DNA from: Rikenellaceae bacterium
GTDB taxonomy: Bacteria; Bacteroidota; Bacteroidia; Bacteroidales; Rikenellaceae
Assembly (NCBI GenBank): GCA_015059945.1
Contig: SUZJ01000004.1
Location: 134,646-198,645, forward strand
Reading direction: 5' to 3'
Length of the DNA stretch: 64,000 bases
The notes below the pieces were generated by a model, which was not told where the DNA came from, searched no databases, and was given only the letters and a program-made list of their open reading frames with translations. Within the stretch, counting starts at the first letter, position 1. Each line of letters begins with the position of its first letter. This document shows positions 1 to 64,000 of this stretch, one piece after another. The translations under genes were made by a program, and so were the position numbers.

Positions 1-1
1 G

Positions 2-835
2 GTGATGATTGTCATCACGGGTGGCGAGGCGCTGTGTCGCAAAGACCTCGAATCAGTCGGGCGCGAGCTCTATAAGCGCGGCTACCCTTGGGGCTTGGTC
101 ACCAACGGAATGTTGCTCACAAGGGAGCGTATGCGCTCGCTTGTAGCTGCGGGTATGCGCTCTATCACCCTCTCTATCGACGGCTTCGAGGAGCAGCACA
201 ACGCCATACGTCGCCACCCACAGAGCTGGCGCAATGCCGAGCGCGCGCTGGAGGTTATGACCACCACCGAAGGCATTGTCTATGACGTGGTTACCTGCGT
301 AGGGCCCCACAATATCGACTCGATGCCCGCCTTCCGCCAGTGGCTCATCGATAAGGGCTGTAAGGCTTGGCGCCTCTTTACGATATTTCCCGTTGGCAGG
401 GCTGCCGAGAACGACGCACTGCAACTCTCGCCCGAGCAGTACCGCAGCCTGATGGAGTTTATCATCGAAACTCGCAAACAGGGGCAAATCAAGTGCAACT
501 ACGCTTGCGAGGGCTTCTTGGGCGACTATGAGTCCGAGGTTAGGGATAACTTCTTTGGCTGTATGGCCGGCGTGAGCATTGCGGGAGTGAAGATTGACGG
601 CTCTATTAGCGGTTGTACGAGCATACGCGCAGGCTTCGACCAAGGCAATATATATAAGGATAACCTGTGGGAGGTGTGGCAGAATGGCTTTGGCGAGTTC
701 CGCGACCGCAGCTGGGCCCGCAAGGGCGAGTGTGCCAACTGCAAGGTGTGGAAATTCTGCAAGGGCAACGGTATGCACCTCTACGACGACGACCACAACC
801 TGCTCCACTGCAACTATAACAAGCTGTGTAGATAA
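2..835 (+). CDS. Radical SAM/SPASM enzyme of the rSAM/lipoprotein system (5' end outside window)
   Basis: This is the C-terminal 277 residues of a radical SAM enzyme; the N-terminal CxxxCxxC cluster motif lies upstream of the window. The visible part starts in the core barrel with the TGGEAL motif (residues 6-11), followed by VTNGMLL and SIDGFEEQHN. The C-terminal part is a SPASM-type auxiliary-cluster region, with cysteines at about 165, 169, 187, 205, 244, 247, 253, 270 and 276 and the motif GNGMH. Such domains are used by enzymes that modify peptides or proteins. From memory the pattern (YDVVTCV, WRLFTIFPVGRA, CEGFLGDYE, GNIY, GNGMH, LLHC) matches TIGR04133, the radical SAM enzyme paired with TIGR04134 lipoproteins. 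Three lipoproteins of that kind lie at 56.5-59.1 kb. The first codon shown is not a real start. Confidence 0.88.
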   Translation: MMIVITGGEALCRKDLESVGRELYKRGYPWGLVTNGMLLTRERMRSLVAAGMRSITLSIDGFEEQHNAIRRHPQSWRNAERALEVMTTTEGIVYDVVTCVGPHNIDSMPAFRQWLIDKGCKAWRLFTIFPVGRAAENDALQLSPEQYRSLMEFIIETRKQGQIKCNYACEGFLGDYESEVRDNFFGCMAGVSIAGVKIDGSISGCTSIRAGFDQGNIYKDNLWEVWQNGFGEFRDRSWARKGECANCKVWKFCKGNGMHLYDDDHNLLHCNYNKLCR

Positions 836-848
836 CGCCACCACAAAC

Positions 849-880
849 AAAAAGGCTCTCGTAAAACCGAGGGCCTTTTT
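849..880. terminator. Bidirectional terminator between the radical SAM gene and uvrA
   Basis: An A-run, a GGCTCTCG/CGAGGGCC stem and a T-run sit between the convergent radical SAM gene and uvrA. The stem ends within 6 bases of the uvrA stop, so the hairpin can serve both genes. Confidence 0.8.
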
Positions 881-885
881 GTTTT

Positions 886-3717
886 TTAGTTCTTGAAAAT
901 CTCTTTGAGGAATTGGCCGGTATAGCTACTCTCTACTTGGGCCACCTCTTCGGGCGTACCCTCGGCAACCACCTGGCCTCCCGCAGCACCACCCTCGGGG
1001 CCCATATCAATTATCCAGTCGGCGCACTTGATGACATCGAGGTTATGCTCAATAATCACCACGCTATTGCCCCTATCGACCAGTTTATTGAACACACCCA
1101 GCAGTTGGCGAATGTCCTCAAAGTGAAGGCCCGTAGTGGGCTCGTCGAAGATATACAGGGTGCGCCCCGTATCGCGTTTGGCAAGCTCCGAGGCGAGTTT
1201 GATGCGCTGGCTCTCGCCACCCGACAGTGTGGTACAGCTTTGGCCCAACTTCAAGTAGCCAAGTCCCACATCCTGAATGGCTTTGAGTTTAATATAGATA
1301 TTAGGCACACTCTCGAAGAACTCAACAGCTTGGTTTATGGTCATCGACAGTACCTCATCTATATTTTTGCCTTTATACTTAACCTCCAACGTCTGGCGGT
1401 TGTAGCGGTGTCCGCCACAAGCCTTACAGGTTACGTAGACGTCGGGCAGGAAGTTCATCTCTATTGTCTGCACACCTGCGCCCTTGCACTCCTCGCAGCG
1501 ACCGCCCTTCACATTGAACGAGAAGCGGCTCGCACCAAATCCCCTCACCTGAGCATCGGGAGTCTTTTCGAATAGCTTGCGTATGTCGCCAAATACGTTT
1601 GAGTAGGTTGCAGGATTGCTGCGTGGCGAGCGACCAATGGGGCTCTGGTCCACAACCACCACCTTGTCTATGCCCTCGATGCCCTCCACCGCCTCGCAGG
1701 GCAACATCTGGTCAAACGAGCGGTAGAACTTGCGCGAAAGGTAGGGGCGCAGGGTTTCGTTCACAAGCGACGACTTGCCGCTACCGCTCACACCCGTAAC
1801 GCACACCATAACACCCAGGGGCAGCGACACCGTAACGTCTTTGAGGTTGTTACCCCTTGCTCCTCTGATAGTTATAGCCCCACCATTGCTCTGTCGTCTT
1901 TGGGCAGGTACCTCTATGCTCTTGCGACCGCTCAGGTAGTCGGCCGTCAGCGAGCCCTCGGCCGAGGCAACCGCCTCGTAGTCGCCCTGGGCCACCACAT
2001 AGCCACCCTTACGGCCCGCCAGTGGGCCCATATCAACTATCCAGTCGGCTGCGCGCATCATCTCCTCGTCGTGCTCAACGACAATGACACTATTGCCCTC
2101 ATCTCTGAGGTTTTCGAGCGAGCGAATAAGTTTGCGGTTATCTCTCTGGTGCAGGCCAATGCTGGGCTCGTCGAGGATGTATAGCACATTCACCAGTTTT
2201 GAGCCCACCTGGGTTGCCAGCCTGATGCGCTGGCTTTCGCCACCCGAAAGGCTCTTAGATGCACGGCTCAGCGACAAGTAGCCCAAGCCGACGTCGCACA
2301 AGAAGCCCAGTCGGTCGCCAATCTCTTTGAGTATCTCGTGGGCAATAGCCCTCTCTTTGCTATTCATCTGGTCGGGCACGGTGGCAATCCACTCCCTCAT
2401 CTGCTCGATGCTCATATCGGCCACCTCGGCAATGTTCTTGCCCGCAATGCGGAAGTAGAGGGCATCCTCTTTGAGCCTTGTGCCGTGACAAACCCTACAC
2501 GGAGCGTGTTCGACAAACTGGCCGAGCCACTTGGCACCCGTACCTCGCCCACCCTCTTCGTCGTGGCGCTCAATATAGCCGCTCACACCATTCCACGAGG
2601 CCATCTGCACCCCGTGCGCTCCGTAGAGCTTGTGCAGGTCTACCGCCACGGGCTCGCTGTCGCCATAGAGCACTGCGGCCAGAGCCTCGTCCGAGAGCGA
2701 CCCTATGGGGTCATCAATCGTAAAGCCATACCTACGCCCAATGCCCGACATAACCGATTGGAACCACTTGTTGTTCAGCTTGGCCAGTGGAGCAATGGCC
2801 CCCTGAGCAATAGACATATTGCGGTCGGGCAGCATCTTATCCATATCGAACTGAGCCTCCTCGCCCAGACCTCCACAATGTGGGCAAGCACCCTGAGGCG
2901 AGTTGAACGAAAAGGTATGTGGAGCGGGCTCATCGAACGACAGGCCCGTAGTGGGGCACATCAGGTGTCGGCTGAAATAGCGTGCCGCATCGCCCGAATA
3001 GTCATAGACCAGTATAGTACCCTTGCCCTGCTTCATAGCATCTTTGAGGCTCTTGGTCAGTCGCTCGGCACCGCTCTCGCCCACAATCAGCCTATCGACA
3101 ACCAGTTCGATAGTGTGGGCCTTGTAGCGGTCGAGTTTCATTCCCGAGGTCATCTCCATCACCTCGCCATCAATGCGGGCATAGATAAAGCCACGCTTCA
3201 AGAAACCCTCGAAGAGCTCTCTGTAATGGCCCTTGCGCCCCTTGACAACGGGTGCCAGCAGAGCAATCTTGTGGCCCGCGTAGTGTTGGTTTATGAGGCT
3301 GATGATTTGGTCATCGGTGTAGTGTACCATCTCCTCGCCCGTAGCAGGCGAAATGGCCCTCGAAGCACGCGCATAGAGCAGTCGCAGGAAGTCGTTTATC
3401 TCGGTGACGGTGCCCACCGTCGAGCGTGGATTCTTGTTGGTGGTCTTTTGCTCGATAGCCACAACGGGGCTCAAACCCTCAATCTTATCGACATCGGGCC
3501 TCTCCATAGCCCCCATAAACTGGCGGGCATAGGCCGAGAGTGTCTCCATATAGCGGCGCTGTCCCTCGGCATAGATGGTGTCGAACGCAAGCGACGACTT
3601 GCCACTACCCGACAAGCCCGTAACAACTACCAAGCTGTTGCGGGGAATTTCGAGGTCGATATTTTTGAGGTTATTGACCCTTGCACCTATGATTGATATG
3701 GTATCTTTTGTATTCAC
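886..3717 (-). CDS. uvrA: Excinuclease ABC subunit UvrA
   Basis: This is the damage-recognition ATPase of nucleotide excision repair, which loads UvrB on distorted DNA. The 943-residue length is normal. It carries two ABC ATPase modules. The first Walker A is at about residues 34-42 (GLSGSGKSS) and the second is GVSGSGKSS near residue 635. There are two LSGGESQRI signature motifs and two zinc modules ([16 protein letters not shown] with CKACGG). The start is GTG at 3715-3717, one base downstream of the nitrilase stop, so the two genes are probably cotranscribed and translationally coupled. The alternative in-frame starts are inside the conserved N-terminus. Confidence 0.97.
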
Positions 3718-3718
3718 T

Positions 3719-4480
3719 CTACTTCAATGTAAATTTGTCGGCATCGGCCCACGCAGGAAACCTCTGTCGATAGTTGTGTAGTCGCTCGATGTTCAGCTCG
3801 GCAAACACCGCTCCCTCGCCCTCGCCTGCATCGGCCAGGCAGGCTCCGCGATAGTCCCAAGCAGCCGAGTGGCCATTGAACAGCGTTCCGTCGGCATCGC
3901 TGCCCACGCGGTTTACGCCCACTGCATAGGCCGAGTTCTCGATAGCCCTGGCAGGTAGCAGCGCATCCCACGCCCTAACCCTACTTGCAGCCCACGAAGC
4001 GCAATAGAGCAGCACATCGACCTCGCCGGGCAAGTAGCTCCACACAGGGAAGCGCATATCGTAGCAGACCAAGGGCATAATCTTTGCCCCACGCCACTCG
4101 ACCACAATACGCTCTGCACCGGGCGAAAAGTGGTTGTGCTCGCCCGCAAAGGTAAAGAGATGGCGTTTGTCGTAGCAGAGCAGTTGGCCGTCGGGCAGAG
4201 CAACATACATTCGGTTGTAAATCTTGCCCTTAACCGCTGTGGCCACACTACCCACCACCGCCATATCGTAGCGCTCGGCCGTGCGGCTCATCCATTGGGC
4301 CACCTCGCCCCCTTCGGGCTCGGCCACACTACCCGAATCGACCGCATAGCCCGTAGCAAACATCTCGGGCAGCAGCGCCAAGTCTACCCCCTCAAAGGTG
4401 TCAAACAGCTCTTCGAGTCGGGCCATATTAGCGGCAGGGTTTTTCCAGCGGATATCTATTTGGCAGAGTGCTATTTTCAT
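3719..4480 (-). CDS. Nitrilase-family amidohydrolase (omega-amidase/YafV-like)
   Basis: This carbon-nitrogen hydrolase has 253 residues. The catalytic triad is visible: Glu39 in LLPEMF, Lys105 in YDKRHLF and Cys139 in VCYDMRFP. The length and these motifs place it near the YafV/omega-amidase branch, which deamidates alpha-ketoglutaramate or alpha-ketosuccinamate. The exact substrate is inferred. The open frame extends upstream to 5434 but runs antisense through the CvfB-like gene, so the start chosen is ATG at 4478-4480 (MKIALCQID), the conserved family N-terminus. uvrA follows after one base. Confidence 0.9.
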
Positions 4481-4548
4481 CGGGCGGGCAAATTTGTGCA
4501 AAGAAAATATATTTCTGCAAAAATAGGATTTTATCGTGAGAAAATCGC

Positions 4549-4556
4549 TACTTTTG
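4549..4556 (+). promoter_or_regulatory. -7 box of a Bacteroidota promoter for the CvfB-like gene
   Basis: TACTTTTG matches the TAnnTTTG -7 element and lies 29 bases before the ATG at 4586. The -33 TTG is not clear, so the assignment rests on the -7 box and on its position in the divergent gap between the nitrilase and the S1 protein. Confidence 0.45.
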
Positions 4557-4585
4557 CGCAAAATTAAAGCCAGAATTGAATTACT

Positions 4586-5419
4586 ATGCTTACAGCAGGC
4601 GAATACCACACCCTCAGGGTAAACCGAATATCCGAACACGGAGTATACCTCATAGATGACGAGCAGACCGAAATTCTGCTCCCCAACCGCTACGTTTCGC
4701 TCGCCGACCGAGTGGGTAATCTGGCCGAGGTGTTTGTATATTACGACTCCGAGAACCGACTCATCGCCACTCGCGAGAAGCCATTGGCCATTGTGGGAGA
4801 GGTGGCAGTATTGAAGGTTGTAGACCGCAATGCTCACGGCCTTTTTCTCGACTGGGGCATTACGGCCAAAGACCTCTTTCTGCCCAACCGCAATGTGCCC
4901 TTCGAGGCCGAGGTGGGGCGTAGCTATCCCGTAGTTCTCTACCGCGACCAGATGACCGGCCGAGTAGTAGCCACCACCAAGCTCAACGCCTATGTATCGA
5001 ACAGCGAGATTACTGTGCGCCCCAAGGAGCAGGTTGATATATTGGTAGTTAGGCGTATGGAGAAGGGCTACCGAGTGGTCATCAACAACCGCCACTGGGG
5101 TATGATTTACGACAATCAGATTTTCAGTCCCGTAGCCGTAGGCGACAAGCTGGTGGGCTACGTTCACCGCATCAGCGACGAGGGACGCATTGACATTATG
5201 CTCCAACAAGAGGGGCGCGACCAGACCGACAGCGCATCGACCAAACTGCTCGACCTGATGAGCAAAAATGGTGGCTCGCTGCCCATTGGCGACAAGTCCT
5301 CGCCCGAGGAGATTGCAGCCCTGTGCGGACTGAGCAAAAAGAACTTCAAGCGTGCCGCAGGTGCCCTCTACAAAGAGCGCAAGGTGCGTATCGACGACAA
5401 CAGCATAACACTCATATAA
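4586..5419 (+). CDS. S1 RNA-binding domain protein, CvfB/YitL family
   Basis: This is a 277-residue protein built from consecutive OB-fold/S1-like domains: residues 1-65 (LRVNRISEHGVYL), about 66-135 (VLKVVDRNAHGLFLDWG) and about 140-215 (VGDKLVGYVHRISDEGRIDIML). A C-terminal winged helix follows at about 225-277, reading SPEEIAALCGLSKKNFKRA. This is the CvfB arrangement. Known homologues bind RNA and affect virulence-gene expression in Gram-positive bacteria; the role here is unknown. The methyltransferase gene starts 23 bases downstream and is probably cotranscribed. Confidence 0.88.
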   Translation: MLTAGEYHTLRVNRISEHGVYLIDDEQTEILLPNRYVSLADRVGNLAEVFVYYDSENRLIATREKPLAIVGEVAVLKVVDRNAHGLFLDWGITAKDLFLPNRNVPFEAEVGRSYPVVLYRDQMTGRVVATTKLNAYVSNSEITVRPKEQVDILVVRRMEKGYRVVINNRHWGMIYDNQIFSPVAVGDKLVGYVHRISDEGRIDIMLQQEGRDQTDSASTKLLDLMSKNGGSLPIGDKSSPEEIAALCGLSKKNFKRAAGALYKERKVRIDDNSITLI

Positions 5420-5442
5420 ACACCACTCTATCAAGCCCCACT

Positions 5443-6213
5443 ATGAAGCCACAAACAGCCGAGAGAGTTTCGCAGCGCGACGCATCGGACAACTATGTCT
5501 TTCAGCGCTCGTTGCTGGCCTATCACTATGCCGCTTCGCAGGTGAGTGGCCGTGTATTGGAGATTGGTACGGGTAGCGGCTACGGCATTGAGATTATTGC
5601 CCCCACAGCGGCCCACTTTCTGACTATCGACAAGCATAGGCCCGATGAGAGTCTGCTCACAGCCCAGAGCAACGTCGAGTTTAGGCAGCAGACCGTACCC
5701 CCTCTGGCAGGTATTGCCTCGGAGAGCCTCGACTATGTAATCTCGTTCCAAGTGATTGAGCACATAAAGCAAGACGATGCCTTTGTGGCCGAGGTGAGCA
5801 GGGTGTTGCGCAAGGGGGGCAAGTTTATCGTATCGACCCCCAATGCCCCAATGTCACTCACTCGCAACCCTTGGCACGTAAGGGAGTACACCGCCCAGCA
5901 GTTTGACCGGTTGCTCGCGGGCCACTTCGAGAGCGTAGAGCAGTTGGGCGTGGCCGGCAACGACAAGGTGTGGGAGTACTACGAGAAAAACCGCCAAGGC
6001 GTAGAGCGCATAGCCCGTTGGGATATATTCGATTTCCAGCACCGCCTACCCCGCTGGATGTTGCAGATACCCTACGACCTGCTCAACCGCCTAAATAGGC
6101 GCAAGCTGCTGAGCCAAAACACCGAGCTTACGACGGGCATAACAATGGCCGACTATGCAGTAGTGCCCGTTACAGAGAGGTGCTTCGACCTGCTATATGT
6201 AGCCACAAAATAA
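5443..6213 (+). CDS. Class I SAM-dependent methyltransferase
   Basis: This is a 256-residue protein with a Rossmann-fold methyltransferase core. Motif I is LEIGTGSGYG near residues 37-46, and the later methyltransferase motif is YVISFQVIEH, then VLRKGGKFIVSTPN. It resembles Methyltransf_11/UbiE-like enzymes, but nothing in the sequence fixes the substrate. The start at 5443 (MKPQTAERVS) is 23 bases after the CvfB-like stop; an upstream ATG at 5323 would overlap that gene and add a non-conserved leader. A terminator follows. Confidence 0.85.
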   Translation: MKPQTAERVSQRDASDNYVFQRSLLAYHYAASQVSGRVLEIGTGSGYGIEIIAPTAAHFLTIDKHRPDESLLTAQSNVEFRQQTVPPLAGIASESLDYVISFQVIEHIKQDDAFVAEVSRVLRKGGKFIVSTPNAPMSLTRNPWHVREYTAQQFDRLLAGHFESVEQLGVAGNDKVWEYYEKNRQGVERIARWDIFDFQHRLPRWMLQIPYDLLNRLNRRKLLSQNTELTTGITMADYAVVPVTERCFDLLYVATK

Positions 6214-6217
6214 CAAC

Positions 6218-6244
6218 AAAAGCCCCACCGAAGAGGGGCTTTTT
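6218..6244 (+). terminator. Rho-independent terminator after the methyltransferase
   Basis: An AAAAGCCCC / GGGGCTTTT stem with an 8-base loop is followed by more T, 5 bases after the stop codon. Confidence 0.85.
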
Positions 6245-6250
6245 ATCATT

Positions 6251-6290
6251 AAGGACTCTAAGGACTCTAAGGACTTTAAGGACCTTAATG
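6251..6290. repeat. Imperfect 9-base tandem repeat
   Basis: About four copies of AAGGACTCT/AAGGACTTT/AAGGACCTT run head to tail between the terminator and the small lipoprotein gene. No coding potential is seen. A similar style of short repeat (ATAGGAGTT) occurs at about 11752-11800. Confidence 0.7.
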
Positions 6291-6307
6291 AATTGTGTTA
6301 TAACAAG

Positions 6308-6895
6308 CTAACTCTCCCATTCCTCTACGACCACAACATCCACCTCCCAATATGGGGCAGCGCAGCCTTGCAACAAGCGCAGGGTTATGGCATCGTCGAT
6401 GGTCGAATTGACCACATCCCACACAAAGGTCTGCACCGAGCCGTAGATGCTGTTAACCCTTTGGGCAAAGCAGCCGTAGAAGTCGCTCTGCTGCTGGTCG
6501 GTGAGCCCCTTGGGCAGTACCTCCTTCTTTACCAGTTCGTCATAAGGGAATAGGTGGCGCATATTGGTGGCATCAGCTTTGATGTCGGCCACAATAGCTG
6601 CCACAACCACCACCTCTACACTGTCGCCCACCATAGGCATCTCTATAAACTCGACATACGAGGGGTACTGCTCTTCCAGAATGTCGGTCACCTCGTTGGC
6701 AAATACGGCAAACTCCATATCGGTCAGGCTCCTCAGGTAGACCATATCGCGCCATTGGCGCAGCATCTCGCGAGCCTCTTTGCGCTGCTTCTCGTCCCAC
6801 CCCTTGCGGCCACACGAGGGCACCACAACTCCAATAGAAAAGATAAATGCGGTAAGGCCCAGAGCCACCGCTACGGTTTTGATAAATCTCTGCAT
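6308..6895 (-). CDS. Hypothetical lipoprotein
   Basis: This is a 195-residue protein with an N-terminal hydrophobic signal (residues 7-27) and a lipobox-like VVPSC with Cys28, followed by charged residues (GRKGWDEKQRKE). It is therefore predicted to be a lipidated envelope protein. The mature part is mixed alpha/beta with no motif I recognise. The gene stands alone: a divergent TIR gene lies to its right and convergent repeats to its left. I do not know its function. Confidence 0.7.
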   Translation of the reverse strand: MQRFIKTVAVALGLTAFIFSIGVVVPSCGRKGWDEKQRKEAREMLRQWRDMVYLRSLTDMEFAVFANEVTDILEEQYPSYVEFIEMPMVGDSVEVVVVAAIVADIKADATNMRHLFPYDELVKKEVLPKGLTDQQQSDFYGCFAQRVNSIYGSVQTFVWDVVNSTIDDAITLRLLQGCAAPYWEVDVVVVEEWES

Positions 6896-6983
6896 AGTGT
6901 TTTTTGTTTTTGATTTAGTTGCTAAAAAGAGAACTTAACGCGCCCAGAAAACACAAACATTGAGCCAAACGGAACAGAGGGTA

Positions 6984-7014
6984 TTGATATTTAGGCAACA
7001 AATTGTTACCTTTG
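6984..7014 (+). promoter_or_regulatory. Bacteroidota housekeeping promoter of the TIR gene
   Basis: TTG at 6984-6986, a 20-base spacer and TACCTTTG at 7007-7014 fit the -33/-7 consensus of Bacteroidota. Transcription would start near 7021, 28 bases before the ATG at 7049. Confidence 0.65.
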
Positions 7015-7048
7015 CTATGATAATCACCACTACACACCCCCGCGCACT

Positions 7049-8791
7049 ATGAACTACGATGTATTCATCAGCTACCGACGCAAAGATGCAGCCGAGTATG
7101 CCCGACAGATACAACTCAAACTCGAGAACTACGGCTATACCGTATTCCTCGACCACGATGAGCTCAAAGACGGCCGTTTCGACCAGCGCATAATCGATGC
7201 CATTGAGGGGTCGAAGGTCTTTATTGCCCTGCTCACCCCCCTCTATATGTCGCGCTGTGCCGATGCCGAGGACTGGGTGCGCAAAGAGATTGAGTGTGCC
7301 GTAAAGAACAATCTGCACATTGTGCCCGTCAATATCGACCGCCAGTTTGGCGACTTCCCTGCCGACTGTCCTGCCTCGTTGCGCACACACATCGGGCAGC
7401 ACCAATACTCGGAGATTTTCACGGGTCAGCACTTTACGACCACCATGAACGACCTGAACGAAAACCGCCTAAAACCCTATCTGGGTAGCGGCAGTGCACG
7501 CCCCTCGGCTCTGGGCGCCATTGTGCGCATAAGGCCCGATATGGATTGCCGAATGATGAAGTTTGGCGAAGAGGTGGCCTTGTTGCAGGGTGGAGCATAC
7601 AACATTGTGCGACTGATGAAGGGCAAGCACCCACTCGATTTTGTGAGCCTCGACTGCCCCGCCGACCACATCGAGAAGGTCTATGTCGTAGAGGACAACC
7701 AGAGTGAGGATTTCTTTGAGGTAGAGCTCGCCCCTATCAAGGCCAAGCGCCTGAAAGCCATTGAGGATGAGAAGCGTCGCCAGCGCGAAGAGGCCGAGCG
7801 CATCAAGCGCGAAAAAGAGGAGGCCAAACGCAGAGAAGCTGAACGCATAGAAGCCGAGCGCAGGGCCAAAGCCGAGGCCGAGCGCAAGGCCAAAGAGGAG
7901 GCCGAGCGCGCCGAGCGTGAGCGCATTGCCAAAGCCGAAGCCGAGAAGAAAGAGCGCGAACACGAATGGAATGTGAGCAAAGAGAAGAGTCGTGTGACAA
8001 AACTACTCGACGAGGGCAAAGGGCGCGATGGCATCTACACCGTGGGCGACTACTACGACCGCAATGGTGTGAAAGGAGTGGTAATATATGTCCAAGACGG
8101 AAAGGGCAATGGCACTGAGTATGGCTCATGTGGTGTAATTCTCAGCCTCACCGAGAGCGAAGCTCAGTGGGCCGTAGACCGCAACTTTGGCTCGATACTG
8201 CGCAAAGACAACCCAAGCAACTCGTTGGTAAGTCAGAACAGGGGTAACTGGTCAATGTACAACGGAATTGAGAGCAGCAATGCAAGGGCCTTTATGTCGT
8301 TTGATAGATGGCAGGAGCGATTCCCAGCATTCAGCAAAGCCTTCTTGGGCAATACTAATGAATATTTTTGGTACCTGCCGAGCGAGAAATGCCTAAGCCA
8401 GTGCATCAAACCAAATGCCTATAAAATAAATAGAACTCTCAAAGCGATTGCAGAAAAGTCAGCCACAAAAGTTCAACCGATTGGTGGTCGCTATGACTAT
8501 GGCCACGTTCTCAGTGATATTGGTGCACCAACATATTGGAGCTGTAACGAGTACAATAGTACAAATGCAATCTGTGTAAATATGGGACCTTACGGGGGTA
8601 AAAATGAAAATGATGCCAAGATAAGAACCCATAAAGTTAGGGCCGTTAGAGGTTTTAGCGTACAGCGCACCGCCACCGAAAAGGCTAACGAGCAGCGCTG
8701 GCGTCAGTTGGGTATAACCCCCAAACAGTTAACCCGCACAATGAATGGGGAGGATTTATGGCAGCATATTCTTGATATAAGTAAAGGATGA
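7049..8791 (+). CDS. TIR-domain protein with coiled coil and C-terminal FISUMP/DUF1566-like domain
   Basis: This 580-residue protein has three visible parts. Residues 1-145 form a TIR domain beginning MNYDVFISYRRKD. Its WVRKE motif places Glu80 where NADase TIR domains carry the catalytic glutamate. Residues about 150-230 form a small beta-rich, PEGA-like segment (RIRPDMDCRMM, VALLQGGAYNIVRL). Residues about 230-312 are a highly charged Glu/Lys/Arg/Ala coiled coil. Residues about 335-560 (VGDYYDRNGVKGVV, WYLPSEKCL, YWSCNEYNSTNA, VRAVRGFSV) resemble the FISUMP/DUF1566 lectin-like fold used as a sensor or surface module in Bacteroidota. No partner gene of a known TIR defence system (for example a SLOG-type ThsA) is adjacent. 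A role in NAD-based defence or signalling is inferred. Confidence 0.85.
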   Translation: MNYDVFISYRRKDAAEYARQIQLKLENYGYTVFLDHDELKDGRFDQRIIDAIEGSKVFIALLTPLYMSRCADAEDWVRKEIECAVKNNLHIVPVNIDRQFGDFPADCPASLRTHIGQHQYSEIFTGQHFTTTMNDLNENRLKPYLGSGSARPSALGAIVRIRPDMDCRMMKFGEEVALLQGGAYNIVRLMKGKHPLDFVSLDCPADHIEKVYVVEDNQSEDFFEVELAPIKAKRLKAIEDEKRRQREEAERIKREKEEAKRREAERIEAERRAKAEAERKAKEEAERAERERIAKAEAEKKEREHEWNVSKEKSRVTKLLDEGKGRDGIYTVGDYYDRNGVKGVVIYVQDGKGNGTEYGSCGVILSLTESEAQWAVDRNFGSILRKDNPSNSLVSQNRGNWSMYNGIESSNARAFMSFDRWQERFPAFSKAFLGNTNEYFWYLPSEKCLSQCIKPNAYKINRTLKAIAEKSATKVQPIGGRYDYGHVLSDIGAPTYWSCNEYNSTNAICVNMGPYGGKNENDAKIRTHKVRAVRGFSVQRTATEKANEQRWRQLGITPKQLTRTMNGEDLWQHILDISKG

Positions 8792-8820
8792 TTTTGACAT
8801 CTGCCTCGCAAGCATACAAG

Positions 8821-8856
8821 ACGGGATGCAACAATGTGTGTTGCATCCCGTTTCTC
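8821..8856 (+). terminator. Terminator after the TIR gene
   Basis: A long perfect stem, ACGGGATGCAACA with its complement TGTTGCATCCCGT, encloses a 5-base loop and is followed by TTCTCTT. It lies 30 bases after the TIR stop. Confidence 0.7.
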
Positions 8857-8867
8857 TTACACTCCGA

Positions 8868-8958
8868 CACTCCCCCTCTAAGTTAGAGGGGGTGCCCGTC
8901 AGGGCGGGGGCGTGTGTCCGACTTAGGTCGGTTTGACGCTTGTCGTTAGACGTTAGAC
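8868..8958. repeat. Dispersed intergenic repeat, short copy (hairpin plus GTTAGAC heptamers)
   Basis: The element starts with the palindrome CCCCCTCTAAGTTAGAGGGGG, followed by GTGCCCG..CAGGGCGGGGG, and ends in CGTTAGACGTTAGAC. The core is a diverged version of the elements at 11821 and 43614. It separates the TIR gene from rsmA. Confidence 0.7.
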
Positions 8959-8964
8959 AATGCG

Positions 8965-9840
8965 TTAAGCGTGCTCGGCCACCCAGTTGGTAAGCTCGAT
9001 ATAGTCGGCAACCGACAAGGCCTCGGCTCGCAGGCCAAAGAACCTATGCTCGGCACCGCCAAAGTCGCCAAAGGCAGCCTTCAGAGGGGTTTTCAGCATT
9101 TTCCTGCGCTGGCTGAACGATGCCTTTACGACCTTTACAAACAGAGCCTCATCGCAGCCAAGCTCCTTCACTCCGTTGCGCTTCATCCTCACCACCGCGC
9201 TCTTGACCTTTGGCGGAGGATTAAAGACATTCTCGTGGACCGTAAAGAGGTACTCGATATCGTACCAAGCCTGCATCAACACGCTCAGTATGCCATAGTC
9301 GCGGTTACCCGCAGGCGAAGCTATGCGCAGAGCCACCTCACGCTGCACCATACCCACTACCTCGGGGATTAAATCCTTATAGTCCAACACCTTGAAGAAT
9401 ATCTGCGAGGAGATATTGTAGGGGAAGTTGCCAATGATTTTCAGCCCCTCGGGGAACATTTCGGCCAGAGGCAAGTTCAGAAAGTCGCCAAAGATAAGGC
9501 GTGGGGTAAACTGGGGGTAGTGGCGGTGGAGATACTCTACACTCTCGCGATCCACCTCGGCACCCCAAGTCTGTATATCATCCCTTTGCAGCAGGAACTG
9601 GGTAAGCACGCCCGTACCACAGCCCACCTCCAACACATTACCCTCGGGGCTCATAGCCTCGGCAATGCGTCGGGCCACGCTCATATCAGTCAGAAAGTGT
9701 TGTCCGAGGGCCTTTTTGGGCCTCACATAGTTTGGGTCGTGCGAGGCTGCCGAGGGTGCCCCACCCTGTCGGCCCTTACCTTTATTATTATATCGTTTTG
9801 TTGCCAATGTTGAATTATTTATGGTGATTTGCGCCCACAA
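8965..9840 (-). CDS. rsmA: 16S rRNA (adenine(1518)-N(6)/adenine(1519)-N(6))-dimethyltransferase RsmA
   Basis: KsgA/RsmA dimethylates two adjacent adenines in helix 45 of 16S rRNA during small-subunit maturation. The family hallmarks are KKALGQHFLTD at about residue 42, the SAM motif VLEVGCGTGVLT, the catalytic NFPYNISS and a C-terminal helical domain with FSQRRKMLK. The start is uncertain. The first 40 residues (Lys/Gly/Asn-rich) are not part of the conserved fold and contain no ATG; the frame opens with TTG at 9838-9840, and an alternative TTG lies at 9805-9807. The function is certain; the exact N-terminus is not. Confidence 0.93.
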   Translation of the reverse strand: MWAQITINNSTLATKRYNNKGKGRQGGAPSAASHDPNYVRPKKALGQHFLTDMSVARRIAEAMSPEGNVLEVGCGTGVLTQFLLQRDDIQTWGAEVDRESVEYLHRHYPQFTPRLIFGDFLNLPLAEMFPEGLKIIGNFPYNISSQIFFKVLDYKDLIPEVVGMVQREVALRIASPAGNRDYGILSVLMQAWYDIEYLFTVHENVFNPPPKVKSAVVRMKRNGVKELGCDEALFVKVVKASFSQRRKMLKTPLKAAFGDFGGAEHRFFGLRAEALSVADYIELTNWVAEHA

Positions 9841-9852
9841 AAATACCCATAA

Positions 9853-9880
9853 AATTGAGAATTGAGAATTGAGAATTGAT
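9853..9880. repeat. AATTGAGA tandem repeat
   Basis: Three to four copies of AATTGAGA run head to tail. The same unit recurs between genes at 21411, 36523, 41926 (opposite strand), 43553 and 54825. Here one copy supplies the TTG of a promoter for the BspA-like gene. Confidence 0.75.
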
Positions 9881-9907
9881 ATTTCTTGGAATAAATGGTT
9901 AATTTTG
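9876..9907 (+). promoter_or_regulatory. Putative promoter of the BspA-like lipoprotein gene
   Basis: TTG at 9876-9878 lies within the AATTGAGA repeat. It is followed by a 21-base spacer and TAATTTTG at 9900-9907. Transcription would begin around 9914, giving a leader of about 35 bases before the ATG at 9949. Confidence 0.5.
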
Positions 9908-9948
9908 TGGCGATATGTGGGTTAACTAACTCTTTTTTGGTTGCAAGA

Positions 9949-11724
9949 ATGAATATCAAATCACTTGTGCTTGGAATACTACTGGCCGCATTTGCCTGTA
10001 CGGCCTGCGAGCAGGGCACCCACGATGATATCACACCCGATGACAACAAAGAGAATGTCAATCCCGACAACCAAGAGGGCAAGTACAAACTCCTCTACAC
10101 CACTACCGACGGAGCAGTACTCATCCCCCACACCACCGAGCCCGAGGCCTTTGGCGCAACACTCATCTCAAACACCTACGAGAACGGCATAGGTACCCTG
10201 ATGTTCGACAACGTCATTACCACTATTGGCGTCAATGCGTTTGCCGGTTGCAAAACCCTAGCGAGCATAACCATACCCAACACCGTCACCGCGATTGGCA
10301 AATATGCCTTCTCGGGCTGCTCGGGCCTTACGACTCTGACCATTCCCGAGAGTGTAACCTCAATAGGCAACAATGCCCTGTTTGGCTGTGGAGGCGAGCT
10401 CGTTATCAATAGCACAATCATAGATGCCGACTACGACACCTCGCAATATCCGGCCAACAAGTGGCTCAATGGCACCAAATTCACCACCATAGTAGTTGGC
10501 GACAACATAACAAAAATAGGCAACAACGCATTCTACAAATACCTGCCCTTTACCGACATATCCCTACCAAATGGTCTGACCTCCATTGGCGACTACTCAT
10601 TCGGCGGTTGCCAACAACTTGCCGACATCACTATCCCCGAGGCAGTTACAACCATTGGGGCAGAGGCCTTCGCAGATTGTGAAAAATTCACCTCCATCAC
10701 CATCCCTGCTGGTGTAACCTCAATAGGGCAACGAGCATTCGTGGGATGTAGCGGAGAGTTGAACATCAACGGCAAGGTTGTAGAAAAGGACTGCTCGTAC
10801 GATGGAGTCTCCACAGCAAATTGGCTCTCGGGCTCGAGGTTTACGACCATCACAATCGGCCACAATGTTACACGACTTGGCAACTACCTATTCAACGAGT
10901 ACCAATACTTGACGCACATCAACCTTCCTGACAGCCTCACAACCATTGGGCAAGGCGCATTTAAGCACTGCTCCGCCCTTACATCTATTACCATACCCGA
11001 CAGCGTAACCGAAATTGGAGCCGAGGCATTCTACAACTGCTATAAGATTAAAAGCATCACTATTCCAAGTGGAGTCACATCTATTAGCGACCTCACTTTT
11101 TTTGCAAATACAGGCCTAACGAGCATTACCATTCCGGATAATGTAACCACCATTGGCAAAGAAGCATTTAAGGGATGTTCGATACTTACAAGCATCACCT
11201 TACCCGACAGCATAACCACCATAGGTGAGGGGGCCTTTTATGACTGTCAAGCACTAACCAACCTATCCATCCCAAAGAGTGTGGACACCATTTGTGCTGA
11301 GGCATTTAGCCACTGTTTGAGTCTAACAAACATCACTATTCCCGACAATGTAACCACCATCTGCGAGAGTGCTTTTCACTTATGTCAGGGACTGACGGAC
11401 ATCACACTTTCGGATGGGGTAACATTTATTGGTTTGGGGGCATTTGCCAGTTGTACGAGCCTGAGGAGCATAACCATACCCAACAGCGTAACGTCAATAG
11501 AAACATTTGCGTTCGCATACTGCGGCTTACTTGCAGAGATATATTGCAAACCCACCACACCGCCCGAAGCCACACGCCAGCATAAATACGCCCCCTGGGG
11601 TGCATTCGACTGTAATGCCGAAGGGCTCAAGATATATGTCCCCACCGAAAGCGTAGAGGCCTACAAGAGTGCCGAACATTGGAGCGACTATGCCGCCGCC
11701 ATAGTGGGCTACGACTTTGAGTAG
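9949..11724 (+). CDS. BspA-like leucine-rich repeat lipoprotein
   Basis: This is a 591-residue surface-type lipoprotein. It has a signal peptide with lipobox FACTAC (Cys20), then an acidic linker (residues 21-45). The body is built of about 20 LRR_5/BspA-type repeats of 22-23 residues with the pattern SITIPxxVTxIGxxAFxGCxxL. The family mediates adhesion to host proteins or other cells in oral and gut Bacteroidota and in Trichomonas. The last 55 residues (IYCKPTTPPEA, IYVPTESVEAYKSA) are the usual BspA C-terminal cap. The ATG at 9949 is chosen because it starts the signal peptide; an upstream start at 9895 would add 18 residues ahead of it. Confidence 0.9.
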   Translation: MNIKSLVLGILLAAFACTACEQGTHDDITPDDNKENVNPDNQEGKYKLLYTTTDGAVLIPHTTEPEAFGATLISNTYENGIGTLMFDNVITTIGVNAFAGCKTLASITIPNTVTAIGKYAFSGCSGLTTLTIPESVTSIGNNALFGCGGELVINSTIIDADYDTSQYPANKWLNGTKFTTIVVGDNITKIGNNAFYKYLPFTDISLPNGLTSIGDYSFGGCQQLADITIPEAVTTIGAEAFADCEKFTSITIPAGVTSIGQRAFVGCSGELNINGKVVEKDCSYDGVSTANWLSGSRFTTITIGHNVTRLGNYLFNEYQYLTHINLPDSLTTIGQGAFKHCSALTSITIPDSVTEIGAEAFYNCYKIKSITIPSGVTSISDLTFFANTGLTSITIPDNVTTIGKEAFKGCSILTSITLPDSITTIGEGAFYDCQALTNLSIPKSVDTICAEAFSHCLSLTNITIPDNVTTICESAFHLCQGLTDITLSDGVTFIGLGAFASCTSLRSITIPNSVTSIETFAFAYCGLLAEIYCKPTTPPEATRQHKYAPWGAFDCNAEGLKIYVPTESVEAYKSAEHWSDYAAAIVGYDFE

Positions 11725-11820
11725 CAACAGGGCTGTGGATTTTTCTATCAATCCTATAGGAGTAATAAGAGCAATAGGAGTTATAGGAGTTATACGATTC
11801 CTTAAAGACCTTAAACGACC

Positions 11821-11982
11821 ACTCCTCCCCTAAGTTAGGGGAGGTGCCCGAAGGGCGGAGGGGTCTGTCTGACGTTTGACCAAGCTGATGCTTGCTCTAA
11901 AATGCTCCTGCTCGGCATAGTCTGCAAGCAGCCTCTGCCCTCGCTTACTCGCATTTGCGACGCTCGACGTTAGACGTTAGAC
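11821..11982. repeat. Dispersed intergenic repeat, long copy 1
   Basis: It opens with the palindrome CCTCCCCTAAGTTAGGGGAGG, continues through GTGCCCGAAGGGCGGAGGGGTCTGT and a shared 100-base segment (TTGCTCTAAAATGCTC, GGCATAGTCTGCAAGCAGCC, CTCGCTTACTCGCATTTGCG), and ends in CGACGTTAGACGTTAGAC. By eye it is nearly identical to 43614-43779 over its second half. Confidence 0.88.
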
Positions 11983-12026
11983 AAAAAAAACTCAAATAGC
12001 GGAGGGATTTTTGTACGAAACGAGAA

Positions 12027-12067
12027 GGCGAGTCCGCAGCATAGTAGACCTATGTGAGGAACTCGCC
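12027..12067. repeat. Structured hairpin element downstream of recQ
   Basis: GGCGAGT at 12027-12033 pairs with ACTCGCC at 12061-12067, and an inner CATAG / CTATG stem sits inside it. It is 42 bases beyond the recQ stop on the minus strand, without a clear T-run. It may be a processing site or a dispersed repeat rather than a terminator. Confidence 0.5.
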
Positions 12068-12108
12068 TATCGAAGTGCGGTGCAAAAAGCACCCGATATT
12101 TGCGTTTT

Positions 12109-14304
12109 TTAGTTGCCTTGCTCGCAGAGGAATTTGATACGTACCAAGCGTACCTCCTCTTCGGTGTAGTCGCCACCAAGCTCCTCCATAGCCTCATCAA
12201 GGCTGTCGCTCTCGGCATCCTCCTTGAAGTAGAGGTAGATATCTTCGGCCTTATCCTCGTCGATGGCCTGATTGATGTAGTAGTCGATGTTGAGCTTAGT
12301 ACCCGAGTAGACAATCGACTCAATCTCGCTGAGCAGTTCGCCAAACTCCAAGTGCTTGGCCCCGGCAATATCCTCGAAGTCCATCTTGCGGTCGATGCTC
12401 TGGATGATAAATACCTTGTTGGTACTCTTATTCACCACGCTCTTAACGACCATATCCTGCGGGCGGATAATCTCCTTCTCCTCGACATACTTTTTGATAA
12501 GCTCCACAAATGGTTGGCCGAACTTTTTGGCCTTGCCCGCACCCACACCGCTGATGTTTTGCAACTCCTCGATGGTTATGGGGTACTGGACCGACATATC
12601 CTCCAACGAGGGGTCTTGGAACACCACAAATGGGGGCAGATCGTGACGTTTGGCCACCTGACGGCGCAGGTCTTTGAGCATTGCAAAGAGCTCTTCGTCG
12701 GCCACCGCACCCTTGGAGCCCATAGCTGCCACAGCCTCATCCTCGGGCATCTCTTCGTAGTTGTGGTCGAGGGTTACGGTCAGCGAGTAGGGCTTGTCGA
12801 GGTACTGCTCGCCCTTGGGACTGAGTGCCAACAGACCATAGTTTTCGATATTTTTGTCAATGAGTCCTTCGATGAGTCCCTTGCGTATGACGGCACCCCA
12901 GAACTTGTCGTCCTTGTCGGCACCCTTACCAAACCACTCGCTCTTGTTGTGGCCATAGGACTTCATCAGGGCGTTATTCTTGCCCATCAGCAGGGCCACC
13001 AGATAGTCAATCTTGAACTTGGGACCAATGCTTTCGAGCACTTCGAGCACGGTAGTCATAGCCTCGCGAGCCTGAATACGTGGTTTGGGGTTGAGGCAGT
13101 TGTCGCAAGCGCCACAATCATCCACCTCGAACTCCTCGCCAAAGTAGTGCAGCAGCGACTTGCGTCGGCAAATCGAGCTCTCGGCATACGACACTGTTTC
13201 GAGCAACAGCAGTTTGCCAATCTCCTGCTCGGCCACAGGCTTGCCCTGCATAAACTTCTCGAGCTTCTGGATGTCCTTATAACTATAAAAGGTAATACAC
13301 CTACCCTCGCCACCATCGCGACCGGCACGGCCCGTTTCCTGATAGTAGCCCTCGAGGCTCTTGGGAATATCGTAGTGGATGACGTAGCGCACGTCGGGTT
13401 TGTCGATACCCATACCAAAAGCAATGGTGGCCACAATAACATCGGCCTGCTCCATCAAGAAGGCGTCTTGGTTGTTGGCCCTTGTGGCGGCATCCATACC
13501 TGCGTGGTAGGGCAACGCCTTGATGCCGTTGGCCACCAACAGTTCGGCCAACTCCTCTACCTTTTTGCGACTGAGGCAGTAGATAATGCCGCTTTTGCCC
13601 TCGTTTTGCTTGATGTAGCGAATTATGTCACGATTGACATCCCTCTTGGGGCGGATTTCGTAGTAGAGGTTGGGCCTATTGAACGACGACTTAAAGACTT
13701 TGGCATCCATCATACCGAGATTTTTCTGGATGTCGAGCTGTACTTTGGGAGTAGCCGTAGCCGTAAGAGCAATAATGGGCGCCGAACCAATCTCGTTCAC
13801 TATGGGGCGTATGCGACGATACTCGGGGCGGAAGTCGTGTCCCCACTCCGAGATGCAGTGTGCCTCGTCGATGGCGAAGAATGAGATTTTAATCTTGCGC
13901 AGGAACGACACATTCTCCTCTTTGGTGAGCGACTCGGGTGCAAAATAGAGCAACTTGGTCTTGCCCGCCAACACATCGCTCTTCACTTGGGCAATAGCTG
14001 CCTTGTTGAGCGACGAATTGAGGAAGTGTGCCACGCCCTCCTCCATACTGAATGTGCGCATAGCATCAACCTGGTTTTTCATCAGCGCAATCAGGGGCGA
14101 GATAATGATAGCCACACCCTCCATCATCAGCGCGGGCAGCTGGTAGCAAAGGCTTTTGCCACCGCCCGTAGGCATCAATACAAAGGTATTGCCGCCATCG
14201 AGAACATTCTCAATTACTGCCTGTTGGTTACCCTTGAACGATGAAAATCCAAAATACTCTTTCAGCTTGCTATGTAGCAGCTTTTCTCTGTCAATTTTGT
14301 CCAT
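12109..14304 (-). CDS. recQ: ATP-dependent DNA helicase RecQ
   Basis: This 3'-5' helicase of recombination and repair has 731 residues from the ATG chosen. Visible features are helicase motif I (MPTGGGKSLCYQ), motif II with IDEAHCISEWGHDFRPEY, motif VI (QETGRAGRDG), the zinc-binding CRRKSLLHYFGE...CGACDNC and an HRDC domain near residues 535-610 (ISGVGAGKAKKFGQPF). An extra acidic C-terminal tail of about 110 residues is common in Bacteroidota RecQ. The frame also has a GTG at 14332-14334 adding ten residues; ATG at 14302-14304 (MDKIDREKLL) is preferred. Confidence 0.95.
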   Translation of the reverse strand: MDKIDREKLLHSKLKEYFGFSSFKGNQQAVIENVLDGGNTFVLMPTGGGKSLCYQLPALMMEGVAIIISPLIALMKNQVDAMRTFSMEEGVAHFLNSSLNKAAIAQVKSDVLAGKTKLLYFAPESLTKEENVSFLRKIKISFFAIDEAHCISEWGHDFRPEYRRIRPIVNEIGSAPIIALTATATPKVQLDIQKNLGMMDAKVFKSSFNRPNLYYEIRPKRDVNRDIIRYIKQNEGKSGIIYCLSRKKVEELAELLVANGIKALPYHAGMDAATRANNQDAFLMEQADVIVATIAFGMGIDKPDVRYVIHYDIPKSLEGYYQETGRAGRDGGEGRCITFYSYKDIQKLEKFMQGKPVAEQEIGKLLLLETVSYAESSICRRKSLLHYFGEEFEVDDCGACDNCLNPKPRIQAREAMTTVLEVLESIGPKFKIDYLVALLMGKNNALMKSYGHNKSEWFGKGADKDDKFWGAVIRKGLIEGLIDKNIENYGLLALSPKGEQYLDKPYSLTVTLDHNYEEMPEDEAVAAMGSKGAVADEELFAMLKDLRRQVAKRHDLPPFVVFQDPSLEDMSVQYPITIEELQNISGVGAGKAKKFGQPFVELIKKYVEEKEIIRPQDMVVKSVVNKSTNKVFIIQSIDRKMDFEDIAGAKHLEFGELLSEIESIVYSGTKLNIDYYINQAIDEDKAEDIYLYFKEDAESDSLDEAMEELGGDYTEEEVRLVRIKFLCEQGN

Positions 14305-14362
14305 TTCTCGGCTAAAGTTCACAATTAACTTCACTAAGATACGTTTTTTTTCCGAAAGTTGC

Positions 14363-14370
14363 TAACTTTG
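14363..14370 (+). promoter_or_regulatory. -7 box of the lptB promoter
   Basis: TAACTTTG matches TAnnTTTG and lies 20 bases before the lptB ATG, in the divergent gap with recQ. The -33 element is not obvious. Confidence 0.45.
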
Positions 14371-14390
14371 CCTAAAATTTTTCAAAAAAA

Positions 14391-15128
14391 ATGAGACTTT
14401 ACACATCCGACCTGGTCAAAAAATACAAGAGTCGCACCGTAGTAAACCACGTCAGCATAGAGGTTGAACAGGGCGAAATCGTAGGCCTTTTGGGGCCCAA
14501 TGGTGCCGGCAAGACTACCACCTTTTATATGATTGTAGGCCTTGTCAAGCCCAACGACGGTCACACCTTCCTCGAGGAGGATGGAGTAGTTACGGAGATT
14601 ACCAAACTACCCGTCTACAAACGTGCCCAGATGGGCCTGGGCTATCTGCCCCAGGAGGCATCGGTATTCCGCCAGCTAACGGTCGAGGAGAACTTGAAGG
14701 CTGTATTGGAGATGACGGGCTACTCGAAGGAGTACCAAAGGGAGCGTGTAGAGAGCCTTATCGAGGAGTTCCGCCTGCAGAAGGTGCGCCACAACAAGGG
14801 TATACAGCTCTCGGGTGGCGAGCGCAGGCGTACCGAGATTGCTCGCGCTGTGGCCATCAACCCCAAGTTCATCCTGCTCGACGAGCCCTTTGCGGGTGTA
14901 GACCCCATTGCGGTTGAGGACATCCAGAGCATTGTCCGCACACTGAAGGACAAGAACATCGGCGTAATCATCACCGACCACAACGTACACGAAACGCTGG
15001 CCATTACAGACCGCACCTACCTGCTTTTCGAGGGCAAAGTGCTCAAATCGGGTAGTGCCGAAGATCTTGCCGCCGACGAAGAGGTAAGGCGAGTTTACCT
15101 GGGCCAGGATTTCACACTCAACCGATAG
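14391..15128 (+). CDS. lptB: LPS export ABC transporter ATP-binding protein LptB
   Basis: This cytoplasmic ATPase of the LptB2FG complex powers extraction of lipopolysaccharide from the inner membrane. The 245-residue length is normal. Motifs seen are Walker [10 protein letters not shown] near residue 35, Q-loop [10 protein letters not shown], signature LSGGERRR, Walker [14 protein letters not shown] and the H-loop in IITDHNV. It also carries the typical LptB C-terminal stretch ([21 protein letters not shown]). It stands alone next to recQ; the LptF/G and LptA/C partners are not in the window. Confidence 0.95.
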
Positions 15129-15157
15129 GCAAAAAGGCAAAAATTTGGATTGAGGAT

Positions 15158-15187
15158 TTGTGATATTCAAATTTATTCGTACATTTG
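15158..15187 (+). promoter_or_regulatory. Promoter of the DUF177-rpmF-plsX operon
   Basis: TTG at 15158-15160, a 19-base spacer and TACATTTG at 15180-15187 form a near-ideal Bacteroidota promoter, 20 bases upstream of the DUF177 ATG. Confidence 0.75.
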
Positions 15188-15207
15188 CGGGCTAATTTTA
15201 GGCACTT

Positions 15208-15765
15208 ATGATAGGCACAGAGCAATTTGTAATACCTTTCAAGGGTTATAAAGTCGGAGTACACGAGTTTGAGTTTGCCTTGAATGATGAGTTTTTGGAG
15301 GCCATTGGCGACGAGGAACTCATTGGTGTAGATGCAGTTGCAAAGGTTACGCTGACCAAGGCCGCAAGTATGCTCACCTTCGACGTGGAGATTGCTGGTA
15401 CGGTTAGTGTCGAGTGCGACAGGTGCTTAGACGAGCTGGCTCTGCCGGTAGAGATTAGCGACAGGCTCTATGTTAAGTTTAGCGAAGATGAGTTGGACTT
15501 CGATGGCGAAGTGATGTGGCTCAACCCTGCCGACAGCCAGATTGATTTGGCCGACTACATCTACGAGACATTGCTACTGGCACTACCCTACCAAAGGGTA
15601 CACGAGAGCATAGAGGAGTGCAATCAGGAGATGATTGCCAAGTTCCAGATTGTTTCGCAAGAGGAGTTTGACCAGATAGCCGAACCCCAGAGCAATAGTC
15701 TCGGCGAGGGCGAAATGGCCGACAAGCTCGCTGCGCTAAAACAGCAGATGGAGGCACAAGAGTAA
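15208..15765 (+). CDS. DUF177 (YceD) family protein
   Basis: This 185-residue protein has the conserved DUF177 core: VECDRCLDEL at residues 69-78, then LPVEISDRLYVKF, and an IDLADYIYETLLLALPYQRVH segment. The family is almost always located just before rpmF, and in plants and bacteria it is linked to 23S rRNA accumulation. Here too it precedes rpmF by 69 bases. The C-terminal tail is acidic and Gln-rich. A ribosome-assembly role is inferred from the context. Confidence 0.9.
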   Translation: MIGTEQFVIPFKGYKVGVHEFEFALNDEFLEAIGDEELIGVDAVAKVTLTKAASMLTFDVEIAGTVSVECDRCLDELALPVEISDRLYVKFSEDELDFDGEVMWLNPADSQIDLADYIYETLLLALPYQRVHESIEECNQEMIAKFQIVSQEEFDQIAEPQSNSLGEGEMADKLAALKQQMEAQE

Positions 15766-15834
15766 GGGCCATAGGGCTTAACAAATTGATAACGAAGAGA
15801 ATTAAAATACAAAACTTATAAAAAACTTACAATT

Positions 15835-16017
15835 ATGGCACATCCTAAACACAAGGTTTCGTCGACCAGAAGAGACAAACGCAGAACTCACTACACAGCT
15901 GCCGTTCCTACCGTTGCAGTATGCTCGAACTGCGGTTCGCCCGTTCAGTACCACCGAGTATGCCCCGAGTGCGGTTTCTACCGTGGCAAACTGGCTATCG
16001 AGAAGAAAGCTGAGTAG
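15835..16017 (+). CDS. rpmF: 50S ribosomal protein L32
   Basis: This is a 60-residue large-subunit protein with the canonical MAHPKHKVSSTRRDKRR start. It has an intact zinc ribbon, CSNCG (residues 31-35) and CPECG (44-48), so it is the zinc-containing (C+) form. It lies in the DUF177-rpmF-plsX operon. Confidence 0.97.
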   Translation: MAHPKHKVSSTRRDKRRTHYTAAVPTVAVCSNCGSPVQYHRVCPECGFYRGKLAIEKKAE

Positions 16018-16051
16018 TTAATTCTACGACTAAACCCACCAAAGAAGCACA

Positions 16052-17008
16052 ATGCGTAATCTGCGCATAGGTATCGACGCAATGGGTGGCGACTACGCCC
16101 CCGAAGCCGTAATCAAAGGCGTTGTAGAGGCAGTGCCTCTGCTTGACGAGGGCTCGCAGGTAGTACTCTTTGGCGACAAAGCGCGTATCGAAGAGCTGCT
16201 CAGGGCCGAGGGTTACGAGGGAGGTCAGATAGAGATTGTGGCAACCACCGAGGTTATCACAATGCACGACCACCCCGCCAAGGCTTTCCAGACCAAGGCC
16301 GATTCGAGTATTCGAGTAGGTTTTGAGCATCTGGCAAATGGCAAGATTGACGGCTTTGCGAGCGCAGGTTCAACGGGTGCAATGATGGCCGGAGCACTCT
16401 TCACCGTAGGAGTTGCAAAAGGCGTAATAAGGCCTGCAATCTCGGCTGCAATAGCCAATGTGAGAGGCGGTTACACCCTCTTGCTTGATGTAGGACTTAA
16501 TGTAGACTGCAAGCCCGAGGTGTTGGCACAGTACGCACTTATGGGCAGCCTCTACGCCAAAAAGATTTGGGGGCTTGAGAGTCCCAAGGTCGGCCTCCTC
16601 AATATTGGCGAGGAGGAGAGCAAGGGCAACGCTGCAAGCAAAGCCGCATACCAGATGATTGCACAGATGGAGGGCGTTAATTTCGTTGGCAACATCGAGG
16701 GTAACGACTACTTCACAGGCAAGGCCGATGTAATCGTGTGCGACGGCTTTATGGGCAACGTACTGCTGAAGATGTCGGAGAGTCTGCGCTACATCGCAAA
16801 GGCACGTCAGATTGACGACGACTTTCTTGCTCGCCTGAACTACGAGATTAAGGGTGGCACACCTGCACTGGGTGTCAACGGCGTAGTGATGGTTGGCCAC
16901 GGCAGCTCGACAGTCTATGCACTGCGCAATATGGTCAAAGAGACCGAGCTGTGTATCAAGGCGGGTTACGCGGAGGATATCCGCAAGGCTTTTGCGCCAG
17001 AGGAGTAA
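16052..17008 (+). CDS. plsX: Phosphate acyltransferase PlsX
   Basis: PlsX converts acyl-ACP and phosphate to acyl-phosphate for phosphatidic acid synthesis. The 318-residue protein starts MRNLRIGIDAMGGDYAP, the family hallmark, and has FASAGSTGAMMAGA and DGFMGNVLLK. The C-terminus has the typical LGVNGVVMVGHGSS. The gene follows rpmF by 34 bases. fabH, which often follows plsX in other bacteria, is not present; a tRNA gene and terminator end the unit. Confidence 0.96.
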   Translation: MRNLRIGIDAMGGDYAPEAVIKGVVEAVPLLDEGSQVVLFGDKARIEELLRAEGYEGGQIEIVATTEVITMHDHPAKAFQTKADSSIRVGFEHLANGKIDGFASAGSTGAMMAGALFTVGVAKGVIRPAISAAIANVRGGYTLLLDVGLNVDCKPEVLAQYALMGSLYAKKIWGLESPKVGLLNIGEEESKGNAASKAAYQMIAQMEGVNFVGNIEGNDYFTGKADVIVCDGFMGNVLLKMSESLRYIAKARQIDDDFLARLNYEIKGGTPALGVNGVVMVGHGSSTVYALRNMVKETELCIKAGYAEDIRKAFAPEE

Positions 17009-17033
17009 CAATACTGGCAGCAAAGGCACATTT

Positions 17034-17105
17034 GGTTCCATAGTTCAACGGATAGAACGACAGTTTCCTAAACTGTAAATCTGGGTTCGATTCCCGGTGG
17101 GACTA
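17034..17105 (+). tRNA. tRNA-Arg (anticodon CCT)
   Basis: It folds as a cloverleaf: acceptor GGTTCCA with TGGGACT (one terminal G-T), anticodon stem ACAGT/ACTGT with loop TTCCTAA, and T arm CTGGG-TTCGATT-CCCGG. Anticodon CCT reads AGG. The discriminator is A and CCA is not encoded. It starts 25 bases after the plsX stop. Confidence 0.95.
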
Positions 17106-17108
17106 CAA

Positions 17109-17152
17109 GAAAAAAGCAGAGGCGCACCATAAAAGTGCGCCTCTGCTTTTTT
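17109..17152. terminator. Strong terminator after tRNA-Arg
   Basis: A perfect 18-base stem (AAAAAAGCAGAGGCGCAC and its complement) has a 7-base loop and ends in a T-run. Its A-run makes it usable on the minus strand as well, for nhaA. Confidence 0.92.
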
Positions 17153-17169
17153 ATCGCAACGACTCTACC

Positions 17170-18522
17170 CTACTCTTTGGGAGTCTTGGGCAGAGTGCGA
17201 CTAAGCATCAGCGAGCCCAGCAGAGCCGAAATAACAGTACCACACAAAATACCCAATTTGGCACTATCAAGCATCGCTGCACCCTCGGCACCCATAGGCG
17301 AGTACGACAGGTCGGCAATGAACATCGACACCGTAAAGCCAATACCGCAGAGCATACACACGCTTGCAAAAATCTTCCAGTTTCCGCCGGTGGGCATCGT
17401 AGCAATCTTGGTCTTGATAGCAATCCACGAGAAGCTCAACACTCCCACAAATTTACCCAATACCAAGCCAGCCATAACAGCCAGACTTACGCCCGAGAAG
17501 AGGTCGCCCACCTGCATACCGCCCAGGTATACACCTGCGTTCACAAAGGCAAACAGGGGCAAAATGATGTAGTTGATAAACTCCCTCAGGTCATCCTCCA
17601 AGTGCTGCAAGGGGCTCACCAAGTGGTCTGCGGCCGACTCCACACTCTTCAAGGTCTGAATTTGGTCGTTGGTCAGCACCACCACTTTGGCCTTCTTGTC
17701 GGGAATTTCAATCTCGGGGAACTCACCTATATTCCTACGTATGCGCTCGATGTAGTAGTGGGTACCGCGATTGAGGGTTGCGGGGATGCAGAAAGCGGCA
17801 ATAACGCCCGAAATGGTGGCGTGAATACCCGAATTGAGCATCGTAAACCACAGCAGCACACCTACTATTAAATAGAACGCCTTACTCCTCACATCGAAGC
17901 GGTTGGCGATTACCATTACCAAAATGCAAACCAGAGCTGCGAGCATAAAGCCCCAACTAATCTCCGAGGTGTAGCACAGTGCGATAACCAAGATACCGCC
18001 CAAGTCATCGGCCACGGCCAGAGTGGTCAAAAAGACTTTCAAACCGATGGGCACCCTCTTGCCAAACATCGACAGCACGCCCAACGAGAAAGCAATATCG
18101 GTAGCCATAGGAATAGCCATACCTCTCTGCATTAGCTCGTTATCGGGGCAAACCAACATAAACACAAGCACAGGCACCAACATACCACCGCAAGCGCCAA
18201 TTATGGGTAGGATGGCCTTCTTGATCGACGAAAGCTCGCCCACCAACACCTCGCGCTTAATCTCCAAGCCCACCGACAGGAAGAAGATGGCCATCAGGAA
18301 ATCATTGACCAGAGTGAGCAGGGTGAAAGGGTGACCGTTGTGGCTAAAAAAGTTAAAATCGCCAAACGACAACGAGATGGTCTTGTTGCACAGACCAAAG
18401 TACCAATCTTTCAGGGGCGAGTTGGCGCAGATAAGTGCCAACACCGTAGCCGCTATGAGCCAAAAGCTGGCCGAAGTGTACTTTTTGAGCAGACTCTGAA
18501 ATGTGTAGTTTTTTACATTCAT
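17170..18522 (-). CDS. nhaA: Na+/H+ antiporter NhaA
   Basis: This is a 450-residue inner-membrane sodium/proton antiporter with about 12 hydrophobic segments. Hallmarks include FFLSVGLEIKREVL, GACGGMLVPV and AIPMATDIAFSLGVLSMFG. The essential Asp pair is found in TLAVADDLGGILVIAL, and GFTVSMFIADL lies near the C-terminus. A hydrophilic insert at about residues 268-315 (EIPDKKAKVVVLTNDQ) is typical of longer Bacteroidota forms. It serves pH and sodium homeostasis. The gene is monocistronic. Confidence 0.95.
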   Translation of the reverse strand: MNVKNYTFQSLLKKYTSASFWLIAATVLALICANSPLKDWYFGLCNKTISLSFGDFNFFSHNGHPFTLLTLVNDFLMAIFFLSVGLEIKREVLVGELSSIKKAILPIIGACGGMLVPVLVFMLVCPDNELMQRGMAIPMATDIAFSLGVLSMFGKRVPIGLKVFLTTLAVADDLGGILVIALCYTSEISWGFMLAALVCILVMVIANRFDVRSKAFYLIVGVLLWFTMLNSGIHATISGVIAAFCIPATLNRGTHYYIERIRRNIGEFPEIEIPDKKAKVVVLTNDQIQTLKSVESAADHLVSPLQHLEDDLREFINYIILPLFAFVNAGVYLGGMQVGDLFSGVSLAVMAGLVLGKFVGVLSFSWIAIKTKIATMPTGGNWKIFASVCMLCGIGFTVSMFIADLSYSPMGAEGAAMLDSAKLGILCGTVISALLGSLMLSRTLPKTPKE

Positions 18523-18707
18523 AATCCTTTACTTTATATTAAATTACTAACCTAAATTCGCGTTTGCACAAAAAACGCTGCGAAGGTAGCAACTTTTTCG
18601 GCTCGTTGTTCCCAAAACGGACACTATTTTCGCCTTGCAAGTGATTTTGTTAAGATTTTAGAAAACTTAACATTACCTCTACAAATCGGCCCCAGAATAT
18701 AATACAA

Positions 18708-18762
18708 GCGAGGTATTCCACACTACACGACCAAAAACTGACCGATGTGCAGAACACCTCGC
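18708..18762. repeat. Inverted repeat between nhaA and the DUF3078-like gene
   Basis: GCGAGGT at 18708-18714 is repeated inverted at 18756-18762, around a 41-base interior. A second small GGGG/CCCC hairpin follows at about 18781-18799. No T-run is present. This is weak evidence for a transcript-end structure of the minus-strand gene to the right. Confidence 0.35.
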
Positions 18763-18807
18763 AAGGTTGTTATTGTGGTGCGGGGAGCTTTGCGCCCCTA
18801 CCCTCGT

Positions 18808-19680
18808 TTAGAACTTAACCAGCAGACCAACGCCGGCAACCTCCTGCATCTGCAAGCAGGCGTGGGCCGAGCCGTCGGGCTGAGGAATCTTGATATTGTC
18901 GTCGTAGATAGCGTGGAAGTTGAAGTTGGCCGAGAGCCACTTGTTGATTTTCAGGTCAAAGCGCACGGTCCAATCAACATCCACATTCTGAGGATTGTGC
19001 AAGAAGTTGGAGAAAAGGTTCAGACGGGTGTAGCCCGACAAGTCGCCATAAATCTTGCCCTTAGCCTCAATCTTCACGTTACCACCAAACTCGTGGCGTG
19101 TAGAGCTGTCGGTAAGGCCATAGATGGGGCGCAACTCCTCTACCTTCACCAGCGTACCCTTCCAAGTGGCGGGCGAGGCATCTACTGTGAGCCAGCTTTG
19201 GGGATTCCACTTAACGCCCAAACCGCCTGTGAAATAGGCAGGTGCAAGCAGGTCGGAGGTCAGTTTGTAGCCACCATCATCGAGCTTAACGCCATAGTCA
19301 AAACCATCGGCAAACTGGGTTTGGAAGGTAAAGCCACCCGAAATATAGAGGCTCTCTACAACCTTCTGACCATACGACGACGAGAAGTAAATCTTGTCGT
19401 TGGTCTTGCGTGTGCCGTTGCTCTCGGTGCGGTTAAGACCATAGGCCAACTCCAAGCGATTTTGCCACAGCGAGTTGTTCTTTTTGTAGTCGATCGAGTA
19501 GTTAAATTGGAAGTCGGCTGCCACACTTGGGTCACCACCGGCTGCCCAGTTGGTCAGTGTCATCTGCGAACCAGTAATGCCTGCCGAACCACCCATAGTC
19601 AAGGGCGAGGGCTCCTGCTCTTGAGCCGAAAGTGCCACACAAGCAACCAGTGCAGCCACCGAAAGTAGAAGTTTTTTCAT
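18808..19680 (-). CDS. DUF3078-like outer-membrane beta-barrel protein
   Basis: This is a 290-residue protein with a cleavable signal peptide (MKKLLLSVAALVACVALSAQ). The rest is alternating-hydrophobicity beta strands ending in a terminal aromatic (GVGLLVKF), as outer-membrane barrels do. Segments such as GGDPSVAADFQFNYSIDYKKN, WQNRLELAYGLNRTE and SWLTVDASPATWKGTLV are typical of DUF3078 family proteins of Bacteroidota. The function is unknown; transport or a structural role is inferred from the fold only. Confidence 0.75.
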   Translation of the reverse strand: MKKLLLSVAALVACVALSAQEQEPSPLTMGGSAGITGSQMTLTNWAAGGDPSVAADFQFNYSIDYKKNNSLWQNRLELAYGLNRTESNGTRKTNDKIYFSSSYGQKVVESLYISGGFTFQTQFADGFDYGVKLDDGGYKLTSDLLAPAYFTGGLGVKWNPQSWLTVDASPATWKGTLVKVEELRPIYGLTDSSTRHEFGGNVKIEAKGKIYGDLSGYTRLNLFSNFLHNPQNVDVDWTVRFDLKINKWLSANFNFHAIYDDNIKIPQPDGSAHACLQMQEVAGVGLLVKF

Positions 19681-19743
19681 CTCTCTTTTGTACTTAAATA
19701 AAAAGTTTATGTTTTTAGTGATTTTGTTTTGTCATTCAACCGA

Positions 19744-20877
19744 TTAGGCATAGGCGTCGTAGCGGCCGTCATCGTCGGGCATATCGTCGTCATCCATAGC
19801 CTCGACTACGGGCAGATAGTACTGCTCAATCTCGGCAGCGAAGTCGGTCAGTCGGCCCGCCTTGTAGATGGCCACCACCTGACGCATCATATCCTGCGAG
19901 CCGAGGCGTGCAGCACTGAGGGCGCAGTTGTCGGCAAAATCTTGGCTATAACCCTTTATCTCCTCGGCAACAACCATCTCGTACATTCTCCCATAGCAAT
20001 CGGCCGAGCCAAGTATTGCACCTTTGGCGTAGTACGAGATGGCCCGTGCCAAATCCTCCTCAAAGCCGCAGGTAGCATCGTAGTAGGCATCGCCCAGGAA
20101 AAGTGCAGCCTCGCCACACCCCCTCGCCAAAGCGTTCGCCATCTCGAACTTTATAGCCTCGTGTACCTCGGCCTTTTGGGCTTCATCTTCGAGCTCGTCG
20201 TAATTAGGTGCCAACAAAGCTGCATAGAGGTAGGTGGCAAAACCGTCTTGCGACTCGGCGCTGAGTTGGTCCAACTCTTTCATATAGGCATCGTAGTCGG
20301 CAAAATTGCCCTCGGCCGTAAAACCACCACTGCGGGCCAGAGCCAAGTCTATCGCAGACTCGCCCACCCCCTCGGCATAGGCCTTTTCGAGCCAGGGTAA
20401 CGACTCGGCATAGTTGCCCTGTATCTGATAGACAACACCCAAGAGGTAGTAGAAGTTGGGGTTGTCGCTCTTCTCGACGAGCGCTTTGAGCATAGTGAGA
20501 GCCTTGTCTGTATCGACCTCAAAGCCGTGATGGCCGTATATAAGCTTACGCAGATAGACAAAAGCGGCAAACTCGTTCTCTTTTTCGAGTGCTTCGAGCA
20601 GGAACTGCTTGCCCTTTGTGCGGTCTACCATACCGAAGTCGCCATTGTACCACATAAGCGATATAGCCACCGTAGCATCGACCACGCCCTCTGCCTTGGC
20701 CTGCATAAAGAGCACTGCGGCCCTATCCACCGAGTCGGACTCGGGGCGCACACAATAGAGATAACGGCCCAACTTGTAACACGCCTCGGCATTACCCTCT
20801 GCGGCCTGCTGTTCGAGCTGTTGCACCTGCTCATCGGTCAGGTGGAACATATTACTTGACAATGCAAACTTTCTCAT
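19744..20877 (-). CDS. Sel1-like/TPR repeat protein
   Basis: This is a 377-residue protein of helical hairpins with Sel1/TPR signatures, for example AEGNAEACYKLGRYLY (residues 27-42), NPNFYYLLGVVYQIQGNYAESLPWLEKAYAEG and LARGCGEAALFLGDAYYD. Such repeats bind protein partners. There is no signal peptide, so it is probably cytosolic. It ends in an acidic tail (AMDDDDMPDDDG). A second possible start is Met10. The partner and process are unknown. Confidence 0.75.
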   Translation of the reverse strand: MRKFALSSNMFHLTDEQVQQLEQQAAEGNAEACYKLGRYLYCVRPESDSVDRAAVLFMQAKAEGVVDATVAISLMWYNGDFGMVDRTKGKQFLLEALEKENEFAAFVYLRKLIYGHHGFEVDTDKALTMLKALVEKSDNPNFYYLLGVVYQIQGNYAESLPWLEKAYAEGVGESAIDLALARSGGFTAEGNFADYDAYMKELDQLSAESQDGFATYLYAALLAPNYDELEDEAQKAEVHEAIKFEMANALARGCGEAALFLGDAYYDATCGFEEDLARAISYYAKGAILGSADCYGRMYEMVVAEEIKGYSQDFADNCALSAARLGSQDMMRQVVAIYKAGRLTDFAAEIEQYYLPVVEAMDDDDMPDDDGRYDAYA

Positions 20878-20955
20878 AGCCTACTAAGATTTTGATTAAC
20901 ACTTGCTAATACCACAAAGATATAGAAAACTATCGGCAGATACAAAGCGTATTGT

Positions 20956-20986
20956 TGTTTTTTCTCATTTTTTATAGGTATCTTTG
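20956..20986 (+). promoter_or_regulatory. Promoter of rnpB
   Basis: TTG at 20956-20958, a 20-base spacer and TATCTTTG at 20979-20986 match the Bacteroidota consensus and sit immediately before the RNase P RNA. Confidence 0.7.
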
Positions 20987-20987
20987 C

Positions 20988-21400
20988 GGTGTGGAAGGCG
21001 TGGGGGTTTCGTCGCTGCCTCCCCAAGAGGGAGGGAGAGGAAAGTCCGAGCAACACAGAGCACCGTGCTTCTTAACGGGAAGTTGTCGGCAACGGCAAGG
21101 TTAAAGGTAACAGAAAATAACCGCCCATCGCAAGAGGGGTAAGGGTGAAAAGGCGGGGTAAGAGCCCACCGCTCGGGCAGCAATGTCGCGGGGACAGTAC
21201 CACCAACGGGTTGCAAGCTCAAGTATATCGGCAGTATGTAGGGTTGCTCGCCCGATGCCGAGGGGTAGAGTGCTAACGTAGCTTGCGTGAGAGCGCAATG
21301 CATAGATGAATGACGAAGGCTGCTCTCCGAAGGGCGGTTGTGCGCAATCGACCAACAGAGGCCAAGCAGTACAGAACTCGGCTTACACCCCACACCAACC
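20988..21400 (+). ncRNA. rnpB: RNase P RNA (class A)
   Basis: The conserved blocks of bacterial RNase P RNA are present in order: GAGGAAAGTCCG near 21037, AACAGAAAATAA of P4 near 21110, GGGTAAGGGTGAAAAGG, AGAGCCCACCG and, near the 3' end, ACAGAACTCGGCTTA. The 5' GGTGTGG (20988-20994) pairs with CCACACC (21390-21396), closing P1. The ends are approximate. Several spurious frames on the minus strand across this stretch are not genes. Confidence 0.95.
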
Positions 21401-21410
21401 ACTTTTTTGA

Positions 21411-21442
21411 ATTAAAAATTGAGAATGGAGAATTGAGAATTA
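21411..21442. repeat. AATTGAGA-type repeat
   Basis: Three imperfect units (AATTGAGA, ATGGAGA, ATTGAGA) follow the 3' end of rnpB. A single CGACGTTAGACG heptamer element lies at 21498-21509, just before queA. Confidence 0.6.
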
Positions 21443-21516
21443 TTGGTGAGCAATAGAAAAATCCATAACTCCCATAATTTTTATTTCAATTTCAAATCGA
21501 CGTTAGACGCTTATTT

Positions 21517-22731
21517 ATGGATTTCCACATCAACATAGAGGAGTACAACTACGACCTGCCCGACGAGCGAATTGCCAAATTTCCGCTCCCCGAGCGCGAC
21601 CACTCAAACCTACTCATCTGGCGCAGTGGGCAGATAACCCAACGCCACTTTTACGACCTGCCCGACCAGTTGCCCGAGGGGGCTCTGCTGGTGTTTAACA
21701 ACACCAAAGTCTTTCGTGCCAGGCTAATTATGCACAAGCCCAGTGGCGCACGTTTGGAGATCTTCTGCTTGGAGCCCCACGCCCCTGCCGACTACGAGAA
21801 CGCCTTTGCCGTAAAGGGCGAGTGTCAGTGGCGCTGTCTGGTGGGTGGACTCAAAAAGTGGAAAGAGGGCCCGCTGGTCATCGACTTCGAGATGGGCGGT
21901 GCAGAGTGCCACTTGGAGGCCCACCGAGGCGAGCAGGTAGGCAAGGCCCACGTGATTACCTTCCGTTGGAACGTCGATGCCACCTTTGGCCAAATAATCG
22001 AGCACTTGGGGCGCATACCCATTCCACCATACTTGAATCGCGAGAGTCAGGAGATTGACAACACTCGCTACCAGACGGTCTACTCGCGCGTAGAGGGCAG
22101 TGTGGCGGCACCTACTGCGGGCCTACACTTTACGCCCCGACTGATTGAGGAGTTGCACAGCCGAGGCATCCAGAGCGAAGAGGTAACGCTCCACGTAGGC
22201 GCAGGTACCTTCCTGCCCGTAAAGGAGAGCGATGCCACGTTGCACACTATGCACACCGAGCACTTTGAGGTGTCGGTGGCTACGTTGCGCAACCTCAGGG
22301 CCCACTTGGGGCGCATCATTTCGGTAGGCACCACCAGCACCCGCACCATCGAGTCGCTTGTGGCTCTGGGTTGGAGGGTTATGCAGGGTGGCTCGCCCGA
22401 CGCCCAAAGGGTTGTAGGCCAGTGGGAGATTTACGACATACCTACCGAGGTAGGTAGCGACCAACTACTTGGTGCGCTCATCGGGTGGATGGAGCAAAAC
22501 GGGACCAGCACCCTCAAAGCGGCCACGCAGATAATGATTACCCCCCACTACCGCTTCCGCATAATTGCGGGCTTGGTGACCAACTTTCACCAGCCCAAGA
22601 GTACCCTATTGCTGCTCATTTCGGCCATTGTGGGCGATGAGTGGCACACCATCTACCGCTATGCTATGGACAACGGCTTCCGCTTCCTCTCCTACGGCGA
22701 CAGTTCACTACTGATGATAAACCAAGATTAA
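21517..22731 (+). CDS. queA: S-adenosylmethionine:tRNA ribosyltransferase-isomerase QueA
   Basis: QueA makes epoxyqueuosine at the wobble position of GUN-anticodon tRNAs. The 404-residue protein carries YDLPDERIAKFPLPERD near the N-terminus, LLVFNNTKVFRARL, GSVAAPTAGLHFT, HVGAGTFLPVK, SVGTTSTRTIESL and NFHQPKSTLLLLISA, all family hallmarks. It is longer than the about 350-residue E. coli enzyme because of expanded central loops, as is usual in Bacteroidota. The start follows the heptamer element by 7 bases. Confidence 0.96.
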   Translation: MDFHINIEEYNYDLPDERIAKFPLPERDHSNLLIWRSGQITQRHFYDLPDQLPEGALLVFNNTKVFRARLIMHKPSGARLEIFCLEPHAPADYENAFAVKGECQWRCLVGGLKKWKEGPLVIDFEMGGAECHLEAHRGEQVGKAHVITFRWNVDATFGQIIEHLGRIPIPPYLNRESQEIDNTRYQTVYSRVEGSVAAPTAGLHFTPRLIEELHSRGIQSEEVTLHVGAGTFLPVKESDATLHTMHTEHFEVSVATLRNLRAHLGRIISVGTTSTRTIESLVALGWRVMQGGSPDAQRVVGQWEIYDIPTEVGSDQLLGALIGWMEQNGTSTLKAATQIMITPHYRFRIIAGLVTNFHQPKSTLLLLISAIVGDEWHTIYRYAMDNGFRFLSYGDSSLLMINQD

Positions 22732-22767
22732 CCGCCACACTCAATTCTCAATTCGTACATCTCGCTT

Positions 22768-24501
22768 ATGGCAGCTCGTTTTTTGCCCACCTCGGCCAAA
22801 GAGGTTGAAGCCCTCGGTTGGGACTACATAGATGTTATTCTGTTCAGTGGCGATGCCTACATCGACCACCCCTCGTTTGGTGTGGCGGTGATTGGCCGCA
22901 TACTCGAATCGGAGGGCTACCGAGTGGCCATAGTGCCCCAGCCAAACTGGCGCGACGACCTGCGAGATTTCAAAAAGTTAGGGGCTCCGAGGTTGTTCTT
23001 TGGCGTGTCGGCAGGCTCGATGGACTCGATGGTAAACCACTACACCGCTGCCAAGCGACTGCGCCACGACGACGCCTACACCCCGGGCGGTCAGTATGGA
23101 TTCCGCCCCGACTATGCCGTTACGACCTACACACGCATACTCAAAGAGCTCTACCCCCACACGCCCGTAATCATTGGCGGCATTGAGGCCTCGTTGCGTA
23201 GGCTCACCCACTACGACTATTGGAGCGACAGGCTAAAACCCTCGGTGCTGATAGAGAGCGGTGCCGACCTGTTGATGTATGGTATGGGCGACAAGAGCAT
23301 CATAGAGGTAGCAAGGGCTCTGCACAATGGCTACAATGCCAAGCTGTTGCGCAAGTTACGCCAAGTGGCTTTTGTGGCCGATGGCGACTATGTGGCAGGG
23401 CTACCTGCCGACCAGACCATAAGGCTCAACTCGTATGAGCAGTGCTGCACCAGTGGCAAGGCCTTTGGCGACAACTTTGTGAAGATGGAGGTCGAGAGCA
23501 ACCGTATGGAGCAGAACAAATACTTGGTAGAGCCTACGGGCGAGAGGTTTGTGGTCATAAACCCTCCGCACGCACAGATGACTACCGACGAGCTTGACCA
23601 CAGCTTCGACCTGCCCTACTCGCGCCTACCCCACCCCCGCTATAAAGGCAAGACCATACCCGCCTACGAGATGATTAAGCACTCGGTAAACATCCACCGA
23701 GGGTGCTTTGGAGGTTGCTCGTTCTGTACCATATCGGCCCATCAAGGCAAGTTTGTCACATCGCGCAGCGAGCGCAGCATATTGGCCGAGATTGAGAAGG
23801 TAAAGCAGTTGCCCGACTTCAAGGGCTACCTGAGCGACGTTGGAGGCCCCTCGGCCGATATGTATCGCCTTGGGGGTAAGAATACCGAGCTGTGCAAAAA
23901 GTGCACAAGGCCCTCGTGCCTTACGCCCCGCGTGTGCCCCAATCTTAATCGCAACCTAACGCCCCTACTCGACCTCTACCGCAAAGTTAGGGAGGTTAAG
24001 GGCATCAAGAAGGCCTTTATTGGCAGTGGCATACGCTACGACATACCCGACGATGGCGGCCGCTATATGCGCGAGGTGATTGTAAACCACACCTCGGGCC
24101 GACTGAAAGTAGCCCCCGAGCACACCGAGCCCCACGTGCTGAAATTGATGCGTAAACCTATGTGGGAAGAGTTCGAGAAGTTGCACCGCTTCTTTGGCCA
24201 AGTGTGCAGAGAGAATGGTCTGCGCTACCAGCTGATACCCTACTTTATCTCGTCGCACCCCGGGTGCACCGAGGAGGATATGAAAAAGTTATCAACAAAG
24301 ACTCGCTCGCTGGGACTGATGACCGACCAAGTGCAAGACCTCACTCCTACGCCTATGACGCTGTCGTCGGTGATGTTTTACACGGGCCACAACCCCTATA
24401 CGGGCGAAAAACTCTATGTTGCTAACAGCTACGAGGCCAAGTGTCAACAAAAAAGTTACTTTTTTAAGGGGCGCAAGACTTCGCCAACCCGCAAAAAGTA
24501 A
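22768..24501 (+). CDS. YgiQ family radical SAM protein
   Basis: This 577-residue radical SAM enzyme has the cluster-binding motif CFGGCSFCTISAHQG (about residues 311-325), preceded by a long B12-binding-like N-terminal domain (DVILFSGDAYIDHPSFG, VIGGIEASLRRLTHYDYW). This is the UPF0313/YgiQ architecture. A second Cys group (CKKCTRPSCLTPRVCPN, about 375-391) is also typical. The reaction is not established to my knowledge. queA is 36 bases upstream on the same strand, so the two may be cotranscribed. Confidence 0.93.
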   Translation: MAARFLPTSAKEVEALGWDYIDVILFSGDAYIDHPSFGVAVIGRILESEGYRVAIVPQPNWRDDLRDFKKLGAPRLFFGVSAGSMDSMVNHYTAAKRLRHDDAYTPGGQYGFRPDYAVTTYTRILKELYPHTPVIIGGIEASLRRLTHYDYWSDRLKPSVLIESGADLLMYGMGDKSIIEVARALHNGYNAKLLRKLRQVAFVADGDYVAGLPADQTIRLNSYEQCCTSGKAFGDNFVKMEVESNRMEQNKYLVEPTGERFVVINPPHAQMTTDELDHSFDLPYSRLPHPRYKGKTIPAYEMIKHSVNIHRGCFGGCSFCTISAHQGKFVTSRSERSILAEIEKVKQLPDFKGYLSDVGGPSADMYRLGGKNTELCKKCTRPSCLTPRVCPNLNRNLTPLLDLYRKVREVKGIKKAFIGSGIRYDIPDDGGRYMREVIVNHTSGRLKVAPEHTEPHVLKLMRKPMWEEFEKLHRFFGQVCRENGLRYQLIPYFISSHPGCTEEDMKKLSTKTRSLGLMTDQVQDLTPTPMTLSSVMFYTGHNPYTGEKLYVANSYEAKCQQKSYFFKGRKTSPTRKK

Positions 24502-24560
24502 TTACCTTTGGGGGCTGGAATAACCACAGTACCCAAAAACCAGAAACCGCACATACCGCT

Positions 24561-26174
24561 ATGGCAGAATACAACAATAACAGCAATCGCAGCAGGGCCA
24601 ACAACCGCAACGCCTACAACAATATGGTGGGCGAAGAGCAGGGATACGTACAACCACAGGCACTCGACCTCGAAGAGGCTGTGCTGGGTGCGTTGATGCT
24701 CGAAAAAGACGGCATCATAACCGTACAGGAGTACCTGTCGGCCGACTCGTTTTACAGCGACGCCCACAAGACCGTCTACAAGGCTATCGAAGAGTTGGCA
24801 TCGGAGTTAAAGCCCATCGACCTACTGACCGTAACCGAAAAGCTCAAACAGCAGCGCAAACTCAAAGAGGTAGGCGGAGCACAGTTCTTGGCCAAGCTGA
24901 CACAAAAGGTGGCATCGGGCTCGAACCTCGAATTCCACTCGACCATTGTGGCCCAAAAGTATGTGCAGAGGGAGCTTATCAGGGCCTCACGCGACATTCT
25001 GAACCGCTCGTACGACGAGAGCGAGGACTTGGCCGACCTGCTGAACTTTGCCGAGCAGGAGATTTTCAAGGTGGCCGAGGGGCACATCTCTAAGGATGTA
25101 CAGAACTCGCAGAGCGTGGTGCGCAAAACCCTCGACCTGATTTCGGATGCTGTAAAGAAGGGTGGCAAGATTAACGGTGTGCCCACGGGCTTTACCAAGC
25201 TCGACGAGATGACTCTGGGTTGGCAGCCCTCGGATATGATTATCATCGCTGCACGTCCCTCGATGGGTAAGACCGCCTTTGTGCTATCTATGGCACGCAA
25301 CATTGTGGTCGATGAGGGCAAGCCCGTAGCCTTTTTCTCGTTGGAGATGAGCGCCACGCAGTTGATGATGCGTCTGCTGGTGGCCGAGTCGCAGCTCAAC
25401 AGCAAAGATGTGCGTAGCGGTAGGCTCACCACCGAGCAGTGGAACCACTTGGAGCTCTCGGCCAAGCCACTCACCGAGGCCCCACTATTTATCGACGACA
25501 CCCCCGCACTGCCCGTGTCGGAATTCCGCTCAAAGGTGCGCAAACTCAAAGCACAGCACGACATACAGCTGGTAATCATCGACTACTTGCAGCTGATGAC
25601 CGGCCCCAAAGATACCAAGGGCAATCGTGAGCAGGAGGTGGCCTACATTTCGCGCACGCTGAAAGCTATTGCCAAAGAGCTCAACATACCCATCATTGCT
25701 CTGTCGCAGCTCAACCGCTCGGTCGAGTCGCAGGGTGGCAGCAAACGCCCCCAGTTGTCTAACCTCCGCGAGTCGGGTGCAATCGAGCAGGATGCCGATA
25801 TTGTAGCCTTTATCCATAGGCCCGAGTACTACGGTCTGAAACAGCTCGAAGATGGCACCTCGACCGAAAATCTGGCCGAGATTATTGTGGCCAAGCACCG
25901 TAACGGCGAGGTGGACACTATAAAGATGAAATTCCGCAAAGAGTTTGCCCAGTTCAGCGACTTCGATCCGCTGGACAGCTCGGCACTTTCGGGCGACAGA
26001 GAGTATGGCAGTGCGCTCGACGGTGGCGACCCATTTGGTGGTGGCTCGTTTGGTGGCGGAGGAGGTTTTGACGGCAGTGGCTTCGAGAGTGCAATGCCCC
26101 CAGTAGCCTCGGCCCCCGATGGCTCGCAGGCTCGTGGCAGCGCCCAAAAGACCTACGACGATGCTCCATTCTAA
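24561..26174 (+). CDS. dnaB: Replicative DNA helicase DnaB
   Basis: This is the hexameric 5'-3' helicase of the replisome, 537 residues. The N-terminal DnaG-interacting domain is at about 33-135 (DLEEAVLGALMLEKDG). The RecA-like domain has Walker A ARPSMGKTA at about 230-238, FFSLEMSATQLMMRL, VIIDYLQLMTG and QLNRSVESQGG. There is an Asn/Ser/Arg-rich N-terminal extension of 30 residues and a Gly-rich linker. The C-terminus ends TYDDAPF, which looks like the acidic tip of SSB. That feature is unusual enough to be listed as a finding. Confidence 0.97.
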   Translation: MAEYNNNSNRSRANNRNAYNNMVGEEQGYVQPQALDLEEAVLGALMLEKDGIITVQEYLSADSFYSDAHKTVYKAIEELASELKPIDLLTVTEKLKQQRKLKEVGGAQFLAKLTQKVASGSNLEFHSTIVAQKYVQRELIRASRDILNRSYDESEDLADLLNFAEQEIFKVAEGHISKDVQNSQSVVRKTLDLISDAVKKGGKINGVPTGFTKLDEMTLGWQPSDMIIIAARPSMGKTAFVLSMARNIVVDEGKPVAFFSLEMSATQLMMRLLVAESQLNSKDVRSGRLTTEQWNHLELSAKPLTEAPLFIDDTPALPVSEFRSKVRKLKAQHDIQLVIIDYLQLMTGPKDTKGNREQEVAYISRTLKAIAKELNIPIIALSQLNRSVESQGGSKRPQLSNLRESGAIEQDADIVAFIHRPEYYGLKQLEDGTSTENLAEIIVAKHRNGEVDTIKMKFRKEFAQFSDFDPLDSSALSGDREYGSALDGGDPFGGGSFGGGGGFDGSGFESAMPPVASAPDGSQARGSAQKTYDDAPF

Positions 26175-26176
26175 CG

Positions 26177-26219
26177 ACAACTGTAAACTGAAAACTGATA
26201 ACTGAAAACTGATAACTAC
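26177..26219. repeat. ACTGAAAACTGATA tandem repeat
   Basis: Short direct repeats of the type AACTGAAAACTGATAACTG fill the gap between dnaB and yifB. There is no obvious hairpin. Confidence 0.65.
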
Positions 26220-26224
26220 AAAAA

Positions 26225-27766
26225 ATGTTTACGAGGATATACACAAGTGCGCTGGTAGGTATTGATGCTATGACCGTAGAGGTAGAGGCAAACGTAACTC
26301 CGGGTATAGGTATGTTCCTCGTAGGCCTGCCCGACAACGCTGTCAGGGAGAGCCAAGAGCGCATACGCTCGGCCTTCGACAACTGCGGACTGAGGATGGT
26401 GGGCAAAAAGGTTGTCGTAAACTTGGCACCTGCCGACCTAAAAAAAGAGGGCTCGGCACTTGACCTGCCCATAGCAATAGCCATACTGGCCGCAACCGAC
26501 CAGATACAGACCACCCATACCGACCACTACATAATTGCGGGCGAATTGTCGCTCGACGGCTCGGTTAAGCCCATAAAGGGAGCTCTGCCCATAGCCATTG
26601 GTGCCAAGCAAAAGGGATTTAAGGGGGTGATACTCCCACAGGCCAATGCCGAGGAGGCTGCTGTGGTGGAGGGAGTGGATGTCATAGGCGTAGCAACGCT
26701 ACGTCAGGCGGTAGACTTTCTGTGCGACAACGAGCCCATTGAGCCCACCCGAGTAGAGATAGGGCAACTATTTGAGCAGAGGGCCAATCGCTATGCCGAG
26801 GACTTTGCCGACGTAAAGGGACAAGCCTATGTGAAGCGCGCATTGGAGGTGGCAGCTGCGGGCGGACACAATATAATAATGATTGGCTCGCCAGGCTCGG
26901 GCAAGACTATGCTCGCAAGGCGTATGCCTACGATTATGCCCCCGTTGACACTCGATGAGGCTCTCGAAACGACCAAAATACACTCGGTAGCGGGCAAGTT
27001 GGGCACCGAAAAGGGGCTACTTACCCGTAGGCCATTCCGCTCGCCCCACCACTTGGCTTCGGCTGTGGCTATGGTAGGCGGAGGTCAAAATCCCCAACCT
27101 GGCGAAATATCACTCTCGCACAACGGCATACTATTCCTCGACGAGCTGCCCGAATTTGGCAGGTCGATATTGGAGGTTATGCGTCAGCCCTTGGAGGACA
27201 AAACAGTGACCGTTGCGAGGGCTAAATACAGCGTCGATTACCCCGCAAACTTTATGCTGGTGGCATCGATGAACCCCTGCCCCTGTGGCTACTACAACCA
27301 CCCCACCAAGGAGTGTAGTTGTTCGCGCTATGCTGTGGACAAATATATGAGCAAAATTTCGGGCCCACTGCTCGACCGCATAGATATACAGATAGAGGTA
27401 ACCCCCGTGGAGTACAACGAGATGACCGACTCGAAGCCCGAAGAGCCCAGTAGCGCAATACGCGAGCGAGTGGTGGCAGCACGTGCTGTGCAGAGCCGAC
27501 GTTTCGAGGGGATTGAGGGTGTCTTTACCAACGCTATGATGAATAGCGCAATGATAGCCGAGTTCTGTCCGCTCGACGAGCAGTGTGTGGCTATGTTGGG
27601 CCGAGCAATGGAGCGTCTGTCGCTCTCGGCCCGAGCCTACGACCGCATCGTAAAGGTTGCCCGCACAATTGCCGACTTGGCAGGCTCGGAGCAGATTACA
27701 ACAGCCCACATTGCCGAGGCCATAGGTTATCGCAATCTCGACCGCAACACGTGGGGCAACAAATAA
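26225..27766 (+). CDS. YifB/ComM family Mg chelatase-like AAA+ ATPase
   Basis: This 513-residue protein has an N-terminal ChlI-like domain (NVTPGIGMFLVGLPDNAVRE) and a central AAA+ module with Walker A GSPGSGKTML at about 218-227 and Walker B ILFLDELPEF. A CPCGYYNHPTKECSC zinc-binding loop and a C-terminal Mg_chelatase_C domain complete it. In naturally transformable bacteria ComM is a branch-migration helicase promoting integration of taken-up DNA. comEC lies 61 bases downstream, which supports a link with DNA uptake. Confidence 0.93.
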   Translation: MFTRIYTSALVGIDAMTVEVEANVTPGIGMFLVGLPDNAVRESQERIRSAFDNCGLRMVGKKVVVNLAPADLKKEGSALDLPIAIAILAATDQIQTTHTDHYIIAGELSLDGSVKPIKGALPIAIGAKQKGFKGVILPQANAEEAAVVEGVDVIGVATLRQAVDFLCDNEPIEPTRVEIGQLFEQRANRYAEDFADVKGQAYVKRALEVAAAGGHNIIMIGSPGSGKTMLARRMPTIMPPLTLDEALETTKIHSVAGKLGTEKGLLTRRPFRSPHHLASAVAMVGGGQNPQPGEISLSHNGILFLDELPEFGRSILEVMRQPLEDKTVTVARAKYSVDYPANFMLVASMNPCPCGYYNHPTKECSCSRYAVDKYMSKISGPLLDRIDIQIEVTPVEYNEMTDSKPEEPSSAIRERVVAARAVQSRRFEGIEGVFTNAMMNSAMIAEFCPLDEQCVAMLGRAMERLSLSARAYDRIVKVARTIADLAGSEQITTAHIAEAIGYRNLDRNTWGNK

Positions 27767-27827
27767 AACTGCCACAACACTTTGGCAACCCCTACAAACC
27801 CAACCACCACACATCCCCACACACTCT

Positions 27828-29303
27828 ATGGCCAAGCGACCTACCATTGCCCCTATTCTGAAGATTTTGCCACTGGTGGTGGCGGGTATCTTGGTGGGCG
27901 AATGGCTCGACACAGAGGCGTGGCAGAGTGCGCTGTCGGCAGCCATTTGCGTAGCGTGTGCAGTGGTGTGGAGGCGCAAAAGAGTGGCAAATGCATATAT
28001 GGCCTTGGCAGTGGTGCTCGTGGCGATGACCTCTACCACCCTACGCCAAACCCCAACAGACCTCACATACGACAAGCCGATAACTACCACTGCAACCATC
28101 ACATCGGTACCCGTAGAGCAAGGGCGTTGGCGAGTGTGTGATGCTACGATAGTGTCAGGTGGGCAAAAGTATAAGGTGTCGTTACGCACCGACACCGCAC
28201 TGGTGGCCCCCATATTGGGCCAGCGTGGAGAGTTGAATACAATGGTGCGAGAGCTACCAGCCAATAGTTACGGCAGGCTGATGAGCCGACGGGGTTACTC
28301 GGCCTTTTGCTACACCTACCGCTCGGGCGACTGGACCCCCACCGAACAGACCTCCTCGCCCGCAATATGGGCCAAGAGGTGTCAGCAACGGTTGGCAGGG
28401 CGAATAGACCTATTGGGACTGAGCAACGACCAAGCCTCCGTAGTAAAAGCAATGGCTCTGGGATGGCGCAGCCAAATGGACAGCGAGCTGAAAGAGGCTT
28501 ATTCGCGCTCGGGATGTGCCCATCTGTTGGCCATATCGGGCCTACACGTGGGCATAGTGGCTATGTTGGTATGGGCTCTGCTGTGGTTTATGCCCATAGT
28601 GGGGCGCAAGGGCCACGTTTGGCGCAGCTGGCTGACAATGGCAGTGATGGTGATTTATGCGGTGGTAACGAGTATGTCGCCATCGGTTTTGAGGGCTACG
28701 CTTATGTTCTGCTCGGCACAGATAGGGCTCTCGATGGGTAGCACCCGCTCGTCGGTAGCAGCACTCTGCACGGCACTCAGCCTGATGTTGCTCATAAGGC
28801 CCAACAACCTCTTCGACATCAGTTTTCAGCTGTCGGCAGTGGCTGTGGTGGGAATACTGGCTGTCTACAAAACGCTACGCAGCAAACTTATGACCAGTAG
28901 TGTCCCACTGAACGCAATGGTGGCGACCATACTGATTGGCCTATGCTCGATGATTGCCACACTGCCACTTGTGGCCCACACGTTTGGCATAGTGGGAGTG
29001 GCAGGAGTAGCGTCAAACCCTGTGGTGATACTCTCGGCCAACATCTTGGTACTCGGCACATTGGGCTGGTCGATACTACCCATCGAGCCACTAAGAGGCA
29101 TAGTGAGTTGGGTGATTGGTAATGTAGCCCATATACAGAACAAATTTGTAGCGGCAATAAGCGCTATCGAGCATTTGAAGATAGAGGTAACACTCTCGAG
29201 CGAAGTAGTGGTTAGTTGCTACGTTTTAATAATTGGTACCATAGCTTGGTGGTGTTTCGGCAAAGATAGAACAAAATGGATAGCACTGAACTTTGCATAT
29301 TGA
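27828..29303 (+). CDS. ComEC/Rec2 family competence membrane protein
   Basis: This is a 491-residue polytopic protein with a DUF4131-type N-terminal region (residues about 1-190) and the competence domain with about 7-8 membrane spans (HLLAISGLHVGIVAMLVWALL, SVLRATLMFCSAQIGLSMGS, NLFDISFQLSAVAVVGILAV). It forms the inner-membrane channel for single-stranded DNA. I see no C-terminal metallo-beta-lactamase domain; the protein ends soon after the last span. The stop overlaps the next gene by 28 bases, implying coupling. Confidence 0.9.
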   Translation: MAKRPTIAPILKILPLVVAGILVGEWLDTEAWQSALSAAICVACAVVWRRKRVANAYMALAVVLVAMTSTTLRQTPTDLTYDKPITTTATITSVPVEQGRWRVCDATIVSGGQKYKVSLRTDTALVAPILGQRGELNTMVRELPANSYGRLMSRRGYSAFCYTYRSGDWTPTEQTSSPAIWAKRCQQRLAGRIDLLGLSNDQASVVKAMALGWRSQMDSELKEAYSRSGCAHLLAISGLHVGIVAMLVWALLWFMPIVGRKGHVWRSWLTMAVMVIYAVVTSMSPSVLRATLMFCSAQIGLSMGSTRSSVAALCTALSLMLLIRPNNLFDISFQLSAVAVVGILAVYKTLRSKLMTSSVPLNAMVATILIGLCSMIATLPLVAHTFGIVGVAGVASNPVVILSANILVLGTLGWSILPIEPLRGIVSWVIGNVAHIQNKFVAAISAIEHLKIEVTLSSEVVVSCYVLIIGTIAWWCFGKDRTKWIALNFAY

Positions 29304-30457
29304 CCTCGCCACAGGTGAGAGAGGCCATTGAGGCCAACATAGAGCGCGACCCGAGCACTATTGCGCTCGACAAGCGCTTGGCACACCCCCGCGAGGTGGC
29401 TACGCAGGTCAAGTATCTGCAACGTGCCCGTCGCAAGTTGCCCTCGTACTACGCAGCCCGAGCCATACTGCCCTCGCTGGCCTTTGAGCAGTCGAGCAGC
29501 GAGGAGTGTGCAGCCCACAAGCAATATGGCGGTAAGTTGGCCATTGACCTTACCTGCGGACTGGGGGTAGACACCCTCTATCTGGCCAAGCGTTTCGAGC
29601 GAGTGGTATCAATCGAGCGCAACCCCACTCTGGCAGCCATTACGCGCCACAACTTGGCTCTGCTGGGGGCCACAAATGTAGAGGTCATCTGTGGCTCGGC
29701 CGAGGAGTTTCTGAGTGGTAGCGACTTTGGAGTGGCCGACCTCATATACATAGACCCCGACCGCCGAGGAGCCGAGGGCAAAAAGATGGTCTGCTTGGAG
29801 GAGTGCTCGCCCAATGTGGCCGAGCTGTGGGACACACTAACCCAACGGGCACAAAGGGTGGTCATAAAACTATCGCCAATGTTCGACCTGAGGGCTGCAC
29901 TGGTAGCCTTTGGTCAAGAGGGGGTAGACGTAGAGGTGGTGTCGCTCGGTGGCGAGTGCAAAGAGGTAGTGGTAGATTGGTCGGCCGAGAGGGCCAAGGC
30001 TCAGGCCGAGCCAATGTTTCGCGCCACGGCATTGGGCGGTGGTGGAGGCACCTTTGAGGCCAAGGCCAACCGACAGCCACTGAGCCCTTTGGTGGGTTTC
30101 GAGGGGCGAGGGTATCGCTACTTGGTGGTGCCCGACGCATCGCTGCGCAAGGCGGGGCTGGTGAGCGAGTGGTGCCACAGCCGAGGGCTTGACCCGTGGG
30201 GGCCCTATGGCTTTGCGACCGAGGAGCCCCAAATCACTATGGGCCGAGTGTACGAGATTGAGGCCACACTGCCCTACCGCCCCAAACAGCTAAAACCGCT
30301 GGTGGGTAAGAAGATAGAGCTCATACGCCACTCGTTTCCGCTCTCCTCGGCAGCCATTTGCAAGGCTCTGGGCACTCGCGAGGGAGGTGGCGACCGCTGG
30401 GCCTTTGGCGAGGTGGAGCACGAGTTGTGGGCGTTCAAATTGAAAGTTGAAAATTGA
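29276..30457 (+). CDS. Class I SAM-dependent methyltransferase with THUMP-like domain
   Basis: This 393-residue protein has a helical N-terminal region (residues 1-75, RDPSTIALDKRL, REVATQVKYLQRARRKLPSYY). A Rossmann methyltransferase core follows (AIDLTCGLGVDTLYLAKRF, about 88-107; DLIYIDPDRRGAEGKKMV, the catalytic loop; VVIKLSPMFD). The C-terminal about 160 residues match the THUMP-like domain found in Bacteroidota homologues. The DPDRR loop suggests an RNA base methyltransferase; the target is unknown. It overlaps comEC. Confidence 0.85.
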   Translation: MDSTELCILTSPQVREAIEANIERDPSTIALDKRLAHPREVATQVKYLQRARRKLPSYYAARAILPSLAFEQSSSEECAAHKQYGGKLAIDLTCGLGVDTLYLAKRFERVVSIERNPTLAAITRHNLALLGATNVEVICGSAEEFLSGSDFGVADLIYIDPDRRGAEGKKMVCLEECSPNVAELWDTLTQRAQRVVIKLSPMFDLRAALVAFGQEGVDVEVVSLGGECKEVVVDWSAERAKAQAEPMFRATALGGGGGTFEAKANRQPLSPLVGFEGRGYRYLVVPDASLRKAGLVSEWCHSRGLDPWGPYGFATEEPQITMGRVYEIEATLPYRPKQLKPLVGKKIELIRHSFPLSSAAICKALGTREGGGDRWAFGEVEHELWAFKLKVEN

Positions 30458-30460
30458 AAA

Positions 30461-30580
30461 TTGAGAATTTTGGTGCACCTTCGGTGCGAGTATTTATAAA
30501 TTTTTGTGTCGCAGACACACCCTAATTTTCCATTTTCCATTTTCCATTTTCAATTCGTCGTTAGACGTTAGACGTTAGAC
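30461..30580. repeat. Dispersed double-hairpin repeat, copy 1
   Basis: The order is GAGAATTTTGG, hairpin GCACC-TTC-GGTGC, palindromic TATTTATAAATT, hairpin TGTGTC-GCA-GACACA, CCATTTTCCATTTT runs, and CGTCGTTAGACGTTAGACG ending in heptamers. It is nearly identical to 36552-36672. It lies 13 bases before kdsC. Confidence 0.88.
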
Positions 30581-30593
30581 AAAACAAAAAAAT

Positions 30594-31139
30594 ATGGGAA
30601 ACTTTAAGGAAGATATTGCAAACGTAGAGGCATTGGTGTTTGATGTAGACGGTGTTTTCACCGACGGAGGCATCACTCCCCTGCCCGATGGCGATTTTCT
30701 GCGCCAGTACTATGCCAAAGATGGCTATGCAGTGGCCTATGCCGTAAAGCAGGGCTTGAAGATTTTTATCATCAGCGGTGGCCGAGGGGCTATGCTCGAA
30801 AGGCGCTTCCGCTATCTGAAAGTTACCGAGTCGCACATCGACGTGAGCGACAAGATTGGGTGCCTGAGGGACATCATAGCCCGTCACGGTCTGGATGCCG
30901 AGCGAGTGCTCTTTATGGGCGACGACATACCCGACTTGGAGTGTATGAGGGCCGTAGGGCTGCCCGTAGCCCCTGCCGATGCAGCGTGGGAGTGTATCGA
31001 TGCCTCGCGCTATGTGTCGGAGTTTGCGGGTGGTCGTGGCTGCGTGAGGGACATCATCGAGCAGGTACTGCGTGCCCGAGGGCTCTGGGCCAAAGACTCG
31101 GAGGGGGTAACGTGTAGCAAAGACGCACCCTCGGCATAG
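30594..31139 (+). CDS. kdsC: 3-deoxy-D-manno-octulosonate 8-phosphate phosphatase (KdsC-type HAD hydrolase)
   Basis: This 181-residue HAD-family phosphatase lacks a cap domain. Motif I is VFDVDGVFTDG with Asp17 and Asp19, motif II IISGG, motif III VSDKIG and motif IV MGDDIPDLECM. These match KdsC, which dephosphorylates KDO-8-P in lipopolysaccharide core synthesis and works as a tetramer. Related YrbI-type enzymes in sugar-nucleotide pathways cannot be fully excluded. The start at 30594 follows the dispersed repeat directly. Confidence 0.9.
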   Translation: MGNFKEDIANVEALVFDVDGVFTDGGITPLPDGDFLRQYYAKDGYAVAYAVKQGLKIFIISGGRGAMLERRFRYLKVTESHIDVSDKIGCLRDIIARHGLDAERVLFMGDDIPDLECMRAVGLPVAPADAAWECIDASRYVSEFAGGRGCVRDIIEQVLRARGLWAKDSEGVTCSKDAPSA

Positions 31140-31150
31140 AGCAAAAAAAT

Positions 31151-31181
31151 AGACCTGCAAGCTGATTGCAGGTCTTTTTTT
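31151..31181. terminator. Bidirectional terminator after kdsC
   Basis: A perfect AGACCTGCAA/TTGCAGGTCT stem with a 5-base loop, flanked by an A-run and a T-run, separates convergent kdsC and the nucleotidyltransferase gene. Confidence 0.92.
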
Positions 31182-31203
31182 GCGTCGGTTGTATTTTACC
31201 CTA

Positions 31204-32121
31204 CTACCAGAGTTTAGCGGGGTATTTGCCCTCGCGGATGAGAGCGCGAATTTTGGCCTCTACATCGGGTTTGTCCTCTTTGTAGGTAACGCCAAACCAC
31301 TGAGCATCGCAAGTCAGCACACGCATCGAGGCCTTGCCATTGTTGATGAGGTTATTGACTGCCAGAGGGATGAAGAACTCGCTCTTGGGGTTAGCCATAT
31401 TAGCCTCGTCGGCCAAGAACTCCTTGAACAGACGCTCGCTGTGAGCAAAGTAGTCGGGAGTAAAGCCAAACATATTCATCGACACGGTTGCATCCTCGGC
31501 AATCACTTTCTGCTCGCCATTCTCTTCGTAGATAACGGTGCCATTCGCCAGGCGTTTGATGCCCAGACGCTCGGCCATACCGGTCAGGTTACCCTCGGCA
31601 TCGACTACGCACTCGCCACGCGATACGCTACCAAAGTCGCTCAGGGTGTTGTAGAGCTTGTAGCCTACCATACAGTATTTGCCCTCGCTACCCTCGCCCA
31701 GGCTGGTCAGATAGTCGGCCATAGTCTTGAAGGCGTCGAAGCCATAGAAGTCGTCGGCATTGATAACAGCAAAGGGCTCGTTGATAGCGGTTGCGCCCAT
31801 CATTACAGCGTGGTTGGTACCCCAGGGTTTAACGCGACCTTCGGGAACAGCAAAGCCCTCGGGCAGTTTGTCGAGCTCTTGGAACACGAAATCGACGTCA
31901 ATCTTGCCACCAAAGCGCGAAGCGGGGAAAGCAGCCTTGAACGACTCGGCAAAGGTGCCACGGATAACGAACACCACCTTGCCGAAACCTGCACGTGCTG
32001 CATCGTAAATCGAGTAGTCCAGAATAGCCTCGCCACAGGGGCCTACGCCGTCCATCTGTTTGAGCGAGCCATAGCGCGAAGCCATACCTGCTGCCAAAAC
32101 GAGAAGAGTTGGTTTTTTCAT
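31204..32121 (-). CDS. Nucleotidyltransferase family protein (NDP-sugar pyrophosphorylase-like)
   Basis: This 305-residue protein has the pyrophosphorylase signature VLAAGMASRYGSLKQMDGVGP at residues 8-28, a PWGTNHAVMMGA loop and VINADDFYG with the metal-binding Asp. The C-terminal region has VSMNMFGFTPDYF and FFIPLAVNNLI. It probably activates a sugar phosphate with an NTP; which one is not evident. It is monocistronic and convergent with kdsC. Confidence 0.85.
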   Translation of the reverse strand: MKKPTLLVLAAGMASRYGSLKQMDGVGPCGEAILDYSIYDAARAGFGKVVFVIRGTFAESFKAAFPASRFGGKIDVDFVFQELDKLPEGFAVPEGRVKPWGTNHAVMMGATAINEPFAVINADDFYGFDAFKTMADYLTSLGEGSEGKYCMVGYKLYNTLSDFGSVSRGECVVDAEGNLTGMAERLGIKRLANGTVIYEENGEQKVIAEDATVSMNMFGFTPDYFAHSERLFKEFLADEANMANPKSEFFIPLAVNNLINNGKASMRVLTCDAQWFGVTYKEDKPDVEAKIRALIREGKYPAKLW

Positions 32122-32268
32122 AGTTTTGTGATTTTTTTTGTGAGTTTATTGTTATTTTATTGGTTATCAGTTCTGGTCCATTAAACACATCTTTCAATTG
32201 ACAGCGCAAAAGTACTGCTTATAATTCAAAAATCATAATTAACAATTCAAAATTCCACTGGGAATTTG

Positions 32269-32276
32269 TACCTTTG
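32269..32276 (+). promoter_or_regulatory. -7 box upstream of the M23-like gene
   Basis: TACCTTTG matches TAnnTTTG, 53 bases before the ATG. The -33 region is AT-rich without a clean TTG. Confidence 0.4.
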
Positions 32277-32329
32277 TATGTTATTTACGGAAAAAGTGTA
32301 ACCCCATAACGCAAAATTGCACATCACAA

Positions 32330-33196
32330 ATGAGTAACGGCAACATTAGATACTTTCTGAAAAACCTGCGTCGTCGCCACCGCCTGAGTATGACCGACAG
32401 CGAGGGGCGCGAGGTGTGGTACTACCACCAGGCAACGCCCTTGCGATTGGCAGGCATAGGCTTGGTATGTGTGGCTGTGGTGTTTGTGGCCTCGCTGCTT
32501 GTGGCTGCCTACACCAAGGTGCTGGACATTGTGCCCGGCTACGACGGCATCCAGTCGCGCCAGACGATGATAGAGAACATCATACGCCTCGACTCGTTAG
32601 AGCGCGAGTTGGCCTATATGACCGTCTATATCGACAACGTGGCCCAGATTATGGAGGGCAAGGGCCCCGTAATCCGTAGCCTCAAACCCCAAGACCAAGA
32701 CAAGATTACCTCGGAGAAAGAGGTTGTGGCCCCCTCGTCGCTCGACTCGCTGCTGAGGGAGCAGTTGGAGGGCAGCGGTCGCTATGGGCTCAACAAAAAG
32801 GGCCAGACCGACAAGGCCAAGCTGAGCAATGCCGAGATTTTGCGCCCCGTGGAGGGTAGCGTGGTAGAGCCTTTCTCGCCCACCGATGGTCGCTTTGGTG
32901 TGGTGGTGAGTGTCGAGAACATTCAGCAGGTGGCTGCCATTCAGGATGGCACGGTGGTGCTCTGCATCTGGGAGCCCGACGGCTACACTATGCAAATCCA
33001 ACACTCGGCCAACTTTCTGAGCATCTATCGTGGCTTAGGTCAGGCTCACAAAGAGGTGGGCAGCCGAGTGAAGGGTGGTCAGGCCATTGGCGCCACTTGG
33101 AACGAGGAGACTGCTGCCGGTAACGCCACCAACATAGAAGTAGAACTGTGGTACGATGGCACCGCCATTGACCCCGAAAAGTATATCATCTTTTAA
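32330..33196 (+). CDS. Membrane-anchored M23-like protein, probably non-catalytic
   Basis: This 288-residue protein has a cytosolic basic N-terminus (residues 1-35), one membrane span at about 40-62 (GIGLVCVAVVFVASLLVAAY), a helical periplasmic stalk and a LytM/M23 fold at about 175-288 (ILRPVEGSVVEPFSP, IQDGTVVLCIWEPDGYTMQIQHS, YRGLGQAHKEVGSRVKGGQAIG). The zinc ligands expected in active M23 enzymes are missing: there is no HxxxD (the stretch reads GRFGVVVS) and the HxH is replaced in NIEVELWYDG. It is therefore likely a regulator of cell-wall hydrolases, like EnvC. dxr follows 12 bases downstream. Confidence 0.85.
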   Translation: MSNGNIRYFLKNLRRRHRLSMTDSEGREVWYYHQATPLRLAGIGLVCVAVVFVASLLVAAYTKVLDIVPGYDGIQSRQTMIENIIRLDSLERELAYMTVYIDNVAQIMEGKGPVIRSLKPQDQDKITSEKEVVAPSSLDSLLREQLEGSGRYGLNKKGQTDKAKLSNAEILRPVEGSVVEPFSPTDGRFGVVVSVENIQQVAAIQDGTVVLCIWEPDGYTMQIQHSANFLSIYRGLGQAHKEVGSRVKGGQAIGATWNEETAAGNATNIEVELWYDGTAIDPEKYIIF

Positions 33197-33208
33197 GCAT
33201 AGTTAGTT

Positions 33209-34381
33209 ATGTCCCAAGTGCCCAAACAACGCTTGGCCCTTATGGGCTCGACAGGCTCTATTGGCCGTCAGACACTCGATATAGTACGCAACCGCCCCGA
33301 CGAGTTTGAGGTTACGACACTCACCGCTGCACGTAGTTGGGAACTGCTTGTAGAACAGGCCAAAGAGTTCCAACCCGATAGCGTAGTGATTGCCGACAAG
33401 AGCCTCTATGCCAATGTAAAAGAGGCCCTCGCGGGCGAGCCTATAAAGGTATTTGCGGGCGATGAGGCGCTCTCGCAGGTGGTTACGGGTAGCGAGGTAG
33501 ATACGGTCGTAAATGCCCTGGTGGGCTATGCAGGTATGCTGCCCTCGCTGTCGGCCGTAAGGGCTGGTAAACGCCTTGCTCTTGCCAACAAAGAGAGCCT
33601 TGTGGTGGCGGGCGAACTGATTATGGCCGAGGCTGCCAAACGCAACGTACCCATACTGCCCATCGACTCGGAGCACTCGGCAATCTTCCAGTGCCTGGCT
33701 GGCGAGGTTAGCCCCGCGAGGCGAGTGATTATCACCGCCAGTGGTGGTCCCTTCCTGCGCACCCCTGCCGAACAGTTGGCGGGTGTAACGGTCGAGCAGG
33801 CTCTCAGGCACCCCAACTGGTCAATGGGAGCCAAGATTACTATCGACTCTTCGACGCTGGTAAACAAGGGCTTTGAGGTGATTGAGGCCAAGTGGTTGTT
33901 TGGCTTGCAACCCGACCAGATTGACGTGCTTGTTCACCCCCAGTCGATAGTCCACTCGATGGTCGAGTTCGACGACGGAGCCATCAAGGCCCAACTGGGT
34001 ACCCCCGATATGCACCTGCCCATTCAGTATGCCCTGCGCTTTCCCGACCGAGGCGACTGCGGTGGCCAGAGGTTGGACTTTTTGCAGAACCCTACCCTCA
34101 CCTTCGAGGCTGTTGATGACGTGCGCTTCCCAATGCTGGGCGTGGCCTACGACTGCTTGCGCCGAGGGGGTAATAGCTGCTGCGTGATGAACGGAGCCAA
34201 CGAGATTGCGGTGGCATCTTTTTTGGGTGGACAGATAAAATATATCGACATTGCAGACGTTATACAACAGACGCTCACAAGAGTGCCCTTTGTCGCCCAC
34301 CCCACCGTAGACGACTATGCGGCCTCTAACCTCGCCTCGCGAGCCATTGCAGCCGAGATTGTAGCCAAGCTGAGGCGATAA
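33209..34381 (+). CDS. dxr: 1-deoxy-D-xylulose 5-phosphate reductoisomerase
   Basis: This is the second enzyme of the MEP isoprenoid pathway, forming MEP from DXP with NADPH. The 390-residue length is normal. It has the NADPH motif GSTGSIGRQTLD (residues 12-23), LANKESLVVAGE, PIDSEHSAIFQ, the substrate loop SGGPFL, HPNWSMGAKITIDSSTLVNKG and EVIEAKWLF. It lies between the M23-like gene and rseP, all on the plus strand and closely spaced. Confidence 0.97.
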   Translation: MSQVPKQRLALMGSTGSIGRQTLDIVRNRPDEFEVTTLTAARSWELLVEQAKEFQPDSVVIADKSLYANVKEALAGEPIKVFAGDEALSQVVTGSEVDTVVNALVGYAGMLPSLSAVRAGKRLALANKESLVVAGELIMAEAAKRNVPILPIDSEHSAIFQCLAGEVSPARRVIITASGGPFLRTPAEQLAGVTVEQALRHPNWSMGAKITIDSSTLVNKGFEVIEAKWLFGLQPDQIDVLVHPQSIVHSMVEFDDGAIKAQLGTPDMHLPIQYALRFPDRGDCGGQRLDFLQNPTLTFEAVDDVRFPMLGVAYDCLRRGGNSCCVMNGANEIAVASFLGGQIKYIDIADVIQQTLTRVPFVAHPTVDDYAASNLASRAIAAEIVAKLRR

Positions 34382-34432
34382 CAACAGAGAGTATAACAAA
34401 CCTCACAAAATACTGATTTTTAGCAAGAGATA

Positions 34433-35743
34433 ATGGACATCGTAATAAAGATACTTCAATTCATCCTGAGCTTCACGCTGCTGGTGCTGGTGCACGAGTT
34501 TGGCCACTACTTTTTTGGCCGTCTGTTTGGCGTGAGGGTCGAGCAGTTCCGCATATTCTTTGGCCGTGCGCTGGTCAAGTGGCACTGGGGCGAGACCGAG
34601 TTTGGCATCGGCTGGATACCCTTTGGCGGTTATGCTAAGCTGGCAGGTATGGTCGATGAGAGTATGGACACCGAGCAGCTCAAAAGCGAGCCACAGCCTT
34701 GGGAGTTCCGCACCAAGCCCGCTTGGCAGAGGTTGCTGATTATGCTGGGCGGTGTGATGATGAACGCCATATTGGCCTTTGCTATCTATGTGGGTATCAG
34801 CCTCAAGTGGGGCGATACCTACATCTCTAACAAAGATATGCAGTATGGCTATGTCTTTAACGACTATGGCCACAATTTGGGTTTCTGCAATGGCGACAAG
34901 ATTATCTCGATTGGTGGCAAGGAGATAGATGACTTTGCAAAGATTCTGACCACACTGGCTATCGAGAGCGACAAGACCACAGTGGTCGAGCGCGATGGGC
35001 AAATGGTGGCAATAGAGATACCCGTTCAGTCGGTTATGGAGTTTGTCGAGCAGACCGACTTTATCAGCCCCCGAGTACCCTTCAAGATTGCGGGGTTGGT
35101 AGAGGGCTTTGGTGCTGCCGAGGCGGGATTGCAGGTGGGCGACAGATTGGTGTCGTTCAATGGCACCCCCACCACTTGGTTTGATGAGTATACCCCTCTG
35201 TTAGAAGCCAATGCGGGCCAACGAGTGGTACTGGGCTACGAGCGCGGTGGCGAGAGTGGCGAGGTAGAGGTGGCCGTTTCGCCCGAGGGCAAGATTGGCG
35301 TGGGAGTAGCCTCGGCCGAGTATATCCCCGTGCGCACCCGCAACTACAACCTGTGGCAAGCCATACCTCGTGGCTTTGAGCGCGTGGGCGAAGAGATGAG
35401 CGACTACTGGAAGCAGCTGAAAATGATTGTCCAGCCCAAGACCGAGATGTACAAGGCTCTGGGAGGCCCCATTTCGATTGGTCAGATATTTCCGAATGAG
35501 TGGAATTGGGAGTACTTCTGGCGCGTTACGGCCCTGCTGTCGGTCATACTGGCCATTATGAACGTGCTGCCCATACCTGCCCTCGATGGTGGCCACGTCT
35601 TGTTCTTGCTGATTGAGGTAATCACGGGGCGCAAGCCGAGCGACAAGGTGCTGATGGTGGCCCAAATGATTGGTATGGCACTGCTCTTTGCGCTTATGTT
35701 CTACGCCACCTGGAACGACATCGCAAGGCTGTTCACACGATAG
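34433..35743 (+). CDS. rseP: RIP metalloprotease RseP (site-2 protease family)
   Basis: This intramembrane zinc protease cleaves anti-sigma factors and leftover signal peptides. The 436-residue protein has HEFGH at residues 21-25 in the first span, a membrane segment after WQRLLIMLGGVMMNA, a PDZ-like region (IAGLVEGFGAAEAGLQVGDRLVSFNG) and a C-terminal ALDGGHVLFLLIEVITGRKPSD with the third zinc ligand. The dxr-rseP order is common in bacteria. A terminator follows. Confidence 0.96.
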   Translation: MDIVIKILQFILSFTLLVLVHEFGHYFFGRLFGVRVEQFRIFFGRALVKWHWGETEFGIGWIPFGGYAKLAGMVDESMDTEQLKSEPQPWEFRTKPAWQRLLIMLGGVMMNAILAFAIYVGISLKWGDTYISNKDMQYGYVFNDYGHNLGFCNGDKIISIGGKEIDDFAKILTTLAIESDKTTVVERDGQMVAIEIPVQSVMEFVEQTDFISPRVPFKIAGLVEGFGAAEAGLQVGDRLVSFNGTPTTWFDEYTPLLEANAGQRVVLGYERGGESGEVEVAVSPEGKIGVGVASAEYIPVRTRNYNLWQAIPRGFERVGEEMSDYWKQLKMIVQPKTEMYKALGGPISIGQIFPNEWNWEYFWRVTALLSVILAIMNVLPIPALDGGHVLFLLIEVITGRKPSDKVLMVAQMIGMALLFALMFYATWNDIARLFTR

Positions 35744-35753
35744 ACACACAAAC

Positions 35754-35784
35754 AAAAGGCTCGGGCATTGCTCGGGCCTTTTTT
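35754..35784. terminator. Bidirectional terminator after rseP
   Basis: An AAAAGGCTCGG.. stem pairs with CTCGGGCCTTTT and is followed by more T. It lies between convergent rseP and trmN6. Confidence 0.8.
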
Positions 35785-35799
35785 ATATCATTTTCTATA

Positions 35800-36513
35800 C
35801 TAAAATTTCAGATAGAAATCCCTCGTCAGAGCCACATACTCGGCCGTATAGCCACCCTTGCCGTCGTAGATTGTGAGCCTGCTCTGCTCGGTGGGCTCGG
35901 CCTTGCGCCCAAACTCCAAGAGCACCCTTATTGGGGCCGAGGTGGGCTTTGAGCAGACATCGCACCTACGCACCAAAAACAGCCCCACACGAGCCGCAGC
36001 GAGGGTAATATCGGCCAGAGCATCGGCAGGCAGCACCACGCTCAGCACCCCCCCATCGGTCAGCAGTCGCTCGGCCGAGCGGGCCAACTGGTCAAACGAC
36101 AACGAGTCGGTATGTCGGGCCATAGTGCGAGCCCCATCGGGTGAGCGCAACGAGTCGACAAAGTATGGGGGATTGGAGACAATGTGGTCAAACCTCTCGG
36201 CACTCTCAAACTCCTGCACAGCCCCCTGCACAAGGCTCAACCGCTCGGCCCAAGGCGAGGCCCCAAAGTTGGCCTTAGCCTCCTCGGCACTCTGGCTATC
36301 AATCTCTACGGCCACAATCTCGGCACCCCACCCTTCGGTACGTTGGGCAGCCATCAGTGCCACCACACCCGTACCCGTACCTATGTCGAGCACCCTGCGG
36401 TCGGTACTCCTCAGTTGTGCCCACGCCCCAAGCAGCACACCATCGGTACCGACCTTCATAGCCGACCTCTGTTGCACCACCGCAAAGCGCTTGAACCTAA
36501 AATCGTTAGACAT
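35800..36513 (-). CDS. tRNA1(Val) (adenine(37)-N6)-methyltransferase family protein
   Basis: This 237-residue class I methyltransferase has FKRFAVVQQRSAMKVGTDGVLLGAW at the N-terminus, the SAM loop VLDIGTGTGVVALMAAQR and the catalytic VSNPPYFVDS (NPPY), characteristic of N6-adenine methylation. This is the YfiC/TrmN6 pattern. The start chosen is ATG at 36511-36513 (MSNDFRFKRF). The frame stays open upstream to 36624 but that part is translated from intergenic repeats and is not a real N-terminus. Confidence 0.9.
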   Translation of the reverse strand: MSNDFRFKRFAVVQQRSAMKVGTDGVLLGAWAQLRSTDRRVLDIGTGTGVVALMAAQRTEGWGAEIVAVEIDSQSAEEAKANFGASPWAERLSLVQGAVQEFESAERFDHIVSNPPYFVDSLRSPDGARTMARHTDSLSFDQLARSAERLLTDGGVLSVVLPADALADITLAAARVGLFLVRRCDVCSKPTSAPIRVLLEFGRKAEPTEQSRLTIYDGKGGYTAEYVALTRDFYLKF

Positions 36514-36522
36514 AGAGAGGGA

Positions 36523-36562
36523 GTTGAGAATTGAGAATTGAGAATTGAGAATTGAGAATTTT
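36523..36562. repeat. AATTGAGA tandem repeat
   Basis: Five head-to-tail units lie directly upstream of trmN6 and run into the double-hairpin repeat. Confidence 0.75.
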
Positions 36563-36672
36563 GGTGCACCTTCGGTGCGAGTATTTATAAATTTCTGTGT
36601 CGCAGACACACCATAATTTTCCATTTTCCATTTTCAATTTTCAATTCGTCGTTAGACGTTAGACGTTAGACG
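36552..36672. repeat. Dispersed double-hairpin repeat, copy 2
   Basis: It has the same order and nearly the same sequence as 30461-30580: GCACC-TTC-GGTGC hairpin, TATTTATAAATT, TGTGTC-GCA-GACACA hairpin, CCATTTTC runs, then three GTTAGAC heptamers. The heptamers supply the stop codon and last three residues of the TIGR02757 gene. Confidence 0.88.
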
Positions 36673-37444
36673 TCAAACCTGCATTTATCCCCACGCCAAA
36701 GAGGGCGTAGTCGTACTTCACGGGGTCATCGGGGCAGAACGTGCGCAGTCGCTCGGTAACCTCGGCCACTGCACGCCAGTCGCTCTGCTTGCGCTCCAAC
36801 AGCCCCAACTGGCGAGCCACATTGCCACTATGCACATCCAGTGGCAGGTAGAGGGCCGACATAGGTATTCTCTTCCACAAGCCAAAATCAACCCCTCGGC
36901 CATCGCGCCTGACCATCCAGCGCAGGTACATATTGAGCCTCTTGCAAGCAGCCCCCTTAGCAATCGACGAGAGGTGTTTCTCGCTCCTTGCGGGGTGGTC
37001 GAAGTCAAAGAACAGAGCCCTGAACGAGGCCAGCACCCGAGTCATATCCTCGGTACGCTCCCACTCGCCCTGAAACCACTCGCCCAACGAGCCATACTCG
37101 GCACAAATGCGCCTCAGGGCCCTAACGAAGCACTCCAAGTCGGTGCCGTTGAAGGTGCGGTGAACATAGCCCGAAAGCCCCTTCAGCTCGTTCTCCGAGG
37201 CCCCCACCACAAATTCGTAGGGCCTGCCGTCGAGGTAGTCCATCATTCGGTTGGCACTCTTGACAATAGCCTTGCGGTTACCCCAAGCTATGGTAGCCGC
37301 CAGAAAGCCGCTAATCTCCTTATCGAGCGGATTAGCAAACGAGTGGGGAATAGATATTGGATCGGGCTCGATAAAATCGACCGAGTTGTAGCGGTCGTGC
37401 AACTCTTCGAGCAGGTTGTATAGTTCGTCGTGGGTGTAGTTCAA
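36659..37444 (-). CDS. TIGR02757 (DUF2400) family protein
   Basis: This 261-residue protein has the TIGR02757 pattern: NSVDFIEPDPISIPHSF near residue 20, EISGFLAATIAWGNRK, SEKHLSSIAKGAACKRLNMYLRWMVR (about 155-180) and the C-terminal DPVKYDYALFGVG. The LRWMVR..D..LGLW-like core resembles HhH-GPD relatives, but no function is established that I know of. The final residues TSNV and the stop come from the GTTAGAC repeat, so the natural C-terminus has been replaced or extended by the repeat. Confidence 0.88.
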   Translation of the reverse strand: MNYTHDELYNLLEELHDRYNSVDFIEPDPISIPHSFANPLDKEISGFLAATIAWGNRKAIVKSANRMMDYLDGRPYEFVVGASENELKGLSGYVHRTFNGTDLECFVRALRRICAEYGSLGEWFQGEWERTEDMTRVLASFRALFFDFDHPARSEKHLSSIAKGAACKRLNMYLRWMVRRDGRGVDFGLWKRIPMSALYLPLDVHSGNVARQLGLLERKQSDWRAVAEVTERLRTFCPDDPVKYDYALFGVGINAGLTSNV

Positions 37445-37471
37445 TGTCGTAAGTGGGTAAAGATGTGTATA

Positions 37472-38140
37472 TTACAATTCAATCTGGCCGTCGGTTATTG
37501 TCACCTTGCGGTCGCTCATCTGGGCCAGTCCCTCGTCGTGGGTAACCACCACTACGGTAATGCCCAACTTATCCCTCAGCTCAAAGAACAGGCGGTGAAT
37601 TTCGCCACGATTGTAGCTGTCGAGGTTGCCCGAAGGCTCATCGGCCAGCAGCAGCTTGGGCTCGTTGATAAGCGCGCGAGCAATGGCCACACGCTGTTGC
37701 TCGCCACCTGACAATTGGGCAGGCTTGTGGGTAGTTCGCTCTGCAAGGCCCACCAGCGAGAGCAGTTCGAGCGCCTTGGCCTCGACCTCTTTGCGGTCGC
37801 GCCCCGCAATCATAGCGGGCAGGCATACATTCTCGAGGGCCGTAAACTCGGGCAGCAGGTAGTGCATCTGGAACACAAAGCCGATGCGCTGGTTGCGGAA
37901 GTCGGCAGCTTGGTCGCTATCGAGCCCACTGAGCTCTACTCCGTCTACCACCACCCTACCCTGGTCGAACGACGAGAGGGCTCCCACAACGTGCAGCAGT
38001 GTAGTTTTGCCCGCACCGCTGGGGCCCACAATGGCCACCACCTCGCCCTCGGCAATGGTGAGCGACACGCCACGCAACACCTCCAACTGGTCGTAGTGTT
38101 TGTGCAGGTCGCTAATCTCTATTATGTTTCTGTTGCTCAT
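37472..38140 (-). CDS. lolD: ABC transporter ATP-binding protein, LolD-like
   Basis: This 222-residue ABC ATPase has Walker [12 protein letters not shown] at residues 39-49, Q-loop [12 protein letters not shown], signature [15 protein letters not shown] and Walker [13 protein letters not shown]. The [16 protein letters not shown] stretch is LolD/MacB-like, so it probably powers lipoprotein release (LolCDE) or another MacB-type exporter. No permease is adjacent. It overlaps folP by 4 bases, indicating coupling. Confidence 0.85.
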
Positions 38141-38949
38141 AGCAGTTGATGTGTTTTTTCGTACAGTTTGATGACTTGTCGGGCAGGGGCAGTGTCGTGA
38201 ACGCGCAGTATTGCCGCACCACCATCCAAGCAGGCCCAGTGGAGTGCCGTAGTGGCCTCCAAGACCTCTTCGGGCGTACTACCCAGTGTCTTGTAAATAA
38301 AACTCTTGCGCGATATGCCGGCCAACACGGGCAGTCCCAATGCGGCCACCTCGCCCAAGCGCCCAAGGAGTTCAAAGTTCTGCTCTATGGTCTTAGCAAA
38401 CCCAAAGCCCGGGTCCAAAATGACCTCGCTCACCCCTCGGCCCTGCAACCACTCGGCCCTGCGGCACAGGTAGTCCACAACCTCGCGCACCACATCGTCG
38501 TAGTCGGTCAGCCGAGCCATAGTTTGGGGCGTACCTCGGGTGTGCATTGCCACCATAGGGGCTCCGTAGTGGGCCACAACCTCTACCAATCGAGGGTCAG
38601 CCTCGCCTGCGGTTATATCGTTGATTATCACATTGTCGTACTTGGTCAGCACACTCTCGGCCACCGAAGCCCTGAAAGTATCTATCGAGAGCGTAACATC
38701 GGGGGCAACCTTGCGACACATCTCCACGCCCTGCATCACTCGCCTACACTCCTCGCTCTCGGCCACCTCGGCAGCACCTGGGCGCGTCGAGTAGCCACCA
38801 ATATCAATGATGTCGGCACCCTCGGCCACCATCTGGGCTACACGCTGGGCAATAGCCTCGTCGCTCTCGGCTCGGCTGGCCGAATAGAACGAGTCGGGCG
38901 TTACGTTCAGTATCGCCATCACTTTGCGGTATGGTGCTGTGTATGCCAT
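38137..38949 (-). CDS. folP: Dihydropteroate synthase
   Basis: FolP condenses p-aminobenzoate with the pterin pyrophosphate in folate synthesis and is the target of sulfonamides. The 270-residue TIM barrel has VMAILNVTPDSF at residues 10-21, IIDIGGYSTRPG, SIDTFRASVAE, VIINDITAG and the C-terminal LRVHDTAP. It sits in the coaE-folP-lolD minus-strand run. Confidence 0.96.
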   Translation of the reverse strand: MAYTAPYRKVMAILNVTPDSFYSASRAESDEAIAQRVAQMVAEGADIIDIGGYSTRPGAAEVAESEECRRVMQGVEMCRKVAPDVTLSIDTFRASVAESVLTKYDNVIINDITAGEADPRLVEVVAHYGAPMVAMHTRGTPQTMARLTDYDDVVREVVDYLCRRAEWLQGRGVSEVILDPGFGFAKTIEQNFELLGRLGEVAALGLPVLAGISRKSFIYKTLGSTPEEVLEATTALHWACLDGGAAILRVHDTAPARQVIKLYEKTHQLL

Positions 38950-38958
38950 AAGTAGTGA

Positions 38959-39543
38959 TTACATTCTACGAATAAGTTGGTCAATCTCGGCAGCTTGCAC
39001 TCGCAAAGACTCTACCCCATCGGCAACTACCGTGCGGTCGGCCCTACGGCTCATCTCGCTGGGCTGCATCTGGTTACGCATACGGGCCTCAATCTGCTCG
39101 CGCCCTACTCCATCGCGCCCCATAGCCCTCTGAATACGCACTTCGAGCGGTGCATCTACCACCACCGACAAGTCGTAGTGGCCCACAAGTGGCGAGGTAA
39201 ACAGCAGAGCGCTTTCGAGTATCACGTAAGGTCCCGTCTGACTCTCGGCCCACTCCTCAAAGTCGGCCACCACACGCGGATGCACAGCCTCGTTAAGTCG
39301 GCCCAGCAACTGCTTGTCGCCAAAGGCTCGCGAGGCGATATGTGCCCTATTGAGCACCCCATTGGCATAGGCCTCGGGGCCAAAAATCCCTATCACATCG
39401 GTAACAATCTGCGGATGGCTGTTCATAAGCTCCTTGGCCCTCTGGTCGCTATCGTAGACCTTCGCACCCGAGAGCTCCGCCAAGAGCCCACAAAAGGTGC
39501 TCTTGCCACTGCCAATACCGCCCGTTACCGCTACGCGTTTCAT
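38959..39543 (-). CDS. coaE: Dephospho-CoA kinase
   Basis: This enzyme catalyses the last step of coenzyme A synthesis. The 194-residue P-loop kinase has Walker A TGGIGSGKSTFCG at residues 7-19, DSDQRAKELM, HPRVVADFEEW, and LLFTSPLVGHYDLSVVVDAP. It is followed by folP after 9 bases and preceded by the YbbR-like stub after 15 bases. Confidence 0.96.
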   Translation of the reverse strand: MKRVAVTGGIGSGKSTFCGLLAELSGAKVYDSDQRAKELMNSHPQIVTDVIGIFGPEAYANGVLNRAHIASRAFGDKQLLGRLNEAVHPRVVADFEEWAESQTGPYVILESALLFTSPLVGHYDLSVVVDAPLEVRIQRAMGRDGVGREQIEARMRNQMQPSEMSRRADRTVVADGVESLRVQAAEIDQLIRRM

Positions 39544-39558
39544 CTTGCAGACGTGTGT

Positions 39559-39972
39559 TTAGTTCATCTCCACAAATGGGTAGTTGCCCACCGACACGAG
39601 TTTCAGGTCGGAGAACTGGCCCGTAATGGCCCTCTGCAACGACTCGGGGCTGACCTGGTAGGTACCCTCAAACGCATCGACCTGCACCAGCTCAACGTCG
39701 CTATATTTGAGTTTAACCTTTTTGTGTCTGAAATAGCGTGCCGACACAATGTTGTGGCCCGTACCCTCGACAACGCACTCTACGCGGTGGCGGTGGTCGC
39801 CAATAGTAACCGTAATGGGCACCTTGGCAGTGTAGGTGTACTGCAACTTGGTAACATACCACAGCACCACCGCAAGTCCCAGCATAATCAAAAAGGCCGA
39901 TGTGATGCGGCTACCCAGATTGACACGCAGCCACTCCTGAACACTCTGATAGATTTTGGATATTTTGTTCAT
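39559..39972 (-). CDS. Short YbbR-like inner-membrane protein
   Basis: This 137-residue protein has a membrane span at about 21-43 (SRITSAFLIMLGLAVVLWYVTKL) followed by a single beta-rich periplasmic region (TYTAKVPITVTIGDHRHRVECVVEGTGHN). In other Bacteroidota a longer YbbR-domain protein is found upstream of coaE. This one has room for only about one YbbR repeat. The assignment is by context and by the anchor-plus-beta layout, not by a strong motif. Confidence 0.6.
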   Translation of the reverse strand: MNKISKIYQSVQEWLRVNLGSRITSAFLIMLGLAVVLWYVTKLQYTYTAKVPITVTIGDHRHRVECVVEGTGHNIVSARYFRHKKVKLKYSDVELVQVDAFEGTYQVSPESLQRAITGQFSDLKLVSVGNYPFVEMN

Positions 39973-39989
39973 AGCTAAATTATTACTCT

Positions 39990-40589
39990 CTACAACTGTT
40001 TCAGTGCCAAGCGAATAAGCTCCTCGACCTCGGCCGTAGGATGTTCTTTGACCACACGTTTGAGCACCTTCTCCGAGGCAGCCTTGCCAAAGCCCAGCAT
40101 ACCGAGTGCTTGCAGAGCCTCTTGGTAAGCCTCGCTATTGGCAGCCGCAGTAGCAGCCATACTGCCTGGCTCGCCCATAGGTACAGCCGCCGCAGCAACC
40201 TTATCGCGCAGGTCTACGATAATCTTCTGGGCCGTCTTGAGCCCCAAGCCCTTGACATTTTTGAGCAACACAGCATTCTCCGAAGAGATGATGTTGGCCA
40301 GCTCGCTGGGCGAGTAGGTCGAAAGTATCACTCTGGCAGTGCCCCCACCCACGCCCGACACGCCAATCAGCAGTCGGAACAGCTCGCGCTCGGTGCGATC
40401 GGCAAAGCCATAGAGCAGTTGGGCATCCTCGCGGACAATGTGGTGGACATATACTTTGGCCCTCTCGACACCCTCCAATCGGCAGTAGGTTTGGAGCGAA
40501 ATGGCTACATTGTAGCCCACTCCGCCACACTCAACCACCGCATAAGTTGGGGTCAGCTCGGCAATAATTCCGTTCAAATAGTCGTACAT
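39990..40589 (-). CDS. ruvA: Holliday junction branch migration protein RuvA
   Basis: RuvA is the junction-binding subunit of the RuvAB motor. The 199-residue protein has an OB-fold domain I (MYDYLNGIIAELTPTYAVVECGGVGYNV), domain II helix-hairpin-helix motifs (LLIGVSGVGGGTARVIL; LLKNVKGLGLKTAQKII) and domain III at the C-terminus (EALQALGMLGFGKAASEKVL) that contacts RuvB. ruvB and ruvC are not in the window. Confidence 0.97.
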   Translation of the reverse strand: MYDYLNGIIAELTPTYAVVECGGVGYNVAISLQTYCRLEGVERAKVYVHHIVREDAQLLYGFADRTERELFRLLIGVSGVGGGTARVILSTYSPSELANIISSENAVLLKNVKGLGLKTAQKIIVDLRDKVAAAAVPMGEPGSMAATAAANSEAYQEALQALGMLGFGKAASEKVLKRVVKEHPTAEVEELIRLALKQL

Positions 40590-40665
40590 AGTGCAAAAAT
40601 AAAACTTTATTAGCGCAAAGTTAATAAAAAGGTGTGGAGTTGTGGGTGCTTTTTACGAAATTTAT

Positions 40666-40673
40666 TATATTTG
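40666..40673 (+). promoter_or_regulatory. -7 box of the OmpH-like gene promoter
   Basis: TATATTTG followed by CG, 57 bases before the ATG at 40730. A TTG is present at 40640-40642 but the 23-base spacer is longer than usual. Confidence 0.4.
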
Positions 40674-40729
40674 CGACGCTGAAAACGCAAATAAGTTTAA
40701 TAAAAAGATAACATTACAGTTTTAGAATT

Positions 40730-41332
40730 ATGAAAAAACTCCTGTTCGCTGCTTTGGCAATGGCCATTGCACTGACCGCTTGCAACAACCAGAACAACAC
40801 TAACACCAATGCTACCGAGGCCGCTGCCGCTACCGAGCAGACCGAGGGCGTAGCTACCACCGGCAAAATCGCCTTCTACCACATCGACCGCGTATTGGCC
40901 GAGTACACTATGTCGGTAGAGCTCCAGACCAACTTCCAGAAAGAGTACGAGGCTAAGGACAAAGAGCTGGGCGCAAGCGCACGCAAACTCGAAAAAGATT
41001 TCAACGCTCTGCAAGAGAAGATTAACAAAGTGCTCATCACTCGCGCCGATGCCGAGAAAGAGGCTGCCAAATTGCAGGAGCGCCAGGTTAATCTGCAGGC
41101 TCGCAGCGAGAAGGCTATGGCTGAGCTGGCCGAGAAAGAGCAGGTTATGACCAACCAGATTATGTTCAGCATCAACGAGTTTGTAAACGCTCTGAATGCC
41201 GATCTGAAATACGACCTTATCTTCGCAAGCTCGGTAAACGGTGGCCCCATCGTTAATGCCAACCCCGCACTCGACCTGACCGACGAGATTATCGAGGGCC
41301 TGAACAAGCAGTATGCTGCATCGAAAAAATAG
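40730..41332 (+). CDS. OmpH/Skp family protein, predicted lipoprotein
   Basis: This 200-residue protein has a signal peptide with lipobox ALTAC (Cys18), then an Asn/Thr/Ala/Glu-rich linker (19-45). A Skp-like domain follows: KIAFYHIDRVLAEY, a long helical coiled-coil hairpin (about 65-150, rich in Lys/Glu/Ala) and a final YDLIFASSVNGGPIVNANPALDLTDEIIEGLN. Skp chaperones outer-membrane proteins in the periplasm. Here the lipid anchor would tether it to a membrane, which differs from soluble E. coli Skp. The gene is monocistronic with a terminator downstream. Confidence 0.88.
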   Translation: MKKLLFAALAMAIALTACNNQNNTNTNATEAAAATEQTEGVATTGKIAFYHIDRVLAEYTMSVELQTNFQKEYEAKDKELGASARKLEKDFNALQEKINKVLITRADAEKEAAKLQERQVNLQARSEKAMAELAEKEQVMTNQIMFSINEFVNALNADLKYDLIFASSVNGGPIVNANPALDLTDEIIEGLNKQYAASKK

Positions 41333-41360
41333 TCAGACCGATTAGTAGATATACACAGCG

Positions 41361-41385
41361 AAGGCTCTCTGCAAAGAGGGCCTTT
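41361..41385 (+). terminator. Terminator after the OmpH-like gene
   Basis: An AAGGCTCTCT-GCAA-AGAGGGCCTTT hairpin begins 28 bases after the stop. The T-run is short. Confidence 0.65.
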
Positions 41386-41402
41386 GTTGTAAGATAATCA
41401 CC

Positions 41403-41410
41403 TAATTTTG
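41403..41410 (+). promoter_or_regulatory. -7 box immediately before the GNAT gene
   Basis: TAATTTTG ends only 6 bases before the ATG at 41417. With the usual 6-7 base distance to the start site, the mRNA would be leaderless or nearly so. Confidence 0.5.
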
Positions 41411-41416
41411 CACGCT

Positions 41417-41923
41417 ATGATTTACCGCACCGCCACCACAGCCGACATCGAGCGCATAGGCGCCATAATTGAGAGCGCCAAAGAGTCGCTCCGCAGCCGA
41501 GCCATAGACCAATGGCAGAGGGGCTACCCCAACGTAGAAGTGGTCAGGGGCGACATTGCCCAGGGCGTGGGCCGCGTGGTCTGCAACGACCAGGGCGAGG
41601 TAGTAGGCTATGGTGCGCTGATACTTACGGGCGAGCCAGCTTACGACCTGCTGACCGACGGCAAGTGGCTCACCGCAGGGCCCTACGGGGTTATTCACCG
41701 CCTCTGTACCCACACCAGCCAGGCTCGCAAGGGTGTGGCCAACTACTTTATGGCACAGGCCGAGGAGGAGTTGCGCAAACAGGGTATCCCCTCGATGCGC
41801 ATCGACACCCACCCCCAGAACCTCTATATGCAGGGGCTCATCGAAAAGCGCGGCTACACCTACTGCGGCAATGTCATCATAGAGAGTTTGAGGTTGGCCT
41901 ACGAGAAAATGGTGAATCGCTAA
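41417..41923 (+). CDS. GNAT family N-acetyltransferase
   Basis: This 168-residue protein has a GNAT fold: MIYRTATTADIERIGAIIESAKE, QGEVVGYGALI, VIHRLCTHTSQARKGVANYFMAQAEEELRKQG (the acetyl-CoA binding A motif, slightly unusual as RKGVA) and MRIDTHPQNLYMQGLIEKRGYTYCG. The substrate is unknown. ATG at 41417 is preferred over a TTG at 41408 because the N-terminal strand begins there. Confidence 0.85.
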   Translation: MIYRTATTADIERIGAIIESAKESLRSRAIDQWQRGYPNVEVVRGDIAQGVGRVVCNDQGEVVGYGALILTGEPAYDLLTDGKWLTAGPYGVIHRLCTHTSQARKGVANYFMAQAEEELRKQGIPSMRIDTHPQNLYMQGLIEKRGYTYCGNVIIESLRLAYEKMVNR

Positions 41924-41925
41924 AA

Positions 41926-41962
41926 AATTCTCAATTCTCAACTCTCAATTCTCAATTCAATT
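41926..41962. repeat. AATTGAGA repeat on the opposite strand
   Basis: Tandem TCAATTCT/TCAACTCT units (the complement of AATTGAGA) follow the GNAT stop. They run straight into a TATATTTG -7 box at 41966-41973 for the next gene. Confidence 0.7.
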
Positions 41963-41965
41963 CGC

Positions 41966-41973
41966 TATATTTG
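41966..41973 (+). promoter_or_regulatory. -7 box for the glycosylase/MGMT fusion gene
   Basis: TATATTTG fits TAnnTTTG and lies 32 bases before the ATG at 42006. The -33 region is the AATTGAGA-type repeat. Confidence 0.45.
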
Positions 41974-42005
41974 TGGAAACTATACCTTACTAACCCTTAC
42001 TGCCT

Positions 42006-43157
42006 ATGAACTCGCTATTTCCACACATCGACAAGATTGAGCATCTGCGTAGTGTAGATGGTCGTATGGCGCAACTGGTCGAGCGTTTTGGCTACATCGA
42101 GCGCCCCACCGACAGGCCACTATTTGAAGCTCTGGTCGATAGCATTGTCGGCCAACAGGTGGCCACACCACTGGCCGAGCGCACTATGGCACAGCTACGC
42201 AAGGCTGTGGGCGGTGGAGAGATTGTGCCCCAAGCCATTGCAAGGCTCGGCATCGATGGGCTTGCTGAGTGTGGCATCAGCAGCCGCAAGGCCGAGTGGC
42301 TGGTGGCAGGTGCAGCACGTTTCGAGGCTGGCGAGTTTGAGGTGGAGGAGTTGCAGCAGTTGAGCGACGAGGGGGCCATTGCCCGACTTATGGAGCTCGA
42401 TGGCGTAGGCCGTTGGACTGCCGAGATGTTGCTCATATTCTCGCTCGGCAGAGATAATATACTCAGCAGTGGCGACCTGATAATACGTCGTGCGCTATCG
42501 ACACTCTACGGCATCAAGAAGCTCTCGACCAAGCACTTTGCCAGATTCAAGCGGCTCTTTGGGCCCTACTCGTCGGTGGCATCGTTCTACCTATGGGCCT
42601 ATGGCAACACACTGCCACGCAAGCAGGGCGAGGTCATAATCCGCTCGCTCAGTTGGCAGGGGCTTCGCGACAAGCGCATAGCCTACTCGTGGCACAACAC
42701 CCGCTATGGGCGCATAATCATAGCCTCTACCGCCAAGGGCGTTTGCCGAGTAGCCTTTGTCGATGACCCCGAGGAAGCACTCGACGAGTTGCGTGCCGAG
42801 TTCCGCCGCTGCAAACTCGAGGAGCACACCGAAGATTGCCACAAGACTGTACTGAAAGCCATCAATGGCCACCATGTGGGCGATATGGTGCTCTATCTGC
42901 AAGGCACCCCCTTTGAGCGCAAGGTGTGGCGCGAGGTGGTAAAAGTACCAAGTGGCATAAGGGTGTCGTATGCCGACATTGCCGCCCGCACGGGCTACAC
43001 CAAAGCCTTCCGCGCTGTGGGCAACGCTGTGGGGGCCAACCCTGTGGCGATACTCATCCCCTGCCACCGCGTAATTCACGCCGACGGCTCGCTGGGCGAC
43101 TACAACGCAGGTGCCGACAAAAAACAAGAACTGCTACAAAACGAGCGCAATAGATAA
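42006..43157 (+). CDS. Bifunctional DNA-3-methyladenine glycosylase / O6-alkylguanine-DNA alkyltransferase fusion
   Basis: This 383-residue protein has two repair domains. Residues about 1-205 are an AlkA-type HhH-GPD glycosylase: ALVDSIVGQQVATPLAERT (42-60), the hairpin LDGVGRWTAEMLL (131-143) and the likely catalytic Asp157 in SSGDLIIRR. Residues about 222-383 are an MGMT/Ogt domain: GTPFERKVWREVVKVPSG, YTKAFRAVGNAVGANPVAILIPCHRVI with acceptor Cys353, then GSLGDYNAG. The AlkA N-terminal beta domain and the Ada AraC-type and zinc-finger domains are absent. One chain would therefore remove N-alkylpurines and repair O6-alkylguanine. No frameshift is seen at the junction. Confidence 0.92.
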   Translation: MNSLFPHIDKIEHLRSVDGRMAQLVERFGYIERPTDRPLFEALVDSIVGQQVATPLAERTMAQLRKAVGGGEIVPQAIARLGIDGLAECGISSRKAEWLVAGAARFEAGEFEVEELQQLSDEGAIARLMELDGVGRWTAEMLLIFSLGRDNILSSGDLIIRRALSTLYGIKKLSTKHFARFKRLFGPYSSVASFYLWAYGNTLPRKQGEVIIRSLSWQGLRDKRIAYSWHNTRYGRIIIASTAKGVCRVAFVDDPEEALDELRAEFRRCKLEEHTEDCHKTVLKAINGHHVGDMVLYLQGTPFERKVWREVVKVPSGIRVSYADIAARTGYTKAFRAVGNAVGANPVAILIPCHRVIHADGSLGDYNAGADKKQELLQNERNR

Positions 43158-43190
43158 TAATACAAACACAAAATAAAACAAATCAACACT

Positions 43191-43553
43191 ATGGAATTCA
43201 AAGGATTAGTTTACAAAGTATTGCCTGTCGTTAAGGGCCAGAGTGCCCGTGGCGAGTGGGTAAAGCAAGAGGTTGTTTTCGAGCAGCCCGATGAGTTTAA
43301 CCGCAAGTTGGTAGTAGGCTTCTGGGGCGACAAGGCCCAGGATGCAGCCGCCCTGAAACCCGGCGAGCAGGTAGAGGTCGCTATCAACCTCGAATCGAGG
43401 GAATACAACGGCCGTTGGTACACCGAAGCTCGCGCTTGGAAGCTCACTCGTGCCGCAGCAGCTCAGGCCCCAGCAGCCCCCGAAATGCCCCCTATGCCCA
43501 CCATCGAGGAGCCCAGCTACGCCAATGACCCCATTGACGATATGCCGTTTTAG
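43191..43553 (+). CDS. DUF3127 family protein with SSB-like acidic tail
   Basis: This is a 120-residue protein. Residues 1-88 match DUF3127 (MEFKGLVYKVLPVVKGQSARGEWVKQEVV, VGFWGDKAQDAAALKPGEQVEVAINLESREYNGRWYTEARAWKL), which has an OB-fold look similar to single-stranded DNA-binding proteins. A Pro/Ala linker (90-108) leads to the C-terminal DPIDDMPF, closely resembling the acidic tip of SSB that recruits repair and replication proteins. The function is unknown. It lies 33 bases after the repair fusion gene and may be cotranscribed. Confidence 0.88.
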   Translation: MEFKGLVYKVLPVVKGQSARGEWVKQEVVFEQPDEFNRKLVVGFWGDKAQDAAALKPGEQVEVAINLESREYNGRWYTEARAWKLTRAAAAQAPAAPEMPPMPTIEEPSYANDPIDDMPF

Positions 43554-43585
43554 AATTGAGAATTGAGAATTGAGAATTTAGAATT
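43553..43585. repeat. AATTGAGA tandem repeat
   Basis: Three to four units overlap the DUF3127 stop codon region and precede the long dispersed repeat copy 2. Confidence 0.7.
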
Positions 43586-43613
43586 GGCATACCCCCTCGG
43601 CCTACCCACAACA

Positions 43614-43779
43614 ACTCCTCCCCTAAGTTAGGGGAGGTGCCCCACAGGGGCGGAGAGGTCTGTAAAAAAAGACTTAACCAAGCTTCGCTTGCTCTAAAAT
43701 GCTCACGCTCGGCATAGTCTGCAAGCAGCCTCTGCCCTCGCTTACTCGCATTTGCGACGTTCGACGTTAGACGTTAGAC
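43614..43779. repeat. Dispersed intergenic repeat, long copy 2
   Basis: It has the same layout as 11821-11982: CCTCCCCTAAGTTAGGGGAGG palindrome, GTGCCCCACAGGGGCGGAG variant, TTGCTCTAAAATGCTC, GGCATAGTCTGCAAGCAGCC and the CGACGTTAGACGTTAGAC end. It finishes 8 bases before the phosphodiesterase ATG. Confidence 0.88.
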
Positions 43780-43787
43780 TAAAAAAG

Positions 43788-44282
43788 ATGAAACGCATAG
43801 GCATAATATCCGACACGCACGGCACCTTTGACGAGCCGCTGAAGGCCTTTCTGGCCGAGGTGGATGAGATTTGGTGCGCAGGCGATGTGGGCTCACAGCA
43901 CGTCATCGACCAGGTGGCCGCTATGGGCAAGCCCCTCTATGCGGTCTATGGCAACATCGACGACTACACTATGCGTGCCCAACTGCCCGAGTGGCAGTCG
44001 TTTGAGCGCGAGGGTGTGAAGGTGCTCATAACTCATATAGGTATGCGAGGTGGGCGTTATATGCCCTCGGTGGCGCAGAAGATTGCCACCCTCAGGCCCG
44101 ACATCTTCATCTGCGGCCACAGCCACATCCTGCGCGTTTACTACGACAAGCGCTTGGGGATACTGAACATCAACCCGGGTGCGGCCGGAGCCTACGGTTT
44201 TCACTCGGTGCGCACAGCCATAAGGCTCACGCTCGCCAACGGCAAGCCCACCGACTTGGAGGTGTGGGAGAGGCAACGATAA
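43788..44282 (+). CDS. YfcE/MJ0936-type metallophosphoesterase
   Basis: This 164-residue protein has the calcineurin-like phosphoesterase motifs in order: ISDTHG (residues 7-12), CAGDVGS, VYGNIDD, ITHIGM and CGHSHI. It belongs to the small YfcE/MJ0936 family of two-metal phosphodiesterases; the natural substrate is not known. The ATG at 43788 is preferred to an upstream one at 43752, which would translate the GTTAGAC repeat. Confidence 0.92.
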   Translation: MKRIGIISDTHGTFDEPLKAFLAEVDEIWCAGDVGSQHVIDQVAAMGKPLYAVYGNIDDYTMRAQLPEWQSFEREGVKVLITHIGMRGGRYMPSVAQKIATLRPDIFICGHSHILRVYYDKRLGILNINPGAAGAYGFHSVRTAIRLTLANGKPTDLEVWERQR

Positions 44283-44315
44283 AATAAGCGGTCCTACGGG
44301 GCCGTTTATTTTTTG
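44282..44315 (+). terminator. Terminator after the phosphodiesterase
   Basis: An AATAAGCGGTCC / GGGCCGTTTATT imperfect stem with a short loop is followed by TTTT, directly after the stop. Confidence 0.75.
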
Positions 44316-44353
44316 TGTACAACCATAGACAAAAGATTAAAACGACTGCAAAG

Positions 44354-44875
44354 ATGACACCAAAACCATCGAAAACCCTGGCAACCATAATTGCCAAAGG
44401 GGCCATAAGGGCCGAGCGCAACCCACACATATCGCTACTGAATGCCGTAGGGCTCGAAATGGTGGCCGAGCACTACTGCCACGCCAGCCACATAATGCGC
44501 ATACTTCTCGACCACAACGAGAACAATCACATTGCCCTGCGGCTAAAAGAGCGTAGTCACCAGATTGACCACATAGACCACTCGGCCTACGACAATGTGA
44601 GCGGAGGGGCATTGGAGCTGCTCTGGCAGGGGCTCGTGGCCCACTACACAGCCACCGACACCCACAACTGTCAAGCCGTAATACACAGTGGTCATCTGCT
44701 CCACTATCTGCTCTCACACCCCGACAGTCACTTAGGGCAGATTGCGGCCCACTACGACCTACGCCCCCAGTTGGTGGAGCTATTCAACCAAGACCTACCA
44801 ATCGAAGAGGAGTATTATGGCGAGATTGCAATGTTCGAGTCGGCCACCTCGCTGAGCCACCGAATTGAGTGTTAG
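44354..44875 (+). CDS. Hypothetical protein
   Basis: This 173-residue His-rich helical protein starts MTPKPSKTLATIIAKGAIRAERNPHISLLNAVGLEMVAEHY. It has no signal peptide and no clear membrane segment. HSGHLLHYLLSHPDSHLGQIAAHYDLRPQLVELFNQDL suggests a helical-hairpin array. I do not recognise the family. The start at 44354 is preferred to one at 44315 in the terminator stem. A competing frame exists on the opposite strand (44337-44717), but it is Cys/Arg/Pro-rich and looks like a shadow. Confidence 0.6.
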   Translation: MTPKPSKTLATIIAKGAIRAERNPHISLLNAVGLEMVAEHYCHASHIMRILLDHNENNHIALRLKERSHQIDHIDHSAYDNVSGGALELLWQGLVAHYTATDTHNCQAVIHSGHLLHYLLSHPDSHLGQIAAHYDLRPQLVELFNQDLPIEEEYYGEIAMFESATSLSHRIEC

Positions 44876-44909
44876 GGGATAGTCATTCTCAGCCTAAGAA
44901 CAGGCACAA

Positions 44910-45042
44910 AAAAAGTTGGGGGTACCTCACGGTATCCCCAACCCCCCAACTTAAAATACTGATTATGAAAGAATCACTAAAACGAAAACTGCTCGGCAAA
45001 GAGCCCTACGAAAAGTTCCCAAGGACAAGCAACTTCCGCCTT
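44910..45042 (-). ncRNA. Candidate small RNA
   Basis: On the minus strand a promoter (-33 TTG at 45076-45078, 19-base spacer, -7 TAATTTTG at 45049-45056) faces a terminator with stem GTTGGGGATACC/GGTACCCCCAAC (44915-44942) and seven T. The transcript would be about 130 bases. No minus-strand gene lies between them. The plus strand of the same stretch holds a 30-codon frame (44965-45057), so the two readings compete. Confidence 0.45.
44915..44942 (-). terminator. Orphan minus-strand terminator
   Basis: A 12-base stem with one mismatch and a 4-base loop is followed on the minus strand by TTTTTTT. On the plus strand it has no T-run, so it terminates minus-strand transcription although no minus-strand gene precedes it. 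Confidence 0.75.
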
Positions 45043-45057
45043 ATGGTACAAAATTAG
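44965..45057 (+). CDS. Possible 30-residue small protein
   Basis: It starts ATTATGAAAGAATC, a typical Bacteroidota start context, and encodes MKESLKRKLLGKEPYEKFP..., basic and soluble. It lies just downstream of the hairpin at 44915. It is too short to judge by composition, and the same stretch may instead specify a minus-strand sRNA. Confidence 0.3.
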   Translation: MKESLKRKLLGKEPYEKFPRTSNFRLMVQN

Positions 45058-45078
45058 TAAAAAGTTTGAAAAATCCAA
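45049..45078 (-). promoter_or_regulatory. Minus-strand promoter for the candidate sRNA
   Basis: Read on the minus strand: TTG (45078-45076), 19 bases, TAATTTTG (45056-45049). This is a good consensus match with ideal spacing. Confidence 0.55.
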
Positions 45079-45165
45079 ACATTTTCGACAAAAAAGGCGT
45101 ACTTTTGTGGTTGAAGGTGGCTGGTGCAACCATCACCACACCAAAAACAAAGCAAAATTGTGAAT

Positions 45166-46209
45166 ATGGACAAAAAGACAACATACAACCCCAACGATGT
45201 GGGTGTAGACAATGGCAACTACTTTGGTATGCCCTTTACGACCGATGAGGCCGAGCTGGTATTGGTATCGGTGCCTTGGGACGTTACGGCATCCTACGGA
45301 GGTGGTCAGTCGTATGGCCCCGATGCCATAATTGGTGCATCTACCCAGCTCGACTTCTACGATGCAGTGAGCCCCGACCAGTGGAAGCGCGGCATTGCCA
45401 CCGCCCCCATCGACTACACCATTCAAGACCACAGCGCAATGCTCCGAGGCGATGCCCGTAGGGTTATCAAATATCTCGAAGAGGGCGGCACTATGTTAGA
45501 CGCATCGTTGCTCTCGTCGCGTCGTAGCAGAGTAAACAGTGGCTCGGAGAAGATGAACAAGGCAGTCTATGACCAGACCAAAGAGTGGCTCGACAAGGGC
45601 AAACTGGTGGGCTTGGTAGGTGGCGACCACTCTACCCCACTCGGTTTCATAAAGGCTCTGGCCGAGCGTCACGGCTCGATGGGTATTCTGCACATCGATG
45701 CCCACTGCGACCTGCGCCACGCCTACGAGGGCTTTACCTACTCGCACGCCTCGATTATGTACAACGTGCTGAACGAGGTGCCCCAAGTAGAGAAGATAGT
45801 TCAGGTGGGCATACGCGACTACTGCGACGACGAGGTTGAGTTGGCCCAGAGCACTCCGCGCGTAGACCAATTTGCCGACTACGCCATTGCCGCACGCGCC
45901 TTTGAGGGTACCACCTGGGCCCAGCAGTGCGACGAGATGGTGGAGTGTCTGCCCCAGAAGGTCTACATCAGCTTTGACATAGACGGTCTGGCAGCCGAGA
46001 ACTGCCCCTCGACCGGCACCCCCGTACCCGGTGGACTGTCGTTCAATCAGGCCGTATATCTGCTCGACAAGGTCGTAAGGAGTGGTCGCAAAATAGTTGG
46101 TTTCGACCTGGTAGAGGTAGCCCCAGCCAACAAAGATGACGAGTGGGATGCCAATGTGGGCGCACGAATGTTGTATAAATTGTGCGGTCTGATACTAAAA
46201 TCAAATTAA
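45166..46209 (+). CDS. Ureohydrolase family protein (agmatinase/formimidoylglutamase-like)
   Basis: This 347-residue arginase-fold enzyme has the manganese-binding motifs VGGDHSTP, HIDAHCDLR and YISFDIDGLA, plus GTPVPGGLSFNQA and GFDLVEVAP. The fold hydrolyses guanidino or formimino groups. The sequence resembles Bacteroidota agmatinase-family proteins, but the substrate cannot be fixed. ATG at 45166 (MDKKTTYNPND) is preferred to an upstream one at 45124. A -7 box TACTTTTG lies at 45100-45107. Confidence 0.9.
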   Translation: MDKKTTYNPNDVGVDNGNYFGMPFTTDEAELVLVSVPWDVTASYGGGQSYGPDAIIGASTQLDFYDAVSPDQWKRGIATAPIDYTIQDHSAMLRGDARRVIKYLEEGGTMLDASLLSSRRSRVNSGSEKMNKAVYDQTKEWLDKGKLVGLVGGDHSTPLGFIKALAERHGSMGILHIDAHCDLRHAYEGFTYSHASIMYNVLNEVPQVEKIVQVGIRDYCDDEVELAQSTPRVDQFADYAIAARAFEGTTWAQQCDEMVECLPQKVYISFDIDGLAAENCPSTGTPVPGGLSFNQAVYLLDKVVRSGRKIVGFDLVEVAPANKDDEWDANVGARMLYKLCGLILKSN

Positions 46210-46215
46210 AAACGC

Positions 46216-46223
46216 TATATTTG
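46216..46223 (+). promoter_or_regulatory. -7 box of the FKBP gene promoter
   Basis: TATATTTG, 85 bases before the FKBP ATG and 7 bases after the ureohydrolase stop. It suggests an independent transcript with a leader of about 80 bases; no structured regulator was recognised in that leader. Confidence 0.45.
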
Positions 46224-46307
46224 CGAGGATTTGCCACAACGAACGGCAAGCAGAGAGAGAAACTCTAAAAAACCAATAATAAAAACAAACACAAGACAAC
46301 AGACAGT

Positions 46308-46994
46308 ATGAAAAAAATTATCGTAATCTTGGCCGCAGCAGCAATGGTTTGCTCGATGGCTTCGTGCGGTGGTGGTCGCGCTCTGAAGAGCGAGAACGAC
46401 ACCCTTTCGTATGCACTCGGTACCGACTTTGGCACTTCGCTCAAACAGCTCCTCGAGCAGGTAGACACCGAGGTTAATATGGACGTGTTCTACGCAGCAG
46501 TAGAGGATGTACTGGCCGACAATGCAGTTCTCTCGCGTGAGGAGGCTTTCGGTTTCCTGCGCAACTACTTCAACGTAGTAGTTCCTCAGAGGGCTCTGGA
46601 GGCTTCGCAGGCTTACTTGGCCGAGATTGAGAAAGAGGATGGTGTAAAGAAGACCGAGAGCGGTCTGCTCTATCGCATCAACCGCGAGGGTAGCGACAAG
46701 AAAGCAACCCAGAATACCGATCAGGTAAAAGTTTGCTACGAGGGTAAGCTCAAAGATGGTAGCGTATTTGACTCGTCGTACGAGCGTGGCGACACCGTAT
46801 CGTTTGCTCTGAATCAGGTTATCAAAGGCTGGACCGAGGGTATGAAGCTCGTTGGCGAGGGCGGCGAGATTGAGTTGTGGATTCCTTCGGAGCTTGGCTA
46901 CGGCCAGAGGGCTCCCCAGCAGATTGGCCCCAACCAGGCTCTCCACTTCAAGGTTGAGTTGATCGAGGTTATCCCCACCGCCGAGGAGAAATAG
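46308..46994 (+). CDS. FKBP-type peptidyl-prolyl isomerase, lipoprotein
   Basis: This 228-residue protein has a lipoprotein signal with lipobox SMASC (Cys20). A helical N-terminal dimerisation domain at about 28-120 (LSYALGTDFGTSLKQLL) leads to an FKBP domain at about 130-220: VKVCYEGKLKDGSVFDSSYERGD, FALNQVIKGWTEGMKLVGEGG and LWIPSELGYG. This is the FkpA/Mip layout, with prolyl isomerase and chaperone activity in the periplasm. Confidence 0.94.
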   Translation: MKKIIVILAAAAMVCSMASCGGGRALKSENDTLSYALGTDFGTSLKQLLEQVDTEVNMDVFYAAVEDVLADNAVLSREEAFGFLRNYFNVVVPQRALEASQAYLAEIEKEDGVKKTESGLLYRINREGSDKKATQNTDQVKVCYEGKLKDGSVFDSSYERGDTVSFALNQVIKGWTEGMKLVGEGGEIELWIPSELGYGQRAPQQIGPNQALHFKVELIEVIPTAEEK

Positions 46995-47016
46995 TTTCGG
47001 ATACCTAAACAAACAC

Positions 47017-47056
47017 AAAAAAAGGTACGCTTCCAACGAGAAAGCGTACCTTTTTT
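47017..47056. terminator. Bidirectional terminator after the FKBP gene
   Basis: A perfect AAAAAAAGGTACGCTT stem pairs with AAGCGTACCTTTTTTT. It is shared with the convergent glycosyltransferase gene. Confidence 0.92.
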
Positions 47057-47076
47057 TATTATATCCCTATCCGTTA

Positions 47077-48099
47077 TTAGAGGTCTAAGCCTTTGAAGGT
47101 CTTGCGGCCCAGGGCGTACCGGCCCACAATCCAGCCACCGTAGATTGTCGAGGGGCGAGGGTTAGTCACCACCCCACTCTGCCACAGCCGAGCACGTTTT
47201 TGGTCGAGTTGTGGGCGGCTCTGCCTCCACTCTCGGTGGGCCCGCACCACCGCACCTGCAAACGACCATTGGCCCGTAGCGACATAAACCGCCCACGAGA
47301 GCCAGTCCATAGCCCTGCGTACCGTCAGACGCCAGCGCCCACCCTCGGGCAGGCATTTATACATCATCGAGAGCGAGTTGCGGAAATTGAGAAAAATCTT
47401 GCGGGGCGAGTTATTGGGCAGCGTACCTCCGCCAACGTGGTAGACCACACTACGTGGCTCGACACCAATCGAATAGCCCATAAGTTGCAGTCGCCAGCAG
47501 AGGTCAATCTCCTCCATATGGGCAAAGAAGTCGCCATCCAGTCCGCCCGCCTTGCGCCACGCCTCGGCCCGCACCATCATAGCCGCACCACTTGCCCAAA
47601 AGACCTTGCGGGGTGTATTCCACTGCCCCGAGTCTTGTTCGGTAGTGCCCATAATCCTACCCCTACAAAACGGGTAGCCAAAGCGGTCGATAAATCCGCC
47701 CGAAGCACCCGCATACTCAAACTGCGAGGGATTGTCGTAGGCCAAAATCTTGGGTTGCACTGCCGCCAGCGCAGGGTCGGCATCCATCTGCGCCACAAGT
47801 GGCTGTAGCCACCCATCGGCAGGCTCAACATCGCTATTTAGCAGCACAAACAGTTCGCCATCCAATTGGGCCAGAGCGCGGTTATACCCCTCGGCAAAGC
47901 CGTAGTTTTCGCCCAAGGGGAGCCACCTTACGGTAGCAAACTCCTCGCTCACCACCCTCTCGGAGCCATCGGTAGAGCCATTATCGGCCACCACGACCTC
48001 GGCATCACAACCACAGCAAGTGGCAACCACACGCGGCAGAAAGCGGTGCAAAAACTGCTCGCCATTCCAGTTGAGTATCACCACCTGAACTTTTGCCAT
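47077..48099 (-). CDS. Glycosyltransferase family 2 protein
   Basis: This 340-residue GT-A enzyme has VQVVILNWNGEQFLHRFLP at the N-terminus, VVVADNGSTDGSE, the nucleotide-sugar/metal motif LLNSDVEPADGW (DXD-type) and FFAHMEEIDLCWRLQLMGY near residue 210. The C-terminal region is typical of dTDP-rhamnosyl or similar transferases in polysaccharide synthesis. The sugar is not determinable. ATG at 48097-48099 (MAKVQVVILN) is used; the frame runs on upstream but without homology. Confidence 0.9.
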   Translation of the reverse strand: MAKVQVVILNWNGEQFLHRFLPRVVATCCGCDAEVVVADNGSTDGSERVVSEEFATVRWLPLGENYGFAEGYNRALAQLDGELFVLLNSDVEPADGWLQPLVAQMDADPALAAVQPKILAYDNPSQFEYAGASGGFIDRFGYPFCRGRIMGTTEQDSGQWNTPRKVFWASGAAMMVRAEAWRKAGGLDGDFFAHMEEIDLCWRLQLMGYSIGVEPRSVVYHVGGGTLPNNSPRKIFLNFRNSLSMMYKCLPEGGRWRLTVRRAMDWLSWAVYVATGQWSFAGAVVRAHREWRQSRPQLDQKRARLWQSGVVTNPRPSTIYGGWIVGRYALGRKTFKGLDL

Positions 48100-48118
48100 A
48101 CGCGCTGTTGTGTGTAGA

Positions 48119-49072
48119 TTATTTAGGCAGGCTGTCGTGGGGGTTATAGATAACATCCTCGGCCGAGGGTGTATGTTTCCAGCGATTGTGCGACCAGAGC
48201 CACAGCTCGGGCCTACGACGTATCATATCCTCCAACTTGGCCACATAGCGGTCTACAATCTCCACGTCAGAGATATCCTCTTTGCCATCGTAAATCTGCT
48301 CAAAGCGACAGGTGTAGTACGAGGGCTTCACTTGGTCTATATCAAGCACATACACCGGCATACCGAAGCGTTTGGCATAGTGGCCCATACCGGCAATAAA
48401 GAGTGTGGGCTGATTGAGGAACATACGCCAGCGCTTGTCGCTCAGCTTAATAGTAGACCTCTGGTCGGCAATCAGTCCAATGGCCATCTGTTTCTGCTCC
48501 TTGATGCACTGCAACACCCTACGCCCCAAGTTGAACATAGGTATAGCCTCCATACCAAAGCGGGTGCGCATATGTATCATAAAGCGGTCCATAACCTTGC
48601 TGCTCAAGGGGTGATAGACACCCAGATTGGGGTAGTTGTGCCCAATGGCAAACGAACAGAAATACTCCCACTCGCCATAGTGGCCCAAAGCTCCAATCCA
48701 GCTACTGCTACCCACCTGGCGGTCAAACTCGTCGAGGTTGGTAATGTGCATACGTCGCTTGAGCTCGCGGGGGCTCATACTCGTAAGGTCAATTACATCG
48801 ACAAATATGGTGGCCAAGTGGCGATAGAACTTGCGCTCAATCTCGCGCCTTTCGGCCTCGCTCTTCTTAGGGAATGCCCCCGCCAGGTTGCGCCTAACCA
48901 CCCTCTTGCGGTAACCCACAAGGCGGTAGAGTATGAAGTAGATAAATGGCGCCAATACCTTGTACAATATGCAGTAGGGCAACAAGCCGACCAACTTGGC
49001 CGAGCCCAGCAACAACCAGTAGGCCACCCACTGCAACGGATTCATCTTATCGCCTTTATTGTTTTGTGCCAT
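48119..49072 (-). CDS. Lysophospholipid/lipid A acyltransferase family protein (LpxL/HtrB-like)
   Basis: This 317-residue inner-membrane acyltransferase has an N-terminal hydrophobic segment (residues 12-50) and the catalytic H(x)4E in ALGHYGEWEY (about 128-137). It also has LIADQRSTI and FGMPVYVLDIDQ. The family adds secondary acyl chains to lipid A, and some members make ornithine or phospholipids. It lies 19 bases before the glycosyltransferase gene on the same strand. An internal Met10 is an alternative start. Confidence 0.88.
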   Translation of the reverse strand: MAQNNKGDKMNPLQWVAYWLLLGSAKLVGLLPYCILYKVLAPFIYFILYRLVGYRKRVVRRNLAGAFPKKSEAERREIERKFYRHLATIFVDVIDLTSMSPRELKRRMHITNLDEFDRQVGSSSWIGALGHYGEWEYFCSFAIGHNYPNLGVYHPLSSKVMDRFMIHMRTRFGMEAIPMFNLGRRVLQCIKEQKQMAIGLIADQRSTIKLSDKRWRMFLNQPTLFIAGMGHYAKRFGMPVYVLDIDQVKPSYYTCRFEQIYDGKEDISDVEIVDRYVAKLEDMIRRRPELWLWSHNRWKHTPSAEDVIYNPHDSLPK

Positions 49073-49090
49073 AGCTTTTTGCGCAAGAAA

Positions 49091-50515
49091 TTACTCTTCC
49101 AAAATAACCTTCACTCTGCCACTCTTGGTACGTACCGAGAGCCATACCTCTATACGCTCTAAGTCGAGCAGCATCGAGGGGTCAATGGGTTTGACAATAG
49201 CCACCACCGACTCGCCCGCAGGTTTGCCATTGTCGTAGGCAGTGTGTTTGGATATCGACACCGACTTGACATTGCCTATAACGGCAGCCAACTCGCGCGA
49301 AATGTCGGCACCCGACAGAGTATCTATCGTGGTGAGCGAATTGAGTCGTTTGGTCAATCGCTCGATGGTGGCGTTCTTCTCGTCGATAATCTCGGCATAA
49401 CCCTTCTGCAAGCGGCTGATATCGAGGTGGCGACGGTCGTCGGAGTCGGTCTGTTTGATATGCAGTTCGGTCTTTTTAAGGCCAAAGTCGGCCATCTGGG
49501 CCTCGGCATTGTCTATCACATTTTGGCTCAGTGGCTCGCCCACAAGCCTAATCTCCACCTTAGAGATATTCTTGTCGTAGTGGTACTCCTTATTGTAGTC
49601 TACCACCATAGTCTTGTTGAACTGGAACACCTGTGCCACATAGCGGTCTACGTTGTCCTCGAAGGTAGTACGGCGCACAATGTGCGAAGCCACCAACACG
49701 CTGGGCACCAGCACAACTATAAGTATAATAGCAATATAGCGATTGTTCTTCTTTTGTGCCGCAGGGTCGAGAACTGTCTTTTTCTCGTAGTGGAGTATCA
49801 ACACAATCAAATAGGCTGCCAAAGCAATAAAGACCGCATTGATTACAAACAGGTAGAGCGCACCCACAAAGAATTGGAGCTGGCCAGTTGCAAGTCCATA
49901 ACCCGCCGTACACAATGGGGGCATCAGAGCCGTAGCAATGGCCACCCCCGATATGACGGTCATCGACTTATCCTTACGAGTCTGAGCCACCATACCCGCC
50001 ATACCGCCAAAGAAGGCAATGAGCACGTCGTAAGTGGTGGGGTTTGTACGCGCCAACAGCTCGCTCTGGGCCGTCGAAATGGGCGAAATGAAGAAGTATA
50101 CGAGCGAGGTTATAAGGCTTACGGCCACCATCAGCAAGAAGTTGTTCCACGCCTTTTTGAGCAGATCAAAATCATTGATACCCAGCGCAGTGCCAATGCC
50201 AATAATTGGGCCCATAAGGGGCGACACCAACATTGCGCCTATAATTACTGCCGTCGAGTTTACGTTCAGTCCCAACGATGCGATAAAGACCGCAAAGACA
50301 AGCACCCACAAGTTGGTACCCCTAAACTCGATGCCTTTGCGCACCTCTTCCATAACCGCCTCTTGCGAGGCGCTATCCTCGCGCAGGTCGAAGCGACCGT
50401 GAAGAAACAATCGCAGCGCTCGGGCCAAGCGACCTATATAGTTGCGGTGGGGCTCTTGGGGTTTATGCTCCGGAGCCTGATTTTGCTCCTGATTGGTATT
50501 GGTATTCTCTTGCAT
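49091..50515 (-). CDS. DUF389 (TIGR00341-like) membrane protein
   Basis: This 474-residue protein has a Gln/Asn/Glu-rich start, and then the DUF389 domain with about 6 membrane spans: RGTNLWVLVFAVFIASLGLNVNSTAVIIGAMLVSPLMGPIIGIGTALG, TYDVLIAFFGGMAGMVAQTRKDK and VISGVAIATALMPPLCTAGYGLATGQ. A soluble C-terminal extension of about 190 residues follows. The function is unknown. The frame also opens with a TTG at 50519-50521; ATG at 50513-50515 is used. Confidence 0.9.
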   Translation of the reverse strand: MQENTNTNQEQNQAPEHKPQEPHRNYIGRLARALRLFLHGRFDLREDSASQEAVMEEVRKGIEFRGTNLWVLVFAVFIASLGLNVNSTAVIIGAMLVSPLMGPIIGIGTALGINDFDLLKKAWNNFLLMVAVSLITSLVYFFISPISTAQSELLARTNPTTYDVLIAFFGGMAGMVAQTRKDKSMTVISGVAIATALMPPLCTAGYGLATGQLQFFVGALYLFVINAVFIALAAYLIVLILHYEKKTVLDPAAQKKNNRYIAIILIVVLVPSVLVASHIVRRTTFEDNVDRYVAQVFQFNKTMVVDYNKEYHYDKNISKVEIRLVGEPLSQNVIDNAEAQMADFGLKKTELHIKQTDSDDRRHLDISRLQKGYAEIIDEKNATIERLTKRLNSLTTIDTLSGADISRELAAVIGNVKSVSISKHTAYDNGKPAGESVVAIVKPIDPSMLLDLERIEVWLSVRTKSGRVKVILEE

Positions 50516-50568
50516 AATCAACAGATTCTATTATATTGTTTATCAAATTCTTAAAATAGACCTCGGCC

Positions 50569-51279
50569 CTACTCATCGGCCTCGTCGCTATCGGCCGAGT
50601 GGTGTTTGGCATCAGCCCCCTCGACAATCATCACAAACTCGCCCTTGGGTGGGTGTTCCTCAAAGTGGGCAATCACCTCGGCCAGCGTACCCCTTATGGT
50701 CTGCTCGAACTTTTTGGTCAGCTCGCGCGATACGCTCACCCTGCGCTCGGGGCCAAAAGCCTCGGCAAACTCGCCCAGCGCTTTGAGTACTCGGTAAGGC
50801 GACTCGTAGAATATCATCGTGCGGGGCTCGGCAGCCAGTTGAGAGAGCCTCTTTTTGCGCCCCTTCTTTTGTGGCAGAAAGCCCTCGAAGCAGAAGCGGT
50901 CGCAGGGGAAGCCACTCTGCACCAGCGCAGGTACAAAGGCCGTAGCTCCGGGCAGGGTTTCGACCTCCACCCCACTCTCTACACACTTGCGCACAAGCAA
51001 AAAGCCCGGGTCCGAGATGCCCGGAGTGCCTGCATCGGAGATAAGAGCCACGCTCTGGCCCGCCTCGATTTGGCGCACAACGGCCTCGACCGACTGGTGC
51101 TCGTTAAACTTGTGGTGCGAGTAGAGCTTACGCTCGATGCCATAGTGTTTGAGCAACACCTGCGAGGTGCGGGTATCCTCGGCATAGACCACATCTACCT
51201 CTTTGAGCAGTCGCAGTGCCCTGAGGGTAATATCTTCGAGATTGCCTATGGGAGTAGGTATAATATAGAGTTTTGGCAT
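50569..51279 (-). CDS. rsmI: 16S rRNA (cytidine(1402)-2'-O)-methyltransferase RsmI
   Basis: This is a 236-residue tetrapyrrole-methylase-fold enzyme that 2'-O-methylates C1402 in the decoding centre. The diagnostic motifs are PTPIGNLEDITLRAL at residues 8-22, EDTRTSQVLL, LISDAGTPGISDPG and TLPGATAFVPALVQSG. The acidic C-terminal tail (SADSDEADE) is extra. Confidence 0.95.
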   Translation of the reverse strand: MPKLYIIPTPIGNLEDITLRALRLLKEVDVVYAEDTRTSQVLLKHYGIERKLYSHHKFNEHQSVEAVVRQIEAGQSVALISDAGTPGISDPGFLLVRKCVESGVEVETLPGATAFVPALVQSGFPCDRFCFEGFLPQKKGRKKRLSQLAAEPRTMIFYESPYRVLKALGEFAEAFGPERRVSVSRELTKKFEQTIRGTLAEVIAHFEEHPPKGEFVMIVEGADAKHHSADSDEADE

Positions 51280-51297
51280 AATCCTTAGTCTGCTCTA

Positions 51298-52308
51298 TTA
51301 CAAAAGTTTATTCGACAGCAGCTCAACCAACAGTTTAGCACCCTCGCTATTGGGATTCCACTGGAAGTTGTCGTGAATAAAGAGCATAGCCTCGTCGATA
51401 TCCTCGAACTCGTCGAGCTGGTCGATGGCAGCCTCGTAGTAGTCGTGATTGTTGTGGAACAGGTCGCGCAGCAGGATAAACTTGTCGTTCAGTCCTATCA
51501 TCTCTACCAGCGACTTTTGGGCATTGGCCACGCTTGCCACATCGGCAGGAGCATCGGCAGCAATGCGGTCGGCCAGAGTGGTCTGGTCGGCACCAAGCAC
51601 CTCGCCCAACACAACCTTGACGGGTTGTTCTTCCTCTTCCTCCGCTGCTGCGGGCTCTGCCACTGGCTCAACCGCTGGGGCGGGCTCCGCACCCTCTGCT
51701 ACCTCTTCGGGCTCAACCTCAACTATGGGCTCGGTCATATCAATAACCACCTCTTCGGGATCCTCGTCGGTGGCCTCCTCAACAGCATTCGTTTCTTCCT
51801 CTGCGGGGGCAACCTCTTCTTCGGTTTCATCCTCCTCGTCATCATAGAGGGCCAAAATAGCCGAGTGGGCCAACTTGGTCTTGGGGCGCACCTCGATTTC
51901 GGGCTTGGGTTCTGGTTCAGGCTCGGGTTCTGCCACCTCAGCAACTTCCTCTTCGCTATTATCGAACTCCTCAACCTCCTCGACCAAATCCTCAATCAGC
52001 TCGATGACCGACTCTTCGGGCTCCTCCTGCGCGGGCTCTTCGGCAACCTCGGCAGACTCCTCGGGAGTGTTCTCCTCTTCGGCATTATCAAACTCCTCGA
52101 CCTCGTCTACAAGTTCCTCAATCAGTTCGATAACCGACTCAGCCAAAGGCTCTTGCTCCTCAGCAGCAGTGGTCACACCAAGCAGCAAATCGTATATGTT
52201 ACGCAATTTTTCGAGAGCCAAATCGCGCTCGATAGCCGACACAGTTTCAAGGTTGAGTTGGGCCAACTGTTGCTCCAACAGATTGAGAATTGCGATGATA
52301 TTTTTCAT
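51298..52308 (-). CDS. Acidic repeat protein with conserved C-terminal domain
   Basis: This 336-residue protein is extremely rich in Glu. Residues 1-45 form a helical N-terminus (MKNIIAILNLLEQQLAQLN). The middle (46-225) is a low-complexity Glu/Pro/Ala/Val region with two near-identical blocks of about 23 residues: SVIELIEELVDEVEEFDNAE at about 58 and SVIELIEDLVEEVEEFDNSE at about 98. Residues about 235-336 look like a folded helical domain (KSLVEMIGLNDKFILLRDLF, YYEAAIDQLDEFEDIDEAML) of a kind I have seen in Bacteroidota hypothetical proteins. There is no signal peptide. The function is unknown. Confidence 0.8.
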   Translation of the reverse strand: MKNIIAILNLLEQQLAQLNLETVSAIERDLALEKLRNIYDLLLGVTTAAEEQEPLAESVIELIEELVDEVEEFDNAEEENTPEESAEVAEEPAQEEPEESVIELIEDLVEEVEEFDNSEEEVAEVAEPEPEPEPKPEIEVRPKTKLAHSAILALYDDEEDETEEEVAPAEEETNAVEEATDEDPEEVVIDMTEPIVEVEPEEVAEGAEPAPAVEPVAEPAAAEEEEEQPVKVVLGEVLGADQTTLADRIAADAPADVASVANAQKSLVEMIGLNDKFILLRDLFHNNHDYYEAAIDQLDEFEDIDEAMLFIHDNFQWNPNSEGAKLLVELLSNKLL

Positions 52309-52443
52309 TCTAAGCGATATTTTTCACATTAAATTGTTTTCTAACCTTCAAAAATACAATTTTTGATTTAAGAAAGCAAATTATTCACACATCAAATGTC
52401 AATTGTATACTAGTCAGACATTTTTTCAAAAAAACTCACACGA

Positions 52444-53550
52444 TTAGTCGGGCCGCCACGTACCTTTATCATATTTGTAGGTCCGTCCATTATCACCGTG
52501 GAACATATCACCTCCATGATAACCATGACCTGTTTGATAGCCTTCACCTGGCACATAAATTGTGGGGACATCACGACCCATGCCTAGTAGAACTCCAACA
52601 ACAACCAGCCCAATTATAATTTCCAATATCAAACTCAAAGCCATACTCAACGCAGAAACTGTCGTAGCAATCACACCCATTGTTATTTCCACATACACCA
52701 AGGGGTATATAAATGCACCTATCATTCTCGGCAACAGTGGAATATATGACTTAAGCATCTCCTTAATAAACAGCAAGACAACCAATAAAGCAATAACACA
52801 CAGCACAACTTCATCCTCACAATCAAGCGCAGCCATTAAGAACAAGGCAAGCATCGTAACAATACTAAGAATACCATGTCTTAAGAATGAAGCAATGAAA
52901 TATGTACAACATTGCATTGCTATTAGAATCACATAAATGACATCTATCACAAGCACCAAAACGAGTCTTCCCATCTCATCCCAAAAAGAAACCACAAACG
53001 ATTCCCATTGAAATGGAATCCTCAAACCTTGCCAACCAAACGCATTTGCTCCCAATGAATAATAAGCCTCAAATAGAACCAGCACAAACATAGCAATTGC
53101 ATACAACCAATAATGTTCTGGCCACTCTCCTCTAAACCAAAAAAGCAATATAATCAGCGGGATGATGATAAACAAGGTCCAATTGGTATGTAATTCAGCC
53201 TTATCAAGCCTATCTTCAATAAATTCCAACTTTGCAAAGAAGCCACCCTCAACACATTCTATTCCAGACAAGTCCAATTTCGATGCTTCCTTCCTATCCA
53301 ACTTACGAATATACTTCGCCGACACATAGCCAAAATCTCCTTGGTAAAGAATCTCAGCCCATCCGCCTTCGTCAACCCAGGAAACTTCAACTCTTTCTCC
53401 CTCTTTCAACGTGCCCAATATTGGGGCAGAAGTAGAAGACTTGGCTCTAACATTGAGGACCGAAGCTCCCTCTACACAATACAAATTTTTCGATGCCATG
53501 GCTGTAAAAGCAACCACCAAGCAACACAAAAGGAGAAATAGTTTTTTCAT
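52444..53550 (-). CDS. SH3 domain-containing polytopic membrane protein
   Basis: This 368-residue protein has a signal peptide (MKKLFLLLCCLVVAFTAMA) and a bacterial SH3 domain at about 24-85 (SVLNVRAKSSTSAPILGTL, GWAEILYQGDFGYVSAKYI). About seven hydrophobic spans (about 120-320) and a Gly/His-rich soluble tail (YQTGHGYHGGDMFHG) follow. The combination is unusual. The DNA is clearly more AT-rich than its neighbours, which suggests recent acquisition. The function is unknown; bacterial SH3 domains often bind peptidoglycan. Confidence 0.8.
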   Translation of the reverse strand: MKKLFLLLCCLVVAFTAMASKNLYCVEGASVLNVRAKSSTSAPILGTLKEGERVEVSWVDEGGWAEILYQGDFGYVSAKYIRKLDRKEASKLDLSGIECVEGGFFAKLEFIEDRLDKAELHTNWTLFIIIPLIILLFWFRGEWPEHYWLYAIAMFVLVLFEAYYSLGANAFGWQGLRIPFQWESFVVSFWDEMGRLVLVLVIDVIYVILIAMQCCTYFIASFLRHGILSIVTMLALFLMAALDCEDEVVLCVIALLVVLLFIKEMLKSYIPLLPRMIGAFIYPLVYVEITMGVIATTVSALSMALSLILEIIIGLVVVGVLLGMGRDVPTIYVPGEGYQTGHGYHGGDMFHGDNGRTYKYDKGTWRPD

Positions 53551-53675
53551 ATCAAAAAAGGTCGTGTTAGTAGACAGAATTTATCAACACCAAAAGTAGA
53601 GAAAAATTATCAGATTTCAAAATATGTCGAGGGGGATAAATTGCCCATCTTTTATGATAAATCATAAAATATCGC

Positions 53676-53683
53676 TATCTTTG
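53676..53683 (+). promoter_or_regulatory. -7 box of the ychF promoter
   Basis: TATCTTTG, 40 bases before the ychF ATG, at the end of an AT-rich gap. No clear -33 TTG. Confidence 0.45.
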
Positions 53684-53722
53684 CGCAAAGTTACGCAAAT
53701 TAAGATATTTCAACGATAAATT

Positions 53723-54823
53723 ATGGCATTACAATGTGGCATTGTGGGTCTGCCCAACGTGGGCAAGAGTACCCTCTTCAACTGTCTGTCCAACGCCAAG
53801 GCTCAGGCAGCCAACTTCCCCTTCTGCACTATCGACCCCAATGTGGGCGTCATAACCGTACCCGACGAGAGGCTCGCCAAGCTGGCCGAGATTGACAAAC
53901 CCAAGCGCGTGGTACCCACCACCATCGAGATTGTAGACATCGCAGGTCTGGTCAAGGGCGCATCGAAGGGCGAGGGCTTGGGCAACAAGTTTTTGGCCAA
54001 CATTCGCAACACCGACGCAATTATTCACGTTCTGCGTTGCTTCGACGACAACAATATCACCCACGTCGACGGCTCTATCAACCCCGTTAGGGACAAAGAG
54101 ATTATCGACACCGAGTTGCTGCTCAAAGACCTCGAAACCATCGAAGGCCGTATTGGTAAGACTCAGAAGCAGGCCGCAGGTGGCGACAAGGTGGCCAAGC
54201 GCCAGTATGAGATTCTGTGCCGCTACAAAGAGGCTATCGAGCAGGGCAAGGCTGCACGCACAGTGGAGATCGACAATAAAGAGGACGGCAAGTTCATCAA
54301 CGAGCTCTGCCTGCTGACCAACAAGCCTGTGCTCTACGTCTGCAACGTCGACGAGGCAAGCATAACCAGTGGCAACGCCTATGTAGAGGCCGTAAGAGAG
54401 GCCATTAGCGAGGAGAATGCCGAGCTGTTGGTTGTGGCAGCCGCCACCGAGGCCGAGATTGCCGAGTTGGAGAGCTACGAGGAGAGGCAGATATTCCTCG
54501 AGGAGTTGGGCATCAGCGAGTCGGGCGTGAGCCGTCTTATCAAGGGCGCATACAAGTTGCTCGGTCTGGAGACCTTCTTCACCACCGGTGCCGACGAGTC
54601 GAGGGCTTGGACCTACACCAAGGGCTACAAGGCTCCTCAGGCCGCAGGCGTTATCCACACCGACTTTGAGCGTGGCTTCATCCGTGCCGAGGTCATCAAG
54701 TATGCCGACTATGTTGCTCTGGGCAGCGAGAAGGCTTGCCGCGAGGCGGGCAAGATTGGCGTCGAGGGCAAAGAGTACATCGTTCAGGATGGCGACATTA
54801 TGCACTTCCTCTTTAACGTCTAA
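53723..54823 (+). CDS. ychF: Redox-regulated ATPase YchF (Obg family)
   Basis: This 366-residue P-loop protein has G1 GLPNVGKSTLFN at residues 7-18, IVDIAGLVKGASKGEGLGNKFL (G3 region with the Obg-type extension), a coiled-coil insert (about 130-200) and a C-terminal TGS domain. YchF binds ATP rather than GTP and associates with ribosomes. gltX follows 45 bases downstream after an AATTGAGA repeat. Confidence 0.97.
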   Translation: MALQCGIVGLPNVGKSTLFNCLSNAKAQAANFPFCTIDPNVGVITVPDERLAKLAEIDKPKRVVPTTIEIVDIAGLVKGASKGEGLGNKFLANIRNTDAIIHVLRCFDDNNITHVDGSINPVRDKEIIDTELLLKDLETIEGRIGKTQKQAAGGDKVAKRQYEILCRYKEAIEQGKAARTVEIDNKEDGKFINELCLLTNKPVLYVCNVDEASITSGNAYVEAVREAISEENAELLVVAAATEAEIAELESYEERQIFLEELGISESGVSRLIKGAYKLLGLETFFTTGADESRAWTYTKGYKAPQAAGVIHTDFERGFIRAEVIKYADYVALGSEKACREAGKIGVEGKEYIVQDGDIMHFLFNV

Positions 54824-54824
54824 C

Positions 54825-54853
54825 GAGAATTGAGAATTGAGAATTGAGAATTA
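54825..54853. repeat. AATTGAGA tandem repeat
   Basis: Three units of AGAATTG lie directly after the ychF stop and before gltX. Confidence 0.7.
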
Positions 54854-54868
54854 AAAACAAAGCTATAT

Positions 54869-56401
54869 ATGGATAGGAAAGTAAGAGTTCGTTTTGCGCC
54901 ATCACCTACGGGCGCACTTCACATTGGCGGTGTTCGTACCGCCCTTTACAACTACCTCTTTGCACGTCAGAGGGGTGGCGATTTCATTCTCCGCATCGAG
55001 GACACCGACTCGACCCGCTACGTTCCCGGGGCCGAGGAGTACATTATGGAGTCGCTCGCTTGGTGTGGTATCAAAATCGACGAGGGCGTGAACGAGGGTG
55101 GCCCCCACGCACCCTATCGCCAGAGCGAGCGTAAAGAGATATACCTCAAATATGCCCTGCAACTTGTCGAGTCGGGCAACGCCTACTACGCTTTCGACAC
55201 CCCCGAAGAGCTCAACGCACTGAGGGCCGAGTTGGAGGCCAAAGGCGAAACATTCTGCTACAACCACGCCGTGCGCGAGCAGCTGGCTACCTCGCTGAGG
55301 TTGAGTGCCGAGGAGGTCGAGGAGCGCAAAGCTCGTGGCGACCAGTGGGTTATCCGCTTCAAGATGCCCGAGAATGAGGTGGTAGAAATGGATGACCTGA
55401 TTCGTGGCCACGTAGAGATGAACACCTCTACTTTGGATGACAAGGTGCTCTACAAGTCGGCCGATGCGCTGCCCACCTACCACTTAGCCAACATCGTCGA
55501 TGACCACCTGATGGAGATTTCGCACGTTATTCGTGGCGAGGAGTGGTTGCCTTCATTGCCCCTGCACTACCTGCTCTACCGAGCATTTGGTTGGGAGGAT
55601 ACAAGGCCCGAGTTTGCCCACCTGCCCCTGCTGCTCAAGCCCACAGGTCAGGGCAAGTTGAGCAAGCGCGATGGCGACAAGATGGGCTTCCCCGTATTCC
55701 CTCTGCGCTTTGTTGCCCCCACGGGCGAGGTTTCGAGGGGTTACCGCGAGGACGGCTACTTCCCCGAGGCATTTATCAATATGCTGGCTCTGCTGGGCTG
55801 GAACCCGGGCACCGAGCAGGAGATTTTCTCGATGGATGAGTTGATTGAGGCCTTCTCGTTGGAGAGGGTTGGCAAGTCGGGCGCACGTTTCAGCCCCGAC
55901 AAGGCACACTGGTTCAACGCACAGTATATGCACACCCGCGACAACAACGAGCTGGCCGACATCTACACCGCACAAGTGGAGGCCAAAGGCTACACCATCT
56001 CGCGCGAGAGTGCTGTGGCTATCGTGTCGCAGATAAAGATGAGGGCCACCTTCCCCGAGGAGTTCTGGGCCCTGTCGTCGTTCCTCTTCGAGGCCCCTGT
56101 GGCATACGACGAGAAGGCGACCAAGAAGTACTGGAAACCCGCAGCCCCCGCAGTGATTGCACAGCTCCGCGAGCAGTTGGCCCAGATGGACCAGTTTGGC
56201 GTGGCCGATATGGAGCAGACCATTGGCGGCTGGATTGCAGCCAACGAGATACCTATGGGCCTGATTATGAACGCTTGGAGGTTGTGTATCGTGGGCGAGT
56301 CCAAAGGCTTCGGTATGTACGATATGTGTGCCGTGCTGGGCAAGGACGAGACCCTGCGCCGCCTCGATGCAGCACTCGCCGCACTGCCCCAGGCCGAGTA
56401 A
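54869..56401 (+). CDS. gltX: Glutamate--tRNA ligase
   Basis: This 510-residue class I synthetase has the HIGH-type motif in [19 protein letters not shown] (residues 8-26) and the KMSKS-type motif [11 protein letters not shown] (about 268-278). It also has the Glu-specific [10 protein letters not shown] and the C-terminal anticodon-binding helical domain. A normal bacterial GluRS. Confidence 0.97.
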
Positions 56402-56423
56402 TCGTAAAAAAAATAAAAAAAGT

Positions 56424-56450
56424 GGCCCCAAGATGCAACTTTTTGGGGCC
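56424..56450 (+). terminator. Terminator after gltX
   Basis: A GGCCCCAA / TTGGGGCC stem has an 11-base loop. An A-run lies upstream and CTTTT follows. Confidence 0.7.
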
Positions 56451-56527
56451 CTTTTGCGTCATATAGGAAAAGGGGGTACGAAATGCCCCTGCCCCACCCC
56501 TCAACCAACACTAAACAACAGAGGCTT

Positions 56528-57025
56528 ATGAAGTCAAAATTTCTTATCAAACTGCTCTCGTTGCTCGGCTTTTCGACCGTAGCCACATCGTGCGAACTCG
56601 TTAACGAGATTGGCGGCGGAGGTAACACGTGTGCCTACGGTTGCCCCAGTGCCGACTATGTATTTAATGTAGACGTAAAGGATGCCGAGACCGACGCACC
56701 CATCAGGGGTATGCGAGTGAGCGTAATCCAGCGTCACACCCGCTACAACCCCAGCACTCAAAGCGAGCAGGTGGTTATCGACACACTGGGCGTTGCTGAG
56801 ACCAATGCCGAGGGTAGAGCATTCGTAAACCTCGAAAGAGTCTGGCCCGACTCCACACACGAGGTTGCGGCCGATGACCTCGACGGCGATGCCAATGGCG
56901 GCCACTACTCAACCGTCAGCACCGAGGTGGTGACCGAGAAAGATGACTACGAAAACCCGGGTAGTTGGTACAGCGGCAAGGCTACCCACAACGTAACACT
57001 CCGCACTACCAAACTGGACGAGTAA
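56528..57025 (+). CDS. rSAM/lipoprotein-system putative lipoprotein, paralogue 1
   Basis: This 165-residue small lipoprotein has a signal (KFLIKLLSLLGFSTVAT) and lipobox VATSC (Cys22). A Gly-rich linker leads to a YGCPSADY motif at residues 37-44, then a beta-sandwich-like domain (YVFNVDVKDAETDAPIRGMRV, ending THNVTLRTTK). The GFS...SC signal and the motif just after it match my memory of TIGR04134 lipoproteins, partners of a TIGR04133 radical SAM enzyme (see the gene at 2-835). From SADY onward it is almost identical to paralogue 3 (58562). ATG 56528 is chosen because it starts the signal; an upstream start at 56483 adds a Pro-rich leader. Confidence 0.82.
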   Translation: MKSKFLIKLLSLLGFSTVATSCELVNEIGGGGNTCAYGCPSADYVFNVDVKDAETDAPIRGMRVSVIQRHTRYNPSTQSEQVVIDTLGVAETNAEGRAFVNLERVWPDSTHEVAADDLDGDANGGHYSTVSTEVVTEKDDYENPGSWYSGKATHNVTLRTTKLDE

Positions 57026-57039
57026 TCCTATCGCAATGC

Positions 57040-57079
57040 AACGGAGCAGCACATCTTTCGTGTCGCTCCGTTGTTTTTT
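57040..57079 (+). terminator. Terminator after lipoprotein paralogue 1
   Basis: CAACGGAGC pairs with GCTCCGTTG around a 16-base loop, followed by six T. It separates paralogue 1 from the next lipoprotein gene. Confidence 0.82.
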
Positions 57080-57293
57080 GGGGTAGTTTTAGTTCACCTC
57101 TCCCTAATATGCCGAGGTGTACAATTTTACACACTCTATAGGCAGCATTTCATCGGCACACACAAATTTCACCCCAAACAAGCACTTTGTGGCTCAACAA
57201 TTTGCATTTTCACACAGTTTTGTATTATATTGCAATCGACAACTTAATTTGGGGGACTGCCCCACCCTGTAACCTACTAAAAACAATAAGGCT

Positions 57294-58046
57294 ATGAAAA
57301 GATTTTTATTTTTAGCACTACTGCCAATGTTGTTGGTGGGGTGCGAGCCTGGCGAACCCGGGGGTGACTATCTAAAACCATCTAAATGGAGTGTATTCAC
57401 CGCACATAATGGCGCTTCTTATAGAGCTCCAAAGTTGTTTGCTATATTTGATTACGAACATCCGATAGGGATTGTAAAAAAGTGGGAAACACTCAATGTG
57501 GATTTTTTGAGTAATCAAGATGTATTTCCATTAGCTTTGGGTTATGACGGTAGTACATTTATGTATCACAAATCACCTTATCCGGAAGACCATATTGGAG
57601 TAGTAATCACAAAGGAGGACTGCGAAAACGAACTTTACAAAGAATTTGCTACGACAGCCCAATTGTTTCATTTGGCTGAGCAATTAGTCGATGATGAGTA
57701 TTCGAATGTTTACATTCACGCCGAGGTTGTCGATGTGATTATCACCGCAGATGTACCTTTGTTTGGTCGTGAGGCTGGTAGCAATCTGATGGATAAATTT
57801 GGCATAATGGGTTTTTATGAGTTGGTTGATTTTGCCACCTATGATGTGTTAGATGCCGAGATAAAATTACAAACAGCAGATAAAATCAAGAAAACTCTAT
57901 TGCAAAAAGGGTATCACTTGCGACTCGTTGAAATTCCTGAGGAACAATACGACAAAGTGACATTCACTATCACAATAGACATACGCCGCCCCGACGACAA
58001 ATTGGTGGCGCTCACCAACAGCATAACCGTAGAGTTTGAGAACTAA
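57294..58046 (+). CDS. Hypothetical AT-rich lipoprotein
   Basis: This 250-residue protein has signal MKRFLFLALLPMLLVGC (Cys17, lipobox LVGC) and a short Pro/Gly linker. The large mature domain is unrelated to the flanking lipoproteins and lacks the YGCP motif. The coding DNA is clearly AT-rich until about 57960, after which composition becomes like the core. This suggests a transferred gene whose 3' end was joined to local sequence. Downstream, paralogues 2 and 3 follow after 21 bases, so they may share its transcript. The function is unknown. Confidence 0.78.
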   Translation: MKRFLFLALLPMLLVGCEPGEPGGDYLKPSKWSVFTAHNGASYRAPKLFAIFDYEHPIGIVKKWETLNVDFLSNQDVFPLALGYDGSTFMYHKSPYPEDHIGVVITKEDCENELYKEFATTAQLFHLAEQLVDDEYSNVYIHAEVVDVIITADVPLFGREAGSNLMDKFGIMGFYELVDFATYDVLDAEIKLQTADKIKKTLLQKGYHLRLVEIPEEQYDKVTFTITIDIRRPDDKLVALTNSITVEFEN

Positions 58047-58067
58047 TCTACCCTCAAAAAAGCTAAT

Positions 58068-58562
58068 ATGAAGTCGAAATTTACACTCAAACTGCTCTCG
58101 TTGCTCGGATTCTCGAGCGCAGTAGCATCGTGCGGGATGGAGCCTATGTATGGTTGTCCACCTCCCCCTTCTATGTATGGTTGCCCGGCGCCTGCATTTG
58201 TAGACTACACCTACGAGGTGGAGGTCAAAGATGCAGATACCAATGCGCCCATCGAGGGTATGCGTGTATGTGCCATATTGCGCGAAACAGGCATACACAA
58301 CTCGGCAACAGGGCAATACGAATCGTGGGCAGACACCCTCGCCACAGGAACAACCAACAAGCAAGGAAAAGTCACACTTGTGGCACAAGACCACGTTGCC
58401 GCAACACACGAAATTACAGCCGACGACATTGATGGGGCCAAGAACGGTGGACACTACGCAACCGTGGGCACCGAGGTGAAAACCAAGCTTGATGATACGC
58501 TTGGCACCGACGGTAACACCACCTACAACATAGTCCTCAAAACCTCTAAACAAAGCGAATAA
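58068..58562 (+). CDS. rSAM/lipoprotein-system putative lipoprotein, paralogue 2 (double MYGCP motif)
   Basis: This is a 164-residue lipoprotein. The signal is KFTLKLLSLLGFSSAVA with Cys22 in VASC. The post-lipobox stretch contains MYGCP twice (residues 27-31 and 36-40), separated by a proline run, where paralogues 1 and 3 have YGCP once. The mature domain (YTYEVEVKDADTNAPIEGMRV, YATVGTEVKTKLDD) is homologous to but diverged from the other two. The stop TAA overlaps the start ATG of paralogue 3 by one base, so they are coupled. Confidence 0.82.
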   Translation: MKSKFTLKLLSLLGFSSAVASCGMEPMYGCPPPPSMYGCPAPAFVDYTYEVEVKDADTNAPIEGMRVCAILRETGIHNSATGQYESWADTLATGTTNKQGKVTLVAQDHVAATHEITADDIDGAKNGGHYATVGTEVKTKLDDTLGTDGNTTYNIVLKTSKQSE

Positions 58563-59050
58563 TGAGTACAAAGACCAAAGTCATTCAGCAACTACTGACA
58601 CTGCTCGGTTTCTCGGCAGTGGCGACCTCGTGCGAATTTGTGGGAGCAGCCGAATATGGATGTCCCAGTGCCGACTATGTATTTAATGTAGACGTAAAAG
58701 ATGCCGATACCGATGCCCCCATCAGAGGTATGCGTGTGAGTGTTATCCAGCGTCACACCCGCTACAACCCCAGCACTCAAAGCGAGCAGGTGGTTATCGA
58801 CACGCTGGGAGTCGCTGAGACCAATGCCGAGGGCAGAGCCTTCGTAAACCTCGAAAGAGTCTGGCCCGACTCCACACACGAGGTTGCGGCCGATGACCTC
58901 GACGGCGATGCCAATGGCGGCCACTACTCGACCGTCAGCACCGAGGTGGTGACCGAGAAGGATGACTACGAAAACCCGGGTAGTTGGTACAGCGGCAAGG
59001 CTACCCACAACGTAACACTCCGCACTACCAAGCAACAAAGCGAACAGTAG
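58562..59050 (+). CDS. rSAM/lipoprotein-system putative lipoprotein, paralogue 3
   Basis: This is a 162-residue lipoprotein. The signal is different in detail (MSTKTKVIQQLLTLLGFSAVATSC, Cys24) but keeps GFS...SC, followed by YGCPSADY at 32-39. From there to the end it is almost identical to paralogue 1 in protein and in DNA, while the first 35 codons differ. This points to recent gene conversion or duplication of the mature domain. It is the last gene of the cluster, with a terminator 32 bases on. Confidence 0.82.
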   Translation: MSTKTKVIQQLLTLLGFSAVATSCEFVGAAEYGCPSADYVFNVDVKDADTDAPIRGMRVSVIQRHTRYNPSTQSEQVVIDTLGVAETNAEGRAFVNLERVWPDSTHEVAADDLDGDANGGHYSTVSTEVVTEKDDYENPGSWYSGKATHNVTLRTTKQQSEQ

Positions 59051-59081
59051 TAGCCCCATTTTGAGCGCACACCCAACACAC

Positions 59082-59119
59082 AAAAAGCATCCGAGCCACC
59101 AACGACTCGGATGCTTTTT
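59082..59119. terminator. Bidirectional terminator after the lipoprotein cluster
   Basis: A perfect AAAAAGCATCCGAG / CTCGGATGCTTTTT stem, shared with convergent proC. Confidence 0.9.
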
Positions 59120-59146
59120 GTGTTTTTCCGTATCGGATGCGGCACT

Positions 59147-59944
59147 CTACCTCTTGGTCGAAGCCCTCAGTCCCTCGATAACACTGTGGGAGAAGCCTGC
59201 GGCCTCCATTGCATTGAGGCCCTTGATGGTGAGGCCTCCCGGGGTGGTTACGCGGTCAATCTCGGCCTCTGGGTGGGTGTCATTGGCAGCAAGCACATCG
59301 ACCGCCCCTCGCAGAGTCTGCATAACGATACGTTTGGCATCGTCGGCCCTAAATCCCAGTTCAACACCACCCTCCATAGCTGCACGAACATAGCGCAGGG
59401 CATAGGCAATACCGCACGAAGCAAGCGACGTGCCCGCAGCAATCTGGCCCTCCTCAACCAGCATAGCCTCGCCAAGCTCGCCAAAGATATCGAGCAGCAC
59501 ACAATCCTGCACCTCGGTAGAGCGAGCCGAAGCTATGAAGGTCATACTACTAATAGTGGCAATGGCGGTATTGGGGATAATAAGGTAGGTGGCAGGCACT
59601 ACCCCATCGCCCCTATCGAGCCACTCGGTCAGTTGGGCAAGGCCCAGCCCGCCAACCATCGAGGCAACGCTCTGGCGCGAGTAGTCGAGGTGTGGCCTAA
59701 TCTCGCCGAGCACCCCCTCGACCTTCCAGGGCTTAACGGCCAGCACAACCATATCGGCCGATGCAGCCGCCTCGCAGTTATCGGTAGTGATGTTAATATC
59801 CGGAAGCTCCTCTTTGAGGGCTTCGAGCTTTGCGGTTGATGGGTTTGCAACGTAAATGTCGGCCGTAGGGATGATAGTGCCCTTTGCCAACCCACGCGCC
59901 AAGGCGCCACCCATATTACCGGCTCCAATTATAGCTATCTTCAT
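59147..59944 (-). CDS. proC: Pyrroline-5-carboxylate reductase
   Basis: This enzyme catalyses the last step of proline synthesis. The 265-residue protein has the NAD(P) motif IIGAGNMGGALARG (residues 4-17), VVLAVKPWKVEGVLGEI, a PNTAIATISSMTFI stretch and the C-terminal EIDRVTTPGGLTIKGLNAMEAAGFS. Normal length. Confidence 0.96.
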   Translation of the reverse strand: MKIAIIGAGNMGGALARGLAKGTIIPTADIYVANPSTAKLEALKEELPDINITTDNCEAAASADMVVLAVKPWKVEGVLGEIRPHLDYSRQSVASMVGGLGLAQLTEWLDRGDGVVPATYLIIPNTAIATISSMTFIASARSTEVQDCVLLDIFGELGEAMLVEEGQIAAGTSLASCGIAYALRYVRAAMEGGVELGFRADDAKRIVMQTLRGAVDVLAANDTHPEAEIDRVTTPGGLTIKGLNAMEAAGFSHSVIEGLRASTKR

Positions 59945-60003
59945 ATCGTTTAGCAGTTAATGACTCTACAAATATAACACCTTTTGGACACGAAACAAAA
60001 CGA

Positions 60004-60032
60004 CAAAAAGGATAGCACCAAGAGCTATCCTT
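60004..60032 (-). terminator. Orphan terminator-like hairpin resembling the tRNA-Gly 3' flank
   Basis: An AAGGATAGC/GCTATCCTT stem has a T-run on the minus strand. The stem and its left flank (ACAAAAAGGATAGC) are shared with the two hairpins at 63001 and 63175 downstream of tRNA-Gly and its fragment. No minus-strand gene precedes it here. Confidence 0.55.
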
Positions 60033-60073
60033 CTGCCAAAAGCGCAAGTATATCTCCACTTGCCCTTTTTTAG

Positions 60074-60081
60074 TATTTTTG
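60074..60081 (+). promoter_or_regulatory. -7 box upstream of the sigma factor gene
   Basis: TATTTTTG followed by CG, 76 bases before the ATG at 60157. No -33 TTG at the proper distance. Confidence 0.35.
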
Positions 60082-60156
60082 CGAGTATGTTAAGTCTTTT
60101 TCGAACTTTGAGCGTTGTATATTCGGAAGCGCGTTTCCAACAAACGAAAACAAATT

Positions 60157-60669
60157 ATGAAACTAACAACCGAAAACAAACAACTCACCCGCCTCGCTGA
60201 GCTAATGCAGTCCGAGCGCGATCATCTGTTTCGATACGCCTGTTATAGGTTGGGATCTGCCACCGAAGCTGATGACATGATGCAAGACCTCTACCTGCGG
60301 CTCTCGAAACAAGGCGCCCGACTTGCCGAGATTGAAGACCTAAAAGGCTATGTCTATCGTTCATTGACAAATAGTTGCACCTCAGCCTTACGCTCTCGAC
60401 GACAGTTTGCGTCCACCGAAACGCTCGACACATTGAGTAGTGACGACCTCGCTCCGAAAGATTTCGAACAAGAATTCCAACTGATTGAGCGACTGATGGT
60501 GCACCTACCCGATGAGCAGAGCGAGGTGATTCGATTGCGAATCTATGGCGGTCGTCAATTTGACGAGATTGCCTCGATTTGCAACATTCCTCTCACAACG
60601 GCCAAATCGCGTTTCCGCTATGGCATTGACAAGTTGCGTGAAGCCCTCGAAAAGCGCGGGCTGATTTAA
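60157..60669 (+). CDS. RNA polymerase sigma factor, ECF subfamily
   Basis: This 170-residue sigma-70-like factor has region 2 at about 17-85 (LFRYACYRLGSATEADDMMQDLYLRL, LKGYVYRSLTNSCTSALRSR) and region 4 at about 110-165 (LPDEQSEVIRLRIYGGRQFDEIASICNIPLTTAKSRFRYGIDKLREAL). There is no region 3. The frame begins with TTG at 60115, but ATG at 60157 is chosen. The next gene, 24 bases downstream, encodes a single-span membrane protein likely to be its regulator. Codon use looks less GC-biased than the core. Confidence 0.9.
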   Translation: MKLTTENKQLTRLAELMQSERDHLFRYACYRLGSATEADDMMQDLYLRLSKQGARLAEIEDLKGYVYRSLTNSCTSALRSRRQFASTETLDTLSSDDLAPKDFEQEFQLIERLMVHLPDEQSEVIRLRIYGGRQFDEIASICNIPLTTAKSRFRYGIDKLREALEKRGLI

Positions 60670-60693
60670 CTCTCTGTAAAAAAGACTAACATT

Positions 60694-61440
60694 ATGAAAA
60701 CTAACAACAATTTAGACAATTTTTCGGACAATCGCGTTGAGAATCTTCTCACCCCGCGTTTCGCCCCCACCACCTCACGCGAATTCAAAGCGCCCGCACC
60801 GCGCCGACGACCACTCTGGCAGGCAGTACGCATTAGTGCCGTTGCCGCTGCGGTCGCAGTGGTAGTTGTCATCGGCATTAGCAGCGTGCAGACCAGCACC
60901 GCCAGCGAGGTGGTAGAACGAGCAATTACTCAACTGCTCGAATCGGATAACTTCCTCGTTTATTTCACCGCAAATGTTGTCGAGAACAAGAACTCACAGG
61001 AACTCTATGATCTTGATTTCAACGGCACTCCGATGCAGGGCACCGTCGAGATTAGCAAAGAGGAGTCGAAAGTCAAAATGGCTATCAAATGGCAGGACAA
61101 GGCTCGTTCTATGGAACTCTATGACGGCGAAAGCTATCGACGTTACCAGAACGGGCAGTTAGTACTTGAACGTCCCCACGGAGGAATCGACCTCACTCCG
61201 TTCGCTACGATTGACAAATTGAAGGATTACGCTTCGTTAACGGGTATTCTGCTGAAATTCCGCGAGGAGGGCGATATGATTTTGGTTAGCACTAAGGGCG
61301 ACAAGGTTGGGATCGTTGCTCGTTTCTCAAAGAGCGAGGGTCGTCTGCTCGGTGTCGAGTGCTCAGGACTATACAACGGGCAGCAGGTTACGGTACTCAC
61401 CGTTGTTCAGATTGATTTCGATGTGCCACCCACCGAGTAA
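60694..61440 (+). CDS. Single-span membrane protein, putative anti-sigma regulator
   Basis: This 248-residue protein has a cytosolic N-terminus of about 45 residues with a basic Pro/Arg patch, one membrane span (about 47-68, ISAVAAAVAVVVVIGISSV) and a periplasmic domain. The domain (LLESDNFLVYFTANVVENKNSQELYDL, MILVSTKGDKVGIVARFSKSEGRLLGVE) has a LolA/RseB-like beta pattern. Being cotranscribed with an ECF sigma gene suggests an anti-sigma role. The zinc-finger anti-sigma motif is not visible, so this is an inference from context. Confidence 0.72.
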   Translation: MKTNNNLDNFSDNRVENLLTPRFAPTTSREFKAPAPRRRPLWQAVRISAVAAAVAVVVVIGISSVQTSTASEVVERAITQLLESDNFLVYFTANVVENKNSQELYDLDFNGTPMQGTVEISKEESKVKMAIKWQDKARSMELYDGESYRRYQNGQLVLERPHGGIDLTPFATIDKLKDYASLTGILLKFREEGDMILVSTKGDKVGIVARFSKSEGRLLGVECSGLYNGQQVTVLTVVQIDFDVPPTE

Positions 61441-61531
61441 GTGTTGCATATCCTTTTATAACAACAGCCCCTCGCAGAACTCACTGACTACACACTCTAA
61501 CTTGATGTGAGTTTTGAGTGAATTCATCATT

Positions 61532-61567
61532 GGCAATCGGTGGAATGTTCTGCCGATTGCCTTTTTT
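61532..61567 (+). terminator. Terminator of the sigma/anti-sigma unit
   Basis: A GGCAATCGG/CCGATTGCC stem with a 12-base loop and six T, 92 bases after the stop of the membrane protein gene. Confidence 0.85.
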
Positions 61568-61660
61568 CGTATCTTCACACCCAAAGTCGCCCTCGCAATA
61601 ATGCTCCTCGGCACCCACCTCGCCACCACAAAGGCAGAGGGGCACCTAACGACTAAACAA

Positions 61661-61691
61661 TAATCAAGCGGTTTATAAATCCGCTCGATTA
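61661..61691. repeat. Inverted repeat
   Basis: TAATCAAGCGG pairs with CCGCTCGATTA around a 9-base loop, without a T-run. It lies near the end of the minus-strand secreted-protein gene. Confidence 0.5.
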
Positions 61692-61738
61692 TGCATTTTA
61701 TGCCCTCGGCTAGGACACAAACCTATCTATTGTGTGTG

Positions 61739-62194
61739 CTACTCTTTGACTGCACAAATATCTTCCATTATAATCTCACCTCTCTTGTTGGATATTTTGA
61801 TTCTGTTGGTAAACTGCCAGCCCATATCCAATGCGGTATAAACAAACCAATCACCATCCGCTTTTACTTCGAGCATAATGGTCTTGTCGTCTGCCCCAGG
61901 CTTGCTGTCCTGCTGACCACTTCTAAATAGCCAAGTTGCGTATGCTATACCATCGGTATCGTAAGGGTAGGCATCTTGAAGTTTTTTGAGCAGTTCCGCC
62001 GAACAATGCTTCTGCAAGAAATCGTACTCCTCGTAGAGTTTGTTGTTATACATCTGCGTGATGAAAGACTTAATCACATCATTCATAGTAGCGGAGGTAT
62101 GCGTAGGATGCAGTCTATCTTGTGCACTAATATCACATAACGCCCCGATGAGTAGCACAAATAAAAGGATAAGCCGTTTCATAAATCTTCTCAT
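61739..62194 (-). CDS. Hypothetical secreted protein
   Basis: This 151-residue protein has a signal peptide (MRRFMKRLILLFVLLIGALCDISAQ). The small mature domain (NDVIKSFITQMYNNKLYEEYDFLQKHCSAELLKKLQDAYPYD, YATWLFRSGQQDSKPG) resembles NTF2/DUF3828-like export proteins in its layout, but this is a weak call. An alternative start is Met5. The DNA is AT-richer than the core. Confidence 0.7.
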   Translation of the reverse strand: MRRFMKRLILLFVLLIGALCDISAQDRLHPTHTSATMNDVIKSFITQMYNNKLYEEYDFLQKHCSAELLKKLQDAYPYDTDGIAYATWLFRSGQQDSKPGADDKTIMLEVKADGDWFVYTALDMGWQFTNRIKISNKRGEIIMEDICAVKE

Positions 62195-62237
62195 ATTTAC
62201 TATCTGTACAAAGATAATAAGAATTGTTCAAACTCAA

Positions 62238-62861
62238 CTATACATTTACTCCATATATCTCCCTTTGCAAGATATCGAGAAATTTCGCAGCGTGAGCACC
62301 GTCCATCTGGGTATGGTGGAATTGGAACGACACGGTCAGCGTTGTCTTAAACAACCCACGCTTATACTTGCCCCAAATCATAAACGGATTGTTGAAAATG
62401 CCGCTATACATACCCACAGCACCGTCAATTTCATACTGCGCCAACGCCGAGGTGCCGATAACCATACTCTCGGCCGAGAGGTCGTGGTCGGTGCAACTCT
62501 CCGCCACTTGCTTCGTCAGACGCAGATAGTCGCTGTTGAACTGCTTCAAATCCTCACTATAAGGCAGGTCGCACGAACTCACCTCACCCGCCGTGTTGGC
62601 AACAATGGTGTTTACGGCAATGGTGTCATACTGCATCAACTTGTCGCCCACGGGCAACATATAGAACTCCTTGACCTGCACGGCAGCACGACCAATACAG
62701 TAACACATCAACATATTGAATTTCAGCCCTCGCTTGCGGCTAATTCTCACAAGGCGCGATACATCGAGCGTCTTGAAAAATGTAACCATCGGCATTGGTG
62801 CCTGCATCCACATCTGGAAGGCGTTGGCACGAGTTGTCTCTTGGGGATTTATCTCTCTCAT
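62238..62861 (-). CDS. CatA-like O-acetyltransferase
   Basis: This 207-residue protein has a chloramphenicol acetyltransferase fold. Near the C-terminus the catalytic FHHTQMDGAHAAKF motif (His182-His183...Asp187-Gly188) matches the HHxxxDGxH family pattern. The N-terminal half aligns in layout (VTFFKTLDVSRLVRISRKRGLKFNMLMCYCIGRAA). CatA-like enzymes are not always antibiotic-resistance enzymes; this one lacks several substrate-side features I would expect, so resistance is not claimed. The frame extends upstream through repeats to 63002; ATG at 62859-62861 is used. Confidence 0.85.
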   Translation of the reverse strand: MREINPQETTRANAFQMWMQAPMPMVTFFKTLDVSRLVRISRKRGLKFNMLMCYCIGRAAVQVKEFYMLPVGDKLMQYDTIAVNTIVANTAGEVSSCDLPYSEDLKQFNSDYLRLTKQVAESCTDHDLSAESMVIGTSALAQYEIDGAVGMYSGIFNNPFMIWGKYKRGLFKTTLTVSFQFHHTQMDGAHAAKFLDILQREIYGVNV

Positions 62862-63000
62862 AGCTGTGAATTTTTGATAAAGTTTTTTGACAAAGGGCCG
62901 CAAAGGTAATAAATTCTTTGCAAAGTCCGCAAAAGGCGGGGGCGCGTGTATATGAAAAGAGTGCAAGGGCCGCAGTTCGATACACAATATACAAAAGACC

Positions 63001-63027
63001 AAAAGGATAGCCCTTGATGCTATCCTT
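63001..63027 (-). terminator. Terminator hairpin downstream of the tRNA-Gly fragment
   Basis: An AAAAGGATAGC / GCTATCCTTTT stem, the same as the hairpin at 63175-63203 that follows the intact tRNA-Gly on the minus strand. Confidence 0.65.
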
Positions 63028-63036
63028 TTGGTCTTG

Positions 63037-63063
63037 AGCGGAAAACGGGACTCGAACCCGCGG
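63037..63063 (-). pseudogene. 3' fragment of tRNA-Gly
   Basis: This 27-base stretch is identical to the acceptor and T-arm end of the tRNA-Gly at 63212-63284. The rest of the tRNA is missing; the sequence diverges completely after CGG. It belongs to the direct repeat described at 62862-63211. Confidence 0.85.
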
Positions 63064-63174
63064 GGCGCTCGTGCGCCCCAGGTGGGGCTATCTTTACATT
63101 CCCCCTAAATCCCCCTTTGACAAAGGGGGACTTGCAAGGGCCACAGGTTCGACATTCATTATATACAAAAGACA

Positions 63175-63208
63175 AAAAGGATAGCCCTTGGTGCTATCCT
63201 TTTTATCT
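63175..63208 (-). terminator. Terminator of tRNA-Gly
   Basis: An AAAAAGGATAGC / GCTATCCTTTTT stem, just 3' of the tRNA on the minus strand and followed there by TTTTTGTC. Confidence 0.75.
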
Positions 63209-63211
63209 TTG

Positions 63212-63284
63212 AGCGGAAAACGGGACTCGAACCCGCGGCCCTTGGCTTGGGAAGCCAATGCTCTACCAACTGAGCTATTTCCGC
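63212..63284 (-). tRNA. tRNA-Gly (anticodon CCC)
   Basis: The minus-strand cloverleaf has acceptor GCGGAAA/TTTCCGC, D arm GCTCAGTTGGTAGAGC, anticodon stem TTGGC/GCCAA with loop TTCCCAA (CCC), and T arm GCGGG-TTCGAGT-CCCGT. The discriminator is T and CCA is not encoded. Confidence 0.95.
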
Positions 63285-63361
63285 ATTATGTGGAGCTAAA
63301 CAATAGGCATACAAGCCCTCATTCAGCCCCACAAATATACAACTTTATACGTTATGTTGTA

Positions 63362-64000
63362 CTACTCACCGTCAAAAATTGTGTTCAAAACGTATGCCAA
63401 GCGGTAACCACCATTGAGCAGTTGCTGTTCCAGCAGGGGGCTGAAATCAAACACAAACTGATACGACAAGTTTGGCTCCTCGCCCAACCCCTCGACATAC
63501 TCATACACGTCGGCTGCATAGCCCACAGTCTCCACAAACCACTCCTCAGGTGTGCCACTCATAACAGCTGCCTTATACTCGGCGCTGGTGCGGTCGAGGT
63601 GGTCGGTCCACTCGGAGTAGCTCCACTTGCGAGCCGACTCGACAATCTTGCTATCCCACACCGAGTGAAGATTTGTCGTGCGGCCAAACCACTTAACCTT
63701 CATACGGTTACCACCCAAGTCGCTCAACCTACCCGAGTGCATTGGGCAGTGCATATCGCCCACCATATGGACAAGCATCTTCACATAATCGACCTTCATA
63801 CTATCGGTCAGATTGTCGTAGTTATTAGCCAGTTGGTCGGCCAGAGTGGTAACAGCCACCACCACGTCGCCATTCTCGTTCTTGGGCATAGTCTGGTAGG
63901 TGTAGCCCTTATCGACGTTGGCGTAGTGCCAAGTCTTGGTCTGGTTGTAGCCATACTCCCAGTAGGGCGAATTCTGGATATTGTCCATCCACGACGAGTA
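63362..64000 (-). CDS. S1/P1 nuclease family protein (5' end outside window)
   Basis: This is the C-terminal about 213 residues of a zinc-dependent S1/P1-type nuclease. Three-zinc site residues are visible: WHYANVDKGY, HMVGDMHCPMHSGRLSDLGGN and NLHSVWDSKIVE. Homologues are secreted and degrade single-stranded DNA and RNA or remove 3' phosphates. The frame stays open to the window edge (…YSSW before MDNIQ), so the N-terminus and signal peptide are missing. Confidence 0.9.
   Translation of the reverse strand, partial: YSSWMDNIQNSPYWEYGYNQTKTWHYANVDKGYTYQTMPKNENGDVVVAVTTLADQLANNYDNLTDSMKVDYVKMLVHMVGDMHCPMHSGRLSDLGGNRMKVKWFGRTTNLHSVWDSKIVESARKWSYSEWTDHLDRTSAEYKAAVMSGTPEEWFVETVGYAADVYEYVEGLGEEPNLSYQFVFDFSPLLEQQLLNGGYRLAYVLNTIFDGE

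Follow-up and report, generated by a model that had tools for sequence, protein, structure and literature searches.

TIGR04134 lipoproteins carry a conserved X-Tyr-Gly motif, usually followed by a proline, rather than the narrower YGCP. The window analysed here, the entire stretch of 64,000 nucleotides from a Rikenellaceae bacterium, holds three of these lipoproteins next to a gltX-like gene and, at its left edge, part of a TIGR04133 radical SAM/SPASM enzyme; a fourth lipoprotein adjoins the enzyme just outside the window. Taken as a whole, the arrangement would be best explained by a Tyr-Gly-directed maturase that serves the adjacent as well as the distal lipoproteins, a reading from sequence comparison to which we give an even chance. 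The pair of families is a known one and its layout is better explained; what is new is a candidate site and a hypothesis on the chemistry.

The enzyme and the four lipoproteins

The features discussed are as follows.

2..835, + strand: TIGR04133 radical SAM/SPASM enzyme, 3' part, cut by the left window edge
54869..56401, + strand: gene resembling gltX (named by eye); flanks the distal cluster on its upstream side and does not belong to the system
56528..57025, + strand: TIGR04134 lipoprotein copy 1, 165 aa, AYGCP motif, 78.7 bits
57294..58046, + strand: lipoprotein-like ORF between copies 1 and 2, 250 aa
58068..58562, + strand: TIGR04134 lipoprotein copy 2, 164 aa, MYGCP motif twice, 50.5 bits
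58562..59050, + strand: TIGR04134 lipoprotein copy 3, 162 aa, EYGCP motif, 81.8 bits
G000:C5:133944-134360, outside the window: fourth TIGR04134 lipoprotein, 138 aa, CYGVEP motif, 46.3 bits

The whole enzyme gene (G000:C5:134398-135480, 360 aa) starts 248 bp left of the window and scores 557.9 bits on TIGR04133 against a curated cut-off of 425, in agreement with an earlier note on this DNA, which had recognized a radical SAM/SPASM enzyme at the left edge. The same note had described shared lipoboxes and YGCP in the three distal lipoproteins, and copies 1, 2 and 3 indeed have in common an LLGFS...SC signal peptide and a YGCP. All three, like the fourth lipoprotein, exceed the curated TIGR04134 cut-off of 39.8 bits, hence both models that the note had proposed to run match. 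The note's view of a pair that is simply split is not confirmed: the fourth lipoprotein ends 37 bp before the enzyme, and a partnership over 56 kb without a local partner is rejected. That the enzyme has no further precursor next to it is correct inside the window only, because this member lies just left of it. A nearby TIGR04134 lipoprotein, which belongs to the definition of TIGR04133, is thus present, beyond the window edge. The note had named two findings that would speak against its proposal, and the first, a closer lipoprotein left of the window, was made; the second, membership of the three distal genes in another family, was not. The listing of copies over the whole genome (assembly 92.66% complete; profile built from 10 family members) gives four TIGR04134 lipoproteins and one TIGR04133 enzyme, and the note's suggestion that one enzyme may serve several substrates is the economical reading. 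All four lipoproteins bear X-Tyr-Gly.

Within the distal cluster, copies 2 and 3 overlap, the stop of the former with the start of the latter. Between the motif and a point near the stop, copies 1 and 3 are identical in 355 of 372 DNA positions (95.4%). Identity falls to 54 of 91 (59%) for the signal and linker, and to 37 of 70 aligned bases (53%) for the 3' flank. The pattern suggests a recent duplication or gene conversion whose start lies close to the motif, so that signal and linker stay different. The usual TIGR04134 lipoprotein domain is weakly Ig-like (CarboxypepD_reg 4.5e-4, Big_1 0.016, both under the Pfam cut-offs); a related-locus search with copy 3 as query found nothing. The ORF between copies 1 and 2 matches no family over cut-off, has no YGxP motif and finds no match among the 22 genus loci read. 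The cluster is followed by a sigma-70-like factor and a further gene (60115-61440), and elsewhere in the window (7049-8791) a 580-aa protein has a TIR-like start; these names were given by eye.

The X-Tyr-Gly motif in enzyme loci

The YGCP of the earlier note was correctly seen and too narrowly drawn, the conserved part being X-Tyr-Gly with a proline often soon after. A first parse of 138 family ORFs lists 149 YG dipeptides after the lipobox, some of which sit deep in the domain and are due to chance. Among the 149, the preceding residue is Met in 68 cases, Glu in 32, Cys in 20 and Ala in 12; the following residue is Thr in 41, Val in 37 and Cys in 29, and a proline stands at +3 in 110. These counts bear on a thioether reaction at the Cys of YGCP, similar to that of sactipeptides or ranthipeptides. 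Such a reaction would fit the YGCP of all three distal copies, but Thr and Val are commoner than Cys after YG and the adjacent partner reads CYGVEP. With Cys in those 29 of 149 instances, a conserved substrate Cys outside the lipobox was not found; we reject the thioether as the general reaction and consider it extremely unlikely here.

The cleaned set comprises 126 lipoproteins, after removal of 12 of the 138 ORFs: two overlaps and ten whose signal was not parsed by the script (nine of these with YG, the other, L041_6919, with YA). A YG at most 70 residues from the lipid Cys is found by script in 123 of the 126 and on reading in 121, as the instances in L066 and L008_7238 are chance matches. 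YGxP occurs in 101; of the 25 others, 14 read [ML]YGVR with a proline one or two residues past the Arg. The signal contains LGF in 104 of the 126 family lipoproteins versus 1 of 38 other lipoprotein-like ORFs from the same loci. Of these 38, three have YG within 70 residues and one has YGxP. The latter, L045_6155, is a tiny MYGTP lipoprotein missed by the family HMM and itself a motif bearer, hence the control set is slightly contaminated. It occupies positions 6155-6433 of an enzyme locus that also has two long lipoproteins. Family members without the motif are L015_6625, L029_7084, L086_5694 and L008_7238, while L066 and L041 have YA instead. A domain-only HMM reached into the motif, and its count of 9 of 106 is therefore no result.

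Because signal and motif are part of the family HMM, the loci were in addition examined by position. An X-Tyr-Gly ORF is present in 96 of the 98 enzyme loci read, a count that rests on the family-ORF search plus reading and not on regular expressions. A first expression gave 90 of the 98, with L066 false (VYGDD) and L117 in the wrong frame; a second gave 74 upstream and 91 anywhere, missing known bearers (L005) and taking chance YG. Within the window's taxonomic family, 63 of 65 enzyme loci have a family ORF bearing the motif. This motif-bearing ORF is adjacent in 58 of the 65, elsewhere in five and absent in two; one of the 58 (L011) is probably an overlapping frame, with the true lipoprotein 581 bp upstream. 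The two exceptions are L065, cut off at its start by a contig end, and L066, which has MYAS. An X-Tyr-Gly ORF is present in each of the 33 other loci. These loci comprise 28 loci of the order and phylum samples (the best-scoring places of the 80 + 3 enzyme-bearing genomes, leaving out two genus members already counted), L096, L097, and the Treponema saccharophilum, Parabacteroides and Phocaeicola records.

The X-Tyr-Gly ORFs of enzyme loci occur in several unlike proteins. Beside the clade of enzymes associated with tiny lipoproteins and its sister pair, 21 of 21 loci have, judged by position only, a directly upstream ORF of 74-140 codons with a signal and [ML]YGV; one such ORF searched against Pfam gave no hit. 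Four loci (L118, L121, L123, L127; three of them in one genus) encode a charged, helical-looking lipoprotein with VYGSP or LYGTP that replaces the usual domain. In L099 the lipid Cys is gone, and LGF and EYGV are kept. The lipoproteins might be partners of another kind, with the enzyme at work elsewhere, and it is consistent with this that the literature searched reports a modification for no member. We consider this very unlikely, however, as unlike carriers that share only signal and X-Tyr-Gly are what one expects of a substrate motif. We regard it as quite likely that the motif is the modified site. Both substrate shapes can stand beside a single enzyme: in tandem before it, L122 has two long EYGTP lipoproteins and L124 has one, in each case together with a tiny MVMYGTP lipoprotein.

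Distribution, substrate range and gene order

Among 200 genomes of the family to which the window belongs, 118 have the enzyme, and among 344 of the order 80 do (E <= 1e-80 in both cases); in a phylum sample it is present in 3 of 395 genomes, the window's among them. A TIGR04133 enzyme and its lipoprotein also occur in a spirochaete, on the Treponema saccharophilum plasmid pTS1 (L088 4803-7095); the adjoining gene is annotated as a Mpi-family serine recombinase, and transfer between phyla is possible. Of 23 genus members, 14 have enzyme and lipoproteins, eight have neither, and one (G086) has lipoproteins only. The last is set aside as an enzyme-less counter-example, its contig ending inside the gene that adjoins the enzyme in four relatives. 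The eight genomes without the system show no such lipoprotein in the 1.0-1.5 kb after gltX. In 11 of the 14, including the window's genome, one enzyme is accompanied by distal clusters, and in G019, G037 and G071 one long lipoprotein lies near the enzyme. In a gltX tree built without these three long-type genus members, all 12 genomes that have distal copies fall into a single clade. The co-occurrence of enzyme and distal copies therefore amounts to few events, which weakens it as strong evidence.

A tree of 68 TIGR04133 enzymes and three outgroup rows contains a clade beside short CYG lipoproteins (15 rows, 99/99), to which the window's enzyme belongs, and a clade beside tiny MYGV lipoproteins (19 rows, 100/99); the remaining enzymes are mostly found beside long lipoproteins. 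Genomes with distal clusters therefore pair a short-type enzyme with long-type lipoproteins. The mirror case is seen in four genomes (G145, G148, G153, G156) that encode a short-type lipoprotein and whose sole enzyme lies elsewhere, beside long-type lipoproteins; the 9-10 kb around the short-type lipoprotein contain no enzyme match (E <= 1e-3). Since the distal-cluster genomes and the mirror case point in the same direction, the enzymes may accept both kinds of lipoprotein, with a weight that is limited by draft genomes (87-89% complete) and likely relatedness.

A different reading is that the enzyme serves the adjacent lipoprotein only, the other three being unmodified remnants of a system that no longer has its own enzyme. 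Long lipoproteins do occur in other genera next to enzymes from other clades, all enzymes of the genus members with distal copies belong to the short-lipoprotein clade, and some distal copies are decayed: L015_6625 of G083 is a distal copy without YG, and the distal lipoprotein of another relative (G053:C24:148862-149359) has an in-frame TAG, which may be decay or a sequence error. This reading appears improbable in view of the 24 of 25 distal copies in the 12 genomes that keep YG, several of them doubled, and of the four genomes that keep a short-type lipoprotein with only a long-type enzyme. The distal copies are thus likely to be substrates.

The distal cluster follows the gltX-like gene in 11 of 11 genus members read (L010, L013, L015, L016, L018, L020, L022, L024, L025, L026, L028), and to the left of the pair of short lipoprotein and enzyme all 10 relatives read have the same neighbouring genes. 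The right neighbour of the pair varies. It is a homologue of the window gene at 47077-48156 in four of the ten (L012, L023, L025, L028); in L009 the pair is followed by other genes that are homologues of window genes at 15-17 kb; and L014, L017, L019, L021 and L027 show no match right of the pair in the 0.5-5 kb covered. The order in relatives is short lipoprotein, enzyme, a block of other genes, gltX and long lipoproteins, complete in two genomes and begun in two more. In the two complete cases (L025, L028) the block leads on to gltX and the distal cluster within a total of 8-10 kb, while the window has about 46 kb of other genes in between, from a uvrA-like gene (by eye) onward. The distance between enzyme and cluster therefore looks like the product of rearrangement. 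Since the four relatives that have the block are spread over both sub-branches formed by the enzymes of the genus, the simplest reading, though not a proof, is a locus that was compact at first and was rearranged in the lineage of the window and in others.

Proposed modification and related systems

The mechanism we propose starts from what is observed, namely family membership, gene order and the distribution of the motif. In it, the TIGR04133 enzyme would act as a peptide maturase on every TIGR04134 lipoprotein of the genome, both its direct neighbour and the three next to gltX. Its target would be the X-Tyr-Gly motif after the lipidated cysteine, and the unusual LGF-bearing signal peptide would serve as recognition leader. 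The order of events would place the modification before export and lipidation. The leading candidate for the chemistry, by analogy with spliceases, is excision of tyramine; should the site be right, we put this at somewhat below an even chance. The product may be a reactive ketoamide at the cell surface, perhaps, as a speculation, a protease trap or a cross-linker. The wider reading, which includes a single enzyme acting on dispersed substrates of unlike architecture, is a tentative one.

TIGR04103 is taken here to equal IPR026482, the class of PlpX. On a Nostoc plasmid, a TIGR04103 enzyme (853 bits) is encoded together with a 71-aa protein and a precursor of the Nif11 type, which ends in IALYGLPPELF and so contains LYGLP. 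According to the published description, natural sites of the PlpXY splicease are MYG and LYG, tyramine is excised with a loss of 135.0757 Da, tags include PIRP-x-YGLPI, and a ten-residue tag works without a leader (PMC10533398). When the tag was placed in FtsZ, PlpXY did not accept most of the positions (PMC10533398), hence X-Tyr-Gly alone is not enough. PlpX belongs to the SPASM enzymes of IPR026482; it occurs together with an RRE protein and with precursors that bear Nif11 or nitrile-hydratase-like leaders (PMC11002830). A review terms the splicease reaction a complex rearrangement (PMC8326336).

Tyr-Gly could also be the site of another radical SAM reaction, such as a cross-link at Tyr or Gly, epimerisation or decarboxylation of Tyr. 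Only Tyr and Gly are near-universal in the motif, and the enzyme is no nearer to TIGR04103 than to several other SPASM families: it scores 121.5 bits on TIGR04103, far below the cut-off of 725, and 130.0 on TIGR04053, 129.3 on heme b synthase, 125.9 on NirJ2 and 118.8 on TIGR03913. However, no other radical SAM class is known to have a bare X-Tyr-Gly site, and the Nostoc LYGLP and the splicease tag are close to MYGVP and MYGTP. We consider another chemistry at this site somewhat unlikely.

The trees give no specific tie between TIGR04133 and TIGR04103, and a splicease clade among the enzymes gains no support from them. In a SPASM tree of 21 proteins, with long branches flagged and heme-type families outside the sample, TIGR04133, TIGR04103, TIGR03913-type enzymes and an Agathobacter protein are split from the TIGR04053 and TIGR04347 types (100/99); on the same set, holding TIGR04133, TIGR04103 and TIGR03913 together without the Agathobacter row is just rejected (p-AU 0.046). 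A pattern search for the PlpA3 core found nothing. All 8 DUF1843 peptides read next to enzymes of the TIGR03913 type carry xY[GAM] near the N-terminus (4 YG, 2 YM, 2 YA); sites of such pairs in Azospirillum and Aureibacter (L128, L130, L091) are possible relatives in chemistry.

NCBIfam labels both TIGR04133 and TIGR04134 as 'hypoth_equivalog'. Our literature search, with most subscription papers outside it and absence thus unproven, yielded no product or modification for either. With X-Tyr-Gly as a candidate site, and a candidate reaction whose mass shift is exactly defined, the question of this pair becomes directly testable. If tyramine excision at Tyr-Gly is right, backbone editing would be routine for lipoproteins in many bacteria, which would offer many natural splicease variants for protein labelling.

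Compared with known systems, PlpX/PlpY and the TIGR04103 nif11-class maturase 3 share with the window's enzyme a radical SAM protein with a SPASM domain and an X-Tyr-Gly site that is often followed by proline. They differ in the leader, which is Nif11 or nitrile-hydratase-like in those systems and is here a lipoprotein signal; against NCBIfam, the four lipoproteins match TIGR04134 and one weak lipoprotein model, and no leader model. PlpX works with the RRE protein PlpY, whereas no PlpY-like gene is seen among the neighbours of the window's enzyme, which were judged by reading only. The TIGR03913 GDL-motif peptide maturase is likewise a SPASM enzyme, with xY[GAM] in the neighbouring DUF1843 peptides, but its peptides are short and no signal is seen in them. 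With respect to the TIGR04133/TIGR04134 pair as defined in NCBIfam, the present system agrees in that enzyme and all four lipoproteins exceed the curated cut-offs and one lipoprotein is adjacent. It differs in having three more lipoproteins at gltX, 56 kb off, and in that some enzyme partners in relatives share little beyond signal and X-Tyr-Gly.
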